Assembly (NCBI RefSeq): GCF_000970305.1 | Contig: NZ_CP009517.1 | Coordinates: forward strand, 744,001 to 808,000 | DNA from: Methanosarcina barkeri 3 | Lineage (GTDB): Archaea; Halobacteriota; Methanosarcinia; Methanosarcinales; Methanosarcinaceae | Length of the DNA: 64,000 bases | Direction: 5' to 3' | Part shown: positions 1 to 64,000 of the stretch, piece by piece | How the letters are laid out: each line of letters starts with the position of its first letter | How positions within the stretch are numbered: position 1 is the first letter of the stretch | Made by a program: the position numbers and the translations under genes | Notes under the pieces: generated by a model | Told to the model about the DNA's origin: nothing | The model's input: only the letters and a program-made list of their open reading frames with translations | Databases searched by the model: none

Positions 1-375
1 TCTAGCTGATATGTGTTGCCTGCAAACACATATCTTTATTTTTTTGAAAAGCCAGAATATTTTTTATAATAATTTTATTATTTAGATATGTTAAAACGGA
101 AATTTTCAGAGTTTGGCTGTTTTAAAATTCTGTCTATAAAATTAGGAATCCCAGTTTTTTCGCATATTATGAAAAGGCTGCTCTCCTGCGTTGAGCGTAG
201 ATACGTTTACAGTCTAAAAAGTAAATCGACCTGTTTGCGGAAAGAAAATAAAAGCTATATTAAGCTAGAAAAGACTAGCTAGAAAGGACTGCTGAATAAG
301 AGAGGTATTAAAAAGTTAAAAAAGGTCAGGGAATTAAGTTTCCCTGATTAATTACTGATATAGTGCTGCCAAACT
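1..375. other. Intergenic region downstream of the CoA ligase gene
   Basis: AT-rich DNA with no gene I can support. A 64-codon open frame at 88-282 has no ribosome-binding site and an unremarkable composition, so I do not call it. The only clear element is the hairpin terminator next to the CoA ligase stop codon, listed separately. Confidence 0.5.
326..347 (-). terminator. Hairpin plus T-tract terminator for the CoA ligase gene
   Basis: A perfect inverted repeat, arms TCAGGGAA and TTCCCTGA with a 6-nt loop, lies 28 bases beyond the stop codon of the minus-strand CoA ligase gene. Read on the minus strand it is followed within two bases by a run of six T and then a second run of five T, as expected for a transcription termination site. 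Confidence 0.6.
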
Positions 376-1677
376 TTAGAGCTGCGGCCGCCTGTCGATA
401 ATTCTCTTTGCCTTTCCTGCGGTTCTTTCGATGCTGCCTTTCTCAAGGAGTTCGACATTTGTGCGGATATTCAGGACGGCTTTAAGTTCGTGCTGGACGT
501 AGTTCTGGACGGCTTTAAGGTCTTTAAGGTCGCCTGTAAAGGCATTATCTTCAAGTTCGACCTCAATTGTGAGTTCATCGAGCATGTGGTTGTTCCGGTC
601 AAGGATGAGCTGGAAGTGTTCGCCAACCTGTGGGATGCGGGAAATGACGTCCTGGATCTGCGAGGGGAAAACGTTGATGCCTCTTACGATCATCATGTCA
701 TCAGCCCTGCCCATGAGGCGGGAAATTCTTGTGGTTGTCCGGCCGCATTCGCATTCGGATTCAAGAAGCCTTGTCATGTCGCCTGTGCGGTATCGAACAT
801 TGCAGAAGCCTTCTTTGTTGATGGAAGTGAGAACAAGTTCGCCTTTTTCACCTTCTGAAACCTGTTCTCCGTTTTCATCAAGGACTTCGACAAGGAAGTT
901 GTCGTTCCAGATATGCAGGCCGTCCTGTTCCTGACATTCGAAACCGATTCCTGGTCCGAACATCTCAGACAGGCCATAACAGTCATAGGCTTTGAGGTTG
1001 AGACGCTTTTCAAGCTGCTTCCGAGTGTTTTCCGACCAGGGCTCACCGCCAAAGACGGCGGCTTTTAAGGAGAGCTTGTCTATAAGGTCAAGTTCTTCGG
1101 CCGTTTCGGCCAGGTAAAATGCATAAGAAGGTGTACAGTGGATTGCAGTTACGCCGAAGTCGATCATCATCTCGAGCTGCCGGGCGGTATTTCCGGTTGC
1201 AGCCGGCACGACCATTGCACCCATTCTTTCGACACCGTAATGGAAACCTATTCCTCCGGTAAAGAGCCCGTAATTCATTGAGTTCTGAATGGTGTCGCCT
1301 TTTGAAAGTCCAATCATTGTAAGGTCCCGAGCAATCAGGTCAGACCAGGTCTCAATATCCTTTGCCGTGTACCCGACGACTGTGGGCTTTCCGCTGGTTC
1401 CGGACGAGGCGTGGATACGTACTATCTCTTCTTTTTTGGCAGCGAAAAGCCCGAAAGGATAGTTGTCCCGAAGATCGGTTTTCCGCGTAAAAGGCAATTT
1501 ACGGACATCTTCGAGAGTCTTGATGTCCTCTGGAGTGACTCCGGCGGCTTTATAATTTTGCCTGTAGAAAGGAACATTGTCATAGACCAGTTTTACGCTT
1601 TGTTGAAGGCGTTTTAACTGTAATTTCTTCAGTTCTTCGGGATTCATTGTTTCGTATTTCGGCTGCCAGTATTTCAT
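376..1677 (-). CDS. PaaK-like phenylacetate-CoA ligase (coenzyme F390 synthetase-like)
   Basis: A 433-residue adenylate-forming enzyme of the PaaK/F390-synthetase family, expected to activate an aryl or other carboxylate with ATP to an acyl adenylate and then a CoA thioester in the cytoplasm. Visible signatures are the P-loop-like SSGTSGKP at about residues 91-98, YGLSEMFGPG near the middle, and the adenylation motif RTGDMT, followed by a PaaK C-terminal lid domain. Length matches the family (430-440). The start has a good SD (AAGAAGG) 8 bases upstream. It stands alone, without the small ACT-domain partner often found beside such genes in methanogens. The true substrate cannot be read from the sequence; an F390 (coenzyme F420 adenylylation) role is possible but unproven. 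Confidence 0.88.
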   Translation of the reverse strand: MKYWQPKYETMNPEELKKLQLKRLQQSVKLVYDNVPFYRQNYKAAGVTPEDIKTLEDVRKLPFTRKTDLRDNYPFGLFAAKKEEIVRIHASSGTSGKPTVVGYTAKDIETWSDLIARDLTMIGLSKGDTIQNSMNYGLFTGGIGFHYGVERMGAMVVPAATGNTARQLEMMIDFGVTAIHCTPSYAFYLAETAEELDLIDKLSLKAAVFGGEPWSENTRKQLEKRLNLKAYDCYGLSEMFGPGIGFECQEQDGLHIWNDNFLVEVLDENGEQVSEGEKGELVLTSINKEGFCNVRYRTGDMTRLLESECECGRTTTRISRLMGRADDMMIVRGINVFPSQIQDVISRIPQVGEHFQLILDRNNHMLDELTIEVELEDNAFTGDLKDLKAVQNYVQHELKAVLNIRTNVELLEKGSIERTAGKAKRIIDRRPQL

Positions 1678-2194
1678 TAACAGAACCTTCTTTTTTATTT
1701 ATGAAACCGTTCTCAGGTTGTAATTTTTAATGCATGAATGCCATGTTTCTACATGTCATGATATATTAAATAATCTAATGAGTAATATAAAACATTCGGA
1801 AAAATCAGGTGTACTGTAAACTTTTACGCATATAAATATTGTTGAGGGAAGGTGTTTGAGTTAGGAGATTCGAGAAGCCTTGATATTTGTTTGTAAAGGG
1901 GAAAGATTGAATGAATGAATGAATGAATGAATGAATGAATGAATGAATGTGAATTGACTTAGAAATTACTTAAAACTTAAAGAATTTTCGGTATCCTCTG
2001 AATGTGGATATTTTTAGAAGTATATCTGGTACATCAGAATATTTCAGATAGCATATAAAAAGCGACTGGAAGTTTAACTCCATTTTACCCCTTTCATTAT
2101 GTCTGCCAAGGATGATTGAAGCTTGTCTTTCAGTACAGTTTGATCTATACTTATCTTTCCGTACATTTTGATCTATATTCAGCATGTAAGGAGT
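1678..2194. other. Intergenic region with tetranucleotide repeat
   Basis: About 500 bases between divergently oriented genes. It should contain the promoters of the CoA ligase (minus) and the DUF3795 gene (plus). Apart from the TGAA microsatellite I see nothing else of note. Confidence 0.45.
1908..1949. repeat. TGAA tetranucleotide microsatellite
   Basis: Ten and a half perfect copies of TGAA in non-coding DNA between two divergent genes. Slippage at such a tract could vary in length between strains. Confidence 0.95.
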
Positions 2195-2599
2195 ATGATA
2201 TTATTGAATGAAACTATTTTCACTGCTCCCTGTGGAATAAATTGTTGCATTTGCATGGCTTACTTAAGGAAGAAAAATAAATGCCCAGGTTGTAGAATTG
2301 ATGTTAACAAACCTGTTACTCGAGTCATATGCAAAATAAAAACATGTGAAGCTTTAACAAAAAACAAATTAACATTTTGTTTTGAATGTGAATGTTTTCC
2401 TTGCAATAATCTAAGACATTTGGATAAAAGATATCGTACCAGATACAATATGAGTGTGATTGAGAACCTTGAAAATATTAAAAAACTCGGTATAGAGGAA
2501 TTTCTAAGAAATGAAAAAATAAGATGGACATGTATCGAATGCGGCGGCACAATTTGTGTTCATAAAGGCAGTTGCTATGGCTGTGGGAGAAAGACTTGA
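2195..2599 (+). CDS. Cysteine-rich DUF3795-type protein
   Basis: A cysteine-rich protein of about 134 residues with the N-terminal signature APCGINCCICMAYL followed by CPGC, then further Cys pairs (CEALT..CFECECFPC) and a C-terminal CIECGG...CYGCG zinc-ribbon-like pattern. This matches the DUF3795 type of small metal-binding proteins; function unknown. I chose ATG 2195, preceded by GGAG at 2190-2193 but with very short spacing; TTG 2204 or an upstream TTG at 2168 are alternatives. A degenerate copy of its 3' end lies at 5757-5850, upstream of a degenerate copy of the next gene, so the two genes were duplicated as a block. Confidence 0.75.
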   Translation: MILLNETIFTAPCGINCCICMAYLRKKNKCPGCRIDVNKPVTRVICKIKTCEALTKNKLTFCFECECFPCNNLRHLDKRYRTRYNMSVIENLENIKKLGIEEFLRNEKIRWTCIECGGTICVHKGSCYGCGRKT

Positions 2600-2779
2600 A
2601 TTGAAAATTTTATCACTGGGAGTTTTATAAACTCTAGTTATCATATGCCATCGCCCAAAATTATCAAATGTTATCGTCCACATCAATTGCTTGAACTTCC
2701 AATATTTATCATGTACTATAAGTAAACTTTTCATACCGGTGTGTAAATATAAGCTACTTAAATAAAATAAGAGGGACTA

Positions 2780-3397
2780 ATGGAATTGGCTTCATCCAAA
2801 ATTACTTCTGTTTTTTCTCTGGTAGCATTTGCAGTTATTCACAGTCTGACTGCGAGCCTGCCCTTCAAACGCCTCCTCATGCGAGGCCTGGGTTCCAGGA
2901 TAGACAGGTTGTATCTGCCTGCATATAGCCTTATTGCGATACTGACTATATTGCCGCTCATTTATCTGCTTTATAAAAATCCGGGGCGAATTCTCTACAG
3001 AATACCTTCTCCCTGGCGCTGGCTGATGGTCGGCGGGCAGTTAATTGCTGCGCTTATTGCCCCTAGAGCTTTCCGAGATGCACCTCACAGATTCAAAATA
3101 CGTTCACAGCTCTCCGCGCTACAGACTCCTGAAGCAGGCTCCCTTAATATCCGGGGCATTTACCGATGGATAAGGGATCCCTTTCTGCTCTCAGGCCTGG
3201 TATTGATATGGTTAACTCCTATTATGACTGTCAATCTGCTTATCATATACCTTTTGACAACGATATACCTGTTTCTTGGGTCCCTTCACTGGGAAACAAG
3301 ACTGGTTGCACAGTTTGGTGACGAATATCGTGAATACCAAAAGCGGGTTCACAGGATAATTCCCGGATTAAGGGAAAGCGTTAAACCCGGACTTTAG
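2780..3397 (+). CDS. NnrU/isoprenylcysteine methyltransferase-like membrane protein
   Basis: A 205-residue integral membrane protein with five or six hydrophobic segments. The C-terminal part has the ICMT/PEMT-like pattern: IRDPFLLSGLVLIW, then HWETRLVAQFGDEYREYQKR, which in that superfamily forms the SAM-binding end of small membrane methyltransferases. NnrU-like proteins share this fold, so either name fits. The start ATG follows AGAGGGA with proper spacing. It lies 180 bases after the DUF3795 gene; a frameshifted remnant of it sits at 5949-6235. The substrate is unknown. Confidence 0.7.
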   Translation: MELASSKITSVFSLVAFAVIHSLTASLPFKRLLMRGLGSRIDRLYLPAYSLIAILTILPLIYLLYKNPGRILYRIPSPWRWLMVGGQLIAALIAPRAFRDAPHRFKIRSQLSALQTPEAGSLNIRGIYRWIRDPFLLSGLVLIWLTPIMTVNLLIIYLLTTIYLFLGSLHWETRLVAQFGDEYREYQKRVHRIIPGLRESVKPGL

Positions 3398-3969
3398 AGA
3401 TATTTGTGAAATAGTCCTCTCAGTATTGAAAAATGTATAGTGCCTGAAGTGCAATAGTCAGAAAAGACAATTAAAACTACTGCATTTTTCGAGCTTTCGT
3501 GACTTATAGATTTATTTCACTCCTATAGTGAGAATAGTAAATATAACCCAATATCCCTGGCAAGACAGACTATTGTATGTCAAGTTAGGATATTATGCAG
3601 CAATGCGGAATATTATAAGACAAGTTAGACTACTGTATCTAACATAATACATTGGGGAAAATCACAAAAAAACTATTATAGCAATGAACCCGGAAAGGTC
3701 TGGACTGAATCGTCCTTTGACGAGGCAGATAACTTAATTAGGATGCTCAATAAGATGTTTGGCAATAACGATTTTATGTGTTGAAAATCATTGTCCAGTA
3801 AGACATTTTTTAAAATTCTTATATTTATTTTGATCTTGTCCTCTTTTGTAGCTTTTTGTGATATATAGAACTTGAACCAAAAAGTTATTAAGTACGCCTA
3901 ATCAACAAATATAATTAACAAAACAATATAACTTTATATATTTATTTGTCAATTTTTTATTGTGATAAC
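3398..3969. other. Intergenic region with an orphan reading-frame fragment
   Basis: Non-coding apart from an open frame without a usable start at 3629-3784 (51 codons before the stop). Its translation, containing GKVWTESSFDEADNLIRM, has the composition of real protein, so it may be the 3' end of a lost gene. I do not recognise it. The stretch 3575-3630 has imperfect repeats of CAAGTTAG(A/G). Confidence 0.35.
3933..3940 (+). promoter_or_regulatory. TATA box for the 98-residue-region membrane protein gene
   Basis: TTTATATA sits about 33 bases before ATG 3970. Archaeal transcription starts roughly 25 bases after the TATA centre, so the mRNA would have a leader of under 10 bases. This agrees with the absence of an SD sequence in front of that ATG. 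Confidence 0.45.
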
Positions 3970-4242
3970 ATGGAAAAAAAAGATTATCCCAAAGAAACCA
4001 AGCAAGATAAAGCTACATTACTGATAAATGTCACCAAATATATTACTAGTCTTCTTTTTTTGTTTGCAGGCTTATTATGCCTGCATATTGGTGAAACTCT
4101 TGCAGGAGTGTGTTCAATTATGATGGGAATTACATCTATTCCTTTAATTGCAAATGCTATAAAAAAGAAAGTCGGTGCATCAGGTTCCCTTCTTCTGACA
4201 ATTTTAATTGCTATTTGCCTGTTGCGATGGGTATCACAGTAG
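3970..4242 (+). CDS. Small membrane protein of unknown function
   Basis: A 90-residue protein with a charged, hydrophilic N-terminus of about 17 residues and three hydrophobic segments (TKYITSLLFLFAGLLCL, a central one around AGVCSIMMGITSIPLIA, and a C-terminal one, LLLTILIAICLL). I do not recognise a family. I chose ATG 3970 over a TTG at 3946 because a TATA box lies at the right distance for a nearly leaderless mRNA starting just upstream of it. Confidence 0.55.
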   Translation: MEKKDYPKETKQDKATLLINVTKYITSLLFLFAGLLCLHIGETLAGVCSIMMGITSIPLIANAIKKKVGASGSLLLTILIAICLLRWVSQ

Positions 4243-5197
4243 ATTGCATTTGATCTTGCAGTAAATAGCAGTGAGAATTAGTTGAAAGGTAACTCTTCGG
4301 ACCCGGATTCAAGACTAACAAAGTTTTCTTCAATGGCTTTTAAAAAATACTCTAAAAATCTCGAATAAGCTTAGGAAAGTAGTAAGACAATAGATTCAGT
4401 TATTATCTTACTTCACTTCTTCCATCATTATTAATGTGAAGCTCGCATCCATTAACATGCATACCTATGTATATACATCCGACAACAGAAGTTTCATTTT
4501 TTACTCCTGATTTTGAGTCTTAATTTGTAGCTCCAAATACAGAATTTAAGGGTCATCTGTCTATCAGCTTTTCATTTGTAATTTTGACTTTATCCCTAAT
4601 TTTAGGGAAATATTTGAGTTTTCCTTATTTCCTACATTTCTTAGGCTAGTCTCAGAACAGGACTCTCCATCTAAGTGTGTTGGGAGCATGAATGTGTGTT
4701 AGAGTAGATTCGGAGGACTGATGAGAGGCAAGGAGGTCTGTTGAGAAGCTCAGCTTCGATGCTGTGTAATGACCATACCCACATTCCTAAAATTGATAGA
4801 GTTCAGGTAAATTGCAGATATTTAGTCGGCTCTTGCTGAAAATAAAATTGAGTGCGTCCGTTTGGATTTAAGGGGCAGGGTACTCCTGGCTCCTGGCATT
4901 CCTAGAAAAATAAAAAAATTTTTGTAAAAATTTCTGTTGCATTAACTTCTTATGACCCTTATTTTTTTGCTTATAGCAACTAAAGACATTAATAAAGGAA
5001 CTTACACTGTTTTCATGTTTTATACGGGAAAATAAAGCTTTATCAAGCTTTAAACTCGCATCTAAATTTTTATTTAATTCTCTGAAAATAAGTATACTTA
5101 TATTTTAATTTACCCTGTGATTTTTGAGTAAATTTATTCTGTTGTTTTGGTTAGGGGTGTACTAACCAAACTATGGATACAAATAGGAGGAAATTAT
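4243..5197. other. Long intergenic region without recognisable genes
   Basis: About 950 bases with stop codons in all frames and no tRNA-like fold that I can see. Short palindromes such as GAAGCTCAGCTTC near 4745 occur, but nothing is convincing. It should contain the promoter of the PKD-like secreted protein gene. Confidence 0.45.
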
Positions 5198-5626
5198 ATG
5201 AAAAATAATGGAAAATTTATGTGGAAAATGGCAATATCTGTTTTCACTATATTAATGATGTTGACTTTATTGTCTACAGCAGCCTCTGCATCAGTCTATA
5301 CATACAAAACTCCCCTTGGTGCAGGAACTCCTCCGGCAACACAACGTCTAACCGGTGGAGGTAATTGCATTGATTATACTGCAGTAGCCGCTTCATGTAC
5401 TGATTCGCGACTAGTACGATTCAAAGACCTGTCAAAAGGTAAAGAGACATATATCAGATGGGACTTTGGAGATGGAACCTGTCTACAAGGAACAAAAATT
5501 ACCCCGGCATTAAAAAATCCGGTACACAAGTTTTCAAAAAAGGGTTGCTATATTAGCTGTCTGACTATCAAGTGTACTAATTATAAGTGGAAGTTGTGGG
5601 TTCATAAGACCGTGGTTGTTAAATAA
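5198..5626 (+). CDS. Secreted PKD-domain protein
   Basis: A 142-residue protein with an N-terminal signal peptide (basic stretch, then a hydrophobic core, then an Ala-rich AASASV cleavage region at about residue 30) and one PKD-like beta-sandwich domain. The diagnostic PKD patterns are FKDLSKGKETYIRWDFGDG and NPVHKFSKKGCY. Several Cys residues in the domain could form disulfides. PKD domains are common in Methanosarcina surface and S-layer-associated proteins. Start: ATG 5198 has an excellent SD (AGGAGG) 6-7 bases upstream; an upstream in-frame start at 5147 lacks one. The protein is very short for a cell-surface protein, so it is probably a free exoprotein. Confidence 0.8.
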   Translation: MKNNGKFMWKMAISVFTILMMLTLLSTAASASVYTYKTPLGAGTPPATQRLTGGGNCIDYTAVAASCTDSRLVRFKDLSKGKETYIRWDFGDGTCLQGTKITPALKNPVHKFSKKGCYISCLTIKCTNYKWKLWVHKTVVVK

Positions 5627-5756
5627 TTAAAAAAGTTGTAAGTTGACTTGGTTAAAAGTTGACTTATCACTTTTAATTTATACCCTTTGTTTTATACTGT
5701 TTCTGTAATAGTTATCCAAAACAAATAACCTCAAAAACTCCTCATAGTTTCCAACT

Positions 5757-5850
5757 GGGATTTCTAAGAAATGAAAAATAAAGATGTACATACCCGAGTG
5801 TGGTGGTACAGCGTTTTTTAAATGCAATTGTTATAGCTGTAGGAGAAAAC
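5757..5850 (+). pseudogene. Fossil 3' end of a DUF3795 gene copy
   Basis: This stretch aligns with the last 100 bases of the intact DUF3795 gene at 2497-2599: both contain TTTCTAAGAAATGAAAAA, a GAATGCGGCGG/GAGTGTGGTGG zinc-ribbon coding stretch, and a TATRGCTGTRGGAGAAA end. Indels destroy the frame. Confidence 0.75.
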
Positions 5851-5948
5851 CTAATATTTTTAAAACGTGCAAGTAAAATTTTAAAACGTGTAAATAAATT
5901 TTTTCATTATTAGTACGGAGACACCGTTTATTAAATAAAAATGATTAC

Positions 5949-6235
5949 TTGAAGTTGCTTTGTCTGCAATTGCCCCTGTTTTATCTCAAGTAGCATTCGC
6001 AGTTATCTACAGCCTGACTTCAAGCCTGCTCTTTAAGTGCTTTTTACGAAGACCTGATTTCCTGGACAGATTAATTTCATTTTCCGGTTACACCATCTTT
6101 GCAGGGTTGACGATTTACCGTTCGACTATCGCTCTATAAAAAACAGGAATGAATTCCCTACAAATTACTTTCATATATATTTTCAGTCTGGCTCTTGCTG
6201 ATGGTTCACAGCAGTTATTGCTGCTATCACTTAGG
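5949..6235 (+). pseudogene. Fossil copy of the NnrU-like gene
   Basis: The sequence aligns over about 290 bases with the 5' half of the intact membrane methyltransferase-like gene at 2780-3070 (for example TAGCATTCGCAGTTATC against TAGCATTTGCAGTTATT, and CTGGCTCTTGCTGATGG against CTGGCGCTGGCTGATGG). The ATG is replaced by TTG, a frameshift follows in the first dozen codons, and the 3' half is missing. Confidence 0.8.
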
Positions 6236-6699
<464 letters not shown>

Positions 6700-7030
6700 T
6701 TAAAAATTTCAACATAAAGAAACCTGTAGGAAGGCCTTCCAAAGTGACAGCTGATGCAATGTATGATGCGGCTAAAATTAGAAAATATAACAGGAAAAGA
6801 GGAATAAAGTCCAATATACCAATAAATAAAAGAAATAGGACGAAAATGAAGAGAGAAAGACCAATAAAGGTTGATCAGGAAGACTATAAAAGTAAAAGCA
6901 TAGTAGAAAGGTTTTTAGCTGGATAGAGTCATGCAAGAAAGTATTACCAAGATACGAAATTAAAAACAAATCATATTTAGGAATTGTAACGGTAGCAGCA
7001 ATAATTAGAGTAGATGAGCTTTTGGGATAG
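6700..7030 (+). pseudogene. Remnant of an IS5-type transposase C-terminus
   Basis: The frame starting near 6700 reads GRPSKVTADAMYDAAKIRKY...GIKSNIPINKRNR, and after a one-base shift near 6918 continues WIESCKKVLPRYEIK...YLGIVTVAAIIRVDELLG to a stop at 7028-7030. This layout (D-A-x-YD, then NIP-N-R, then SxxERF-WIE with the catalytic Glu region) is typical of the C-terminal third of IS5-group DDE transposases. The N-terminal two thirds and the element ends are missing. The region marks an old insertion in this decayed interval. Confidence 0.75.
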
Positions 7031-7047
7031 GCTCTATAGTCAGAAAA

Positions 7048-8172
7048 TTATTTTTCAAATAGTTTTACAACTTCTTTTAACATTTCTTTTATTGGTGTCT
7101 TCTGAGGGCATTTCTCTTCACATTGTCCGCACTCCGTACAGTTTGAAGCCTTACCTTCAAGCCCGCTATATAGTACTTTTTCTTCTTCTACCCTGCCAAA
7201 CATCTCGGCGTTGTTCAGGTATTTAAAGCTCTCTGGAATGTTTACTCCTGATGGGCAAGGCATGCAGTAGTGACAGCCAGTACAATAAACTCTTGTTTTT
7301 GATCTATAGATTTCTTTTACTCTGGAAATCAGTTTTTTCTCCTCTCCTGTCAAAGAACCGGAAAAACCTTTTTCTGCAAACTCTATGTTATTTTTTACCT
7401 GCTCTATATCTGACATTCCACTGAGAACGACGTTTATTTCCGGGTAGTCCCAGAGATATTGAAAACCCCATTCTACAGGACTTCTTTTCTTTTCTGCAGA
7501 ATCCCAGATATTTTGGATCTCTTGAGGACTTGAAACAAGATAACCCCCACGCAAAGGCTCCATAATAACAACTCCAAGATTCTTTGAGGCTGCGTACATC
7601 AGTCCCTCTTTTCCTGCCTGGAAATTTTCATCCATGAAATTGTACTGGATCTGGCATATATCCCATGGATAAGAGTCAACGATTTCTTTAAACAAGTTCA
7701 GGTTATCGTGAAAAGAGAAACCTGTATATTTTATTCTTCCATCTTTAATAGCAGAATTAAGGAAATCGAAAACATCGTGTTTTTTTACAAGAGACCAGAA
7801 GTCCCTGTTTAATGCGTGAAGAAGATAAAAGTCTATGTAATCAGTCCTGAGCTTCTCGAGCTGTTCATTTAAGTAGCGGTCCATATCCTCTCTGCTTGTG
7901 ATAAGCCAGCTTGGAAGTTTTGTTGCCAGATACACCTTTTCTCTGTAACCGTCTCGGAGTGCTTTCCCAATAACGAGTTCGCTCATACCCCCATGATACG
8001 GATAGGCAGTATCAATATAATTGATACCATGATCTATAGCATAACGAATCATATGTACGGCTTTTTCGTCGTCTACTTTTGAGTCATCACCCTCAAGAGT
8101 AGGAAGCCGCATAGTGCCAAACCCCAGTATTGAAGCCATTTTATCCGTTTGGCCAAGCCTTCGGTATAACAT
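7048..8172 (-). CDS. Aldo/keto reductase with C-terminal 4Fe-4S domain
   Basis: A 374-residue oxidoreductase. The N-terminal 270 residues form an aldo/keto reductase TIM barrel: the start RRLGQTDKMASILGFGTMRL, the catalytic set in NYIDTAYPYHGG (Asp, Tyr), LATKLPSW (Lys) and DFYLLHALN (His), and a CMPCPSGVNIP region after the barrel. The C-terminal 90 residues carry two cysteine clusters, CTGCHYCMPCP and CTECGQCEEKCP, expected to bind iron-sulfur clusters. Such proteins probably couple NAD(P)H- or ferredoxin-linked redox chemistry; the substrate is not known. The start ATG at 8172 lies close to a stop-free but otherwise ordinary leader, and the gene stands alone. Confidence 0.9.
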   Translation of the reverse strand: MLYRRLGQTDKMASILGFGTMRLPTLEGDDSKVDDEKAVHMIRYAIDHGINYIDTAYPYHGGMSELVIGKALRDGYREKVYLATKLPSWLITSREDMDRYLNEQLEKLRTDYIDFYLLHALNRDFWSLVKKHDVFDFLNSAIKDGRIKYTGFSFHDNLNLFKEIVDSYPWDICQIQYNFMDENFQAGKEGLMYAASKNLGVVIMEPLRGGYLVSSPQEIQNIWDSAEKKRSPVEWGFQYLWDYPEINVVLSGMSDIEQVKNNIEFAEKGFSGSLTGEEKKLISRVKEIYRSKTRVYCTGCHYCMPCPSGVNIPESFKYLNNAEMFGRVEEEKVLYSGLEGKASNCTECGQCEEKCPQKTPIKEMLKEVVKLFEK

Positions 8173-8260
8173 CTATATTTACCCCCCGATATAAATATCC
8201 TAAGTCCTTTCCGATTTATTTATGTCATTTTTTTAGTAGCCTGACAATATATTTTTGTGA

Positions 8261-8337
8261 TATGAGTGTTTCATGCAGTATGATTACTTTATGCAGTATG
8301 AGTACTTTATGCAATATGAGTATTTTAGCGATATGAA
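8261..8337. repeat. Imperfect 18-bp tandem repeat
   Basis: Roughly four imperfect copies of a unit like TATGAGTACTTTATGCAG in the leader of the aldo/keto reductase gene. Copies differ by a few substitutions. No coding function is evident. Confidence 0.75.
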
Positions 8338-8517
8338 TAAGAAGCAGTGATTTTATACGCTATTTAAGATAATAATGTCGTTTTTATAGATATTATTATC
8401 CTACCTTAATCAACAAAGAAAGCAGGAAGACGTTTTAGATAAAAGCTATTCGAGTATCAAATAATATAGATGAACTAAATAATTAACTTTCACTTGTAGA
8501 TTGTATTTTAAATATAT

Positions 8518-9498
8518 TTACCGCAAGGATACTGTTCTTCCGAATAAAAGTTGAGAAAAAGCTGGAAAGTTTGTTTCAATCATTGTTGAGACAATTGTGC
8601 TGATTAATAGTTTTTTATATGATAATTTGATGTCTTTTCTGATTAGAAGATTCAAAGCTAGGTTTTTGTCACCAGCTTCTACGTTATGTTTTGCTGTACA
8701 CATCTCAACGAATTTCAAATACTCTTCAAAATCTTTTACAATTTCAGGTGACACATTACCAAGCTTTAGAGCCTCTTTACCAGTATTTAAAAGAGGATGT
8801 CCCTTTACAGGCTTTCTTCTGTATGCAGCACTATTGACAACGTTTTGATAATATACAGCACATACCTGGCTACTGTATGCAAACGGATATTTCAGGGCAA
8901 TTCTACCCCACATATCAATATCTTCTCCCCACCAGAACCCGGTCTGAAAGCCTCCAATTTCTAAAAATATTTTTTTAGGAACTGTTACCGAAGATGTATA
9001 AAAGATATCTTTATGTGAGATATCTTTCAGGTTTACTTTAAAAAAGTTTAATATTAATCCTTCGTCTGGAATAAGCTTCCTTAACTCTTTGTCCTTATCC
9101 ATTAATACGTTATCAATAAACTCAGTTTTCAATGAAGTTGCATACAGGCCTGCATATGGATATTTTTCTCTCAGCCTCAGAATTGTCTCAAGATAATCTG
9201 GCATCCATTCGTCATCCGCATCCAGAAAGGCTATAAGTTCGGATTTAGCTTCATTAATACCTCTATTACGAGCTACTGAAACACCTGCATTTTTTTGGTT
9301 GATCAATCGAATTCTGGCATCACTGAAACTCTTTACCACGTCTGCACTTTTATCTGTTGATCCGTCATTTACCACAATTATCTCAAAATCCTGAACTGTT
9401 TGGTTTATAACAGAATCTAGTGCTCTCTTGATATGTGGCTCTTTATTATAAAGAGGGATAACAACTGAAAACTTAATCAGAATTTCGCCTCCTTTCAA
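8518..9498 (-). CDS. Family 2 glycosyltransferase
   Basis: A protein of about 320 residues with a GT-A fold N-terminus: FSVVIPLYNKEPHIKRALDSV, NDGSTDKS and the metal/nucleotide-sugar motif FLDADDEW at about residue 95. It should transfer a sugar from a nucleotide donor to a glycan or lipid on the cytoplasmic side of the membrane. The last 120 residues are variable, as in GT2 enzymes with acceptor-specific tails. The start is uncertain: the frame opens with TTG 9498, but a strong SD (AAAGGAGG) lies just inside that frame and points to a start 5-8 bases later, where only ATT, CTG or ATT codons are available. No polysaccharide cluster surrounds it. Confidence 0.85.
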   Translation of the reverse strand: MKGGEILIKFSVVIPLYNKEPHIKRALDSVINQTVQDFEIIVVNDGSTDKSADVVKSFSDARIRLINQKNAGVSVARNRGINEAKSELIAFLDADDEWMPDYLETILRLREKYPYAGLYATSLKTEFIDNVLMDKDKELRKLIPDEGLILNFFKVNLKDISHKDIFYTSSVTVPKKIFLEIGGFQTGFWWGEDIDMWGRIALKYPFAYSSQVCAVYYQNVVNSAAYRRKPVKGHPLLNTGKEALKLGNVSPEIVKDFEEYLKFVEMCTAKHNVEAGDKNLALNLLIRKDIKLSYKKLLISTIVSTMIETNFPAFSQLLFGRTVSLR

Positions 9499-9790
9499 AA
9501 CTCAGTTACACTAACTTTTGAGGAAGAGAAAGATAGTTCACTTCTACAATTTGGAAAGACTGCAGTAGCCTTATTTTCTAAAAACTACTAATAGCAGTTT
9601 TCCTTTAGAAAAAGAATTACTTAAAGCCTATGTGAAAATATTGTGACCTTATGTAAAAGCAATGGTCTTACGTAAAAACAATCACGTAAGAACTATAGGT
9701 AACATAACTTTTACTTGTCAATATTTACTTCTCGAATAGGCTTTTAACGGAAAGAAATCCGAAATTAAATATATAAGTTTTGGATATCCT

Positions 9791-10001
9791 TTATCTTGTC
9801 TCTTCACCCTTGAGACGTTTTCCACTAAACTCCTGAGCACTATCGGCAGCGTTGTTATATGTTCTATCTTGAATTTCCTTCAAATTATCAATTATTTCGT
9901 TATTAGCATTGTTTTTCCGAGCATATTCAATTATTCGTTCTTATTTTAGGAAAATCTATATCTTTCAGTGCGTGTTCAATATCAGCCATATTTGCTCTCA
10001 T
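9791..10001 (-). pseudogene. Frameshifted DUF2795-type gene
   Basis: After a good SD (GGGGG) and ATG 9999-10001 the minus strand reads MRANMADIEHALKDIDFPK, then a frameshift gives an early stop. In the shifted frame it continues RIIEYARKNNANNEIIDNL...IQDRTYNNAADSAQEF to a stop at 9791. The pattern, a small protein of 60-70 residues with AxxxNN and LxxIxDRxYxxxAD, fits DUF2795. One indel separates the two halves, so it is a recent pseudogene or a sequence error. Confidence 0.65.
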
Positions 10002-10379
10002 AAATTTTCCCCCTTATGCTCTTATATTAAATCATTTTTAAGTTTATATAAACTGTTCTCGTTTTATCTATAATATCTTTAAAGCTACTATTTATGGACA
10101 GTTTTTCTTTATAAATAATATGTGCTTAATTATATATAAATAAATTCAAACAAAGAAAATTCAGTTTGATAAACTTACAAAAAATCTATTCAAAAATCTA
10201 AAACTGCCATAAACCACCGTAAAAATGTTGTAACCTACTACAATACTAAAAAATCGGTATGCACAGTTTAAAGATTATTTGGCATTAAAATTTAACAATT
10301 TTTAATAATTTATTATTATAATTTTCTGAAAATTTTTAATTTCGAATGTAGAGTTAATAGTTTAGTACACCCTTTGGAG
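10002..10379. other. AT-rich intergenic region
   Basis: No open frames or RNA-like folds that I can support. It holds the 3' end of the mscS-like transcript and the promoter of the DUF2795 relic. Confidence 0.4.
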
Positions 10380-11321
10380 TCAAGAATTGTCCTGTACGCT
10401 TGCATTAGATTCGGAATCACTCCCATGTCTTCCGTTTGACCTGTCATTTTTTCGTCTTGTAGTTCTTAACTCAGGCTCTTCTCCAATTTGAGGGATATTG
10501 AGGATATGGAGTTGTGGAGCTCTGATACCGTTTTTTCCAAATTCGGTCCAGGCTCTTGTGTGTATATCCGATTCAAACTCAAATTCATCTCTAAGGTCGT
10601 TGACGTAAGCTTTGGCCCTCAGCCTGGTGTAAAATGGAAGGGACTTATGCAGCAAAATAACAGGGCTTGTTCTGGAGATATAGATATATTTCGAGGTCAC
10701 AACCGTCTCTCTCAAAATCTTCATTGCAGATTTTACATCTGACTCTGATGCGATATAGATATCTGTTACAACCATCATTTCCGAAGACCCATAGTTCCCA
10801 CTGGAAATGGTTTCATTAAAAATTAAGCTATTTGGAGCCGTAACAGTATTATCGCCAGGTGTAACGAGTTTTGTTGCCCTTAGTCCTATATCAGTAACCT
10901 CACCATAATAGTTTCCAATGGAAACTTTGTCTCCTATCTGGTAAGGTTTTTCAAAAGTAATTACAATTCCTCCGACAAAATCTGCAAAAAGATCTTTTAG
11001 CCCAAAACCAATAGCTGCACCAATAAGTCCTGTCAGGAGAAAAAGCTCCGGTCCGAATATATTTAATATTTCTATAAGGAAATAATAAAGGGCAATAACA
11101 TAAATTCCAAACTTTATTGCAGGAACAACCATTTTTACTTTTATCCTGCTACTCCGGCTCATATTTTCCGAAATTTTTGATAGCACGGCAGTTACGATTC
11201 TACCAAGTATGTATGCAACAAAGAAGGCCAGAAATATATTTATGATTGTTTGAGTTTCTATAGATCTCAGGGTTTCCAGAAGTTGCTCCCTGCCCGTATT
11301 CACGGCATTTCCATCTACCAT
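10380..11321 (-). CDS. Small-conductance mechanosensitive channel (MscS family)
   Basis: A 313-residue membrane channel. Three hydrophobic segments lie in the first 140 residues, the third being the pore helix rich in Gly and Ala (LIGAAIGFGLKDLFADFVGGIVI). It is followed by the MscS beta domain (EKPYQIGDKVSIGNYYGEVTDIGLRAT, then TPGDNTVTAPNSLIFNETI) and a cytoplasmic alpha/beta domain. MscS channels release solutes during osmotic downshock. The start abuts the stop codon of the upstream AAA protein gene, so the two are translationally coupled. The C-terminus ends in a hydrophilic, Arg/Asn/Ser-rich tail. Confidence 0.9.
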   Translation of the reverse strand: MVDGNAVNTGREQLLETLRSIETQTIINIFLAFFVAYILGRIVTAVLSKISENMSRSSRIKVKMVVPAIKFGIYVIALYYFLIEILNIFGPELFLLTGLIGAAIGFGLKDLFADFVGGIVITFEKPYQIGDKVSIGNYYGEVTDIGLRATKLVTPGDNTVTAPNSLIFNETISSGNYGSSEMMVVTDIYIASESDVKSAMKILRETVVTSKYIYISRTSPVILLHKSLPFYTRLRAKAYVNDLRDEFEFESDIHTRAWTEFGKNGIRAPQLHILNIPQIGEEPELRTTRRKNDRSNGRHGSDSESNASVQDNS

Positions 11322-12569
11322 TTACCATACCAACCTTAACTTTTCCAAATATGCTATGACACTACGCAGAGCTTCAGGCCTGACCCTGAAAGATTTGTTT
11401 TCATCTTCAAAAATTAGTTCCTGGTTTAGAAGCCTGAAGAGGACTTCATCCGTTTTTAACATAGAACCTATTATGTCAACGATATCGCTTTTTTTTAGAC
11501 CCTGGTATGAGAGAACAAGACTTAGAACAAAAGCCTCTTCTTGTTCAAGTTCTATATCGTACGAAAAATTACCTACATCTTCCGGCTTTATGTGAGGATA
11601 GTCAAGTGCAAGTTTCCAGATTTTTAGTGCGACGCCAGGATTACCTTTTGATTCCAGGTGAATTCTTTCAAACACCCTGTGCTCAGCAGTTTTTTCTTTT
11701 CCTTCTTCTTTTTCTTTTTTTTCATTCAGAAGGTATTTTTTAAGGTAATGAATATTTATCTTTAAGATCGGAATTGAAATTTTTCTACCTATAGCTGACA
11801 GTTCAATAGGATATTCAGTTATATATGCTACAGGCTCCTCATCGGACTCTCCACCATTATTAAATATAATTTCTCCGTCTTCATATCTATTGAATATAAG
11901 CTGTTTAAGGTGCTCTTTACTGAAAGCAGGAACTACAATCTGTACTGGAAAGTATTTCTCAAGCTCAAAAACTTCTTTCAGGTATTTCCAGGAGTAAATA
12001 TTCCAGGTAGTGATGAATATCCTGTTCTGAGAGCTAATCATATCCAGAAATTCATAAAATATGTCAAAACCACCTGGTTTTCTCACATACAGGAAGTGAC
12101 AGTTATCAAGAAGTACTACTCTTTTTGTATCACCAGGTAAGGAAATTTCCTTTTCATCCCGGACAATCTCAGAGAAAGTGATTTTTGTTGCTCTGCTTAA
12201 GTTTAGCTTTTCAATTTCCTTAATTAGAGTAGTTTTTCCACCAAAGAGTCCGGCTATAATAGCCACATTGAGTTTTTTTCCAACTTCAAAATCGGCAATT
12301 GCCTCCTGGATTTTTCCGATCTCATCGCGCATTCCGATAATCTCGCCAAAAACCGTCTCATCGGTCTTACTACTATTATCCTCCACTGCATCCCCTATTA
12401 AATCTCGTATATCCCTATTTAATATTTCATATATTATACTTAATCGTGTATCCCTATTTAATATTTCATATATTACATATAATCGTATATTTCTATTTAA
12501 TATTTTAATATTACACTTAACAGACGTCCCCATAATCAAGAATACTAATTCTGACAAGCTCTCAGACAT
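11322..12569 (-). CDS. AAA-type ATP-binding protein coupled to MscS
   Basis: A 415-residue cytoplasmic protein. A P-loop NTPase begins near residue 77: GMRDEIGKIQEAIADF, Walker A IIAGLFGGKTTLIKEI (with Gly-Gly-Lys-Thr) and Walker B VVLLDNCHFL. A lid-like region and a C-terminal winged-helix-like part (YQGLKKSDIVDIIGSM...FRLLNQELIFEDE) follow, resembling archaeal ATPases of the STAND/AAA class. The first 65 residues come from three tandem DNA repeats (12405-12515), and no SD precedes ATG 12569, so the true start may be further in. The stop abuts the MscS start. It may assemble on or regulate the channel, which is inference from the coupling. Confidence 0.75.
   Translation of the reverse strand: MSESLSELVFLIMGTSVKCNIKILNRNIRLYVIYEILNRDTRLSIIYEILNRDIRDLIGDAVEDNSSKTDETVFGEIIGMRDEIGKIQEAIADFEVGKKLNVAIIAGLFGGKTTLIKEIEKLNLSRATKITFSEIVRDEKEISLPGDTKRVVLLDNCHFLYVRKPGGFDIFYEFLDMISSQNRIFITTWNIYSWKYLKEVFELEKYFPVQIVVPAFSKEHLKQLIFNRYEDGEIIFNNGGESDEEPVAYITEYPIELSAIGRKISIPILKINIHYLKKYLLNEKKEKEEGKEKTAEHRVFERIHLESKGNPGVALKIWKLALDYPHIKPEDVGNFSYDIELEQEEAFVLSLVLSYQGLKKSDIVDIIGSMLKTDEVLFRLLNQELIFEDENKSFRVRPEALRSVIAYLEKLRLVW
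12405..12515. repeat. Three imperfect ~54-bp repeats at the 5' end of the AAA gene
   Basis: Each copy contains a variant of CCCTATTTAATATTTCATAT followed by ATTA...ATCGT. If translated in the AAA gene frame they give three copies of a YEILNRD(T/I)R motif. They could instead be an untranslated leader if the protein starts later. Confidence 0.75.
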
Positions 12570-12674
12570 TATTCTGAAATCAATAAATCAGATTGAGTTT
12601 TATAAATAGTCAAAAATGAATCAGTATAAACTTTAGAATATAGCAGAAGTCCTGAAACTGCTTCTGAAACCAGA

Positions 12675-13907
12675 TTACTCATTTCCTGACTTTTCCGGAT
12701 TATATTTTCCATAAAGCTTTGTAAAGTAAGTTGCAGTTATTCCGTGAAGCACAATTGACATGCATATTACCAGGCTAACAACTGGCCACAGTTCTTCTAT
12801 TCCGGTTTGTCTCATTGAAAGTCTAGCATAATAAAGAGCTGCCACTCCAATAGGCCCAAACCAGCCTGTAAAGAGAACATCAAGGCTGTTTTTTAGATTA
12901 GGCACAAGAGGTTTAATAGAAAAAAGAATGGGTGTTCGGTGCAGGATTAATATTAATAAAGCTAGCATTAAACCTTCTAATCCGAGTTTTCCCCACTCCT
13001 GCCATGGCAAAGCCAGGCCAAGAAGTGTAAATATAGGAATCGTAAAAAAACGGTCCGACCCTTCAACTACACGCTTCTCATCTCGTCTCTCTTTTTCGGT
13101 TGATGTCGCACTGAAGAACGCACCTGCAACAAAAACGGCAAGTATCCCGTCGCTTCCAATGAGTTTTATACCTCCTAAGGTAAGGAATGTAAGGGAAAGA
13201 GTGTAAGCAACGTAAGAAGATTCATTAATAGTTTTTTTGCTCTGTGCTTTTCTTAGTATATGGCCTGCTGTATAGCCTATTAGAGCTCCCAAAATTACTG
13301 CAGCTCCCACTTCCCAGAAAAGGGTATTTATCACCCAGTGGTTCAGGGCTTTCTCAGGTCTGTGAGCCATCCATAGAATAGGAAGCAGTACGAAAGGATA
13401 AGCCAAACCATCATTAGAGCCGGATTCCACTGAGATTAAATCTCTTAGTCTTTCAGGTAGTTTATCTTTTGCTAATTGTCCGCTTACAATGGATACTGCA
13501 AGTATCGGATCTGTCGGAGTCATAATTGCGCCAAGCAGTAAGGCTGTAAGAAAGTTGAAGTCAAGAAGCCAGTATACAAGCAGACTATTCATTATCCACA
13601 TAAAAGGCATTACAATTCCAAGCATAGCTGCTATGGATCGCCAGTTTTTGATAATGTAGCTGGAAGGAACTCTTAATGCTACCCCCATTACACCGACAGC
13701 TAAGGACAGCCTGGCAGCTTCTTCTAAAATCCGAGGGTTAAGTAGCTTCAAATCAAGAATATCAAAACCTGCCGAACTCAACAAAACACCAACTATTAGA
13801 GCTGCAAATGGCTCTGAGAAGTTCCATTCCCTTATACGTCGAGAAATTACTCCGAGAAAAAAGACCAGTCCACCTATGATTACAAGGGCAATATTTATAA
13901 TTTCCAT
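12675..13907 (-). CDS. CPA1-family cation:proton antiporter
   Basis: A 410-residue polytopic membrane protein with about 12 hydrophobic segments. The ion-binding core is clear: AIMTPTDPILAVSIV in helix 4 and SVESGSNDGLAYPFVLLPI in helix 5, whose Asn-Asp pair marks electroneutral CPA1 Na+/H+ exchangers (NhaP type). The arginine-containing helix and the GPIGVAALYYA segment follow. It should move Na+ or K+ against H+ across the cytoplasmic membrane. The length fits antiporters lacking a regulatory tail. Confidence 0.88.
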   Translation of the reverse strand: MEIINIALVIIGGLVFFLGVISRRIREWNFSEPFAALIVGVLLSSAGFDILDLKLLNPRILEEAARLSLAVGVMGVALRVPSSYIIKNWRSIAAMLGIVMPFMWIMNSLLVYWLLDFNFLTALLLGAIMTPTDPILAVSIVSGQLAKDKLPERLRDLISVESGSNDGLAYPFVLLPILWMAHRPEKALNHWVINTLFWEVGAAVILGALIGYTAGHILRKAQSKKTINESSYVAYTLSLTFLTLGGIKLIGSDGILAVFVAGAFFSATSTEKERRDEKRVVEGSDRFFTIPIFTLLGLALPWQEWGKLGLEGLMLALLILILHRTPILFSIKPLVPNLKNSLDVLFTGWFGPIGVAALYYARLSMRQTGIEELWPVVSLVICMSIVLHGITATYFTKLYGKYNPEKSGNE

Positions 13908-14376
13908 TCCTTTTGACCCCTTTAGACTGATATCTGATAAGCTACTGTCAATTTAAGTTAATCTGTTTTAGATTTTATAATAAGTACTGAGTTTTTCTCT
14001 AAAGAATTACTAAGTAGGGTTTTCGTTATTAAAGCTCTATACCATAGAGTAAAAGAATGAAGATAAGAAAAAGTAATTCAATGTAATAAATTTTAAACCA
14101 ATCATGGATGTTTTTAATACAAAGGAAAAGTATGATGTAAAGTTCAAACAGGTAAAAACTGAGTTCTAACTATTTATGTTAATACAAAGAGAACTTTTCA
14201 GAACCAATTTCGTTACTTAGGAGTTAGGGAGATTAAAACACTACGCCTTTTGATCAATAAAGCAAACAGTCATCTCTTATCATTTTTGATTAATTGTTTT
14301 TGATTACATTTTAAAATTGAGAAAATAAAGGAAAGCAGAAAAAGAGAAAAAGGAGATCAAATTTTCTGTTTATCAC
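13908..14376. other. Intergenic region between antiporter and cdc48 genes
   Basis: AT-rich, with no supported gene. It contains the antiporter promoter and the 3' flank of the cdc48 gene. Confidence 0.45.
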
Positions 14377-16671
14377 TCAGCTATAAAATGGAGTTTCTAT
14401 TTCTTTTGACTGCCTTTTTCTCAGGCCACTCTGTACAGCATGGTAATACTTCATGGTATCAGGAGTAACCGAAGGCCCGGTTTCAGCAATCGCTTGAAGG
14501 AAGTGTTTCTGCTTCACCTCTTTAGCATGAAGGTCTTCCCGAAGTGCGTCTCTTCCTGCTTTTTTACATACAGCTGCAATGTCAGCACCTGTATACTGAT
14601 CGGTCATGGAAACCAGTTTTTCAATGTCAACATCCTCTGCAAGCGACATTTTAGAGGTCTGGACCTTAAAAATTTCCTTCCTAGCTCCCGCATCCGGAAC
14701 GGGAACGAGAATTAACTCGTCAAAACGTCCAGGCCTTAGAAGAGCCGGATCTATAATATCAGGACGATTGGTTGCACCTATTACAACTACAGCTCTGAGT
14801 TCCTCAAGCCCGTCCATCTCGGAAAGCAGCTGATTCAGAATTCTGGCTGTAACCTGTGGCTCACCAACGGAAGCTCCCCGAATTGGCGCAAGAGAATCAA
14901 GCTCATCCAGGAAAATAATTGAAGGAGCAACCTGCCTTGCCCGTGAAAAAACCTCGGCAATTCTTTTTTCCGACTCTCCGTACCACTTGGAAAGCAGATC
15001 GCTTCCTTTTGCGGTAATGAAGTTAGCTTCGGACTCGTGGGCAATAGCTTTTGCAAGGAGAGTCTTTCCAGTACCAGGAGGACCATATAAAAGTACTCCT
15101 TTGGGAGCCTCAACTCCTATATCCCTGTATGACTCCGGACTTTTAAGGGGCCACTCCACGGCCTCCTTCAAAAGTTGTTTTACTCCTTCCAGGCCGCCTA
15201 CATCTTCCCAGCTCACATTCGGAATTTCGATAAGGATCTCTCTTATAGCAGATGGCTGGACATCTTTCAAGGCGTTTTCGAAGTCTTCCCTTGTGACCCG
15301 AAGTGTGTCAAGGATCTCACTTGGAATTTCAGGTTCATTGAGGTTAATCTTCGGAAGAATCCGTCTCAAGGAACTCATTGCAGCTTCCCGGCAAAGTGCA
15401 GCAATGTCAGCTCCCACGAACCCATAAGTTATCTGAGCGAAGTCCATGAGATTTACGTTTTCGGCAAGTGGCATACCTCTTGTGTGGATCTGGAAGATCT
15501 CGAGCCTTCCTTCAGTGTCCGGAACCCTTAATTCAATCTCTCTATCAAATCTACCAGGGCGGCGAAGTGCCATATCAATTGCTTCAGGACGGTTGGTTGA
15601 CCCTATCACAATCACGTTCTTGCGAGCCTTAAGCCCGTCCATCAGAGAGAGGAGTTGAGCTACAACTCTCCTTTCAACTTCTCCGGTTACCTCAGCCCTC
15701 TTAGGTGCAATGGAGTCGATTTCATCAAGGAAAATGATTGCAGGAGCGTTTTTCTCTGCTTCTTCAAAGACATCTCTGATCCCTTTTTCGGACTCACCGT
15801 AGTACTTGGACATAATTTCCGGACCATTGACTGAGATAAAGTAGGCGTCGGACTCATTTGCAACTGCTTTTGCAAGCATTGTCTTACCTGTTCCAGGCGG
15901 TCCGTAAAGCAGTACTCCTTTTGGAGCATCAATTCCCAGTCTATCAAAAAGTTCAGGGTGCTTCAAAGGTAATTCTATCATTTCTCTTATTTTGGTGATA
16001 GCGTCTTTAACCCCACCCAGATCTTCATACATGACTGTGGGAACATTCTGTTCAGGTGTTACTTCTGCAGCTTCGGGTAGGAGCTCAACCTCTGTCATAT
16101 CTGTAATCTTTACTATTCCAGACGGGGAAGTGGAGATCACCTGTAACTTTATTTCTCCCAGCCCAAATGACTGTCCCATACCTGGACCAAAAAAGTCCTG
16201 AAAGAAATCCTCGAACATAATTCCTTTCCCAAAAGTCTCCCTCTCTCGGGATCGTCTCAAGCTTGTGGTGGAAATAAAATCACCCTTCGAAACCGTACGG
16301 TTCATGAATACGGCTTTAAGAGTTTCACTTGGAGCATAAATCTGCATGCCCTTAGCTACAGGCGCAAGAGTTACACTCTTTGCTTCTTTCCAGTCAGCTT
16401 TGCGAATGTCCACGTACTCCCCTATGCTAGTTTTTGCATTAGTACGGATGAGCCCATCCATGCGGATAATATCAAGGCCCGAGTCGCTGGGATACGGACG
16501 CCCTACCAGGGCTGAAGTTGATTTTCCTCCTTTTATTTCAATAACGTCAAAAGGCTTAAGGCCCAGCTTTTCCCGGAAACTGTCATCCACCCGGACAATT
16601 CCTTTTCCGACGTCTCTTTGATCAGCTTCTGCGACTTTTAGTTTTGCAGCTATTTTTTCGTTGTCTGTCAA
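14377..16671 (-). CDS. Cdc48/VAT AAA+ ATPase
   Basis: A 764-residue hexameric unfoldase of the Cdc48/p97/VAT family. The N-domain (residues 1-190) has the double-psi barrel start [17 protein letters not shown] and [11 protein letters not shown]. The D1 domain has Walker [15 protein letters not shown] and Walker [16 protein letters not shown]2 has [14 protein letters not shown] and [12 protein letters not shown]. Arginine fingers lie in the RRPGRFDRE and LRPGRFDEL motifs. It feeds substrates to the proteasome or remodels complexes. A Gly/Phe-rich stretch ([18 protein letters not shown]) between the two N subdomains at about residues 150-170 is an insertion relative to Thermoplasma VAT. The C-terminus lacks the eukaryotic HbYX-like tail except for a final YS. 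The gene stands alone. Confidence 0.95.
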
Positions 16672-17472
16672 ACAATACCCCCCATTTTCATATCAAAAAT
16701 TGATACTTGTTGAAAAAGACAATGTGATAATTTTTAAGATAATGCGGTAATTTTTAGGAATTGTAGTAACTTTTAAGAAGCGTAGTAATTGTCGTTTCAA
16801 GGTGAGAGCCATTTGGTTCCTACCTTTCATTCAGTAAAATCATGAATATTACCTTGTGGCCCAGAATTTTAAACTTCTTATTTTTAATAAAAACTCATTT
16901 AAACATTCACGGCCTTATCAACGAAGGAATCAGTTTTTGCAGTCCATGTTTTATATTGCATTTTTTATATTGTATTCTTTATATTTTATTTTTTATATTG
17001 CATTTTTTAAATTTACTTAAAAATTTAGAAATTTACTTTCTGCTTGATTTCCTTCAGTAAACCTGATAAGGTCTTTTCTATTCGCAAGGTAACTGCTATT
17101 ACTACGGTTAACTCTTTAACCTCACGTGGACCTTTTTGATAAGCTCACCTCCCTAAAATCAGGTAGTGCTACCTTCTAGCCTGTTTTCCACCTTCCACTT
17201 TGTACTATATTAATAGTTATATAAAAAAGAATTCACTTAAAATGTTTGCCAGCAGATGATTTTTTCGACATAATAACCTTTTGTTTTTTATTAGTGAACT
17301 TATCTCAAACAAAAATACCACTTATACTTCTTACTTAAGCAATTTTCCTAATCATTGTCGTTTAACTGTTTTTGAATATCTTCCGTAAAGCTTTTTTACT
17401 CTACGATATTAAACTAGCTCGCAAAAAGTGCATAAGAACTTTTAATATTCGCACAAGAGATTTAATAGAAAA
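16672..17472. other. Long intergenic region upstream of cdc48
   Basis: About 800 bases of AT-rich DNA. The segment 16950-17020 repeats variants of TTTATATTGCATTTTT; a 72-codon open frame across it at 16842-17060 is only a by-product of this T-rich repeat. No gene is supported. Confidence 0.5.
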
Positions 17473-17875
17473 ATGGAAATTGTTATTGTTTACGGCTTGG
17501 CTAGAGGAGATTGGCTTCACGGCTTGCTTGCAGGACTAATTTTGAGCATGGCCCTTCTTCCCGAAGAGTTCTCGGTAGTTTTACTGATACTACTTAATAT
17601 GGAAGCCTGACGTCTATCCAAAAGATGTCCTCGTACGTCGGATACCTGCAATTGAGACATTTGGGACTTCAATCGTGCTATGCGTGAATAAGACAGGGAC
17701 TTTAACCCAGAACCGGGTGATTCTGAACTCTTTATTTTCGAAAGGCAAGTGTTACGAACTCGAGAAAAACGAGTGTCTGCTTGAGCAATTCCATGAATTG
17801 CGTGAGTTCGGATACCTGGCAAGCCAGCTGGATCCTTTTAACCCTCTTAAGAAAGAGATAAATGATAATCTCTGA
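17473..17875 (+). pseudogene. Fossil P-type cation ATPase fragment
   Basis: The first frame reads VYGLARGDWLHGLLAG, then SMALLPEEFSVVL, the conserved M4 region of Ca2+/cation P-type ATPases, and stops at a TGA. After a frameshift, RLSKR and ARRIPAIETFGT-like remnants appear, and the third frame reads CVNKTGTLTQNRVI, the phosphorylation motif. The catalytic aspartate (DKTGTLT) is replaced by Asn, so even this part could not work. The upstream A-domain and most of the P and N domains are absent. Confidence 0.85.
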
Positions 17876-17913
17876 CAAATCTGGTAAGCATTAAAAGGTA
17901 AGTGTTATACCTT

Positions 17914-18016
17914 TTCAAACTGATAGGTATCTGTTCAAACTGATAGGTATCTGTTCAAACTGATAGGTATCTGTTCAAACTGATAGGTATCTGTTCAAAC
18001 TGATAGGTATCTGTGC
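17914..18016. repeat. 20-bp tandem repeat, about 4.7 copies
   Basis: Perfect copies of TGATAGGTATCTGTTCAAAC follow directly after the P-type ATPase relic; a last copy starts to diverge at 18015, and weaker copies (GATGGGTAC..TTCAAG) trail to 18090. Confidence 0.95.
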
Positions 18017-18491
18017 AATTTGAATGGATATCTACAAAAATTCGAGGAGTACATTCTCAAATTTGATGGGTACTTGTTCAAGTCTGATGGAAAAGTAACT
18101 CTGTAGAACTGAAAAAGTATAACTCTATAAATATGGCACATTTAATTGTTTTCTGTATCTAACTGTTTCAGCATTCAGTAAAAGAGAATAATAAACTTCA
18201 ATGGAACCGAAGGTATGAAAAACCCTTTAAATTATAAAAATTTCGAAAAATTCAGTTCTTAACTGGATCATTAAATTATAAGAAACACATAAGTAATTCT
18301 TGAACCGAGATTTCCGAATTCTCGGTATGTTCCGAAAGTTAAAATTTAAGGAATTTCTTATTTTTTGGGTTTAGTAGTTAAGTATAAACAGCAGTTATGA
18401 TATGCAAAGAAATATACATAATTATGAAATTATTTTATTTAGTGATATAAGAAGTATAGATAAGAAGCATATATAACAGAGAAGTATTGAC
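18017..18491. other. Intergenic region upstream of the DedA gene
   Basis: Decaying copies of the 20-bp repeat at its start, then AT-rich DNA that should include the DedA promoter. Nothing else is supported. Confidence 0.4.
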
Positions 18492-19139
18492 ATGGCAGAT
18501 CAAAGCTATTTTATCGATTTATTTTTGCATCTGGACGCTCACTTAAGCGAAATAACAAACGAATATGGTTTATTAACGTATTTACTATTGTTCGCTATTA
18601 TCTTTTGTGAGACAGGTCTGGTGATAACTGCTTTCCTACCGGGTGATTCTCTCATCTTTGCAACCGGAGCTCTGGCTGCCAGTGGCTCGTTCAACTTACT
18701 CACTCTACTTATTGTACTATGTCTTGCAGCTATTGCAGGAGATACTGTCAATTATCACATTGGTCATTTTTTGGGAAATCGAGTAACAAATCGTGAAAAT
18801 ATGCGGTTTATTAAAAAGAAGCAGCTTGACCGTACACACTTATTCTTTGAAAAGTATGGGGTGAAAACGATAATTATAGCCCGCTTTATCCCTGTTATCC
18901 GTACATTTGCACCGTTTGTAGCGGGAATTGGAACAATGCCATATTCGACATTCATTAGTTACAACATCATTGGAGGAGTTTTATGGGTAACATCATTCCT
19001 TTTTGGAGGATACTTTTTTGGAAACTTGTTAGTTGTAAAGGATAACTTCAGCTTTCTAGTACTTGGAGTAGTTCTTGTTTCATTACTCTCAGGCATTATT
19101 GCGTATATTCAGAGCAAACGTGACCCAAAAGGAATGTGA
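18492..19139 (+). CDS. DedA-family membrane protein
   Basis: A 215-residue DedA/VTT-domain protein with at least five hydrophobic segments. Signatures include FCETGLVITAFLPGDSLIFATGALAA at residues 35-60, the Gly-rich region GDTVNYHIGHFLGNR, and FIPVIRTFAPFVAGIGTMPY, with the conserved Arg/Pro pair. DedA proteins act in membrane homeostasis and lipid-carrier flipping, and contain re-entrant loops. The first 30 residues are hydrophilic and amphipathic. The last codons fall within the first of four 16-bp direct repeats. Confidence 0.92.
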   Translation: MADQSYFIDLFLHLDAHLSEITNEYGLLTYLLLFAIIFCETGLVITAFLPGDSLIFATGALAASGSFNLLTLLIVLCLAAIAGDTVNYHIGHFLGNRVTNRENMRFIKKKQLDRTHLFFEKYGVKTIIIARFIPVIRTFAPFVAGIGTMPYSTFISYNIIGGVLWVTSFLFGGYFFGNLLVVKDNFSFLVLGVVLVSLLSGIIAYIQSKRDPKGM

Positions 19140-19178
19140 CCCAAAAGGAATGTGACCCAAAAGGAATGTGACCCAAAG
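19123..19178. repeat. 16-bp direct repeat at the dedA 3' end
   Basis: Four copies of GTGACCCAAAAGGAAT, the last diverged. The stop codon TGA of the DedA gene lies in the junction between copies one and two, so expansion of the repeat happened at, and may have moved, the C-terminus. Confidence 0.85.
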
Positions 19179-19398
19179 GGCGCATGATAGAGTGAAGACT
19201 TGCCAGATATCCGGAATTTCTTCGTTATTCCAAAACTCTCAAAAGTGTTTGCGTAGTCTGAGATTTGTTTAATTATTTAAAAAGCAAGGTTCTGAAAGTA
19301 AATTGAGAGTAGGAGAGCTAGTGAGATAAGGCTGTTTCGGTTAGGAATAGAAAAACTGCTTATAGAAAAAAGGCCCTGAATCCTTGTGAGGTAAATCT

Positions 19399-20373
19399 TT
19401 GAAGATGGGAACTTTGATAAAAATCATAGTGGCCCTGTTACTGCTCGCAGCAGGTGTATATCTTGTCCGCAGTTACTGGCCAGAGATCGTACCTGTTATG
19501 AAAGAGATATGGGGAACACTCAAGGAAACAAAGCTACGTTATGTTTTTCTAGCAATCTCGGTATACTTGTTGAGTGTATACTTATTTTCTGTCCGCTGGC
19601 AGCAGGTTCTCTACTGTATTGACTACAATATAAAAGTTACACGTCTTGTTCCTGTTTATTTCGGAGAAATATTCGTAAATAACGTTACTCCGGGAGGGAA
19701 CATGGCAGCGGGAGAATCTTTCAGAATCCTTTGGGCCAACAAACTTTTCGGGATAAGCTATATCAATGCTTTTAAAACAGTTTTCTTTGAAAGACTGGTT
19801 GAAGCAATTCCTGTTTTTTTCTTATCAATTTATATTCTATATGCTTTTCCGGCTTTAGAGATCAGATTCCTGCCCTCAATTGACAGGTTAACGTTAAAAT
19901 CAGTCCATCTGTTTTTCCTGATCTTTCTGGCAGCAGGAATAATAATGTGGTTCTTTAGAGAAAAATTAATTTCTCTCTTTCGTAATATACAGAAAAACTG
20001 GGAAATATTTAAACAATCTTTTATTCCCGTTCTCCTTCTATCCTGTGGAGTCTGGATTCTTGATGTAATACGTCTCAAACTGGTTGCTTTAGCTCTGAAT
20101 ATTGACCTCTCTTTAAGCCTGATTGTAACAATTTCAATCCTGACCTTTATTCTGGGAGCCTTACCATTAACTCCAGGAGGCCTAGGAATAATTGAAGGAG
20201 GCCTGATCTCTTTACTTATGTACTTTGGTTTATCCCTTGCATCTGCAAGCAGTTTCGTTCTTTTAGAGCGTTTTATTTCTTATGGGATCAGCAGCATAAT
20301 CGGATTTCTGTACCTGTCTTACTATGGAGGATTTAAGGTCTGGAAAAGATTAAGAGAAGAAAAGTTATACTGA
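19399..20373 (+). CDS. Flippase-like UPF0104/LPG-synthase-TM membrane protein
   Basis: A 324-residue polytopic membrane protein with about eight hydrophobic segments. It has the patterns of the lysylphosphatidylglycerol-synthase TM/AglD-like family: PVYFGEIFVNNVTPGGNMAAGESFR at residues 90-115, FFERLVEAIPV, and LPLTPGGLGIIEGGL near residue 255. These proteins are thought to act in lipid or lipid-linked sugar translocation. The TTG start at 19399 is preceded by GAGGT at 7 bases; ATG 19405 is the alternative. It follows DedA by 260 bases on the same strand, so a shared role in the membrane is plausible but unproven. Confidence 0.82.
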   Translation: MKMGTLIKIIVALLLLAAGVYLVRSYWPEIVPVMKEIWGTLKETKLRYVFLAISVYLLSVYLFSVRWQQVLYCIDYNIKVTRLVPVYFGEIFVNNVTPGGNMAAGESFRILWANKLFGISYINAFKTVFFERLVEAIPVFFLSIYILYAFPALEIRFLPSIDRLTLKSVHLFFLIFLAAGIIMWFFREKLISLFRNIQKNWEIFKQSFIPVLLLSCGVWILDVIRLKLVALALNIDLSLSLIVTISILTFILGALPLTPGGLGIIEGGLISLLMYFGLSLASASSFVLLERFISYGISSIIGFLYLSYYGGFKVWKRLREEKLY

Positions 20374-20615
20374 TCAATAATCTATATTTTTTAAGAAGTT
20401 AATATATCTAAGCCCTCTACATCTTTTCAGGCAGGAAATTTTCTTTTGTTCCGATTTTTGCTTCGTTTGCGGAAACAGTTGCTTTGATGGGCAAGCTGTG
20501 AGCAGAAAATGCCCTCAGGAACTGGTATGGAAAGGTATTAATTGGAGAAGTATGAGTTATAATATGTGGGTAATATAATTATTACTGAACCCCTTGATAA
20601 AACCGTGAGGTGACA

Positions 20616-20771
20616 ATGATGTGTAGTGTTGGAGACTCGTTTGATCTGGATATGGAAGGAAATTTGCCGGTTAAAGACTATACATGTAAAGACTGTGGGA
20701 ACAGATTCAAAGGCATTGGCAAAAACGTAAAGTGCCCTTCCTGCCAATCCAAAAATGTAGCAGAATCCTGA
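20616..20771 (+). CDS. Small zinc-ribbon protein
   Basis: A 51-residue protein starting MMCSVGDSFDLDMEG and containing one zinc ribbon, YTCKDCGNRFKGIGKNVKCPSCQSKN, with two CxxC pairs 15 residues apart. A strong SD (GAGGTGA) precedes the ATG by 4-5 bases. The stop is 35 bases before the DUF22-like gene, suggesting one transcript. Small zinc ribbons of this type often bind nucleic acid or partner proteins; the exact role is unknown. Confidence 0.8.
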   Translation: MMCSVGDSFDLDMEGNLPVKDYTCKDCGNRFKGIGKNVKCPSCQSKNVAES

Positions 20772-20805
20772 TAATTTACTGGATTTTTAAAAACTTATTT
20801 TTAAC

Positions 20806-21291
20806 ATGAAAGAACCAACCTCTTCGAAAGATATTTCACTTAAGGAAAGTGAAATGCTTCTCCTGCGCGGCACGGCAGGAACAGTGGCTATTGTGAAAGC
20901 AGGCCCGCATGGACAGTTTTTTCTGGAAACCGAGAACGAAGAGATCGTACTCGGACTGGAACCTCATGACCTGATTGTTGCTTCTGCGTTGTCTGTGGAT
21001 GAGAAAACGGAAAAAGGGCTTAAATGCGTTCTTTTTATGATCCGGGAAATCAGGTCACCCTTAATCGTTCTTCCAAAGAACCATCCTGCATCCCCAAGGC
21101 TTCCAATTGTAGTGTCGGCCGGGCAAAAGACTGTTCTAAACTGCAATATCACCCCTGGCACGCACCCGAATCAGGACGTACTTTGCGGTTCAAATGAATT
21201 TAATGGTCTTGAGGTAACCGGAACACAGGAAGGCGTACATATTGAAAAACTGCCAGAGTGTGAGGTAGTAAAGGTTAACTTTGATATCTGA
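20806..21291 (+). CDS. DUF22-like archaeal protein
   Basis: A 161-residue soluble protein that resembles the archaeal DUF22 family, with a beta-rich pattern: LLRGTAGTVAIVKAGPHGQFFLETE, EIVLGLEPHDLIVASALSV and SPLIVLPKNHPAS. No catalytic residues or membrane segments are evident. It lies directly downstream of the zinc-ribbon gene (35-base gap). The start ATG 20806 follows a run of A/T without a clear SD. Family assignment is from memory of the pattern and should be treated as moderate. Confidence 0.65.
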   Translation: MKEPTSSKDISLKESEMLLLRGTAGTVAIVKAGPHGQFFLETENEEIVLGLEPHDLIVASALSVDEKTEKGLKCVLFMIREIRSPLIVLPKNHPASPRLPIVVSAGQKTVLNCNITPGTHPNQDVLCGSNEFNGLEVTGTQEGVHIEKLPECEVVKVNFDI

Positions 21292-21398
21292 CTCGCATAT
21301 CTCTAACGAAACAAAAAAATAGGCTTTTAACGGATCTCTGTCTTTCATAGTTTGTTTATCTGTCTTGTAGAGTATCTTGATCTAGCCTTAGATAGTAA

Positions 21399-21530
21399 TT
21401 TTGATCTATAGAACGTTTAATTTTGATCTATAGAACGTTTAATTTTGATCTATAGAACGTTTAATTTTGATCTATAGAACGTTTAATTTTGATCTATAGA
21501 ACGTTTAATTTTGATCTATAGAACGTTTAA
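21399..21530. repeat. Six perfect copies of a 22-bp tandem repeat
   Basis: The unit TTTTGATCTATAGAACGTTTAA is repeated six times without change, in non-coding DNA between the DUF22-like gene and the beta-helix gene. There are no spacers, so this is not a CRISPR. Identity of the copies means recent expansion. Confidence 0.97.
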
Positions 21531-21854
21531 TTAACTATAATTAACTCATTTTTGATATAACTGTAGTTTAATCTGACTTATGAACGTACAGATTTTATTA
21601 ATATGTAATTTTTTATTCAATTTTATGATTTTTCATCTTATAAGTCGAAATTATCTATAGATTCAATATTTATCTCAAAACACAAGAATTTTTTAGTAAA
21701 ATCTACGCGTTATTTTTTTCTGTAAACCCATCTTAATACCACACTATAAACTAATTTTACAAATATTTAATTAAAATAAGAAAGTTTAATACTATAAAAC
21801 AAATCTAAATATTCATTGTTTTATGTCTAAAGCTTAAATATAGGAGTGCAAATT
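21531..21854. other. Leader region of the beta-helix surface protein
   Basis: AT-rich DNA upstream of the NosD-like gene, presumably its promoter and leader. No gene is seen. Confidence 0.45.
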
Positions 21855-22997
21855 ATGAAAATTAACAAGAAAGCAGTTTTAATATCGGCATCACTGATTT
21901 TATGTTTAATCGTTATTTCATCGACTGCATCAGCTGCTACTTTAAAAGTAGGACCCAAAGAAAAATACAAGACAATTCAAAAGGCTGTAAACGCCGCTCA
22001 CGAAGGAGATACCATTATTGTTAGTTCTGGAACTTATCGTGAGAACGTTAATATTACAAAAAGTAGCTTAACAATTCTTGGAAAAGGTTATCCGAAGGTA
22101 AATGGATTCTATGATTATATTGACCCCTATAGTGGTGATTTCGGACAAAGCGATATTAATATAAACGGATTCTCTATCACTAAAAATGGAATTGATTTAA
22201 GTGACAGAGCAGTAAGTGGTCAAATAATAAGAAATAATTATTTCTATTCTTGTGATGCTTCTATTTCTGGAGATATGGCTTCTGGTAATCTTATCAAAAA
22301 CAACGATTTTACAAATGGTGGAATTTTTTTAAGTGAATCTAGCGTAGATATAATTGGAAATAAAATCAAGAATGCGGATATTGGGATAGAGTTATTTGAA
22401 GGAGCTGGATCAACAACAGGTGCATTAATTTCAAAAAATAAAATAACTGGCTGCAATGTAGGAATTAAGTTTCACGGATTTAGTAGCGGTGATGTTTATG
22501 ATAATTACTTTAACAACAAAAAGAACATAGTATTCGGTTCAACATCGTTTGGCAGTGTAGGTTCCTGGAATACCACTAAGACTCCAGATTATAATATCGT
22601 TTTAGGACCTTATATTGGCGGGAACTTCTGGGGCTCCCCTAATGGCAAAGGCTTCTCTCAGACAGCTTCTGATAAAAACTATGATGGAATTGCAGATTCC
22701 TCTTATGCTATAAATAGTAAAAATATTGATTACTTACCCCTGGTTGCTATTAAAGCTCCGGTAGCTTCTTTTAAAATGTCAAAGTCAAGCGGGAAAGCAC
22801 CATTAACAGTCAAGTTCACAGATACAAGCAAAGGAGTGAATATGACTGAAAAATGGAACTTTGGAGATGGCTCAACTTCCACTTTAAAGAATCCGTCACA
22901 TAAGTATACAAAAGTTGGAAAGTTTAAGGTTACTTTGACGGAAACTAATAAGGTAGGAAGCAGTTCAAAGAGTCAGCTTGTGAAAGTTACTAAATGA
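21855..22997 (+). CDS. Secreted NosD-like beta-helix protein with PKD domain
   Basis: A 380-residue exported protein. A signal peptide (KINKKAVLISASLILCLIVIS, then STASA) spans residues 1-27. Residues 30-290 form a right-handed parallel beta-helix of the NosD/periplasmic copper-binding type: KYKTIQKAVNAAHEGDTIIV, then repeated NNxF and NxIxN rungs. The C-terminal 85 residues form one PKD domain (KAPLTVKFTDTSKG, KWNFGDGS, NPSHKYTKVGKFKV). This domain mix is common in Methanosarcina cell-surface proteins. The start ATG 21855 has SD TAGGAG at 8 bases; a GTG at 21846 overlaps the SD and is rejected. No S-layer anchor or transmembrane C-terminus is present, so it should be free or bound through PKD. 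Confidence 0.88.
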   Translation: MKINKKAVLISASLILCLIVISSTASAATLKVGPKEKYKTIQKAVNAAHEGDTIIVSSGTYRENVNITKSSLTILGKGYPKVNGFYDYIDPYSGDFGQSDININGFSITKNGIDLSDRAVSGQIIRNNYFYSCDASISGDMASGNLIKNNDFTNGGIFLSESSVDIIGNKIKNADIGIELFEGAGSTTGALISKNKITGCNVGIKFHGFSSGDVYDNYFNNKKNIVFGSTSFGSVGSWNTTKTPDYNIVLGPYIGGNFWGSPNGKGFSQTASDKNYDGIADSSYAINSKNIDYLPLVAIKAPVASFKMSKSSGKAPLTVKFTDTSKGVNMTEKWNFGDGSTSTLKNPSHKYTKVGKFKVTLTETNKVGSSSKSQLVKVTK

Positions 22998-23529
22998 GGA
23001 GACTATATTTCCTCTTTCTAATTTTTAAAATGATCATTTTTAGTCTAAAACCATGCATTATAATTTCTCTTTCATAATACCTTCACTTGAAGGAATTCAC
23101 TGGCATAACGTCTATTCTTAAATTTCTACTTGTTTTAGTAACACTCTTTATTAAATTAAATTAAATTAAATTAAATTAAATTTGCAATTTTTTTAATTTA
23201 AGCATTTTTGCAAAGTAACCTCCTTTAAGGACTTTTGCTAACTGTTGGAAACATTGACTTTTAGATTTTATATTATTCTTAGTTATATTTCTATAGTTAT
23301 TATATAATCTGACACTAATTTTTGTATCGAACGTCAAAAACGTGTTCAACAAAATGTGAAAAATATTACATAAAATGAATATAAATAATCACATAATATT
23401 ATTTGTAACCATAAACTGAGAGCCATCAGTATAATTATATTTAATAAGTACTGCAGCTGGATATGTACAAAAACATAATTATATAATTGATCAAGTCAAA
23501 CAGATATAAGGGAAAGGAAGGAAAAGGAT
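22998..23529. other. Intergenic region between two surface-protein genes
   Basis: AT-rich, no gene supported. Contains the TTAAA pentanucleotide repeat. Confidence 0.45.
23151..23180. repeat. TTAAA pentanucleotide repeat
   Basis: Six perfect TTAAA copies in non-coding DNA. Confidence 0.95.
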
Positions 23530-23871
23530 ATGAAAAGTAAAATTCTACTAGTAGTACTGTTTTTGCTAGCTCTATTAGCCATTCCACTACCTGCAATGGC
23601 ACAAGCACCTACAGCAGATTTCTACGCTGACAAAACATACGGAACTGCACCCCTGACTGTTCATTTTTACAGCACTGGCGTCACAGGCAGCCCAACCAGT
23701 TACTTCTGGAAATTTGAACACGAAACAAGCAGCGATTGGAATTCACATCACTTTGGAAATGCTGTTCATACATTTAGGTATCCAGGGGTCTATGATGTTA
23801 GCCTAACTGTAACAAATGCAGATGGAAGCACAACAAACACGAAAACGAGCTATATCACGGTTAAAGAATAA
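23530..23871 (+). CDS. Small secreted single-PKD protein
   Basis: A 113-residue exported protein: a signal peptide (MKSKILLVVLFLLALLAIPL, then AMA at about residue 24) and one PKD domain making up the rest (PTADFYADKTYGTAPLTVHF, then SYFWKFEHE, FRYPGVYDVSLTVTN and a closing ITVKE strand). The usual FGDG turn is replaced by FEHETSSDW. A purine-rich SD (GGAAAGG/GGAAAAGG) precedes the ATG. It is one of three small PKD exoproteins in this window. Confidence 0.85.
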   Translation: MKSKILLVVLFLLALLAIPLPAMAQAPTADFYADKTYGTAPLTVHFYSTGVTGSPTSYFWKFEHETSSDWNSHHFGNAVHTFRYPGVYDVSLTVTNADGSTTNTKTSYITVKE

Positions 23872-24001
23872 TTTTGTGGCATTTGCCACATACTATTTTT
23901 GTGAATGTAAGTAAGTGAGTAAAAAATGTTTGGTAGGATAGTAAGATACTGAGTATATTATTCATCGGGGCCAGTTACAAAAATCTCAGAATAATTCTTA
24001 A

Positions 24002-24733
24002 GTGTATATCAATATCCAGCAAAAGGCACGTAAAAAGCGTATTCCTAACCCTTACCTCAAAACCTGGTTCCTCTCTCTGGCAGGTCAACAAGTAGACACA
24101 AAAAGCCTAGTTTTCTTCTCTAAATTCCTGAGCCGATGCCTACCAAAAAGGGCCGAATGGATCAAAGTAGCAGAATTTCAAAAAAACGGAATGCTACACT
24201 ATCACGTCCTAATAGTCGGCATAAACTGGCTTCTGCACAAATCCGTAATACAATACTCCTGGCAGAAATACGGCGGCGGGCCTATCCTTGACATCCACAC
24301 CGTAAAAAATGATTCAGTCTACGGCTGGCAGTGGTCCCGTTCCTGCCCTCTCGAAGCTGCAGGTAAAACCGTAGGCGACTATCTGCAAGGCTATCTAGAA
24401 AAATCAATGAGTCCCCAGCATGGGGCCTTATATTGGGCAATGGGAATAAGAAACTGGACCTGTTCCGGCTCACTCTCAGAAAGAACAAAAAAAGACAAGC
24501 CAATTAAAAGCCCTACAAGCCGTTATTTTCTCAAGGGCGTACTTAGCGCCTTAACCGGGTTCAGATCGTCCCACAGGACAGATAGTATAGGCCTCTTCTC
24601 AGCCAAGATAGCCAAAGAAAAGTCCAACAAGCAGAAAGAAGAAAAATCTCCCAAACCTGAAAAGCTAGACCTATCCTTCACAACAGCCAGCCAGATAACA
24701 AAAGCCTATCTCAAATCTTCCAGGGGGCTTTAA
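24002..24733 (+). CDS. HUH Rep-like rolling-circle replication protein
   Basis: A 243-residue protein with the three landmarks of rolling-circle Rep endonucleases: TWFLSL at residues 21-26 (motif 1), HYHVLIVG with the HUH pair at residues 66-68 (motif 2), and DYLQGYLEK with two candidate catalytic tyrosines, Y127 and Y131 (motif 3). The C-terminus is Lys/Ser rich. Such proteins nick DNA at a plasmid or virus origin. It opens with GTG right after an in-frame stop, so the N-terminus may be slightly shortened. Base composition is richer in GC than the genes downstream. It probably marks an integrated plasmid or virus relic with the next ORF. Confidence 0.65.
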   Translation: MYINIQQKARKKRIPNPYLKTWFLSLAGQQVDTKSLVFFSKFLSRCLPKRAEWIKVAEFQKNGMLHYHVLIVGINWLLHKSVIQYSWQKYGGGPILDIHTVKNDSVYGWQWSRSCPLEAAGKTVGDYLQGYLEKSMSPQHGALYWAMGIRNWTCSGSLSERTKKDKPIKSPTSRYFLKGVLSALTGFRSSHRTDSIGLFSAKIAKEKSNKQKEEKSPKPEKLDLSFTTASQITKAYLKSSRGL

Positions 24734-24791
24734 CCTGGCAAAAACCAAATCCAACATAGAGTCAGCAAAAAAAGAACCTTACAACACAAAA

Positions 24792-25061
24792 ATGAAATAT
24801 CCGGGAAAAGAGGCTTATCATTTTCCAGTAGGTCCCTCTCATACCTCGCCCTGCATGGATCCTTACTTCCGATCTCCTGAATACCAGGCAAAAAAAGAAA
24901 GATGGCTACTCGAAACAGGGATAACAGCAGGCATAACAATTCTTATAGATCACGACCGCGACGAAAAAACAGGCGATGAAGACAATGAAACAGAAAAAAT
25001 AACACGGATGCAATTGTGTGAAATTCCGTCTGAAAATGGAATTTTTCAATATAATAATTAA
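24792..25061 (+). CDS. Small hypothetical protein next to the Rep-like gene
   Basis: An 89-residue hydrophilic protein with a Pro/His/aromatic-rich N-terminal half (YPGKEAYHFPVGPSHTSPC) and an acidic C-terminal half (DHDRDEKTGDEDNETEK). I do not recognise it. It starts 58 bases after the Rep-like gene on the same strand with similar codon usage, so it is most likely a second gene of the same integrated element. No clear SD precedes ATG 24792. Confidence 0.5.
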   Translation: MKYPGKEAYHFPVGPSHTSPCMDPYFRSPEYQAKKERWLLETGITAGITILIDHDRDEKTGDEDNETEKITRMQLCEIPSENGIFQYNN

Positions 25062-25500
<439 letters not shown>

Positions 25501-26394
25501 ATGGATAGTACTCATCCTTTTGAAATTGTCCCAGAAACAGATGATTCTGATGTTGATATTCACCGAACACTATCCATTACAAAATATGTGACAAACGTTA
25601 CTTATGATTCTGATGAGATAAAATCTAAATTTTTTAAAAATAAATTATGTTTAACTGATGGATTTGGATGTGTATACCCTAAAGAAGTTAATGGCCATAT
25701 TCATGCTCTTTTTGGTAAACTCGGGGTGAAGACTTTATTGGGGTTAGATACAGATTCGGATAATAATAACATGTTAAGAAGATATAATTTTGGGAGAGTG
25801 ATTGTAGCTACTATGTATGTAGACCATTTTCCTGAAGATAATAAACTTTCTTTAATAGTTTTTAATAGTGGGAAAATAAGTAAAGATTTATGGCAGTCTA
25901 CATATAGAAATTTGCTTAATGTATTCGACTTAAAACCTGTTAAATTTAGTGATGAAGAACTTAGAAAAATATGCTTCACTAAATATAGAGACGATCTTTT
26001 AGAAATAAAATTTGATCCGGCTAGTGAAAAAGAATTTGGGAACGTCAAATTAGCAGAATATAAATCTATTCGCTCTAAAAAATTCAATCCAAACGCAAAG
26101 AAAATACAAGAAATTATTGATAACAATGAAATTAAAGTCAACAGATTTAAATCTGATATTTACTCAACATATCCTAATTTAGATAAAAGTTATCCGGTTG
26201 CATTTACAATTGATGTAGAAGGGAAAGTTACACTAGAATTCCCTAAAATTTCGTGGTCTTTAAAGGATACTAATGAAATCGAGGAGCATTATTATTCATT
26301 TGCAAGTAAAATATATGATGAAATTATTTCCAAAGAAATTTATGCAAAAGAGGCAGAAGAAGATAATTCACAAAAGTCACTTTTTGATTTTTGA
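25501..26394 (+). CDS. Unknown protein, first gene of a two-gene accessory operon
   Basis: A 297-residue soluble protein that I do not recognise. It is rich in Lys, Asp and Asn and very AT-rich in codon choice. Visible features are a beta-rich middle (RRYNFGRVIVATMYVDHF, LSLIVFNSGKIS), a charged helical stretch near residues 190-220 (KKFNPNAKKIQEIIDNNEIK), and a C-terminal tail ending in SLFDF. No membrane segment, P-loop or nuclease motif is obvious. The next gene starts 7 bases after its stop with an SD-like GAGG overlapping the stop, so the two form one operon. The neighbourhood (cyclase, HEPN protein) suggests a defence role, which is inference only. Confidence 0.75.
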   Translation: MDSTHPFEIVPETDDSDVDIHRTLSITKYVTNVTYDSDEIKSKFFKNKLCLTDGFGCVYPKEVNGHIHALFGKLGVKTLLGLDTDSDNNNMLRRYNFGRVIVATMYVDHFPEDNKLSLIVFNSGKISKDLWQSTYRNLLNVFDLKPVKFSDEELRKICFTKYRDDLLEIKFDPASEKEFGNVKLAEYKSIRSKKFNPNAKKIQEIIDNNEIKVNRFKSDIYSTYPNLDKSYPVAFTIDVEGKVTLEFPKISWSLKDTNEIEEHYYSFASKIYDEIISKEIYAKEAEEDNSQKSLFDF

Positions 26395-26401
26395 GGTTTA
26401 A

Positions 26402-27769
26402 ATGATAGAATCAGATTTTAATGATTTTTACAAAAAAATTGCAAGTAAAGCTTACAATCAATTGGGTGTAAAAGAAGTTTTAATAAAAATCAATTCGTTC
26501 TTGTTATCTCATGATAACGAAGTCAATTATAAAGAAAAACTTTTTTTGTCTTCTATTGATTTAGCTAAAAATAATATTGAGTTGTACATTAGAATAATGA
26601 ATTTGTGTATAGAAGAGTCATTGTATTGTCTTAATTATCTGTTCTTCCAAAGTTCGGTATACTTGATTGATAAACAATATTCAAGAGATATTTATTCCTT
26701 AGATGCTAATTATCAAAAAATTCTTTCTAATACAATCAACATTGTAATAAATAACAAACTATTGGATGAGATCGATGTACCGGATTCATCAGAAATGGCT
26801 ATTGTATTTGGAAGAGTTCAAAGAATATATATTCCATGTCAAATATTTTCAGATTTCGAATATAAAATATTTGAAATATTAAATAAAAAATACACTAAAA
26901 AACTCTTAGAAAATAAGTATGGTTTAGAGCCAGATGAATTAACAATTATTATAAGAAAATTGAATATTGCGTATACCAACTTCGGAAAATGCATTTCCTT
27001 TTCATGCGATAACTTTTGTTTTTCTCCACAAAATTCTGAAAATCATTTCCATAAACAACTAACTTCGTCAAACTACGATAAAGAATTGTTCAATAAATAT
27101 GGTATCTTATTATTTCCGTTTGTCTCTGATGTAGATATAACAAATAATAAAATAATTATTCCTAATGATGGTTTTGGGAACTTAGACAACTGTTGTTTTA
27201 CAATCGTAGATCCAAAAACAAACAGGCAAATATTTGACTTTAATATTAATATCCAAAGCATGAGAAGTGAAAACGTTTACATAGACGATTTTAAAGATAT
27301 TTTAATTCTACTTCCTTCGAATGATCATTTAGAATTTAAATTCAATTTCAAAAAATTTGACAATGAATATTGTTTTTCTATCAAAAAGAAAATTGGTCCA
27401 ATAAAGGAAGAATTAAAAAAGCAGGTAGGATATTCAGTGAATTATGATTTAAGTAATAATTCTGGAAATATTGCTTTTAATGCAAATAATGTGAAGCAGA
27501 GTATAAAGGTAAACAATACACAAAGTCTTAGGGAATGCTATAAAGAATTAGCTAAACTCGTTGACGAAACCGAGATGGAAATTCATGATAAGGAAGAAGT
27601 AGAACAAAATGTTAAAGAGGCTCAACAAGAGTTATCAAAGGAAGATTGGAATCCTTCAAAAGTATTACAATTGACTGACAAGATTGTGAAAATTGTTGGT
27701 TTCGCTAGTAAAGCTTTTCCAGTTATTATGAAAATTAAGGAATATTTAGATCCGTATATCACCAAATAG
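26402..27769 (+). CDS. Unknown protein with C-terminal amphipathic helices
   Basis: A 455-residue protein that I do not recognise, second gene of the operon. The N-terminal 330 residues are mixed alpha/beta. The last 100 residues look like a separate module: a helical acidic coiled-coil stretch (ELAKLVDETEMEIHDKEEVE), then KEAQQELSKEDWNPSKVL and a hydrophobic helix, VKIVGFASKAFPVIMKIKEYL. Such a terminal module, a long helical hairpin ending in a membrane-active-looking segment, is seen in several bacterial conflict proteins, but this is only a resemblance. Codon use is AT-rich as in its partner. The first copy of a 32-bp repeat starts 5 bases after the stop. Confidence 0.75.
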   Translation: MIESDFNDFYKKIASKAYNQLGVKEVLIKINSFLLSHDNEVNYKEKLFLSSIDLAKNNIELYIRIMNLCIEESLYCLNYLFFQSSVYLIDKQYSRDIYSLDANYQKILSNTINIVINNKLLDEIDVPDSSEMAIVFGRVQRIYIPCQIFSDFEYKIFEILNKKYTKKLLENKYGLEPDELTIIIRKLNIAYTNFGKCISFSCDNFCFSPQNSENHFHKQLTSSNYDKELFNKYGILLFPFVSDVDITNNKIIIPNDGFGNLDNCCFTIVDPKTNRQIFDFNINIQSMRSENVYIDDFKDILILLPSNDHLEFKFNFKKFDNEYCFSIKKKIGPIKEELKKQVGYSVNYDLSNNSGNIAFNANNVKQSIKVNNTQSLRECYKELAKLVDETEMEIHDKEEVEQNVKEAQQELSKEDWNPSKVLQLTDKIVKIVGFASKAFPVIMKIKEYLDPYITK

Positions 27770-27773
27770 GCCT

Positions 27774-27805
27774 AGTTACAGCATCGCTGTCACGAACTGC
27801 AAAGT
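27774..27805. repeat. 32-bp flanking repeat, left copy
   Basis: AGTTACAGCAT..GCTGTCA..AACTGCAAAGT, 29 of 32 bases identical to the copy at 28588-28619. The arms AGTTACAGC and GCTGTxxxxAACT are an imperfect inverted repeat and could fold as a hairpin with a 4-base bulge. It lies just after a stop codon, 120 bases before the cyclase-like gene. Confidence 0.9.
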
Positions 27806-27925
27806 TGCTATCTTATAAATAGTCATAATCAAGTACGGTAACTTGAATTTTAGAGAATTGTTAGCTTACTTTTATTGTTTTGAACTTCAAGTGCATAAGT
27901 CCTAATAATGTAGGGAGGAATTTTC

Positions 27926-28567
27926 ATGCCTTTGGATAATTTTTATGGACAAACTTTTGTTGCTTTTATAGACATTTCTGGATTTAAACAATTGATGAAG
28001 GAAGGGAGAGCTGAGGGAGCATTAGATATTTTTTATACTGCTGGATACAATAATACTAATCGAGAAATTGGCGGAATATTTGTATCTGACTGTGGAATTT
28101 TGTTTTGGGGAAACGATTTAAGCAGCTCATCTATCCCCGAAAAAAGACATGCATTAGAATCATTACTATCTTCAATAAGAAATATAAACCATGAGATGTG
28201 TCATCAAGATTTCATTCTCACAACTTCAATCGCCTATGGGTACTTTAGTTTTCAAGAAAGAATTGAAACTGCATATATAAGAAAAAATCCTATTTACGGT
28301 GACGCGTATCTTAATTCATTTTTAGATAATGAAAATGGAACTCCGAAGATACAGCCAGGTCAGTGTCGTATTGTTACAAGAGATATTCCTAGTGAAGTTC
28401 TCGATTTTGATTTTTTAAAACGTAGAAGTTCAAGTGACAATCATTATTATTACTATTGGATGGTCAACAAAGAAAATGACATCAGAAGATTTGAAGAAGA
28501 TTACAAAGATAGTTATAATTTAAAATATGGAGGGATGCGTCAGGCTTTACAAAGGTATAGTCAGTAA
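27926..28567 (+). CDS. Putative class III / Pycsar-like nucleotide cyclase
   Basis: A 213-residue protein with the layout of a class III nucleotidyl cyclase domain. FVAFIDISGFKQLM (residues 11-24) matches the first metal-binding Asp strand (D16); IFVSDCGILFW matches the second (D55, as in the SDS motif of Pycsar cyclases); LTTSIAYGYFSF and NPIYGDAYLNSFLDNE match the later conserved Gly strand and helix. The protein is a stand-alone domain, as in Pycsar (cCMP/cUMP) phage-defence cyclases. SD GGGAGG precedes ATG 27926. It is bracketed by two copies of a 32-bp repeat, and followed by a HEPN/nuclease-like gene that could be its effector. No sequence comparison was possible; catalysis and base specificity are inference. 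Confidence 0.6.
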   Translation: MPLDNFYGQTFVAFIDISGFKQLMKEGRAEGALDIFYTAGYNNTNREIGGIFVSDCGILFWGNDLSSSSIPEKRHALESLLSSIRNINHEMCHQDFILTTSIAYGYFSFQERIETAYIRKNPIYGDAYLNSFLDNENGTPKIQPGQCRIVTRDIPSEVLDFDFLKRRSSSDNHYYYYWMVNKENDIRRFEEDYKDSYNLKYGGMRQALQRYSQ

Positions 28568-28587
28568 CAACCTTGCTATATATGGAC

Positions 28588-28619
28588 AGTTACAGCATTG
28601 CTGTCATTAACTGCAAAGT
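28588..28619. repeat. 32-bp flanking repeat, right copy
   Basis: Second copy of the repeat at 27774-27805 in the same orientation, located 21 bases after the cyclase-like stop and 22 bases before the HEPN-like gene. In this copy the inverted-repeat arms extend to CAGTTACAGCA/TGCTGT...AACTG. Confidence 0.9.
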
Positions 28620-28640
28620 CAATATGTTATATCTATTGAG

Positions 28641-29672
28641 TTGTCTAAGTGTGATTTTATGGATTTACTGAAATTAATAAATGATAAAAGTAATTATTTC
28701 TCAGATACACCAATCATTCAAGGTTTGAGAAGCGTCATTTATCACATAGATATAGCTGAACGTCATTTTGAAAATGGAAAAAAAGGGGAGGATTATCTTT
28801 TTACTGACGTCATTTATAGGTCAAATCAAGCATATGAAGGTTCACTTAAGGAAGCATACCAAGTTCTTACAGGTAGCAAATCTGAAAATTTGAGTACTTC
28901 TCAAATAGAGAAAAAGTTTGCAGAAGGAACCATTTTAAAGGCAAGAGTACTGACACTTTTTGAGAATTATCGGAGAGAGTGGCGGAATACATCAACGCAT
29001 GATCACAAGTTACGTTTTTCAGAGCAAGAAGCATTTCTAGCTATAATAAACGTATGTGCTTTTTTTAATATTCTTCTTGACCAAATGATAGAAAGAAAAG
29101 CGTATTATCAAGAAAAGATTGAATTATCAGAATCAGGAGTTATTGAACAAAAACATGTTTGTTACGAGAGTCTTATTGACTATATAAGTCAACTTTTGAT
29201 TGATTTTCCACATAAAGCCGTTACTAAAAATATAAACTACTCATTGTCTTCTTACTTTGAAAATGAACTAACCGGCATGATTGCTGCATACATAGAATCT
29301 TCAGATCAAGAAATAAAAGTAATAACAGGATATTCCATTTCAATTGGGACAAGTAAAATATATGCAGATATGTTAGTTAAAAAGGGTGAAAGTTCTGTAT
29401 TGATTGAAATAAATAAATCTACAAAACATACTAATAATTTAGTTGAAGCTATGGTAGATCAATTAGTACTGTTTATGGAAGCTGCTAAAATTAAAGATGG
29501 AATATTCTATATAATTCCTAAAGGAATCAAAAATACCAAGATGGCAACGACCAAAGTAAATATTGAGAACTCTAGTGGGAATTATAATATAAATGAGATT
29601 TACCCTGAAGGACTAATTATTGATGATGACCCATATAGCCATTCTAAGGTATCAAAGCGTTTCTCAGATTAG
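28641..29672 (+). CDS. HEPN-like plus PD-(D/E)xK-like nuclease protein
   Basis: A 343-residue protein. The helical N-terminal half (about residues 25-155) carries RNTSTH at 115-120, fitting the R-x4-H signature of HEPN ribonucleases, inside NYRREWRNTSTHDHKLRF. The C-terminal part resembles a restriction-endonuclease fold: E209 in SYFENELTGM, then D243 in KIYADMLVKKG and E256 in VLIEINKS, with Lys at 259, roughly D-x(12)-E-x-N-K. This would join an RNase-like and a DNase-like module in one chain. TTG 28641 opens the frame; ATG 28659 is an equally likely start. As a neighbour of a cyclase it is a candidate second-messenger effector. Function is inferred from motifs only. Confidence 0.6.
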   Translation: MSKCDFMDLLKLINDKSNYFSDTPIIQGLRSVIYHIDIAERHFENGKKGEDYLFTDVIYRSNQAYEGSLKEAYQVLTGSKSENLSTSQIEKKFAEGTILKARVLTLFENYRREWRNTSTHDHKLRFSEQEAFLAIINVCAFFNILLDQMIERKAYYQEKIELSESGVIEQKHVCYESLIDYISQLLIDFPHKAVTKNINYSLSSYFENELTGMIAAYIESSDQEIKVITGYSISIGTSKIYADMLVKKGESSVLIEINKSTKHTNNLVEAMVDQLVLFMEAAKIKDGIFYIIPKGIKNTKMATTKVNIENSSGNYNINEIYPEGLIIDDDPYSHSKVSKRFSD

Positions 29673-30643
29673 AAAAAATAAATTTTTGAACTATTTTAAA
29701 TAGCCCATTGGGAGCATCCCTGTTATAAAACCTGTATATTTTCAATTTTTGTAGAATTTACAGAAGAATCAGTACACTCTCTATCTAGTTAAAGATCAGA
29801 TAACAAAATTGAAAGTTAATGCAATGCTAGTTGTAAGAAATTAAGAGAAAACCACTTATTTTTCTATCAATATTTAGAATATTCTTCACCAAATCCGAAC
29901 ACTTTAATATTTCGTTCGTATAGACCTTTCATGGATAATGGACTTGTAAGCTCTGATGGAACAAAGGTTCTCACAGTAGCAGAATATGACCGATTTGGTA
30001 ATTTCATTCTAACGAAGTTCAAGCCTATTCTCCTGAAAAATACATAAGATTAAACAAAATTTGTGTATGTTACATGAGATGTTCCATTTTACAAAATAAG
30101 AATTTTGCAAATTATTCTTTCTTTTCTCAGAAACAAAACGCCCAGAAATTCCCACAAACGACCAAATATTGACCCCCAAAAACGTATGGAAATATTTATT
30201 TTTGTTCTAGAGCAAAAATTGGTCGTGCATTAGTAGATGGTTGATATTTTACGTTTAGGTATTTTTGCTCAGTTGAGTCTGTTTTCTAAGCTTACCTGCT
30301 TACAGGAAATTAAGTGTACATAAAGCAGAAAATGAGAGCGAAAAGTGAATATGTGAGTACTCTGGAAATATCAACTGATTATTGAGGGACCACCCAAAAA
30401 TTCTCATACACAGGTTTTACAATAAAATTCGTACATTACATTTAAAGGGAATTTGCAGCAAACCTGCAATACTGCCGAAACGTTAAACACTTTTTAGTAT
30501 TGGCATTCGGAACTTCAGTTAATAAGAACTACTGATTATTGAAAAAGGATAAAGAATATCTGATTATTCCAAAATTCTCATCATTCCTATTCATATAATA
30601 TATCCATCAAGTATATTTTGAAAGTTGAAAGGATTGATTTAAA
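29673..30643. other. Long intergenic region with an orphan reading-frame fragment
   Basis: About 970 bases. The frame at 29820-30047 is open for 75 codons and reads protein-like sequence (IFRSYRPFMDNGLVSSDGTK, then VAEYDRFGNFILTKF), but the only ATG is at 29931 and has no SD; I take it as the end of a lost gene, family unknown. Near 30158-30226 an 8-bp inverted repeat ACGACCAA/TTGGTCGT spans 53 bases. Nothing else is supported. Confidence 0.4.
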
Positions 30644-31399
30644 TTGGACACAACAAAAAAATTTACTGGTAAAGCGGACATCTATAGTAAATATCGTCCC
30701 CGTTATCCGAAGGAATATATTAATTATTTAGTTTCGTATAACAATCTTACTTCTAATAATACAGTTGCTGATATAGGTTCAGGTACAGGTATTTTGACAG
30801 AACAACTGCTTGATAAGGGTTTAAAGGTAATTGCAGTTGAGCCAAATGATGATATGAGAAGTATTGCAGAAAAGAGACTAAAGAATCATCCAAAATTTGT
30901 TTCAATTAAAGGTATTGCTGAAAATACAGGTTTACGAAGTAAGAGTGTTGATTTAATAACAGTTGCACAAGCTTTTCACTGGTTTGATAAAGTAAAATTC
31001 AAAAATGAATGCATACGAATATTAAAACCAAATTTAAATGTAGCACTTGTTTGGAATATTAGGGATTCATCGAGCCAGATGATTTTAGAGAATGCAGAAA
31101 TATGTAAAAATCTTTGTCCTTCATTTAATGATTTTAGTGGAGGAATCGAGGAGACTCCAGAGGAATTTGAACAATTTTTTCGTGATGGAAAATACGAATA
31201 TTGTACGTTTCAAAATGACCTGGAGTATAATTTAGATGATTTTCTAGGGCGAAATTTATCAGCCTCTTATGCTCCAAAGAGTACGGATTCTAATTATAAG
31301 GAGTTTATTAAAGAATTAACTGAACTTTTTATGAAGTACAGTAAAGGCAATAAAATAATATTGCCCAATGTAACTCGTAGCTACATAGGAAAAGTTTAA
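30644..31399 (+). CDS. SAM-dependent class I methyltransferase
   Basis: A 251-residue Rossmann-fold methyltransferase. Motif I is VADIGSGTGILTEQL (residues 45-60), followed by the acidic ribose-binding end of strand two (VIAVEPNDDMRSIAE) and the motif around DLITVAQAFHWFD, typical of UbiE/Methyltransf_11 enzymes of unknown substrate. The N-terminus (KFTGKADIYSKYRPRYPKEY) matches the same subgroup. It opens with TTG at 30644 after an AAAGGA SD. Low GC and isolation suggest it belongs to the accessory island. Confidence 0.9.
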   Translation: MDTTKKFTGKADIYSKYRPRYPKEYINYLVSYNNLTSNNTVADIGSGTGILTEQLLDKGLKVIAVEPNDDMRSIAEKRLKNHPKFVSIKGIAENTGLRSKSVDLITVAQAFHWFDKVKFKNECIRILKPNLNVALVWNIRDSSSQMILENAEICKNLCPSFNDFSGGIEETPEEFEQFFRDGKYEYCTFQNDLEYNLDDFLGRNLSASYAPKSTDSNYKEFIKELTELFMKYSKGNKIILPNVTRSYIGKV

Positions 31400-31509
31400 T
31401 TTCAATATTTCACTAAAAATCTATCCTACATATTTTTCTGGATCCGTTTACCTCAAAACTCCCTATAATTCCCTATTAGCGATAGTATGCTAAGATTTCT
31501 GTAAATTTA

Positions 31510-31555
31510 CTTTGTGGTTTATCCATAGGTTTTACAGTAAAACCTGTCCACAAAG
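31510..31555. repeat. Nested inverted repeat (cruciform-like)
   Basis: Outer arms CTTTGTGG (31510-31517) and CCACAAAG (31548-31555) enclose inner arms AGGTTTTA and TAAAACCT (31527-31534 and 31538-31545) with a 3-base loop. The structure lies 110 bases after the methyltransferase stop. It could be a terminator-like RNA hairpin, though no T-tract follows. Confidence 0.7.
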
Positions 31556-31637
31556 GGCACTGTTTCTAATTTTCGTCACAAAGAATTATAAACTAAAAAT
31601 ATCATAATAGGGGAAAAATAAAAAAGGATCTGTTTTT

Positions 31638-31817
31638 ATGGATAATTTCTCTCTTACATTGGAAGCTTCTCCTGAGAGCCTGCGATTGTTATCTAAACTC
31701 ATCAAGCTTATGATAGAGGCAAAAAAGTACGACGATCAGGCAGGATCATCACCTGAGAGCGAGAGACTTAAAGAAATTGAAGAACTTCTGGATAAACCAA
31801 TTCAGAGAGAACATTAA
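31638..31817 (+). CDS. Small acidic hypothetical protein
   Basis: A 59-residue, highly charged, probably helical protein (start MDNFSLTLEASPESLRLLSK, then IKLMIEAKKYDD and RLKEIEELLDKPIQ). It has an AAAAAGGA SD about 10 bases before the ATG and codon use like real Methanosarcina genes. No family is recognised. Confidence 0.5.
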   Translation: MDNFSLTLEASPESLRLLSKLIKLMIEAKKYDDQAGSSPESERLKEIEELLDKPIQREH

Positions 31818-32416
31818 ACTTTATACGTGTATACATTGATTTTTCCTGTATGTCAGTTTAAAGCTTCCTTAACGATTTGAGATCGGCCTTAGCGACCTCA
31901 GAGAGAAGTCCATTAAAGAGGTCTCTTTGTATATTATATATCCAGAAAAGAGTAGGATATTATATATCCAGAAAAGAGTAGGGGTCGTACCCTAGGAGAA
32001 ACATTATAAGTAATGTTGCTTTCCATGTGGACAATATTGAGCACAGTAAGGAGATGTTGCTCAAGTTGAAAATCCTTACCTGGAACAGATTTTTTGCCAT
32101 CTCTGCTAATTGTTCATTCTCCCAATCCCAATATTCTGACACTTTATATACCCCTGTTATTATAATATTGGGATAAATTTATATTAAATTATCTGTACAA
32201 AATCGCGAAGATTCAGCATTTTTTGAGATTTAATGTTGGTTTTAGGCCTGCTTGCCTGGAAAATCTCTCGAAAATTTGATCAAGTATGCGGTGATCCCGG
32301 AGTTTAGGGAGCTTGCAGGCTTAAAAATGAAATTCGGCTTTTCAGGTTTTACAGATTTTTCCTGCAACGTTCCAAAAGTCTAATTTAGGAAATCCACGTA
32401 TCTAACACGGTTTTAT
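31818..32416. other. Intergenic region with gene scraps
   Basis: A direct repeat of about 25 bases (TATTATATATCCAGAAAAGA, then GTAGG) occurs twice at 31932-31980. A 60-codon minus-strand frame starting GTG 32142 (SEYWDWENEQLAEMAKNL) and a plus-strand fragment near 32290-32385 (YAVIPEFRELAGLKMKFGF, then FTDFSC) read like protein but lack starts or partners, so I treat both as likely remnants. Confidence 0.4.
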
Positions 32417-32890
32417 ATGGAAGCTATTAATTTTAAGAAAATAATGGTTGCAACCGATGGTTCGGCCTGCTCCGGGCTGGTTGCTGAAAAAGGGATTGAA
32501 CTTGCCCGGTTGAGTGGAGGAAAGATTTATGCAGTCTATGTGGTATCAACGGATTATCTGGCTCCTATAAATGGGGATTCCTTTCCCATGAGTGTGGATC
32601 CTTACTGGGAATCAATACATGAGGCATGGAAAAAACAGGGACATAAAGCTGTAAACTCTGTAAAAAACCTGGGAGAAAAGAAAGGAATCAATGTGGAGCC
32701 CGTCCTTCTTGAAGGCAACCCCTCGGAAGAACTGATCCGGTATGCCGAAGAGGAAAAAATGGATATTATCGTTATGGGCACTCTTGGAAAAACAGGACTG
32801 GACAAGCTGCTTCTTGGCAGCGTTGCAGAAAAGATGGTCCGTCACTCAAAGGTTCCGGTTATGGTCGTAAGGGATAACTGTAAATTATGA
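32417..32890 (+). CDS. Universal stress protein (UspA family)
   Basis: A 157-residue Usp-fold protein. The first strand reads INFKKIMVATDGSACSGLVAEKG, and the ATP-binding loop GTLGKTGLDKLLLGSVAEKM near residue 125 matches G-2x-G-9x-G(S/T), placing it in the ATP-binding class. Its role is general stress tolerance; the partner is unknown. It is convergent with the enolase gene. Confidence 0.93.
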   Translation: MEAINFKKIMVATDGSACSGLVAEKGIELARLSGGKIYAVYVVSTDYLAPINGDSFPMSVDPYWESIHEAWKKQGHKAVNSVKNLGEKKGINVEPVLLEGNPSEELIRYAEEEKMDIIVMGTLGKTGLDKLLLGSVAEKMVRHSKVPVMVVRDNCKL

Positions 32891-32958
32891 AACCGAATCA
32901 TTAAAAAGAAGAAAAAAGAAGAAAGCTAAAAAATGATTAAAATGGAAAACTAAAAGGG

Positions 32959-34245
32959 TTAGAGCTGCACGTAATGTGCAACCTCACCCAGGTCTTCCTC
33001 TATTCTAAGAAGCTGGTTGTATTTAGCAGTCCTTTCTCCACGGGCCGGAGCTCCGGTCTTGATCATTTCAGCTCCGATAGCTACTGAAATGTCTGCAATT
33101 GTTGTGTCTTCGGTTTCGGCAGAGCGGTGGCTTACTATTACGGTATAGCCGTTTCTGGAAGCCATATTTGCAGCATCAAAAGCTTCGGAAAGGGATCCGA
33201 TCTGGTTGACCTTTAAGAGAAGTGCATTTGCTGCTCCCATGTCAACGCCTTTAGAAAGCCTCTCAATGTTTGTAACAAAGAGGTCGTCACCGACAATAAT
33301 CGTGTCCCAGAGCTCATTGGTCAGGGCTTCGAAGTCCTCAAAGGCTTCCTCATAGAATGGATCTTCAATGGAAAGGATAGGATAGGAGTTCACAAGTTCA
33401 ACATAGTAGTCCATCAGTTCCGGAGCAGAGAGTTTCTTTCCGTCAATTGTGTATGTCTCGTCTTCGTAAAACTCGGAGGCTGCAGCATCAAGCCCGATTG
33501 TAACCTCGGTGTCAGTATAACCTGCTTCCTCAATAGCCTGGACAAGGGCATCAAGGGCTTCGGTTGACTCGCTCATCTTAGGGGCATATCCTCCTTCATA
33601 GCCCACATTAGTGGAAGACCGACCGTATTTTTTTTCCAGTATTTTTCCAAGAACATGATAGATTTCGGCACCCATCTGGAGAGCTTCATAAAAGGTTTCT
33701 GCGCCTTTGGGCTGAATCATGAACTCCTGAATTGCAAGATCGTTGCCTGCATGCTTGCCCCCGTTAAGGACATTCATTGTGGGCACCGGAAGAGTAAACG
33801 CATTTGAGCCTCCTAAATAGCGGTAAAGAGGAACATTCAGAGAATCCGCAGCAGCTTTTGCAACGGCCATGGATACCCCAAGAATTGCATTTGCCCCCAG
33901 GTTTGATTTGTTATCGGTCTCATCGAGCTCGATCATCAGCTCATCGATTTCTCGCTGGTTTCGCACATCAAGCCCCAGCAATTCCTTCTGGATAATGGTG
34001 TTCACATTCTTTACTGCAGTGAGAACTCCTTTTCCTCCGTATCTATTGGGGTCTGCATCCCGCAGTTCAAGGGCCTCGTTCGTACCAGTAGAAGCCCCTG
34101 AAGGAACACCGGCTCTGCCAAATCCTTTCGGCGTAAACACATCAACTTCAACAGTGGGATTTCCCCTTGAATCCAGGATCTCCCGAGCGTGTATCTTTTG
34201 GATCTTATATTCTCCAGAATCCTGCTGTAGACCGATATACGACAT
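32959..34245 (-). CDS. eno: Enolase (phosphopyruvate hydratase)
   Basis: A 428-residue enolase that interconverts 2-phosphoglycerate and phosphoenolpyruvate in glycolysis/gluconeogenesis. Visible features are [17 protein letters not shown] at the start, GAST, the metal ligand in [30 protein letters not shown], the catalytic Lys in [10 protein letters not shown] and the signature [13 protein letters not shown]. Full length, all key residues present. The start has a weak SD (AAAGGG) and the 5' flank contains long degenerate repeats. Confidence 0.97.
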
Positions 34246-34289
34246 TATTTCACCCTTTTTAATCTCTGATCTATCTATAGATATATTCT

Positions 34290-34560
34290 GTTATTTGAAG
34301 CTTAACCTTAATTTTGAAGCTTATCCTTAATTTTGAAGCTTATCCTTAATTCAAAGCTTATCCTTAATTCAAAGCTTAACCTTAATTTTGAAGCTTATCC
34401 TTAGTTCAAAACTTGACCTTAATTTGAAGCTTATCCTTAGTTCAAAACTTGACCTTAATTTGAAGCTTATCCTTAACTCAAAGCTTACCTTTAATTCGAA
34501 GTTTACTCTTAATTTTGAGACTTACCGTCAATTATGAAGTTTAACTTTGATTCGAGACTT
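34290..34560. repeat. Degenerate ~20-bp tandem repeats upstream of enolase
   Basis: About a dozen imperfect copies of AAGCTTATCCTTAATTTTG and variants with CTTGACC, CTTACC or GTTTAC. They lie within 320 bases of the enolase start codon, thus in its leader or promoter. Confidence 0.85.
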
Positions 34561-35032
34561 AATCTTAACTTAACCGTTAGATGTCCGAATTGTATTTAAT
34601 TCTTTATCCGGTTAACGGAAATAATTTTAATTAAGTTTTACGCTATTATCTCATAAGAAACCCTATTAATAAATGAAGACTATATATTAAGTTCCCGAAT
34701 CCCGAAACACTTTTGCCTCAAGTATCTGCATCCTTAACTATATGAGTTCAGGAGTATTATACTTCGAGTGTTTGCAAGAGATCTTCTTGTTTTGTAACCC
34801 TTAACTCAGGCTTCCAGAATTTCAGAAATGTCCATTTTCCTGCATACACTAGCTTTAAAGGTTTTGGTCAGAATCACAAGACCGGTTTTTACAAAATCGG
34901 TTTTTTTCCGGGGAATTGTCAATACTAATATTTATATACAAACTTTCCAAAAAAAACTATTAACAGGGTGTGATAGCTGTTTTACTCCTTAACAATACTC
35001 AATTTATTTAAAAAAAACAATTTTATCTACAT

Positions 35033-35044
35033 AAAATATATAAA
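35033..35044 (+). promoter_or_regulatory. TATA box of the HTH regulator gene
   Basis: AAAATATATAAA lies about 29 bases upstream of ATG 35068, the spacing expected for a leaderless or nearly leaderless archaeal mRNA. No SD precedes the ATG. Confidence 0.55.
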
Positions 35045-35067
35045 CCTGAAAGTATTATTCACATTCG

Positions 35068-35457
35068 ATGACCGACGATTCTCCAGTTAATTTAACCGAA
35101 AAAGAGTATTCAATAATTGACATGCTCCAGAGCCTGGGACTCCCGAGGACAGAGGCAACCGCGATCGTATGTCTAAAAGACTGTAATGAGCTCAGATCCC
35201 TTAATATTGAACTTGTATCAGGGCTTAGACAACCTGAAGTAAGCGTAGCCATGCGCCCCCTGCGTGAAAGAGGCTGGGTAGAAGAAAGGTCTGAAAAAAA
35301 GAATAAAGGAAAAGGCAGACCCGTAAAGTACTACCAGTTAACTTTGCCCTTCCCGCAGATTGTAAAAACCCTTGAAGACGAATTTTTAAAAGATAACAAA
35401 GAAAAAATGATTGCATTAAAAAGGCTTCGAGAACTGGAGACAACATTTCAAAATTAA
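35068..35457 (+). CDS. Winged-helix transcriptional regulator
   Basis: A 129-residue DNA-binding protein. A winged helix spans residues 10-95: YSIIDMLQSLGLPRTEATAI, the recognition helix around SGLRQPEVSVAMRPLRERGW, and the wing EERSEKKNKGKGRPVKYYQL. The C-terminal 30 residues form a charged helix for dimerisation. The pattern fits the TrmB/ArsR-like predicted regulators of methanogens. The target is unknown. The mRNA seems nearly leaderless. Confidence 0.82.
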   Translation: MTDDSPVNLTEKEYSIIDMLQSLGLPRTEATAIVCLKDCNELRSLNIELVSGLRQPEVSVAMRPLRERGWVEERSEKKNKGKGRPVKYYQLTLPFPQIVKTLEDEFLKDNKEKMIALKRLRELETTFQN

Positions 35458-35561
35458 GTTTGAGGAAGACTGCCAGATAATTTTGTAAAACTATACTTTT
35501 AATTATCATCTTCATACCCAAACTTTTGAGACCTGAATATAATTCTTGTTTTATCGGAATA

Positions 35562-36017
35562 TCATTTCAGATCCGAAACCTGCTCAAAAACTACAGGAGC
35601 AAAACCCTGTTCCTCATCTGCAATTCTTCTGGCAGAAAATCCCTCGAGTTCGAAGACAAAAGCCTCAACTACCATAAAAACTTCGCTCTCTCCTCTCAAA
35701 CACCCCAGTTTTACATTGTCTCCTCTGCCTGCGCCTGCATGCAGATGGATCTTAGGCTTTCCGTCCATTAAAAAAATGTTTCCAATTCCAAGAATTTCAT
35801 GTGCATCATCAAAGCCAAACCATACAGGTTCCGGAGGGGTTACATTTTCTTTCGGGCCTACGACAAACTTTGCTTCTTTTAATGCGCCCAACAGCACAAA
35901 AACAGCAGATTCGATGTGCTCCAGTTCAGCAAGTTTAATTAGTTCAAGAATCAGGTCATCTCCATAATCGATCCTTACGGTAAATACTCTGCCTATTCTT
36001 CCTTTTGCATATTCCAT
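35562..36017 (-). CDS. PPC/DUF296-domain protein
   Basis: A 151-residue single-domain protein of the PPC (DUF296) family, known as a trimeric DNA-binding-associated fold. Signatures are GRVFTVRIDYGDDLILEL, the hydrophobic strand AVFVLLGALKEAKF, the conserved pair PKIHLHAGAGRGD and the C-terminal EVFMVVEAFVFELEG. ATG 36017 is chosen because GAGG lies 7-8 bases upstream; an in-frame start at 36074 has none. Its partner and role are unknown. Confidence 0.85.
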   Translation of the reverse strand: MEYAKGRIGRVFTVRIDYGDDLILELIKLAELEHIESAVFVLLGALKEAKFVVGPKENVTPPEPVWFGFDDAHEILGIGNIFLMDGKPKIHLHAGAGRGDNVKLGCLRGESEVFMVVEAFVFELEGFSARRIADEEQGFAPVVFEQVSDLK

Positions 36018-36077
36018 CTTTTTACCCTCACTGATCTGTAATTTTTCCGTCCGCAAACCTGATAGTTCCATCAACTT

Positions 36078-36510
36078 TTAGGCCAGGTTGCAGGTTTGTC
36101 CCTCAGCACGATTGCAGGAGAACAGCTAAGTGCCCTTGCTACCGAAACCCTCTGGTTTTGTCTTCCTTAAAGTTGCCGAACTTTTGATCCATCCGGTCTT
36201 CAAGTACCACCTCTTTAAGGAGGTTTTCGGCAATTTCCTATTCTTCTTACCTGCTTTTTCCTGCAATCAAGAGTCGGCATTAGTATATTTTCCAGAGCTG
36301 TAAAGTTCGGGAACAGGTGATGATACTGGAAGACAAAACCCCAGCATTCCATTTCGCATATCAGAACGTTCTTTATCCGACATATTTGTTACGTCTTTAC
36401 AGTCCATCAGGAGCGTTCCAGAATTTGGGGTGTTCATGCCCTAGCAGGTGCTTAAGTGTGCTTTTGCTTGAAGTGTGTCCTAAAATTTTGATTCTGGATC
36501 CATTGTAAAA
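36078..36510 (-). pseudogene. Fossil ABC-transporter ATPase (LolD/MacB type)
   Basis: On the minus strand, shifting among frames, one reads HTSSSKSTLKHLLG (degenerate Walker A), [55 protein letters not shown], and the place of the signature motif as KTRGFR, followed by a degraded Walker B region. These are the parts of a LolD/MacB-type ATPase in order. Multiple frameshifts and stops make it inactive, and no permease gene survives nearby. Confidence 0.85.
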
Positions 36511-36579
36511 TTATAGAATGTTAATAAAGAATAGTCTCCTACACCTTCAGGAGCAAACAGAAACATTTTCTTCAGAAAA

Positions 36580-37146
36580 TTACCTGATATACGTTATGAG
36601 ATCAAGCTTCCTGTCAGGTACATAGACAACTGTATCTTTCTTATACCCAAATACAGCCGAATAGTAAGGCCTGTATCCCTCAGGTATTTTTAGTTCTTTT
36701 CGCAATTCGGAACCTTGTGATGAATAAAACGCTAATAGAACGAAGAAAATCCACTATGACCCCAGCCCAATTGACTCTGCGGCTAGTAGCAAGTTCTGAG
36801 TAGCGGCGGCACAATCTGCGTCAAGAGGTATGGGTGACTGTTCATTGCCAGAGACAATGATAAGTGTCGGTGCACCATACAAACAATTGAATATCTCATC
36901 AGTTCCTAGTTCCTTTAAATGTCCCAGATTGTGATGTTTTGCGGCTTCTTTAGCTACGATATTCAGTTTGTTCAGTAATTTTTTGTCTTGAATTACTGTA
37001 AAATGCCATGCCTGATCCCCAGCATTAGGAGCGTATAGCCCTGCTTCCAGTACAGCCTGTAATTCTTCCTCTTTGATCTGTTCATCTTTGAAGCTTCTGA
37101 TACTCCTGCGTTGTTTAATGATTTTTAAAGTTTCATTGACAATCAT
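36580..37146 (-). CDS. Nitroreductase-family protein with an in-frame UAG
   Basis: An FMN-dependent nitroreductase: IKQRRSIRSFKDEQI at the N-terminus, LYAPNAGDQAWHFTVI (FMN contact), and DADCAAATQNLLLAAESIGLGS. There the frame meets TAG (36754-36756) and then stays open for 57 codons, WIFFVLLAFYSSQGSELRKE, then LKIPEGYRPYYSAVFGYKKD, to a TAA at 36580-36582. The continuation is the normal C-terminal part of the family, which in homologues follows GLGS with Cys-Trp-Ile. The full reading gives 188 residues, the usual length. In Methanosarcina UAG can encode pyrrolysine, so this is either a Pyl codon, a readthrough stop or a fresh nonsense mutation. ATG 37146 has an AAAGGG SD. Confidence 0.75.
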
Positions 37147-37464
37147 CAAAAGCACCCTTTCTTTAGTTTTGGTTTACAAAAGTCACCAGCCTTTGGACAA
37201 CTAACGTGACTTATTTTTACCACTGACCCTCAATTAAACATGTTAAATATAAAAATTCTTTAATTCCCTTTCTTAATTCTCAAACCTGTGTTGTCGATCT
37301 TTTCCTGTACTTTTTGAACCATTATAGTAAAAAGAGGAATTCTAACTAAGAGCTTTTTGGTATAACACATAAATTACACTGTAACTCACTGAAAACCTCT
37401 GTTTTAGGTTGCTTTTATTTTGAGACAAGAATTCTATAAAAGGAAACCTCTAAAAAGGAAACTT

Positions 37465-37612
37465 CTACAAGAGAAGATTTTTACAAGAGAAGATTTTTAC
37501 AAGAGAAGATTTTTACAAGAGAAGATCTTTACAAGAGAAGATCTTTACAAGAGGAAACTTCTACAAGAGAAAATCTTTACAAGAAAAGATCTTTACAAGA
37601 GAAAACTTCTAC
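37465..37612. repeat. 16-bp tandem repeat downstream of the DMT gene
   Basis: About nine imperfect copies of ACAAGAGAAGATTTTT and variants. An open frame across it (37420-37638) is just the translated repeat (LLQEKIFTREDLYKRK) and I do not call it a gene. Confidence 0.9.
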
Positions 37613-37623
37613 ATTCTGTTCTT

Positions 37624-38508
37624 CTATTTCAGGCCTAATCCATCCCTTCTACTTATTACATAAGCTGCTGTGAGAATAAAAAGGCACCCAAGAAAGGTCG
37701 AAATATAGAGCGGGTTTTTCAGAACAGTAACGTCAAAGAAAATTCCGGAAACGGGTTCGACAAGGGCAAGAATACTTCCTGTCTGAGCCCTGATTCCTGA
37801 GATTCCTCTAAGGTAAATTACAGCAGCGAACGTAATAGTTAAGCCGAAGAGAAACAGGATGTCAAAGTTTTTAACGAAAGCAGCAATGGGTGTGGAGAGT
37901 GCGGACGGTAGCATAAAGAGAAGGCTTATTCCTGTTAGCCAGAAGGTTTGGGATATTCCGGAATAATCATTTCTAAGATACCGGATTGTTATTATGTTTA
38001 CACCGAATGACAGACCTGACAGTAACCCGAAAAGAAGGCCTTTCTGGAACTCAGGACCTGAATGTCCAAGAATTTCACCTGGACGTGCGATCAGTAAAAC
38101 ACCTGCAGTTGCAAGCAAAAGAGGTAGTAAACTGTTACTGTTTCTGTGTTCTCCGAGAACTGACGGAGCAAATAAACTAACATACACCGGAGCTGTATAG
38201 AGCAGAAGGACAGCTACCGAAACTCCACTGTACCGGATGGAGGAAAAATAACAAATTCCTGTTATCGCATTCAAAAGGCCCAGGAGAAGAAGGTATCTTT
38301 TTTTCTTATGGGGTTTAAGCTGTCCGAGTCCTCTATTGAACAGCAAATAAATAAAAATAATGCAGAGACCAAAGAAAAGCCTGGAGAAAAGGATAGATCC
38401 GGTTGACATCTCCTGAATTTTATCCAGAAAAACTCCTATAGTGCCGTAAATTATGCTGCCAGTTACAACTTCCAAGTATGGATTTAAAGAATTTTTCTGT
38501 ACTGGCAT
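37624..38508 (-). CDS. DMT-superfamily (EamA) transporter
   Basis: A 294-residue membrane protein with ten hydrophobic segments in two EamA halves: GSIIYGTIGVFLDKIQEMST, CYFSSIRYSGVSVAVLLLYT, then LSFGVNIITIRYL and GSILALVEPVSGIFFDV. The typical drug/metabolite exporter pattern is complete. The substrate is unknown. It is followed by a 16-bp tandem repeat. Confidence 0.9.
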   Translation of the reverse strand: MPVQKNSLNPYLEVVTGSIIYGTIGVFLDKIQEMSTGSILFSRLFFGLCIIFIYLLFNRGLGQLKPHKKKRYLLLLGLLNAITGICYFSSIRYSGVSVAVLLLYTAPVYVSLFAPSVLGEHRNSNSLLPLLLATAGVLLIARPGEILGHSGPEFQKGLLFGLLSGLSFGVNIITIRYLRNDYSGISQTFWLTGISLLFMLPSALSTPIAAFVKNFDILFLFGLTITFAAVIYLRGISGIRAQTGSILALVEPVSGIFFDVTVLKNPLYISTFLGCLFILTAAYVISRRDGLGLK

Positions 38509-38645
38509 GATCGATAATTAAAAACTTGTGAATATATATTTTTTGGGCGTAGAAAAATACGGGACCACAGGTTTTAAAACAAACTTTTAAAAAGAAAAAA
38601 GAAAAAAAGAGAAAAAAGATTCAGTGAAGTCGTTTATTGCTTTTA

Positions 38646-38843
38646 TTATTTTCTCAGTGTTCTCCACATTGCAGCAATTTTCTCGATATCGATATGTGTG
38701 TAGCCTTCTTCTTTTATAGTCCACTTAAGGCTGAGGACTCCGTCATTACACTCGGCAGCAATTCCTCTGTATGTGGTATTTCCCCCGATATCAATTTCAA
38801 CTTCTTTGCCCAGATAATACTTCTCAATGAATTCCTGCTTCAT
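38646..38843 (-). CDS. MM0924-like small protein
   Basis: A 65-residue soluble protein (start MKQEFIEKYYLGKEVEIDIG, then YRGIAAECNDGVLSLKW and HIDIEKIAAMW) with a small beta-barrel-like pattern. It matches my memory of the MM0924 family, small proteins restricted to Methanosarcinales. ATG 38843 has GGGAG at about 9 bases; an upstream in-frame start at 38852 is less well placed. Confidence 0.7.
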   Translation of the reverse strand: MKQEFIEKYYLGKEVEIDIGGNTTYRGIAAECNDGVLSLKWTIKEEGYTHIDIEKIAAMWRTLRK

Positions 38844-38852
38844 AATTATCAA

Positions 38853-39615
38853 CTCCCAATTCGTACTTTTCCGGATAAGGTCCTGAGAGACAATTTTCAG
38901 GGTATATGTTAAAGTAACTAATTAACAATACCTAGAAAGTAATATGCACTGGCACGTTTTTGAGAGAATATTTTTATAACATGCATCGTTGTGAGGCAAT
39001 ATATACATTAGCGCCAGAGAAAATGTCAGGATGTATAATGATTTTGGATGGTACCTGTGACTACCTACGATTTCAGAGAATGTAGAGGCAGGTACTGATG
39101 AATAATGTGTTGCCTAATAGTTTAACTTTAACTATATAGAATATATCCAAAAAATATATAATGAACTTAATTCTATCTATAATTTAGAAGGCCCGCTGAG
39201 TCGATCAAACAACACCATAGCTCACAAACGTAATATCTCAATAGGTGACTAATTTTTATTTCCGCAATAGCTTCATCCCGAAGAGGTACCCTCAGATCGA
39301 TCGAACAATGCCGGCGCCTTCAAACTCTTTTTTCAGTGTAATTTCTTTTCAATCTCACTGTCTATCTGATTGTCTATCTAGCTCTGTCTATCTAATAGTC
39401 AATACAGCGATCTGAAAATATGGATCAGGACTTAAAGGTTATTCCGATCCTGTTTAAAAACCATAAAATCGGCTGGAACGACGGTTAAGGGCTCTAAGCT
39501 TTTCCCATCCGGATAAAACAAGCTCAGAAGCCCTTAATTTTTCCTTTTCTCAGAAGCCCTTAACTTTTTCTTTTCGTTCAGAAGCTCAGCTCAATGTCCT
39601 GAGTTTTCTCTTAGC
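38853..39615. other. Long intergenic region
   Basis: About 760 bases. The 39190-39330 part is richer in GC and has small palindromes (CAGATCGATCGAACAATGCC, and GAGTCGATCAAACAACACC nearby, a weak repeat pair). Around 39355-39400 GTCTATCT recurs. No coding potential or convincing RNA fold is seen. Confidence 0.4.
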
Positions 39616-40716
39616 TCAAAAGGTCGGCTCAGGTTCACCAACTCCGGCTTCAGGTTCCGGGACAGGAATATCAAAGAAGGGAATTTCTGCGTCCGCGTAC
39701 CAGGCTTCAAGAAAACTCAACAGATGATATTTCATGAAAACAGCAAGAGGTACACTGAGGAAAAACAGAGTTCCAAAGATAAAAACCAGTTCAGCAACAA
39801 TAAAAGGAATCAGAAGGATCCAGTTAAGAGGGTCGGATACTAAGGACAAAAAAAGGAAGTACAGGATTGTGTCAAAAATAAGGAAAGCAATCCCAAAAAC
39901 CAGTATCATTAGCCCAATAAGTAAAACTGCAATAATGCTTACTCCTATCCCGAGTACGATCCTGACAAACCAGTAAACTAAAATTTCACGCCAGCTTTTC
40001 CTGAAATTCCCCAAAACAAGCTTGAAGGCCGAAAGAATTCCTTTATTCCTGTAAATGGAAAGCGGAATTGCAAGGCTTAAAAGAGAATCTATCGCAACTG
40101 CAAACAGGAAGAGCACAACAATTACACCTACAATCCAGAAAATTCCTCCAAGCAAGGTAGGCCAGGTAAAGTCTGGGGATGCTTCACGAATAACAGGTAT
40201 AAGAGGAAGAAGAGATATTCCGAACAGTGCAAGAAATACCAGCCAAATAGCTAAACGCACCAGTAGAAGGCGGAATCCTTTTCCCAGAAACCTTCTTGAA
40301 TAAGCCCAGAATTTTACTTCATTTCGTACAAGGGATTCCACAAAAACAAATTCCATAATACTGGAAATGTATGAAAAAACGAAAATTAGGAGAAGAAGGA
40401 GAATTACTATTGCGACTGCAATCGCCAGTTGTGGCTCCGGATACATATAACCGACCGGAAAAATATTACTGAAAGCATTATCATACATATCAAAAAGAAG
40501 ATCAGGCGTCTGTCCATGCTCAATAAGAGTAAAATTATCTTTTAAGTCTTCCGAAGCCATATTGTAGCCGCTCGAATTTCCATAACTAGAAAGCCCGCCT
40601 AACAGAAAAATAATGATTGCAAGTTTTGCCCATTTCCAGAAATCAAAAGGTTCAAAAAGAGCTTCTCTTGTTCTTGAGACAGCTCTGTCTACTGCGTCTA
40701 TTGCGTACCAGCTCAT
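39616..40716 (-). CDS. Multi-pass membrane protein (DUF7544-like)
   Basis: A 366-residue polytopic membrane protein with about six hydrophobic segments. The N-terminus MSWYAIDAVDRAVSRTREAL, then EPFDFWKWAKLAIIIFLLGG, matches a family of glycerophosphodiester-phosphodiesterase-membrane-domain-like proteins found in methanogens and haloarchaea (DUF7544, from memory). The C-terminal 20 residues are Pro/Glu rich. Function unknown. It lies 130 bases downstream of atpG on the same strand, with its own leader, and is not part of the known N-ATPase gene set. Confidence 0.7.
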   Translation of the reverse strand: MSWYAIDAVDRAVSRTREALFEPFDFWKWAKLAIIIFLLGGLSSYGNSSGYNMASEDLKDNFTLIEHGQTPDLLFDMYDNAFSNIFPVGYMYPEPQLAIAVAIVILLLLLIFVFSYISSIMEFVFVESLVRNEVKFWAYSRRFLGKGFRLLLVRLAIWLVFLALFGISLLPLIPVIREASPDFTWPTLLGGIFWIVGVIVVLFLFAVAIDSLLSLAIPLSIYRNKGILSAFKLVLGNFRKSWREILVYWFVRIVLGIGVSIIAVLLIGLMILVFGIAFLIFDTILYFLFLSLVSDPLNWILLIPFIVAELVFIFGTLFFLSVPLAVFMKYHLLSFLEAWYADAEIPFFDIPVPEPEAGVGEPEPTF

Positions 40717-40848
40717 AATATAGAATTTTCGTTAGAAAATAAATAATTATCTAAAATAGTTAGATTAGAAATTTTCCAGACAGACTTCAAGATATCTCAG
40801 GAAAACTTGAAGTTTTTCAGACCTTAACTGCCGATTCATTTTACTTTT

Positions 40849-41754
40849 TCACTGTATAGACCTGTGCGATCTGGACAGAGCTTCAAAACCTGACACGACT
40901 TCAAACAGCTCTTCATCAATGCCGCTCTGGCGCACACGGTAATATTCTCCACTGAGATTATCAAGCAAGTCGTCAATATTTTTATCGGCACGCTGCATTG
41001 CTGCCAATCGACTGGCATTTTCACTTGCAAGTGACTCAGCGCATGCCCTGAAAAGCGAAACGAAAAGGTATTCGCTGATGAGTGCCCGTAAGGTCTCTTT
41101 GATATCACCCATTACCTCAGGAAGTAAGTTTTCAGTCGGCCAGGAAAGTTTAACCAGGTCATCTCTCCAGGTTTCATCAAATGGCAGCAATCGCTGGCTA
41201 ACTGGCTCGTAGGTAACTCTGGTTTTATGGCGGTTATAATAAAGATAAAGTTCGGCATCTTCATCCTGGCTGCGTAGTTTCTCATTTTCCACAAGAATTT
41301 GCGCTATAAGTGGGGTAATGGCCTTAACCGAGTTTGGCACATTATAAAGTCCAACAAGCGGTAAGTCTTCATCTTCAAGGCGCGAATAAACACGCTCTCC
41401 TACAGCCCAGACCTGAGCTTTACCTGGCAAAGCTTTCAGTTCCTTGACAGCATAATCGGTAATTATATCATTAAACTGACCTACAAGTCCCTGGTCCGAA
41501 CCGAAAATTACAGCTCCGATGAGACGTGTATTCTTTTGCGTTTTTCCTTCTTGCACAGCTGGCATGAGTGCAATTTTTCTGAAACATAAACCCAAACCCA
41601 GTTCCACAGTGTGATAATAATCGGATAACGCACTCACTGATTTTTCATATTGCCCTATATTCGAGGCTGCCAGTGCTTTCATCGTACGGACAACAGACTG
41701 AAGATCTTTTGCTCTATCAATCTTTGTGCTCAGACTCTGAGTGGTTTCAGTCAT
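40849..41754 (-). CDS. atpG: N-ATPase gamma subunit
   Basis: A 301-residue central-stalk subunit of the bacterial-type Na+ F1Fo ATPase. The N-terminal coiled coil (LSTKIDRAKDLQSVVRTMKA, then LAASNIGQYEK) and C-terminal helix (ESLASENASRLAAMQRADK...GEYYRVRQSGIDEELFEVVSG) that form the rotor shaft are both present. It is the last gene of the operon. The start ATG overlaps the stop of a small Lys/Glu/Pro-rich ORF (ATGA), indicating coupling. Confidence 0.95.
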   Translation of the reverse strand: MTETTQSLSTKIDRAKDLQSVVRTMKALAASNIGQYEKSVSALSDYYHTVELGLGLCFRKIALMPAVQEGKTQKNTRLIGAVIFGSDQGLVGQFNDIITDYAVKELKALPGKAQVWAVGERVYSRLEDEDLPLVGLYNVPNSVKAITPLIAQILVENEKLRSQDEDAELYLYYNRHKTRVTYEPVSQRLLPFDETWRDDLVKLSWPTENLLPEVMGDIKETLRALISEYLFVSLFRACAESLASENASRLAAMQRADKNIDDLLDNLSGEYYRVRQSGIDEELFEVVSGFEALSRSHRSIQ

Positions 41755-41882
41755 GGTTTTTCCTTGTTCTCAGGCTCGGATTTGCTTTCAGTCCTGGCTT
41801 CGGACTTACTCAGTTTTTCCTCAATTCGGGTTCCTAACTCAGTTTTCTCGTCTGTTCTGGCTTCTGGCTCGGGCTTCCCCAT
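41751..41882 (-). CDS. Small Glu/Lys/Pro-rich ORF between atpA and atpG
   Basis: A 43-codon ORF starting MGKPEPEARTDEKTELG and ending PENKEKP. It begins 3 bases after the atpA stop, in the same frame, and its stop overlaps the atpG start. The composition equals the tail of AtpA, so it is probably the former end of that tail, cut off by a TAA. Whether it is now translated separately, or serves only to couple atpG, is not known. Confidence 0.45.
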   Translation of the reverse strand: MGKPEPEARTDEKTELGTRIEEKLSKSEARTESKSEPENKEKP

Positions 41883-41885
41883 AGT

Positions 41886-43649
41886 TTAAGTCTCTGATTT
41901 AGCCACTTTTTCTTTAGTAGCTTCTGATTCAGGTTTACTTTTAGTTTTGGTTTCTGATTCAGGTTTTTTTTCAATTTTGGTTTCTGATTCAGGTTTTTCT
42001 TCAGTTTTGGTTTCTGATTCAGGTTTACCTTTAGTTTGAGTCTCAGACTCGGGTTTTTCCTCAGTTTGGGTTTCTGGCTCGGTTTTTTCCTTAGTTTTAG
42101 CTTCCGGTTTGGATTCGGATTCAGGTTTTGGCTGGTAAGGTTCCAGTGCTTTGCGAGCGATATCGAGGATAGTTTCACGGTCCTTGTCGCTCAATTCTTT
42201 ATCGCCTTTGAACCGATTGCGCACATCTTCGGGAATATCCGGTACTGCCTTGCGCAGGGAGCTTTCAGCTTCTCCCATTTTGTCAAGTGGCACATTGTCG
42301 AAGAGTTTTGCGTTCAATGCAACAAGGATAACGATCTGATCCGGTACGGGCACAGGAGAGTTTTGAGGCTGCTTCAGTAGGGCACGGATCCGCCTTCCAT
42401 GCTCAATAAGTTTTCGTGTATTTTCATCTAGCCTTGCGCCGAATCGGGTAAATGCTTCGAGTTCTTCAAATTGTGAATAAGCAAGCTTGAGGTCTCCGGC
42501 CACTGCTCTATAAGCAGCAAGCTGCGCTTTACCGCCTACTCGAGAGACAGATTTACCAACATCGACTGCAGGCAGCACACCCAACTCAAAAAGCGAAGGT
42601 GATAGGTAAATTTGCCCGTCCGTAATTGAAATCAGGTTAGTTGGAATATATGCGGAAATGTTCTGCGCTTCGGTTTCGATAATGGGAAGGGCAGTAAGTG
42701 AGCCGCCACCAAGTTCTTTGAGCAGGTGCGTGGACCGCTCCAGCAGTCGTGAGTGAATATAAAATATATCGCCAGGGTATGCTTCTCTTCCCGGAGGACG
42801 ACGAAGTAGTAATGAAAGTTCTCTATACGCGCGTGCATGATTGGTCAGGTCGTCGTAAACAATCAGCACATCTCGGCCTGCTCTCATAAAATACTCTGCA
42901 ATACTGGTCGCAGCATAAGGAGCAATATAAATTAGTCCTGATGGGTCGTTGCCTTCAGTTACAACAACAACCGTGTAATCCATTGCACCCCTTTCCCGTA
43001 AGTTTGCCACTGCTCTGGCAACTGCGGATGCGCGCTGACCAATGGCACAATAAACACACAGGACATTAAAATTACGCTGGTTGAGAATAGTATCGATTGC
43101 GATTGCAGTTTTTCCAGTCTGGCGGTCCCCTAAAATCAATTCTCTCTGGCCGCGTCCTATTGGGATTAATGCATCAATAACTTTGATACCGGTCTGGAGA
43201 GGCACGGTAACAGGAGATCGGTCCATAATTGCCGGACTTGGACGTTCGATGGGTAAGCGCTTACTTGAAACTACTGGACCTCTGTTATCAAGAGGACGAC
43301 CTAACGGGTCAATGACTCGTCCGAGAAGTTCTTCACCTACAGCAACATCCATAACCCGCCGAGTGCGTTCAACCTGATCTCCGGCATGGAGATGTGAGTA
43401 TTCACCCAGTAGAACGGTACCTATTTCTTTTTCATCAACATTAAACGCGATTCCAAACAAATCCCCTGGAAACTTTATAAGTTCATCGAAACCTACAGTA
43501 GGAAGGCCAGATACATTTGCGATACCTGTAGAAACTGTCAAAATTCTGCCCACCTCCTTTGGAGTGAGCGAGGGAGTTACTGATTCTCTGACCTTATGTA
43601 TTTCGGTGAAAACGTTATCAAAAATATCCTTAAGATTTTTAGGTTCCAT
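41886..43649 (-). CDS. atpA: N-ATPase alpha subunit with extended acidic/basic tail
   Basis: A 587-residue F1 alpha subunit. The nucleotide-binding core is complete: P-loop [13 protein letters not shown] near residue 175, and the regions [21 protein letters not shown] and [16 protein letters not shown]. Bacterial AtpA is about 500-510 residues; here the last 80 residues are a low-complexity tail built from repeats such as [19 protein letters not shown] 43649 lies 13 bases after atpF stops; the long in-frame stretch upstream is only the atpF tail read in another frame. The TAA stop is followed, in frame, by a small ORF of similar composition. Confidence 0.93.
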
Positions 43650-43662
43650 GTTCACTGGCTCT

Positions 43663-44742
43663 TTATATTGGCTCTGGTTTGGAATTTGTCTCCTGCTTGG
43701 CCACGGATTCGGACTTAGCTCCAGACTTAGCTCCAAACTGTTGTTCAGAAGATTCCTGTTCTGCTGCATGTTTTTGTTCTGCACCGGATTCCTGTTTAGC
43801 CTCTGGCTCTTTTCTCGACTCGGGTTTATTATAGTCAGTTTCTGGTTTGGTTTCGACTTCGGATTCGGTTTTTGATTTGGGTTTATGAGTCTCGGTTTCA
43901 GGCTCCTGTTCAGTCTCAGGTTCGTTTTCAAGCCTGGGTTTGTTATTTTTCGTTTGAGGCTCAGCTCTGGCTTCACTCGCAGTTTTTTCTTTTATCAGAT
44001 CATCTATACTTTTTTGAAGTGATGAAAGATAATCTGCAATGCTCCACGCTACTTTTTCTCCGTCTGTGGTTAGTTCGATGCCACTGACAAGGTCAGGTGC
44101 AGTCTCAAACCTGGGTTGAATTTCTATACCAAGAGTTTCTTTAATCGTCTTTTTGACCGAATCACGCTGTGCTTGTGGAAGGTCAAACGCAGTACGAATG
44201 AGCACCTGACCCGATGAGGCACTAAGCGCTGAAGCTAACTGTTTTTTTTCATCATCTTTCAGGCTGTGCAGCTTTTGGACAAATACATCAACTGTGCGTT
44301 CTTCCAGGCTGGTTCCAGCCAGATCGGTCAGTACTTTTCGCGCTATGTTAAAAACTTCCTGCCGGGTCCGACGGCCAATTTCCTGACTTAAGTTCTGTTC
44401 TTCGTTCCTTAATGCCTCCTGTTGTTTTGCCTTCAAATCCGAAGCTTCCTTCCTTGCCTGTTCGAAAAGCCGCTGACGTTCAGCTTTTGCATCTTCTTTT
44501 GCCTTGTTAAACAGGGCATTACGCTGCTGGTCAAACTCCTCGTTCTTTTGCTTAAACTCGTCTTTCTCTTTTTGTGCTTCTGCTTCTTTCGCATCCGCAT
44601 TCTTAAGTTCATCTGCTACTTTCTTCTCACGCGCATCCACTGCATTAAGTATCGGTTTGTAAAGAAAACGTTTCAATAACCATACAAGGATGAGGAAGTT
44701 GATTACCTGCGCAATGACAGTGAACCAATCGATCAGCGGCAT
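43663..44742 (-). CDS. atpF: N-ATPase b subunit with long Glu/Lys tail
   Basis: A 359-residue peripheral-stalk subunit. One N-terminal membrane helix ([17 protein letters not shown]) is followed by a long charged coiled coil typical of Fo b, then a delta-like region ([20 protein letters not shown], then [17 protein letters not shown]), as in the fused b-delta proteins of N-ATPases. The final 105 residues are low-complexity Glu/Lys/Pro/Thr/Ser ([17 protein letters not shown], then [11 protein letters not shown] and so on). ATG 44742 has GAGG at 9 bases; an in-frame start at 44775 overlaps the c-subunit gene and lacks an SD. No separate delta gene exists in the operon. Confidence 0.92.
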
Positions 44743-44761
44743 GATTATTTTCCTCACTATT

Positions 44762-45037
44762 TCAGGTAAGTGCACGGCTCCAGAACGGATTAGCGAAGAT
44801 AAGAATCATAGAAACCACAAAACAGTAGATTGCCAGAGACTCAATCATTGCCAGTCCTACAAACAAAGTTCTGGTTATTGTTGCGGAAGCATCGGGCTGC
44901 TGTGCCATAGAACTCAGTGCTGTTGCGACCGAACGCCCCTCACCAATTGCTGGCCCTATAACTCCGATACCTATTGTGATACCGGAGGTGACAATTGATG
45001 CCACCGCAATTATGGTTGTATAAGTGTCCAAAGCCAT
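44762..45037 (-). CDS. atpE: N-ATPase c subunit (rotor ring)
   Basis: A 91-residue membrane hairpin. Helix one reads VTSGITIGIGVIGPAIGEG and helix two LFVGLAMIESLAIYCFVVSM. The Glu-Ser pair in helix two, together with Glu in helix one (IGEG), is the arrangement linked to Na+ coordination in N-type c rings. ATG 45037 is chosen since GGAAGGA lies 6 bases upstream; an in-frame ATG at 45052 would place the SD inside the gene. Confidence 0.95.
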   Translation of the reverse strand: MALDTYTTIIAVASIVTSGITIGIGVIGPAIGEGRSVATALSSMAQQPDASATITRTLFVGLAMIESLAIYCFVVSMILIFANPFWSRALT

Positions 45038-45074
45038 AGTGTTTCCTTCCATTGTTACTGTTGCTTTGATTCAT

Positions 45075-45782
45075 CTACTCCTGTTCAGCAATATTTTGCT
45101 CCTGTTTTGGCCTGTGCTTGTGCTCACGTGTAGCAGCTGCTATGTAAACTGTAGCCAGAACGCTGAAAATATATGCCTGCACCATGCCAACGAGCAGACC
45201 AAGAGCGATCATGAGATCCGGAAATATGAACGGTGTGATTGTTAGCAGAATGGCAACAATCATCGTGCCACTCATGATATTACCGAACAAACGAATTGCC
45301 AGTGCCAGCGTGCGTGAGATTTCACTTATAATATTAAACGGCAGCATGATGATCGTCGGCTCTGTGTAGGTCTTAAGGTAGTTACCAACTCCCTGCTCTT
45401 CTATACCAAAAAGTGGCACGGCTACAAACACACATAATGCAAGCGCAGCCGTAGTTGAAAGAGACCCTGTTGGCGGTTCATAGCCTGGGATAATAATACA
45501 AAGGTTAGCCACGCCAATGAACAGAAAGAGCGTGCCTAAAAAGCCCAGATACTTCTTCGGTTGATCCAGGCCAACGTCCTCAATTTGTTCCAGGATGCCT
45601 GTAACAATAATTTCCAGAATATTTTGCCAGCGGGAACGTTCCAGACCTGTAGAGAGTTTGCTTGTAATGGTTTTTGAGCCAATTACCATTACAAGCATCA
45701 ATCCCCAGGTATATACGATCGTAGCATCGAGTTTGATAAAACCGTACTGCCAGAAAATCAGCTCGTCAGGACTAAGTCGCAT
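45075..45782 (-). CDS. atpB: N-ATPase a subunit
   Basis: A 235-residue Fo a subunit with about six membrane helices. The essential arginine lies in ISRTLALAIRLFGNIMSGTM, and the last helix has GLLVGMVQAYIFSVLATVYIA, both classical. It forms the ion path beside the c ring. The start overlaps the atpR end by 11 bases. Confidence 0.95.
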   Translation of the reverse strand: MRLSPDELIFWQYGFIKLDATIVYTWGLMLVMVIGSKTITSKLSTGLERSRWQNILEIIVTGILEQIEDVGLDQPKKYLGFLGTLFLFIGVANLCIIIPGYEPPTGSLSTTAALALCVFVAVPLFGIEEQGVGNYLKTYTEPTIIMLPFNIISEISRTLALAIRLFGNIMSGTMIVAILLTITPFIFPDLMIALGLLVGMVQAYIFSVLATVYIAAATREHKHRPKQEQNIAEQE

Positions 45783-46086
45783 TACTGGCCTCCTTTGTCA
45801 ATTGGTTCGGGTCTTCCTCTGGCAGTCTAGTGAGTCTAACTACTATATGACGCATAATAAAAAACCCAAACAAGCATGTTAACAGTCTTTCCCAATGGCC
45901 ATTTGAGACGAAGTAGAATCCGACTATAACAATGCTAATTCGTATAAACAGGCTGCCAAGAAACCATAATGCAGGTCTTCCGGAAGAAAGTCCCCTCTGA
46001 ACCGTCCACCAGAGCCCTCCGAAGAAAATAGCTCCAAAAAGAAAACCGGCTACCAGAGACAGAACAAGGTTTAGTATTTCATTCAT
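45772..46086 (-). CDS. atpR: N-ATPase subunit AtpR
   Basis: A 104-residue membrane protein with three hydrophobic segments (LVLSLVAGFLFGAIFFGGLWW, ALWFLGSLFIRISIVIVGFY, LLTCLFGFFIMRHIVVRL). Its conserved Arg-containing helix is thought to exchange charge with the c ring during assembly. AtpR is found only in N-ATPase operons and so marks this type. Overlaps atpQ by 8 and atpB by 11 bases. Confidence 0.9.
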   Translation of the reverse strand: MNEILNLVLSLVAGFLFGAIFFGGLWWTVQRGLSSGRPALWFLGSLFIRISIVIVGFYFVSNGHWERLLTCLFGFFIMRHIVVRLTRLPEEDPNQLTKEASNAT

Positions 46087-46409
46087 TGTAATCCTCCTGT
46101 TCCTCTTGCATTTCTTTACGCTCCTTAGCTACCCAGTGCCATGCATTCAAGCAGCCGACAAATAGGCCTATAATCAGCATCGTGAGTGTCCAGGAAAAGC
46201 TTGTCGGATAGTATTTATCTAACCAGAGCCCGATTGCAGCGCCAATTAGTGTCGGAACCGCTACCGACCAACCTATAAGCCCCATCATGCCTAAACCAAG
46301 CCAGATAGTCCTGTCCACATGACGTTGTGCCCTGAGCTTTCGTTTAGCTTTTGTCTCAATCTGACGGGCCAGAGGTGACTCGTCCTTCAAAGGTTTCTCT
46401 GATGGTCTG

Positions 46410-46417
<8 letters not shown>
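46079..46417 (-). CDS. atpQ: N-ATPase subunit AtpQ (AtpI-like)
   Basis: A 112-residue membrane protein. A charged N-terminal 40 residues precede two membrane segments (LGLGMMGLIGWSVAVPTLIG, then AAIGLWLDKYYPTSF and FSWTLTMLIIGLFVGCLNAW). It matches the ATPase gene1/AtpI-like family, thought to help c-ring assembly or Mg2+/ion supply. Overlaps the atpC end by 8 bases. Confidence 0.9.
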
Positions 46418-48865
<2,448 letters not shown>

Positions 48866-48959
48866 CGGGCCCGCCGCGATTCGAACACGAGTCAATGGGT
48901 ATCTTCGTAATAGTCTTACTTCGAAGCCCATTAGGATATCCTGGCTACCCTACGAGCCC
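48866..48959 (-). tRNA. tRNA-Arg(TCG) with a 20-nt intron
   Basis: On the minus strand GGGCTCG at the 5' end pairs with CGGGCCC at the 3' end. The T-loop TTCGAAT is clear, and the anticodon stem ATGGG/CCCAT encloses CTTCGA, an intron and A. The intron (48901-48920) forms a canonical bulge-helix-bulge: a 4-bp helix CTTC/GAAG flanked by 3-base bulges GAA and ATA on opposite strands, plus an inner GTAA/TTAC stem with a 5-base loop. Cutting between bulge bases 2 and 3 restores the loop CTTCGAA, anticodon TCG, read as arginine (CGA). The intron lies at the standard position 37/38. Confidence 0.92.
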
Positions 48960-49314
48960 TTGATGCAGCACTATTGATAGAAGCTATCTATATTAAACTT
49001 TTCTCTCAAAATTAAGGAAGCAGGGAATACAGGTCTAAAAAAATAGGTCAGGAAGTAGCTGGAAGTATGAGTAAATAAAAATATATAGGAAGTGAGACAG
49101 AATTAGCAGTATAATCTTAATCAAAATAGTCAGAAAAATTTCATGAAATTATTGTAAAATTAATGAAAAATAATAAACGTTTCTTCAGTTATAAACAGCT
49201 TCTAAATCCAGGGTCATTTAGAGACTGTTTTAAGCCTTCAAGTTAATAATCTAGCAAATTCATATTCGGGGAAGCTATAAGGGTAAAGTAAAGAAAGAGT
49301 GGGGATTTACAAAA
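48960..49314. other. Intergenic region upstream of the KaiC-like gene
   Basis: AT-rich; should contain the promoters of tRNA-Arg (minus) and the KaiC-like gene (plus). Nothing else seen. Confidence 0.45.
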
Positions 49315-50022
49315 ATGGAGAGAGTTTCAACAGGCATAGAGGAGCTGGACAGGAAGTTGAGTGGAGGTTATCCTGCAAATAAAGTAACTCTTATAACCGG
49401 TATAGCAGGAAGCGGAAAAACAATCATCGGAATCCATTTTATTTATAAAAACTGTCTTGAAGGCAGGAAATGTATGATTATCGCAACTGAGGAAACTCCT
49501 GAAGATATTATCTACCAGGCAAGCCTGCTAGGGCGCGACCTCACAATATACTATGAGAGCGGACAGCTTATTATACAAAATATCTTCGAAAGCCGTTCTG
49601 AAATAATAGGACAGACCAGATACGGGTTTAAGCCTGAAAGCCTGGATCTTGAAATTCCGAGTCTTGTAGAGTTAATACATGAAGGAACGGAATGCCTTGT
49701 TATAGATAATATAGGTACCTTTGTGCTCAGGACTTCCATAAGAAGGCTTAGAGACCAGTTTGATGCGTTGAACTACCTGGTAAGAAAAAAAGGTTGCACT
49801 ACTCTTTTAATAATGGACGAGTCCGCACACAACATGACTTATCAGCTTGCTGAGTACTCGGTATATGGGTCTATCCACCTGCTGGTAAGGGAAAACTCAT
49901 ATCTTGGAAAAATGGAACGTTATCTGAGCATACCCAAGATGCGCAGTACCCCTATTTCTCCTGAAATGTCTATTTTTGAAATCACATCGGAAGGAATTGT
50001 AATTCGTGAGTCAGGGGGATGA
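49315..50022 (+). CDS. KaiC-like single-domain ATPase
   Basis: A 235-residue RecA-fold ATPase of the KaiC/GvpD-like class. Start VSTGIEELDRKLSGGYP, Walker A GIAGSGKTIIGIHF, then IIATEETPEDI and a Walker B-like CLVIDNIGTFVL. Such short KaiC-like proteins act as signalling ATPases next to receiver proteins in methanogens. The stop overlaps the response-regulator gene, so the two should be co-translated. A paralogue lies 950 bases downstream on the other strand. Confidence 0.88.
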   Translation: MERVSTGIEELDRKLSGGYPANKVTLITGIAGSGKTIIGIHFIYKNCLEGRKCMIIATEETPEDIIYQASLLGRDLTIYYESGQLIIQNIFESRSEIIGQTRYGFKPESLDLEIPSLVELIHEGTECLVIDNIGTFVLRTSIRRLRDQFDALNYLVRKKGCTTLLIMDESAHNMTYQLAEYSVYGSIHLLVRENSYLGKMERYLSIPKMRSTPISPEMSIFEITSEGIVIRESGG

Positions 50023-50884
50023 AGCCTTGGAAGAGGAAAAAAGCAAACCTAAAATCCTGATTGTTGATGATGTGCTTGAGAACATAGAGCTCATAGAAGC
50101 TTACCTTTCAGCCGAACCTTATGCTGTTATTACTGCCAGTAGTGGAAAGGAAGCTATCAAGAAACTAAAGGAAGAAAATCTCGACATGATCTTGCTGGAT
50201 GTCATGATGCCTGAAATGAGCGGCTACGAGGTCTGCAAAATTGTCAAAAATAACCCTGAAACTCAGTTTATCCCTGTTTTAATGCTCACTGCTCTTTCCG
50301 ATATTGAAGACCGGATAAAGGGAATTGAAGCCGGAGCTGATGATTTCCTTATGAAACCAATAAACAGGATTGAGCTCAAGACTCGAGTGAAGTCCTTACT
50401 CAGGGTAAAGTGCATGCATGACCGGCTGGTAGCTGACCGCAATAGCCTTGAAATAAAAAACAGGGTACAGAGTATTCTTACCGCAATCATTCCAACTCTG
50501 CTCAGGGTTGTTTCCGATGAGGAGAAGAAGGTCTTGATTAACCAGATGACAAGTATGGTTGAAAAAACGCTGCTTGAAACATATCACCTGGAAAACAGGG
50601 AACTGGATTTCGCTTATGCAGGCAAAATCTGTGCCGAGACTATGAACCAGCTGGGCGGAAGCTTTTCCTCTGAAAAGGGCAAAAGAGAAAGTTCGTGGAT
50701 AGTCAGGGGAACAAAATGTCCCTGGAGAGGAGAAGAAGCCCGTAAAAACCCTATTTTGTGTACTTTGACACGTAAAATATTCTCGAATATAACTTTGAAA
50801 GTGGACTCTGACTTCAGGGTAGAGGCGTTAAAGACCATAGGGAATAAGAATGATTGCTGTGAATTCCTCATAAAAGCAGGATAA
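50006..50884 (+). CDS. Response regulator with methanogen output domain
   Basis: A 292-residue protein. The receiver domain covers residues 14-130: KILIVDDVLENIEL, phosphoacceptor Asp in MILLDVMMPEMSGYE, the Thr in MLTALSD, and Lys in FLMKPINR. The C-terminal 150 residues (from about NRVQSILTAIIPTLLRVVSD) carry CPWRGEEARKNPILCTLTRK and CCEFLI, matching the methanogen output domain 1 pattern with its conserved Cys residues. It overlaps the KaiC-like gene by 17 bases. GTG 50006 has an AAGGA SD; TTG 50027 follows a stronger AGGGGG and may be the true start. Confidence 0.85.
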   Translation: MSQGDEALEEEKSKPKILIVDDVLENIELIEAYLSAEPYAVITASSGKEAIKKLKEENLDMILLDVMMPEMSGYEVCKIVKNNPETQFIPVLMLTALSDIEDRIKGIEAGADDFLMKPINRIELKTRVKSLLRVKCMHDRLVADRNSLEIKNRVQSILTAIIPTLLRVVSDEEKKVLINQMTSMVEKTLLETYHLENRELDFAYAGKICAETMNQLGGSFSSEKGKRESSWIVRGTKCPWRGEEARKNPILCTLTRKIFSNITLKVDSDFRVEALKTIGNKNDCCEFLIKAG

Positions 50885-50968
50885 AACTCCATTTTCACTA
50901 AGCTTGAAATCCGTTTTTTCCGTAAGTTTCAGGTTAAGGAAACGATCATAACCCGAAAGCAGGATATT

Positions 50969-51694
50969 TCATGTTTCCAGTAAGTCGTTCATACCCGTAA
51001 TAATTCTTATTCCTTCAGGGGTAATATCAAATAGAGAATACTGGACCGGAACAGCCTTATCCCGCATTTTCTCAATGTAAAGGTATTTCTTTGTCTTTCC
51101 TGAGTTGAAGTTCTCCTGTGAAGTAAGTCGGATTAGCCCGAAAACCATGTAGCCAGTAAGCCTGTGGGTGAGGTTATATGAGTCCTCATCCATGATAAAA
51201 AGACTTGTGCACCCGTTTTTTAGAAGTATAATGTTTATAGAATTGAACTCATCGGCAAAGTCTCTTATGTCATGATTTATGGCTATTACCCCTATATTGT
51301 CGATAACCATGACATCAACTTTCAAAGATAAGGAACTGATATACTCGATTATATCCGTATCCACAGCACAGAGACCTTTCCCGAACTTGGAAACGCTTTT
51401 GATTTTGTTCATTTTGTCTTCAAAAATATTCTTGATATTGAGCTGTCCTCTCTCCACAAAAGGCTTGAGGTCAAGGTTAAGGCTCCGGGACTGACTGAAG
51501 ATGTCTTCCGTAAGTTCCCTTGTAAGAATCAGTATGCACTTCTTGCCTTCCTTGCAGCTTCTGTGCAGGAAATGAATTCCAAGAACTGTTTTTCCGGAGC
51601 CTGGAGGACCCGTAACCAGAATGCTTTTTCCTTTAGGGAAGCCTCCGTCCATTAGCGTATCCAGCCCTTTGATCCCTGTAGATAAACTCTCCAT
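50969..51694 (-). CDS. KaiC-like single-domain ATPase, second copy
   Basis: A 241-residue RecA-fold ATPase similar to the one at 49315: LSTGIKGLDTLMDGGFPKGK, Walker A GPPGSGKTVLGIHF, then KCILILTRELTEDIFSQ, Walker B-like VMVIDNIGVIAI, and the end FDITPEGIRIITG. It is convergent with the response-regulator gene. The two KaiC-like proteins share length and end patterns and probably arose by duplication and inversion around the regulator. Confidence 0.88.
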   Translation of the reverse strand: MESLSTGIKGLDTLMDGGFPKGKSILVTGPPGSGKTVLGIHFLHRSCKEGKKCILILTRELTEDIFSQSRSLNLDLKPFVERGQLNIKNIFEDKMNKIKSVSKFGKGLCAVDTDIIEYISSLSLKVDVMVIDNIGVIAINHDIRDFADEFNSINIILLKNGCTSLFIMDEDSYNLTHRLTGYMVFGLIRLTSQENFNSGKTKKYLYIEKMRDKAVPVQYSLFDITPEGIRIITGMNDLLET

Positions 51695-52012
51695 ATTATC
51701 ACATCTTAACCACAGATAAGTTTCTTATTTATTGTAATATGTCTTGAGTAATATAGTCTTCTATAAGAAATTTGTTGTGTGCCGGAAAAGAGTTAAATCA
51801 GTTCTAAAATGATGTTAAGTAAATTTTAAAATGATGTTAGTAAGTTTTAAATAATATTAAGTAAGGCTTGAAAATGAGTTAGTTAAGTCTAAAAATAAAT
51901 TAAGTAAGTCTAAAAATCAGTTAAATAAGACATATTAACGAGTTAGTAAAAGTTTAAAAGCCAGATTAACTCGTTTTAATCAGATTATCAAATGAACTTT
52001 ACATATATTTTT
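51695..52012. other. Intergenic region with imperfect repeats
   Basis: Around 51805-51935 imperfect repeats of AAGTCTAAAAAT(G/C)AGTTAA appear. No gene is supported. Confidence 0.5.
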
Positions 52013-52914
52013 TCAATTAACATATTTTTCCTTAAACTCTAAAATCTGCTTGTTGCTTCCCACAACTGCAATAGTATCTCCTGCCCTTATTGTTGTCTGC
52101 TTTTTAATAGCAGTTATGATGATTTTTCCGCGTTCTATGCCTACTATAGTACACCCGATCCGTCCTTCCAGGTCAAGTTCTTCTATTGATCTGCCATCAA
52201 GAGGAGAACCCCTATCAACGTGACATTTCTCGATTTCTATTCCCTCGTAAAGCATTATGTCTTCATCGATTCTACAGCTTTTTCCCATGCAGTTTGCAGT
52301 CATTTTGGCAAGCATCTGCCCAGCTACTATGGAAAGAGAACCTACGTAGTCAGCTCCTGCTTTATAGATTTTTTCAATCGATTTTACGGAATTTGCCCTT
52401 GCCACAATGATTAGTTCGGGGTTCAGGTTTCTCGAAATAAGAGTTGCAAAAATAACATTGGTATCATCATTAAGAGCCACAAATACAAAAGAAGCTGTTT
52501 TTACTCCGGCTGCAAGCAGTATATCTTCATCTGCCCCGTTTCCGACAAGATGTTCGAAGTCTATGTTTTCAAAAACCTTCTCATTAGCGTCCACAACTAC
52601 AGTTCGGGGTTCAGGTTTCTCGAAATAAGAGTTGCAAAAATAACATTGGTATCATCATTAAGAGCCACAAATACAAAAGAAGCTGTTTTTACTCCGGCTG
52701 CAAGCAGTATATCTTCATCTGCCCCGTTTCCGACAAGATGTTCGAAGTCTATGTTTTCAAAAACCTTCTCATTAGCGTCCACAACTACAAAACGGAATGG
52801 GCTTCCATAAAGTATATTTACTATGCTCTTTCCAACATCCCCGTATCCCAGTAAGATAAGATGCCCTTTTGACTCCATTTTTGCTCCCATATTCTGTAAA
52901 ATTGCACTTATCAA
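52013..52914 (-). pseudogene. RCK/TrkA protein gene split by a 188-bp duplication
   Basis: The 5' part reads a TrkA-N Rossmann start (GHLILLGYGDVGKSIVNILYG) and stops with TAG at the repeat junction; the 3' part holds the remaining TrkA-N and a TrkA-C domain (SPLDGRSIEELDLEGRIGCT, then TTIRAGDTIAVVGSNKQI). A perfect 188-bp tandem copy (52413-52600 and 52601-52788), not a multiple of three, breaks the frame. Removing one copy restores one frame of 237 residues. The intact protein would gate K+ channels or transporters by NAD(H)/nucleotide binding; it lies downstream of a K+ channel gene with its own RCK domain. Confidence 0.9.
52413..52788. repeat. Perfect 188-bp tandem duplication
   Basis: Positions 52413-52600 and 52601-52788 are identical base for base as far as I can read. 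They begin AGTTCGGGGTTCAGG and end TCCACAACTAC. Complete identity inside a coding sequence means a very recent event, or an assembly artefact. Confidence 0.95.
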
Positions 52915-53039
52915 ATTCAGTTTCGAGTTTTCATCTTTAAAACTCGATTTTTACAAGTTTATGCAAATAAATTTGTTATATATATCAAATTATCGGAATG
53001 GTCGACAATTTATTTTTTTGAATCTCAAGTTAATATGTC

Positions 53040-53125
53040 AGCTTCCTCAGTTCAGTTTTGAATACTCAGTCAGTGTGTCAGTTTCTTCAGTTCAATTTTG
53101 AATACTCAGTCAATGTGTCAGTTTC
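53040..53125. repeat. ~44-bp tandem repeat at the 3' end of the K+ channel gene
   Basis: Two and a half copies of a unit with GTCAGTTTCTTCAGTTC and TTTTGAATACTCAGTCA. The stop codon of the channel gene lies in the last, partial copy, so the final residues (EELSKLKKLTH) are repeat-encoded. Confidence 0.85.
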
Positions 53126-54138
53126 TTCAGTTTTGAAAGCTCTTCACGGGTTCCTACAGCTAGCAAAACGGTATTCTCCCTGACAAGATCTTCTTCCTTG
53201 GGGTCAAAAGACAGAGTACCGCTATTCCAGGTTCCTACGATCTTTGCACTCGTGAGATGCTGGTTCGATATTTCCTTAAGCGACTTGCCTATAAGAGGAC
53301 TTTTCAGATAAATAGGGAACTCAACAATATGGACACCATCAAAGATTTCAGTTGCTCCAGTTACCCTGCTTACAAGCCTGTCCATTGCCTTCTTTCCGAT
53401 AAACTGCCCGAACATCGATTTGGGAGAAACGACCGTATCAGCTCCTGCATATTTGAGGTATCTGGTGTTAGATTGGTCTTCAACTATAGCAATAATATTC
53501 ATATGCGGAAATTCCCTGGCAGTCAAAACGATATTTGCATTTCTTTCATCCGATTTATTTGCAATAAGGAGTCTGGCTTTTTCTATACCAGCGTTCATAA
53601 GGGTTTGCTTATCACTCGGAGATCCGAAAATGCAGGGAATGTTTTTATAAACAAGTTCCCTGATGAGCTCTTCGTTTTCGTCAACTATTACAAAAAGCAT
53701 ATCTTCCTCATTAAACTCATCTATCAGGGTTTCAACCAGTTGATTATATCCGCAAATAATTATGTGATCTTTTATGCCGACAGAAACTTTTCTTGGCAGC
53801 CTGAACTTGATAACCCTGTCCACCCAGGGAGTAACAACGTAGGTTACAAGAAAACCCGAAATCAAGACGATACCTGAAAGCTGTACAATTACTGAAAAAA
53901 GTTTCCCTGATGGGGAATTAAAAGCTACATTGCCATAGGTAGATGTTGCCCAGTAGAGTGCAGTTATCGGATCTGCGTTTTCTAACTGGTTCTCAAGAAT
54001 CATCAGGTATTCAAAAATAAATATATAAATAATAAGCACAAGCACTGCTACGATTTTGTACGCAAAATTACGCTTTTTGTGGAGTAACCTCCGAAACCTT
54101 GATCTCAGACCTATTTTTCTTCTTCCTGAGGTAAACAC
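53110..54138 (-). CDS. K+ channel with RCK (TrkA-N/TrkA-C) domain
   Basis: A 342-residue ligand-gated K+ channel. Two membrane helices flank a pore loop ITALYWATSTYGNVAFNS; the usual selectivity filter TVGYGD is here STYGNV, an unusual version that may alter selectivity. Residues 125-250 form a TrkA-N Rossmann domain (KDHIIICGYNQLVETLIDEF), and the last 80 a TrkA-C domain (FPIYLKSPLIGKSLKEISNQ). The neighbouring RCK protein gene is broken by a duplication. Overall similar to MthK-type channels. Confidence 0.88.
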   Translation of the reverse strand: MFTSGRRKIGLRSRFRRLLHKKRNFAYKIVAVLVLIIYIFIFEYLMILENQLENADPITALYWATSTYGNVAFNSPSGKLFSVIVQLSGIVLISGFLVTYVVTPWVDRVIKFRLPRKVSVGIKDHIIICGYNQLVETLIDEFNEEDMLFVIVDENEELIRELVYKNIPCIFGSPSDKQTLMNAGIEKARLLIANKSDERNANIVLTAREFPHMNIIAIVEDQSNTRYLKYAGADTVVSPKSMFGQFIGKKAMDRLVSRVTGATEIFDGVHIVEFPIYLKSPLIGKSLKEISNQHLTSAKIVGTWNSGTLSFDPKEEDLVRENTVLLAVGTREELSKLKKLTH

Positions 54139-54352
54139 TGTTAAAGTCCTGCCTGAATTTCCTGAACAAGTTAAGTTGAGAGGTTTTATAGATATTAATG
54201 ATGAATTAACATATAAGTAATGTCTTTAACTATAATATATTCTTGATATTTCTTTGTACAAGAGTAAGAACAAAATTATATAAATGGAAAAAATGTTAAC
54301 CCAGGCCTTCTGCTTCCTTGAAGGCAAAGGAAACGAGGCAATCTAAAATGTT

Positions 54353-56146
54353 TCAAATCCATTGTCCTACATAAGGCCCAAGTATCATAAACACAAACGA
54401 GAACAGGATTAACATCGAAAAGCTCGCTGTAATAGAGTTTGAGACCTTTTCCGAGATTGAATCATTCCTCGTGAACCGGTATATGAAGGAATAAATAGAA
54501 TCCTTAAACACGTGTCCTCCGTCCAGAGGTACGGCAGGCAAGCAGTTGAACAGTCCGACATAAAAGTTCAACCAGCCAACCCAGAGCAGTGTGTTTGCAA
54601 TCCAGAAAATTCCTATTCCCAGAGGTTCCGCCCAGCCCACAGGATGGTAAAACTGCATGAAGGTACCTGAAAAACCCCGGAATCCTTCTCCTGCAAATCC
54701 ATATATGGGAAGTCCAAAGAGAATGAGCCAGCCTGCAGGCATGGTTAGCAAGGACGGGATTTGCTTCAGGGCTTCAAGATACACTTTTGCTTGAGGCGTC
54801 AACACGGAGATTCCGAGCATAGGGAATTCCATAACTGCGTTATTCCCGTAAATGACTCCAAGGAAACCGTAGTTATTTTCCGGATTGGCTGACAGCTGCA
54901 CATCGAAAACAACCGTGCCTTTTTCAGTGAGGTTGCCTGCGTAGTTTTCAGGAGGGAGAAGTTCTACTTCTACGGTCTGGTTTGCCCTGGTAGTTTCCAT
55001 GAAGTTTACGAAACTTGTAACGTTTTGCATCTTCGTATTGTCGATCCTGATCATTGTCATTCCGGTTTTAATCCCTGCAGCTTCTGCAGGACTTCCTGAG
55101 ACAATTCCTCCTACGGGCACTCCACCAACATAGTCCTCAGGGACTGATGCGACCTGCAAGTCATGTGTGGAAACCGTATCATTTTTTACGGCACGGATGC
55201 GGACCATATCTCCAGGTCGAGTTTTTTCGAGGTATGTTTGCAGATCTTCTGCAGTCGTGATATTGGTATCGTTAATCTGCGTTATTATCATGCCTTTCTC
55301 AAGCCCTGCATGGTCAGCCGGAGAACTTTCGTTTACACTTAAGATCAGGGCATCACTTGAGGGAGCAATTGCCCCAAGTACAGGCCCGAAGAAGAGCAGG
55401 AGAGCAATAAAAGCCACGCTGAAATTGGCCATAACGCCTGCTGCAAGAATCCGGGATCTCTGAATTCTTGTTGCACCTATTACAGGATCGGATTTCGGTT
55501 CATCAGGCGTTGTTTTTTCAGTTTTTTGCCTTATTTCTTCTTCTTTTTCCCATTCCTCAATTTCTTTGATTGTGGCTGTCAGAGGAAGTTCTCTTTCGGT
55601 TTTCTCTTTCGTCCCGAAAAGCTGTTCATCGTCAGGCTCAGCAAAGCCTCCTATAGGGACCAGAGCATACAGTATACCCATCGATTTGACCCTGATGCCT
55701 TCAACTCTGCAAAGAATCGCATGCGAAAACTCGTGCACGACAAGCGTGACTATGAGAGCAATAGCTCCCCAGGTTAAAGGAATAAACTCGTTTAATCCAG
55801 GAATGAGAAAGATGTTTCTCGGAGAACTATACTTTCCGGGCTCAGGCACATTTCCGCTAAGGAAAGAAGTATACAGCCCAAGATCCGAGACAACTATGAC
55901 CAGAAACATCGCAATCATGCCTGCAAACATCAGCAAGATTCCAAGGTTTGCAAAGATTCTCCAGTAAGACTTCGGACGGGCCAGTACATCCAGCAGTTTG
56001 AGGCCCTTAGTTGTCCTGATCATCAGAATGGGAAGCGGCCCGAAGGTGCTTATGTTATACTTCTCCAGAATACCTTTCCTATCAAGAACGGAAATTGCGA
56101 ACCAATACAGTAAAAAAATACTTAATGCAATGCTTGTGCCATTCAA
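54353..56146 (-). CDS. Site-2 protease family membrane metalloprotease with PDZ domains
   Basis: A 597-residue intramembrane zinc protease. The metal site is LVVHEFSHAILCR (HExxH) in a membrane helix, and the third ligand is in NCLPAVPLDGGHVFKD. Between them are two PDZ domains (SADHAGLEKGMIITQIND-like and GSPAEAAGIKTGMTMIRID). A cytoplasmic Glu/Lys-rich loop (TEKTTPDEPKSD) lies near residue 220. About eight membrane segments. S2Ps cleave membrane-anchored regulators; the target here is unknown. Start ATG 56146 has no strong SD. Confidence 0.93.
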   Translation of the reverse strand: MNGTSIALSIFLLYWFAISVLDRKGILEKYNISTFGPLPILMIRTTKGLKLLDVLARPKSYWRIFANLGILLMFAGMIAMFLVIVVSDLGLYTSFLSGNVPEPGKYSSPRNIFLIPGLNEFIPLTWGAIALIVTLVVHEFSHAILCRVEGIRVKSMGILYALVPIGGFAEPDDEQLFGTKEKTERELPLTATIKEIEEWEKEEEIRQKTEKTTPDEPKSDPVIGATRIQRSRILAAGVMANFSVAFIALLLFFGPVLGAIAPSSDALILSVNESSPADHAGLEKGMIITQINDTNITTAEDLQTYLEKTRPGDMVRIRAVKNDTVSTHDLQVASVPEDYVGGVPVGGIVSGSPAEAAGIKTGMTMIRIDNTKMQNVTSFVNFMETTRANQTVEVELLPPENYAGNLTEKGTVVFDVQLSANPENNYGFLGVIYGNNAVMEFPMLGISVLTPQAKVYLEALKQIPSLLTMPAGWLILFGLPIYGFAGEGFRGFSGTFMQFYHPVGWAEPLGIGIFWIANTLLWVGWLNFYVGLFNCLPAVPLDGGHVFKDSIYSFIYRFTRNDSISEKVSNSITASFSMLILFSFVFMILGPYVGQWI

Positions 56147-56243
56147 GGGAATTCTCCGAGTTATTGAGCTGAACAGGTTATAATTAAGCTTAACTATTCA
56201 TGAATTAAACTTAAAGTATTGTTAATCAGGCTAATCAGTTTAG

Positions 56244-56370
56244 CCTGTTAAAGTTGTTAGTTGAACTTCGCCTGTTAAAGTTGTTAGTTGAACTTCGCCT
56301 GTTAAAGTTGTTAGTTGAACTTCGCCTGTTAAAGTTGTTAGTTGAACTTAGCCTGCTAAAGCTGTTAATT
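56244..56370. repeat. 27-bp tandem repeat, about 4.5 copies
   Basis: Four near-perfect copies of CCTGTTAAAGTTGTTAGTTG followed by AACTTCG, then a diverged copy, in the upstream region of the S2P gene. Confidence 0.93.
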
Positions 56371-56874
56371 AAATTTAAACGACTATGAATTAAGCTAAAT
56401 TAGTATAAACTTTATTATAAATTCGGGTATAAATATTAAGTATAAATTTTGAATTAAACAGCAAATACAAGACTGTTGGGAAAAATATGTCTTTAAGTTT
56501 TTACTGTTGATATTATACATCTATAAGCTCTAATATTGTTAATATATAATTGTGCGTCTGAAATTCTGCACCAATTAATCCATCATGTTAAGTTCTAGTG
56601 TTACAATATAGTGTTCTATATGATATGAGAATGTTATAGTGCACCTTACTATTTAAAATCGATATATAATGCCTTCCCTACTTAAAAAGAATCCTATTTG
56701 GAAAAAGGCATATAATAATACATCATAATTATATAAAAAGGTGTATGGAAGTTTATTATGTAATATGTAATAGCCAATATCGAAGCCAATGTTGATAAGT
56801 TCTACAGCCAACGTCCAAAGTTATAAGGCTGGGTAATAGATACTGTGACATGGAGAGTAATGTGCCTTATATTA

Positions 56875-56985
56875 ACCTTGTAAATTAAAGTCTTGTAAAT
56901 AAAGATCTCGTAATTGAATCTTGTAAATTAAAAATCTTGTAAATAAAGATCTTGTAAATTAAAGATCTTGTAAATTAAAGATCCT
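56875..56985. repeat. 16-bp repeats in the cutA leader
   Basis: Imperfect copies of GATCTTGTAAATTAAA, ending some 35 bases before the cutA start codon. Confidence 0.8.
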
Positions 56986-57020
56986 GTTCACGATATCAGA
57001 TTTCCTTGAGGTGTCTGCTC

Positions 57021-57338
57021 ATGCTTGGAATTGTGTATATAACAGCTGGGAACATGGAAAATGCATCACAGATTGCGAGAGAGCTGGTTTCAAAGAGGCT
57101 TGCGGCCTGCGTGAATATGTTTCCTGTATCTTCGGTTTACCGATGGAAGGAAGAGATTGAAGAAGACAATGAGATTGCTATGTTTGTAAAAACCGATTCT
57201 TCACGTTTTGAAGAAATCATAAGGCTTGTAAAGTCACTACACACGTATGAAATGCCTGCAATAGAATTCTGGGGAATTGAAGGAGAAAGGGAGTATCTTG
57301 ACTGGGTTCACGTTAATAGTTCAGGTGAAGGAGACTGA
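57021..57338 (+). CDS. cutA: CutA1-type divalent-cation tolerance protein
   Basis: A 105-residue trimeric CutA1 protein: ITAGNMENASQIARELVSKR, then LAACVNMFPVSSVYRWKEEI and YEMPAIEFWGIEGEREYLDW. All typical segments are present and the length is normal. ATG 57021 has GAGGTG at 7 bases; the in-frame TTG 57006 lies upstream of this SD. The physiological role of CutA1 is still debated (metal tolerance). Confidence 0.95.
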   Translation: MLGIVYITAGNMENASQIARELVSKRLAACVNMFPVSSVYRWKEEIEEDNEIAMFVKTDSSRFEEIIRLVKSLHTYEMPAIEFWGIEGEREYLDWVHVNSSGEGD

Positions 57339-57570
57339 AAATAAGGCAAGAACCGAAATTTGAAGCAGGAAAGCCTGAAATAGGAAACTGAAATAAATAA
57401 TGGCGTTGCAATGGCGTTAGCTTACGAATTAATTATTTTCACAGGAATTACTTACTTATAAATTACTTTAATTTTTATTTTTACTACATATATAATTTTG
57501 CGGAGTCATTCGCTTACAGGATTAGCTTTATATGTTAGTTCTATCTTTACCTAATTGGATTCCTTAAAAT

Positions 57571-57653
57571 GCGGGAGTAACCAAGCGGTCAACGGTGGCA
57601 GACTCAAGATCTGTTCGTGCAGACGTTCAGGGGTTCGAATCCCTTCTCCCGCA
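57571..57653 (+). tRNA. tRNA-Leu(CAA)
   Basis: Acceptor arms GCGGGAG and CTCCCGC, discriminator A, D-arm with AACCAAGCGGTCAACGG, anticodon loop CTCAAGA (anticodon CAA, reading UUG), a long class II variable arm (TTCGTGCAGACGTT region) and the T-arm GGGGTTCGAATCCC. All features fit a class II archaeal leucine tRNA without intron or encoded CCA. Confidence 0.95.
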
Positions 57654-57734
57654 CTAAATTTATGAAGATTTTTCTATTTATGATTAATATCTTTCTCTTT
57701 ATTTCTCTAATCTTGTTTTAATTTCAGCTTAGTT

Positions 57735-57813
57735 ACGGTAGGAAATAGGTCAAATACAACAGACTAAAATCTGGCTTTAAAAGAATTCGTGGGTTCGAAT
57801 CCCATCCCATGCA
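57735..57813 (+). pseudogene. Decayed tRNA (leucine-like)
   Basis: GTGGGTTCGAATCCCAT is a good T-arm followed by CCCATGCA, and upstream CAGACTAAAATCTG resembles the anticodon arm of a tRNA-Leu(TAA) with one base lost. The 5' acceptor half and D-arm are degenerate and no longer pair with the 3' end. It lies 80 bases after the intact tRNA-Leu and probably records an old duplication or integration. Confidence 0.6.
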
Positions 57814-58041
57814 TCTGTTTTAAGATATATTCAGTTTTTGAATAACGATTTCCTTAAATTATTGATTTTTTATCAATGGTTTCTTCGTGCTTGGGGTATA
57901 GTTCCGGCGAGTCCACGTAAAAACTTGTAATAATCCTGATTAATGCTACTCTCTTTCAATTTTTCTAACCATCGGTTTCGTATTAATTCTTTAAAATGGC
58001 TCTGCCCGCGAAAAAAATATTTTGGGGAAGAAAGCTCCTAG

Positions 58042-58139
58042 TGTTTTGACAATTTAATTGTTGAGCATAATTTTGGCAGTTTCTCATCATACAACTATTT
58101 TGAGCTCATTAGATTATCAATAACTAAACTTTCATGACA
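58042..58139. mobile_element. MITE-like element, left copy
   Basis: A 98-bp element bounded on both sides by CTAG (58038-58041 and 58140-58143), fitting a 4-base target duplication. Its ends TGTTTTGACAATTT and, inverted, TGTCATGAAAGTTT form imperfect terminal inverted repeats. About 87% identical to the element at 60991-61089, same orientation. It has no coding capacity. Confidence 0.75.
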
Positions 58140-58143
58140 CTAG

Positions 58144-59070
58144 TGTCTAGAAATTCAGTTATGTATCCTTAAAATTAAGAAAGGGATTACGGATAATGTA
58201 TTTCTAAGTATTAATCCCAGTAATTAAATTGCCGTGACAATAGTTACTATCTGCTTCCAAAGTGCCTGTAAATGTGAAAAGAATTTCGGAACTGAAAAAC
58301 AGGAATCTATCAGAAAGCTGGCTTATTCTCAGCTTTGCTGTTGAGTCTTTAGAGTGAAATAGGTAGTAAAAAACATAAGATGTGCTTTGGAAGTACCTTA
58401 AGTGACTTCTAATTGGCTTGACATTTTCCTCATGAAGGCTGAATTTTTAAATAGGGTTACTTCCTGAATTTTAATTGTAGATCCTCCCTATGGATTCAAA
58501 GAAAATATCAAGTAAGGGGGCTTATGAGGAGAGAAAAGCATCACTCAAGGCAAAAAAATCCTTATACTGAGGTTAAAAGGTTAATTCAAAAAAGTTTATT
58601 GAAGCTACCTATTGTAATCTGAACCACATAATACCACTGAAAAGAAAATAACGATTTAAGATAGAGAAATCTCTCCTTCGAGTTAAAAAATTTATTAAAA
58701 AAAGCAAGAGTTAAAAGGTTTAGCATATTAAAAGGTTTTAGTATATTATACTTAAACAGAAAATCATCAATTAATAAAAACTAAACGCACAGGATGTTCT
58801 TCTAATAACAGGCACAAACAAATGAAAGTACTCTACTTTACCCTTCATTGACTTCAATCTCGTCATTACCTTGGGTAGTAAGATTGTCCTAATTTTGGTT
58901 TTTCAAACCACCGCTAAACTAATCAGCGAATTGCCATAGAAGGCTTAAATGTGATAAAGAGAAGAAAATGAAAAAGAGCATGGGTAATCAGTTTTATTCC
59001 GTACTTTTATGTCAAATCAAAGGCAGAGTTCGGGAGTAGAACCCTAGCATTTCCATAAAAACATTATAAT
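58144..59070. other. Long non-coding stretch inside the MITE-bracketed segment
   Basis: About 930 bases without a supported gene. A 26-codon frame at 58491 (MDSKKISSKGAYEERKAS) is too short and without context. The last 100 bases must contain the promoter of the ATPase gene. GC content rises sharply at 59090. Confidence 0.45.
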
Positions 59071-60330
59071 ATGAATGCAAGAAAACCGGAGTTATACGCT
59101 ATGAGTGAAAGAGAACGAAAGACGCCGGCACGCATCGAGTATCTGAGGGTTGAGAACTATCGGGCACTGCGGCAAGTGGAGTTTAAGAACCTTACACCTA
59201 TGACAGTGCTTTTAGGCCCAAATGGCAGCGGCAAGTCTACGGTATTCGATGTTTTCGCTTTCCTTTCTGAGTGTTTTGAATCAGGACTACGCCGAGCCTG
59301 GGATCGGCGGGGCAGGGCGAAAGAACTCAAGACACGGGGCTGTGAAGGATCTGTGGTCATTGAGATAAAGTACAAGGAACCTGGATTCCCGAAAATAACC
59401 TATCACTTAGCTGTGGATGAACGTAAGGGTTCACCGGTAGTAGTGGAAGAATGGCTGCAGTGGAGGCGGGGTACACAGGGTAAGCCCTTCCGATTTATGG
59501 AATACCGCGAAGGCAAGGGCCGTGCCATCAGCGGCGAAAAGCCAGATGAACAGGACAAGAGGGTTGAAATTCCACTTAAATCTCCAGATCTTATTGCCGT
59601 GAATGCTCTGGGTCAATTTGCCGATCACCCACGTGTGGCGTCGTTGCGCGATTTTATTACAGGCTGGCATGTCTCTTACCTTTCGGTAGATGATACGCGT
59701 GGTCAGCCGGAGGCAGGTCCACAGGAAAGACTTTCACGCACAGGTGATAACTTGGCCAATGTCATACAGTACCTAGCCGAGCAACACCCATCACTGTTGG
59801 AACATATATTCGAGGTATTGCGAAACCGTGTCCCTCATGTAGAAAAAGTACTGGCTGAGGCTATGCCGGACGGCCGCCTCCTTCTCCAGATCAAGGACGC
59901 TCCTTTTGACCACCCGGTGCTTGCCCGTTTCGCATCTGATGGCACACTCAAGATGCTGGCTTATCTGGTGTTACTTAACGATCCCGAGCCGCCTTCATTC
60001 ATTGGTATTGAAGAGCCTGAAAATTTCCTTCACCCACGCTTGCTACCCGAACTAGCTGAAGAATGTCGTGCAGCCAGTGCCCGCGGACAATTCCTTGTCA
60101 CCACCCATTCACCTTTTTTTGTCAACGCTCTGAGACCTGAGGAGGTTCGCATACTTTACCGCGATGAACGAGGGTACACCCAGACAGTCCGAGCGGCAGA
60201 TATCCGGGGCATCCCGGAATTTATAGATGCTGGCGCTTCGCTGGGATACTTGTGGCTGGAAGGGCGTTTTGGAAGGGGAGATCCACTGGTAAACCAGGGA
60301 GCACCATCACGCAAAGGGGGGAAGCCATGA
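59071..60330 (+). CDS. AAA ATPase (OLD/SMC-like), defence candidate
   Basis: A 419-residue ABC-class ATPase: [20 protein letters not shown], Walker [17 protein letters not shown] (residues 47-62), the Walker B region [19 protein letters not shown], and the H-loop [16 protein letters not shown]. No coiled-coil arm of SMC length, so it is like the AAA_15/AAA_21 ATPases. It overlaps (ATGA) a small TOPRIM-like protein gene. Such ATPase plus DUF4276/TOPRIM pairs are known as defence-like cassettes, comparable in layout to PARIS (AriA/AriB) and OLD systems. GC content is well above the surroundings, a sign of transfer. ATG 59101 is an alternative start; neither has an SD. Confidence 0.85.
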
Positions 60331-60938
60331 ATACCAGACATCTAGAAATCATGGTAGAAGAACCCTCCATGGAGGCATTTCTTAGGGAATTACTTCCCCG
60401 AATGCTTGGAGACAAGGTGAGCTTCGAGATTTACCCCTTCCAGTGCAAGAATGACCTACTTTCCAAACTTTCCTCTCGACTGAGAGGTTACTCCTGCTGG
60501 CTTCCGTCAGACTGGCGCATAGTCGTGGTTGTGGATAGGGACGATGAAGACTGCCGTGAACTCAAACAAAGGCTGGATGACATAGTCCTTCGGGAAGGCC
60601 TGAGCACTCGCTCAAGCGCCTCCACCCGTTGGCAGGTGGTTAACCGAATCGCCATCGAAGAACTCGAAGCCTGGTATTTTGGGGACTGGAATGCCGTCAA
60701 ACGTGCCTATCCTAAAGTTAACGCAAATATTCCTCAAAAAGAAGCATACCACAATCCAGATTCCATATCTGGCGGCACCTGGGAAGCCTTTGAGCGGCTG
60801 ATGAAGAAGGCAGGCTATTTTGAGGGGGGCCTGCGCAAAATAGAAGTTGCACGCAAGCTAGGCTACCAAATAGATTGGAAGCACAACAGTTCTCTCAGCT
60901 TTCAGTATTTCCGGGATGCAGTCCTGGAAATCCTATAA
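60327..60938 (+). CDS. DUF4276/TOPRIM-like protein, partner of the ATPase
   Basis: A 203-residue soluble protein with a TOPRIM-like N-terminal part: [19 protein letters not shown] supplies the conserved Glu, and [20 protein letters not shown] the DxD(D) motif. The rest ([20 protein letters not shown]) fits DUF4276. TOPRIM proteins coordinate Mg2+ and act as nucleases or effectors. Start ATG overlaps the ATPase stop and follows AAAGGGGGGAAG. A start further upstream inside the ATPase is unlikely. Probably the effector of the pair; inferred from analogy with other ATPase/TOPRIM systems. Confidence 0.8.
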
Positions 60939-60990
60939 ATGTCTAAGATAGAGCCGGTTGCAATTTGTATAGTTGAAATAACAGTACTAG

Positions 60991-61089
60991 TGTCTTGGCA
61001 ATTCAATTGTTGAGCATGATTTTGGTAGCTTCTCATCAGCATATAACGATTTTGAGCTCATTAGATTACTAATAACTAAATTTTCATGA
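60991..61089. mobile_element. MITE-like element, right copy
   Basis: A 99-bp copy of the element at 58042-58139, bounded by CTAG at 60987-60990 and 61090-61093. Ends TGTCTTGGCAATTC and TTTTCATGA. It lies between the TOPRIM-like gene and the relic of a type I restriction locus, 31 bases before the hsdM start codon. Confidence 0.75.
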
Positions 61090-61123
61090 CTAGGCTGCAA
61101 GCTAGACTTATAGAGGAATAATA

Positions 61124-61608
61124 ATGATCACAGGTGAACTGAAAAACAAAATCGACCGCATATCAATGCCGTAATCCATAAGCTTCGGATGAATATTCCA
61201 TTGACAGCAACTGATCTTGATGAACTGGAGCGGATACTCTCTGAAAGTGGGTTTGGAGGGCCGGAAGAAATCGCCCGTGCCAAACAGGTATCAAACGGAC
61301 TCGGACTCTTCGTGCGTTCACTCATAGGGCTTGATAGGGAAGCTGCAAAACAGTCGCTTGCCACATTCCTGGCAGGTAAGACCCTGACTGCAAACCAGAT
61401 AGAGTTCATAAACCTGATCATTAACCATCTTACCGAGCACGGTGCAATGGATGTAGCATTACTTTACGAATCACCATTTACTGACCTTACACCACAGGGC
61501 CCGGATGGGCTTTTTACCTCAACTCAAATTGATGAATTGATAGTCACATTGGAGAGGATTACGGCAACAGCATTAGTGCCCCCATATTCGCAACAAATTA
61601 TTGCTTGA
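61124..61608 (+). pseudogene. Type I restriction relic: hsdM start joined to hsdR end
   Basis: ATG 61124 with SD AGAGGA reads MITGELKNKIDR, the usual N-terminus of HsdM. Then, one frame over (from 61159), it reads HINAVIHKLRMNIPLTATDL, then ERILSESGFGG, GLFVRSLIGLDREAAKQSL, LTANQIEFINLIINHLT and ALLYESPFTDLTPQGPDGLF, the EcoEI-type C-terminal domain of HsdR. Everything between (most of hsdM, hsdS, the HsdR motor and nuclease) is gone. A single deletion joining the first 12 codons to the last 150 explains it. A stretch of 139 codons from ATG 61189 remains open and might still be translated. Confidence 0.85.
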
Positions 61609-61744
61609 AAGTCTATTGAGCCGCATTGGATAAGTAATAATTTTCAAGCAATAGCAGGGAGATTTAACATTCATTTTGAATCGACTAAACAAAGTTAACA
61701 TACACTAAATAATTCCGATAGTTTAAAAAAGAATTTTTGAAATG

Positions 61745-61773
61745 AGCCGACCGAATTTTGTAAACAGTCGGCT
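61745..61773. terminator. Possible bidirectional hairpin terminator
   Basis: Arms AGCCGAC and GTCGGCT with a 15-base loop lie between the HsdR relic and the purE stop. On the plus strand a run of seven T follows after about 30 bases. This could end transcripts from either side, though the gap to the T-tract makes it weak. Confidence 0.35.
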
Positions 61774-61861
61774 AAGTTTACTGCCGATTCAACTTAGTAG
61801 CTTTTTTTAACCAATTGATTATTACCGTATAAACCGGAAGTGAGAGCTTTTTACAGGCTCC

Positions 61862-62263
61862 TTAAGGCTTCACAGTATCAATCAAGTCCAGAATTCTCAG
61901 AGCAAGATGTGCACCGTTTGCTCCGTTATCTATCCCTACGCTTCCTACAGGCACTCCTGGGGGCATCTGGGCAATGGAGAGCAGGGCATCGAGTCCGCCA
62001 AGCTTCGCGCTAACAGGGACTCCGACTACAGGTCTTTTTGTTCTGGAAGCTACAACCCCTGGAAGGGCTGCAGACAAACCTGCAATCGTAATAAAGACCT
62101 TTGCATCGGTGCTTGAGATGTAGCTTTCAAGTTCGTCAGGGTTCCTGTGAGCAGAAATGACCATTACTTCGTAAGTGTATTTGCTCTTTTCAAGTACGGA
62201 TACCGCACGGTTGGCGATAGACCTGTCGGATTCGGAACCCATAATTATTGAGATATCAACCAT
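61862..62263 (-). CDS. purE: N5-CAIR mutase / AIR carboxylase catalytic subunit
   Basis: A 133-residue PurE of purine biosynthesis. It has the start [32 protein letters not shown], the Gly-rich region [19 protein letters not shown] and [20 protein letters not shown], then [11 protein letters not shown]. Archaeal PurE of this size catalyses the carboxylation step to CAIR. It lies 20 bases after the aroQ stop, in one operon with aromatic amino acid genes. Confidence 0.95.
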
Positions 62264-62283
62264 TTTTAGCTTCTCCTGAGCAG

Positions 62284-62571
62284 TCAGGGCAATCTTCCTT
62301 TGCCGCTTAACTCGTTTTGGCGCTCAATACTCATCCTGATAAGAACCTCAAAAATGGCCTTTATGGAACCCGGATCAAGGTTGAGCTCGGTTGCGGCATT
62401 TAAAGCTCTGTTAATTACAACCTCGTTTTGCTTCTGGTCATTTATCGAAGTTCCATTTATTCTTTTTGATTCAAGCACTCTTTCGGCCATATTTACTCTT
62501 CTATCAATGAGGGCAAGTATTTCCCTATCAATTTCCTCGATTTCTCTGCGGATGTCCTCAAGTTCGTTCAA
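62284..62571 (-). CDS. Chorismate mutase (AroQ class)
   Basis: A 95-residue all-helical AroQ-type chorismate mutase converting chorismate to prephenate: [20 protein letters not shown], the Arg/Lys active-site pattern [10 protein letters not shown], and the last helix [15 protein letters not shown]. Length as usual for the single-domain enzyme. It starts 14 bases after the shikimate kinase stop. Confidence 0.9.
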
Positions 62572-62585
62572 GTGAACCCCTCGTT

Positions 62586-63452
62586 TTATAAAGACATTGC
62601 ATCTCTGTTATTTATAGAGGTTTCTATAACCCTGCCTTCCATCCCACAGCTCTCCCAGGCCGACCTGAGCTCTTCTATCTGTTTTTCTTTAACAAGAGCA
62701 ACATATGCCGGGCCGGATCCGGATAGGCTTACCCCTTTTACACCGCATTCCAGGGCTTGAAGAATGCATTCGGTATCAAAGCCAAGGGCGCTGCAGTAGA
62801 GGAAACCGTTTAAAGTCATTGCTTTTTCATACTCTCCTGCAAGTGCAAGTTCGTATGCCATATCTATATACGGAGCAATGAGTTCCGAACGTTTAACATT
62901 TGTTTGTGAACTGAACACTTTCCTGTTCGGCGCAAAGATAAGGACCTTTGAATTGTATTCCTCTCTTTTAAGCAATTCCAGTTTCCGATTGTCGGTAATT
63001 ACAACTCCGCCGAAAAAAGAAGCACAAGCGTCATCAAAAGACCCTGTTATGGTTACTTTTGCTTCTCTTGCAGCTCTTACCCCAAGTTTTACAGCGTCAA
63101 GAGGAGGCATTGATTCTCCTATAGCGTTTAAAGTTGCCAGTACGGTTGCATTGGCAGCTGCACTGCTGCTCTTGAGTCCGCCTGCAAGAGGAATGTTGCT
63201 GCTTGTTTTTACCTTGCCCCCAAGTTTAATCTCGAAGTGTTCAAGCACAAGTTCTACACACCTTTCAATAAGAAAAGTGTCTGCTTCAGGCATTCCCTCA
63301 ATCGATCCGCGGACTTTTTTTTCGCGGTCCGAGAGTTCCACCTCTGAATATGTTTTTAAGCCAGTTCCGAATGCCGCACCTTTCCAGGTTGCAAATGCCG
63401 CAATAATGGTTCCTGCTCCAGACGCGCAGGCGTGCCCTTCAAGTATCATCAT
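62586..63452 (-). CDS. aroK: Archaeal shikimate kinase (GHMP type)
   Basis: A 288-residue GHMP-superfamily shikimate kinase, the archaeal replacement for bacterial AroK, producing shikimate 3-phosphate. Visible are CASGAGTIIAAFATWKGAAFG, the ATP-binding motif IPLAGGLKSSSAAANATVLA, and the C-terminal GVSLSGSGPAYVALV. First gene of the operon aroK-aroQ-purE. The start at 63452 (or the Met next to it) has no strong SD. Confidence 0.93.
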   Translation of the reverse strand: MMILEGHACASGAGTIIAAFATWKGAAFGTGLKTYSEVELSDREKKVRGSIEGMPEADTFLIERCVELVLEHFEIKLGGKVKTSSNIPLAGGLKSSSAAANATVLATLNAIGESMPPLDAVKLGVRAAREAKVTITGSFDDACASFFGGVVITDNRKLELLKREEYNSKVLIFAPNRKVFSSQTNVKRSELIAPYIDMAYELALAGEYEKAMTLNGFLYCSALGFDTECILQALECGVKGVSLSGSGPAYVALVKEKQIEELRSAWESCGMEGRVIETSINNRDAMSL

Positions 63453-63663
63453 CCTCAGAATGCATTATTCTTTAATATTTTTTACTGCGTTTCTCCACAG
63501 GATCCGGGTCTCCTGAAACGCAAAGCTTTGAAAAGTATTCATAAAAAAGCAGAAATTTACAAACATAAATAGCAAAGTTGAATCACATATACAAAAAACA
63601 TTTCGAGATGTTATCAGAGGATACTATTCGAATCAGGAACAAAAGTTTCTAATTTCAGATCTA
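63453..63663. other. Divergent promoter region and open frame without start
   Basis: Contains the aroK promoter. The plus-strand frame of the next ORF is open from about 63560 (QKTFRDVIRGYYSNQEQKF) but has no ATG, GTG or TTG in a good context before 63664, so the ORF may be the 3' end of a lost gene. Confidence 0.4.
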
Positions 63664-63879
63664 GTGGATTCAATCAAAAATATGAAATCATTATTAGACC
63701 CAGGAAAGTATAGCAGGCAGGTGGATCTACTTACATTACTTTCTATCCTTAATAAAGGACTGAAAAATGGGACCAAAACGGGCATAAAGGTTTTATTCAC
63801 GCCCCAACCTGATGGAAAACTACTGAAAAATCCAGTTCTTGAAGAGCAGTCAATAAAAATGAAAAGATTTCCAGGGTAA
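63664..63879 (+). CDS. Uncertain small ORF, possibly a gene remnant
   Basis: 71 codons from GTG 63664: DSIKNMKSLLDPGKYSRQVD, then LLTLLSILNKGLKNGTK and VLFTPQPDGKLLKNPVLEEQ. No family recognised and no SD. The frame extends upstream for about 35 more codons without a start codon, so it may be a remnant, or start with a rare codon. Confidence 0.35.
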   Translation: MDSIKNMKSLLDPGKYSRQVDLLTLLSILNKGLKNGTKTGIKVLFTPQPDGKLLKNPVLEEQSIKMKRFPG

Positions 63880-63903
63880 AATTTCTATGCATTACATATA
63901 AAA

Positions 63904-63962
63904 AATCTCAAAAGTAATAAACGATCTCAAAAGTAATAAAAGATCTCAAAAGTAATAAAAGA
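63904..63962. repeat. 19-bp tandem repeat at the window end
   Basis: Three copies of GATCTCAAAAGTAATAAAA, the first with two changes, in non-coding DNA after the last ORF. Confidence 0.9.
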
Positions 63963-64000
63963 GTTAAATATATAACTAACATCTTAAATCGAGATAATTG

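Follow-up and report, generated by a model that had tools for sequence, protein, structure and literature searches.

Is the UAG that interrupts a nitroreductase frame of Methanosarcina barkeri 3 a site of recoding, or is it simply what a nonsense mutation looks like in an organism that can decode UAG as pyrrolysine? The gene lies in a stretch of 64,000 nucleotides (positions 744,001 to 808,000 of NZ_CP009517.1), analysed as a whole and here called the window, at 36580-37146 on the minus strand, a strand that the earlier note on this DNA did not give and that the translation and the list of open reading frames supply. From an ATG at 37146-37144, with AAAGGGTG directly ahead of it, 130 codons (36757-37146) lead to GLGS and, right after it, a TAG as codon 131 (36756-36754). 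Then come 57 sense codons and a TAA at 36582-36580 (together 36580-36753), so that the frame totals 130 + UAG + 57 = 188 codons. Neither the start codon nor the ribosome-binding site nor the frame is damaged, and a search of the frame for a further lesion, including the 57 codons past the UAG, found none. The read-through frame is a full-length match to Pfam PF00881 (residues 10-168 against profile positions 1-167) with 94 bits, the curated cut-off being 23.5 bits. A search of the genome with the same profile recovered this locus with ‘1 TAG’ inside, and found no internal TAG in the genome's other PF00881 matches. All 57 codons past the UAG can be aligned to orthologues, and the continuation is thus homologous sequence and not a chance open frame. 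As a description of the DNA, a 188-codon protein interrupted by a single UAG after GLGS and continuing to a TAA, the earlier note was accurate.

Can this host read UAG as an amino acid? It has PylS (TIGR02367, 410 bits), a pylT encoding tRNA-Pyl with a CTA anticodon and, adjoining pylS and pylT, open reading frames that by sequence and order read as PylB, PylC and PylD. Its three mtmB genes each have exactly one in-frame TAG. Given a complete pylTSBCD and three such mtmB genes, UAG is readable as pyrrolysine here, as the earlier note stated for the methylamine methyltransferases of Methanosarcina. It is also still an ordinary stop. Among 257 open reading frames of at least 150 codons in a 458 kb sample (394 kb in spread stretches plus the window), 138 end with TAA, 104 with TGA and 15 with TAG. 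The 15 include at least one frame that by its sequence is an mtbB-like pyrrolysine gene (L039), the sole other TAG-ended frame of the sample with a long extension and itself with one TAG inside, so the true share of TAG stops is slightly below 6%.

What do relatives have at codon 131? The closest orthologues, of the uncultured Methanosarcina UBA11020 (94% identical) and of M. spelaei MC-15 (93%), M. spelaei being the nearest named relative of the host, are at the same locus, flanked by the enolase and PCC-domain genes and, on the opposite side, by the EamA transporter gene, the comparison with UBA11020 being limited by a short contig that stops before enolase. Both sister species have TGC at this codon, and the orthologues of Ant1, DH2, G006 and G018 have TGC or TGT. 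A scan of 84,980 species genomes gave 58 loci at which residue 131 was surveyed: Cys is present in all 33 readable relatives, Methanosarcina and bacterial, at 45% identity or above, and below 45% the residue is Cys, Val or, once, Ser. The Cys column is invariant in a 30-member alignment, and the earlier note was right that Cys is the usual residue here. Among the genomes examined the UAG is private to the host, and TGC to TAG is a matter of two base changes in one codon, on the host lineage only. The alignment of orthologues that had been suggested as a check on conservation of the UAG thus yields a Cys codon in all intact orthologues, and a conserved or selected recoding site finds no backing in any relative.

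Might pyrrolysine at 131 nevertheless have been selected, with the nitroreductase thereby gaining an activity that is new or regulated and linked to growth on methylamines? Just the competence of the host and the intact frame speak for this, and we regard it as extremely improbable. The UAG is kept in no relative, and a search downstream of it for a PYLIS-like or otherwise unusual RNA structure found none (z = 0.17). The known selected pyrrolysine genes keep their UAG across species (PMC1914089): that of MtmB, MtbB and MttB is conserved and in the active site (PMC8211752, PMC1914089). While the mtmB and mtbB-like genes of the same host have, as has the nitroreductase gene, one in-frame TAG, the methylamine methyltransferase UAG is a conserved one and that of the nitroreductase is unique to this genome. 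Nor does the family as a whole have a leaning towards UAG. The approximately 155 PF00881 matches listed across 31 Methanosarcina genomes, which reach E ~4e-15, contain one internal stop of each kind, TAA, TGA and, in the host gene, TAG, so that TAG is not over-represented; no other match listed has an internal TAG. On the sequences compared, nothing suggests that pyrrolysine insertion here is selected.

The earlier note had named a nonsense mutation as the simpler alternative, and with the UAG private and Cys in relatives that alternative fits best. The UAG is probably a recent nonsense mutation in a dispensable gene, which would make the gene an incipient, and probably leaky, pseudogene. Is the lack of a second lesion an argument against this? 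The host's own branch has 15 changes, two of which create the stop, and the other 13 are 8 replacements and 5 silent changes. In simulation, 61% of trials with 13 random substitutions produced no new stop, a figure that does not yet take into account that the stop may be younger than the branch, so the missing second lesion says little. Indels are no more informative: the adjoining ABC-ATPase pseudogene differs from its UBA11020 counterpart by 18 mismatches in 396 bases with no indel, so that even a known pseudogene has gained none over this distance. Of the two things named beforehand as telling against recoding, a sense codon in close strains was found, TGC in both sister species, and accumulating lesions downstream were not, on a branch too short for that to count. 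More generally, where sister species are only ~4-5% apart, the lack of further damage argues only weakly for recoding.

Nor need the codon at issue be a mistake of sequencing or assembly for a true TGC. A single isolated lesion is of the kind that earlier screens treated as error or pseudogene (PMC1914089). Against this, two bases of the one codon differ, the genome forms a single 4.56 Mb contig at 99.99% completeness, and the other substitutions on the host branch look ordinary; an error is very unlikely.

Does the branch carry a mark of relaxed selection? Identity to the sister is 96.1% for the nitroreductase gene, near the 95.5% of the adjoining pseudogene and lower than the ~98% of the PCC gene and eno; yet the EamA gene, though intact, has diverged just as much as the nitroreductase gene. 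A codon model gave omega 0.52 on the host's own branch and 0.21 for the background, with log-likelihoods of -1618.85 when free, -1619.54 when shared and -1619.13 at omega 1. Neither a shared omega nor omega 1 is rejected in this low-power test, the own-branch value differing significantly from neither 0.21 nor 1.0, and the value fits relaxation or constraint. Omega does not differ before and after the UAG (0.54 and 0.50). The replacements polarised to the own branch include E56K, A64V, D73N and P181L, for which outgroups agree on the ancestral base, and being at conserved positions in the aligned sequences these mildly tilt the balance towards relaxation.

Whether the gene can be done without is a matter on which other genomes are informative. 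Most of the 31 Methanosarcina genomes lack a close orthologue. The orthologue in G005 (L016) is a frameshifted pseudogene that has lost one base at codon 130 and lacks a proper start; that in G029 (L018), split by frameshifts, is another. That the G005 deletion adjoins the position of the host UAG is probably coincidence. Next to the host gene, at 36090-36494 on the minus strand, is a multi-lesion remnant of an ABC-transporter ATPase gene, identified from its PF00005 match, three-frame translation and synteny. The match (G000:C1:780089-780343) contains one TGA and two TAA, three-frame translation reveals stops and frameshifts, and no intact open reading frame for the syntenic ABC-ATPase was found in M. 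spelaei. With orthologues decayed in two other Methanosarcina and the adjoining ABC-ATPase decayed, the nitroreductase gene is, as judged from these sequences, dispensable. It also seems to have travelled. Four bacterial orthologues (L056, L058, L060 and L061) are 78-81% identical, no more distant than some Methanosarcina copies, Desulfotruncus and Peptococcaceae relatives being 81% identical to the archaeal nitroreductase; this suggests lateral spread, and transfer between Methanosarcina and Firmicutes-type anaerobes is likely.

What would the UAG do to the protein? In its AlphaFold model (mean pLDDT 90.8), the intact M. spelaei orthologue matches the FMN-bound nitroreductase 3ek3 of Bacteroides fragilis, the closest solved structure, with E 1.4e-19, TM 0.89 and 38% identity; the full-length PF00881 profile and the fold are common to both. 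In 3ek3, as in the intact orthologue, an SCW motif follows a helix, and for the Cys of that motif the host gene has UAG. Termination with 130 residues made would remove the helices at 135-140 and 145-151, the strand at 158-169 and the C-terminal arm, together the last third of the fold; to go by the model, such a fragment is unlikely to work.

There is, however, the alternative that the UAG came by drift and is suppressed often enough for a full-length nitroreductase with pyrrolysine at 131 still to work, as proposed for Thg1. The in-frame UAG of M. acetivorans Thg1 is credited by PMC8211752 and PMC3639795 to Heinemann et al. 2009, and the precedents that those two sources cite are Thg1 and transposases. 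That UAG is likewise lineage-specific, in a non-methyltransferase gene of a pyrrolysine-decoding Methanosarcina, and followed by an intact continuation. The complete pylTSBCD, the three TAG-containing mtmB genes, the intact continuation and the read-through reported for an introduced amber codon (below) also favour this alternative. Yet Thg1 is counted among known pyrrolysine-containing proteins, whereas the nitroreductase is known from sequence, and in it UAG replaces an invariant strand residue. Residue 131 is within the predicted strand 128-133 of the M. spelaei model, where the subfamily has an invariant Cys and distant relatives Val (one Ser); the long and much bulkier side chain of pyrrolysine, at a position that in relatives holds only Cys, Val or Ser, is on this model likely to disturb the fold. 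The own-branch replacements, falling on conserved positions, also weigh against it. A working protein maintained by neutral suppression is thus unlikely. More doubtful again is that a full-length FMN nitroreductase with pyrrolysine for the family-invariant Cys is made, at least on methylamines, with redox activity either kept or changed. If it were, a redox flavoenzyme would join the pyrrolysine proteins that lie outside methylamine metabolism, and finding the protein would add to Thg1 another instance of an ordinary enzyme that acquired pyrrolysine by drift. A literature search for a published report of a pyrrolysine nitroreductase in Methanosarcina gave nothing relevant, and the word ‘nitroreductase’ is absent from the main text of two computational pyrrolysine screens (PMC3639795, PMC1914089).

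For the nonsense mutation in a dispensable gene, the course of events may have been as follows. A laterally spread FMN nitroreductase gene that could be dispensed with would have been hit by TGC to TAG in the host lineage. Translation would now mostly terminate at the UAG, yielding a 130-residue fragment that is presumably inactive, and, if the gene is transcribed, a minority of ribosomes may insert pyrrolysine via Pyl-tRNA(CUA) and complete the chain. How large a minority might that be? An amber codon introduced into a reporter in M. acetivorans was, as reported in PMC2933860, mostly terminated, yet gave an apparent 20-30% of full-length pyrrolysine-containing protein without special context. 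Suppression at that level of an introduced UAG in Methanosarcina means that the nitroreductase lesion is probably leaky; and, as the reporter did without special context, no RNA structure is needed, making some Pyl131 protein plausible if the gene is transcribed. In having a sense codon in relatives, in being dispensable and in the company of a decayed neighbour and decayed orthologues elsewhere, the gene resembles single-lesion nonsense pseudogenes. It differs from ordinary ones in that the stop it carries, UAG, is one that the host can suppress, which makes the lesion probably leaky, and it is an example of a UAG-decoding genome carrying such a lesion.

Two features of the flanking DNA may be mentioned. 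Between the nitroreductase and EamA transporter genes, at 37432-37613 of the window, a 16-base unit resembling TACAAGAGAAGATCTT is repeated in tandem, in about 8-11 copies, and the alignment of the window with both sister species breaks near this array, at 37262. Repeated DNA lies upstream of enolase at 34298-34571, where blastn gave several matches that overlap one another and fall at shifted positions in the M. spelaei locus (L055, 6570-6926).

Follow-up and report, generated by a model that had tools for sequence, protein, structure and literature searches.

Next to purE, the chromosome of Methanosarcina barkeri 3 carries the outermost 5' and 3' pieces of a type I restriction-modification (RM) operon, joined to each other out of frame. 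We consider it very probable (roughly 0.93) that this scar is the recent remnant, left by a single deletion, of an hsdM-hsdS-hsdR operon that stood beside purE in the common ancestor of this genome (G000) and three relatives (G003, G004 and G029). The scar lies in a window of 64,000 nucleotides (contig NZ_CP009517.1, positions 744,001 to 808,000 of the forward strand), to which all coordinates refer unless a locus is named; G000 itself is assembled as a single 4.56-Mb contig and is 99.99% complete. The locus offers a base-precise example of the loss of a type I system in an archaeon. Pseudogenes left by deletion within defence hotspots are already known as a kind, and the case itself is ordinary but clear.

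The former hsdM start codon is an ATG at 61124, preceded by a GAGG motif, as read directly from the sequence. The 53 bases from 61111 to 61163 are identical to the hsdM start of G003 at 52 positions (E 1e-21) and to that of G029 at 51 positions (E 2e-20). These matches confirm what an initial annotation, made from the letters of the window, had described as an hsdM start with its Shine-Dalgarno sequence fused out of frame to an hsdR end. Its counts of 12 hsdM and 150 hsdR codons need correction to 13 codons plus one base and 147 codons plus the stop. The frame opened at 61124 runs through the 13 hsdM codons, continues for three foreign codons and ends at a stop at 61172-61174; positions 61124 and 61171 lie 47 bases apart, and the hsdM and hsdR parts are thus out of frame. 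The hsdR remnant matches the Pfam domain EcoEI_R_C (PF08463) with an E-value of 2.8e-25, and over 145 residues its protein shares 93, 92 and 91% amino acid identity with the HsdR ends of G004, G029 and G003, respectively.

Relative to G029, 5705 bp are missing at the junction, relative to G003 7791 bp. Every junction base can be assigned to either hsdM or hsdR, with zero foreign bases, and G029 also has the AAT codon of hsdR that adjoins the junction. Comparison with the present relatives G003 and G029 revealed no clear case of microhomology at the junction, and the exact ancestor may differ from both. In G000, no hsdM match was found at E 1e-30, and a search with a 145-residue HsdR query at E 0.01 returned the tail itself as sole match. 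The HsdM start and the HsdR end belong to the same family as type I systems with an EcoEI-type HsdR (PF08463), of which G003 and G029 hold operons. In contrast to such systems with complete hsdM, hsdS and hsdR, G000 retains only the two outer ends, 13 and 147 codons long, and no functional subunit.

Table 1. Features of the scar and its surroundings in the window, and comparable scars in bacterial genomes (given as locus:coordinates).
Feature	Position	Strand	Basis or remark
tRNA-Leu (CAA), left edge of variable region	57571..57654	+	ARAGORN
MITE-like repeat, second copy left of cassette	58038..58138	+	
Leader-like sequence before HEC-01	58605..58725	+	resembles a stretch ~150-280 bp before the hsdM of relatives
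HEC-01A ATPase (AAA_21/AAA_15)	59071..60330	+	PADLOC HEC-01A, E 2.6e-162; Pfam
HEC-01B DUF4276 protein	60327..60938	+	PADLOC HEC-01B, E 2.2e-88; Pfam PF14103
MITE-like repeat directly upstream of hsdM start	60987..61090	+	
Shine-Dalgarno GAGG of former hsdM	61113..61116	+	inside 53-bp match to G003/G029 hsdM starts
hsdM, first 13 codons plus one base	61124..61163	+	identity to the starts of the complete hsdM genes of L129 and L130
Deletion junction	61163..61164	+	ends of the two flanking matches; missing lengths by arithmetic
hsdR, last 147 codons plus stop	61164..61608	+	part of EcoEI_R_C domain
139-aa ORF within hsdR remnant	61189..61608	+	ATG internal to hsdR
purE, right edge of variable region	61862..62263	-	Pfam AIRC
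hsdM-5'/hsdR-3' scar	L056:1279-2453		same MAG as L058
hsdM-5'/hsdR-3' scar	L058:8407-10356		far more hsdR left than in other scars
hsdM-5'/hsdR-3' scar	L074:9514-10408		Zeimonas arvi, strain record
hsdM-5'/hsdR-3' scar	L107:9555-10405		

Evidence for a former operon comes from the same place in related genomes. The comparison covered 30 genomes of the genus, with G000 among them; all possess purE, and 15 match the hsdR tail at E 1e-10. Besides G000, the tail is convergent to purE in three of them, G003, G004 and G029, which are other species than G000 and differ from it at 45-55 of 435 tail bases. Beside purE, G029 (locus L130) encodes HsdM, HsdS and HsdR proteins of 512, 405 and 1146 aa, and G003 (L129) has the order hsdM-hsdS-extra gene-hsdR. 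This extra gene matches the PADLOC models Orf5, HEC-06 and SspE, and we take such proteins to be of the DUF262 type. Both parts of the scar are collinear with these full operons at the orthologous position, and the junction holds no leftover bases; the internal deletion of a type I locus that had been proposed is thus supported, by operons in species other than that of the window. The purE side agrees as well: the spacer between purE and the hsdR stop can be aligned among G000, G003, G004 and G029. In G004 the tail at purE is itself shortened, to 216 aa, by a cut that lies 75 codons from that of G000 in hsdR and is independent of it.

The defence cassette that the initial annotation had placed beside the fossil is indeed present and corresponds to the PADLOC candidate HEC-01: the ATPase and DUF4276 genes are adjacent, overlap at 60327-60330, and both proteins match the models strongly. 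Its arrival as a separate, later landing, as had been assumed, is weakened by the gene order in other genomes. The ATPase was matched in six of the 30 genus genomes (E 1e-15), closely in G000, G011, G019 and G023, as a fragment in G001 and distantly in G009, the DUF4276 protein in G000, G011, G019 and, distantly, G009. Both genes thus occur in G000, G011 and G019, and the ATPase alone in G023. In all five genomes with a close or fragmentary ATPase, hsdM or a 5' stub of it follows downstream on the same strand within 0.2 to 4 kb; the contig of G011 ends within hsdM, and in G019 (L164:8301-11111) the two HEC-01 genes are followed only by a 22-codon hsdM stub. This placement ahead of hsdM or a stub of it distinguishes the Methanosarcina pairs from the PADLOC candidate as such. 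Around the distant pair of G009, no hsd match was found within 18 kb, and 11 of the 15 hsd-bearing loci searched, some of which are short contigs, gave no HEC-01 match. Judged from gene order, HEC-01 is therefore associated with hsdM, yet it is not a rule for hsdM.

Because HEC-01 is linked to hsdM in other genomes, cassette and fossil may represent one association and not two landings. That both arrived at purE together, as one composite, would be compatible with the deletion itself, and we regard it as a tentative reading with somewhat worse than even chances. While it is favored by the downstream hsdM or stub in five of five genomes, no HEC-01 match was obtained in the purE-linked hsd loci of G003 and G029, the pair is reduced to the ATPase in G023 and to a fragment of it in G001, and G004, G025 and G027 hold other defence loci at this spot. 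In either case, HEC-01 persists past the loss of hsd in G000 and G019, which suggests that this candidate system can work on its own. A sequence search against the PDB listed PtuA and an OLD-family ATPase among the matches of the HEC-01 ATPase and nothing convincing for the DUF4276 protein, whose structure, predicted from one sequence, was set aside at a mean pLDDT of 47. In the open-licence PMC literature, we found no paper on DUF4276, alone or tied to defense or restriction-modification, and none on HEC-01 with PADLOC.

The fossil was also thought to mark a repeated landing site for defence genes. On its own it is insufficient for this claim, and HEC-01 is linked to hsdM elsewhere, as described above. 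However, as far as gene content tells, the place that in G000 lies between tRNA-Leu and purE does hold as a site of defence-gene turnover in the clade of G000 (G000, G003, G004, G013, G025, G027 and G029), because different defence loci occupy it in G004, G025 and G027. Six of the seven clade genomes have defence genes or CRISPR arrays next to purE: HEC-01 and the scar in G000, the hsd operons in G003 and G029, the 216-aa hsdR tail together with a type I-G CRISPR-Cas locus (cas3g, cas8g, cas7g, cas5/6g, cas1g and cas2g models) in G004, about 20 CRISPR repeats that reach the purE flank in G025, where the stretch is partly masked, and a different type I RM system with two PADLOC candidate genes in G027, where a single degenerate CRISPR repeat also marks this point. 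In G013, no defence gene was recognised beside purE when the gene list was read by eye. The different, unrelated loci were established by comparing other genomes at purE, and a shared left flank is shown only for G000, G004 and G029: the tRNA-Leu flank is common to these three, at 11-14 kb from purE in G029 and G004, lies elsewhere in G003, and is found on other contigs than purE in G025, G027 and G013.

On the 3' side of purE, 20 of the 30 genomes have a gene that, read by eye, we presume to be dph6. It was not found in G009, G019 and G020, where G009 has what we take to be other housekeeping genes in its place, G019 is covered only over 1.5 kb and the contig of G020 ends. Likewise, dph6 was not found beside purE in the examined stretches of the seven clade genomes. 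In 11 genomes outside the clade, gene lists read by eye revealed no recognisable defence gene in the interval from purE to dph6 or, for G009, to the genes found there instead. Thus, a defined place in one Methanosarcina clade emerges at which defence loci appear to replace one another; a description of a hotspot at tRNA-Leu/purE was not found in open-licence PMC papers. As a separate observation, G027 contains to the left of its RM system (L195:3679-3764) a second tRNA-Leu copy, the 3' part of which is 98% identical while its 5' end is different; this copy is possibly an integration footprint.

Comparable arrangements are known from bacteria. In the immigration control region of Listeria monocytogenes, the RM systems between two genes vary by lineage according to a survey of 872 genomes (PMC10059834). 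The likeness consists in a fixed chromosomal place with differing RM systems, whereas the Methanosarcina site is archaeal, adds CRISPR-Cas and HEC-01, adjoins tRNA-Leu and is based on seven clade genomes as opposed to 872. The defence hotspots of Escherichia coli resemble it in holding diverse defence cargo at fixed chromosomal sites (PMC10121019).

Taken together, we propose the following history. The ancestor of G000, G003, G004 and G029 would have carried an EcoEI-type hsdMSR operon next to purE, and one illegitimate deletion would have fused hsdM codon 13 to hsdR at 147 codons before its end. The methylase and the specificity subunit would have disappeared simultaneously with almost the entire motor-nuclease; since all subunits would have been lost at once, there would have been no stage in which restriction outlasted modification. 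The event may have been harmless. What is left would yield a peptide of 16 residues at most and perhaps an inert HsdR tail, and the HEC-01 pair, which probably was associated with the hsd operon, would have survived its loss. A deletion in two steps instead of one is possible. Furthermore, a tree of 18 genomes, built from the stretch between purE and what we take to be a kinase gene, joins G000 with G025 and G027 (100/100) and G029 with G003 and G004 (95/95), followed by G013 and then G012. G025 and G027, the nearest relatives, are without hsdR at purE, which speaks against the proposed history insofar as it needs either losses there or recombination into G000. In addition, the ancestor is known only from relatives, one of which (G004) is itself truncated.

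The other question is whether the HsdR tail is a gene in its own right. Counting that of G000, the genus has 17 tail matches, and for 12 of them the surrounding frame is 1143-1168 aa long. Among the 16 other than G000, 14 belong to longer hsdR frames; two of these, L012 (957 aa) and L007 (315 aa), are cut and start at a contig edge; L017 is a broken piece of 73 aa with a stop, close to a contig edge. Only G000 and G004 have tails that are shortened inside a contig. A class-wide search of 216 genomes at E 1e-20 matched 18, namely the 15 of the genus and three of one other genus of the same family (L211, L212 and L213 in G099, G102 and G100), in which an hsdR tail stays open over about 95 codons and the DNA is about 97% identical; left of this tail, the DNA of G100 is unlike that of G099 and G102. 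When the best 80 of 377 relatives (genome_contigs) were considered, 61 frames reached at least 850 aa, 5 were cut by the locus end and 14 were short. Consequently, the sequences related to the remnant mostly belong to complete hsdR genes, as the deletion reading of the initial annotation would have it, and the ORF of 139 aa or 147 codons is most likely not a stand-alone gene.

The tail shows dN/dS values of 0.089-0.105 between G000 and G003, G004 or G029, compared with 0.071-0.083 among the latter three and 0.052-0.148 for the other computable pairs without G000. The changes specific to G000 comprise 13 synonymous and 4 nonsynonymous ones, those specific to G029 10 and 3, which are small counts. 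As the dN/dS of the G000 tail is not clearly raised, the deletion is probably recent, and little or no decay of the tail seems to have occurred yet.

A dN/dS near 0.1 and an open frame of 147 codons would also be compatible with residual selection on a small protein with its own start that might, for example, interfere with incoming type I enzymes. The 216-aa tail retained at the same place in G004 and the open tails of the other genus fit such a protein, as does the C-terminal piece of the 14 short frames (from the best 80 of 377 relatives), which in 7 cases starts at HsdR residue 934-967. However, this clustering near residue 935 may only mirror a weakly conserved stretch that precedes it, the ATG of the ORF is internal to hsdR, and the prevalence of long frames, the separate cuts of G000 and G004 and the differing DNA left of the tail in G100 speak against a conserved small gene. 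Thus, we judge a selected stand-alone protein to be improbable.

The same type of scar is found elsewhere. Among the 14 short frames, a 5' part of hsdM is joined to a 3' part of hsdR in four loci of three bacterial genomes, and according to the coordinates all four are out of frame, as in G000. Five further frames have a deletion within hsdR (L060, L089, L090, L115 and L116), two appear frameshift-like (L084 and L112), and three are without N-terminus (L070, L088, which is near a contig end, and L120). Since the query was an hsdR end, this sample is biased toward scars that retain it. One might speculate that G000, G004 and the other genus retain the tail as a small protein, which would compete with the HsdR of incoming type I enzymes, and that hsdM-5'/hsdR-3' scars represent a selected end state, but we give this idea very little credit. 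An assembly error or chance short matches, for which only the shortness of the hsdM part speaks, can practically be dismissed given the single-contig genome and the 53-bp match, which reaches at least E 2e-20 and has the expected position and order.

Besides the scar, the surroundings of the cassette show some features of their own. The MITE-like repeat has imperfect inverted ends and seven matches of at least 65 bp in G000, the two copies of the window counted, all on the + strand. Directly upstream of the hsdM start of G000, where one copy of this repeat is located, no hsdM leader was found. Of 15 hsdM starts examined in relatives, 9 are preceded by a match to the leader-like sequence that stands before HEC-01 here (E 1e-10 or better). 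A search of four genomes showed that this sequence is not dispersed as a repeat in them; G007 has an additional copy beyond hsdR. We considered that HEC-01 had been inserted between the hsdM leader and hsdM. G000 fits this arrangement, but G019 has a partial copy before HEC-01 and a fuller one before hsdM, and we set the idea aside.

Further to the left, a degenerate tRNA-Leu-like sequence (57738-57813), which ARAGORN does not call, follows on the 3' side of the true tRNA-Leu, and short tandem repeats occupy the noncoding DNA left of a cutA-like gene (56240-56380 and 56870-57000). An ORF at 53110-54138, presumably ion-channel-like, is altered in the stretch that resembles a selectivity filter in G004. 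Finally, a gene at 52407-52914, which we take to resemble an NAD-binding potassium-transport protein, appears to be broken by an internal tandem duplication and is a single undivided ORF in G004.
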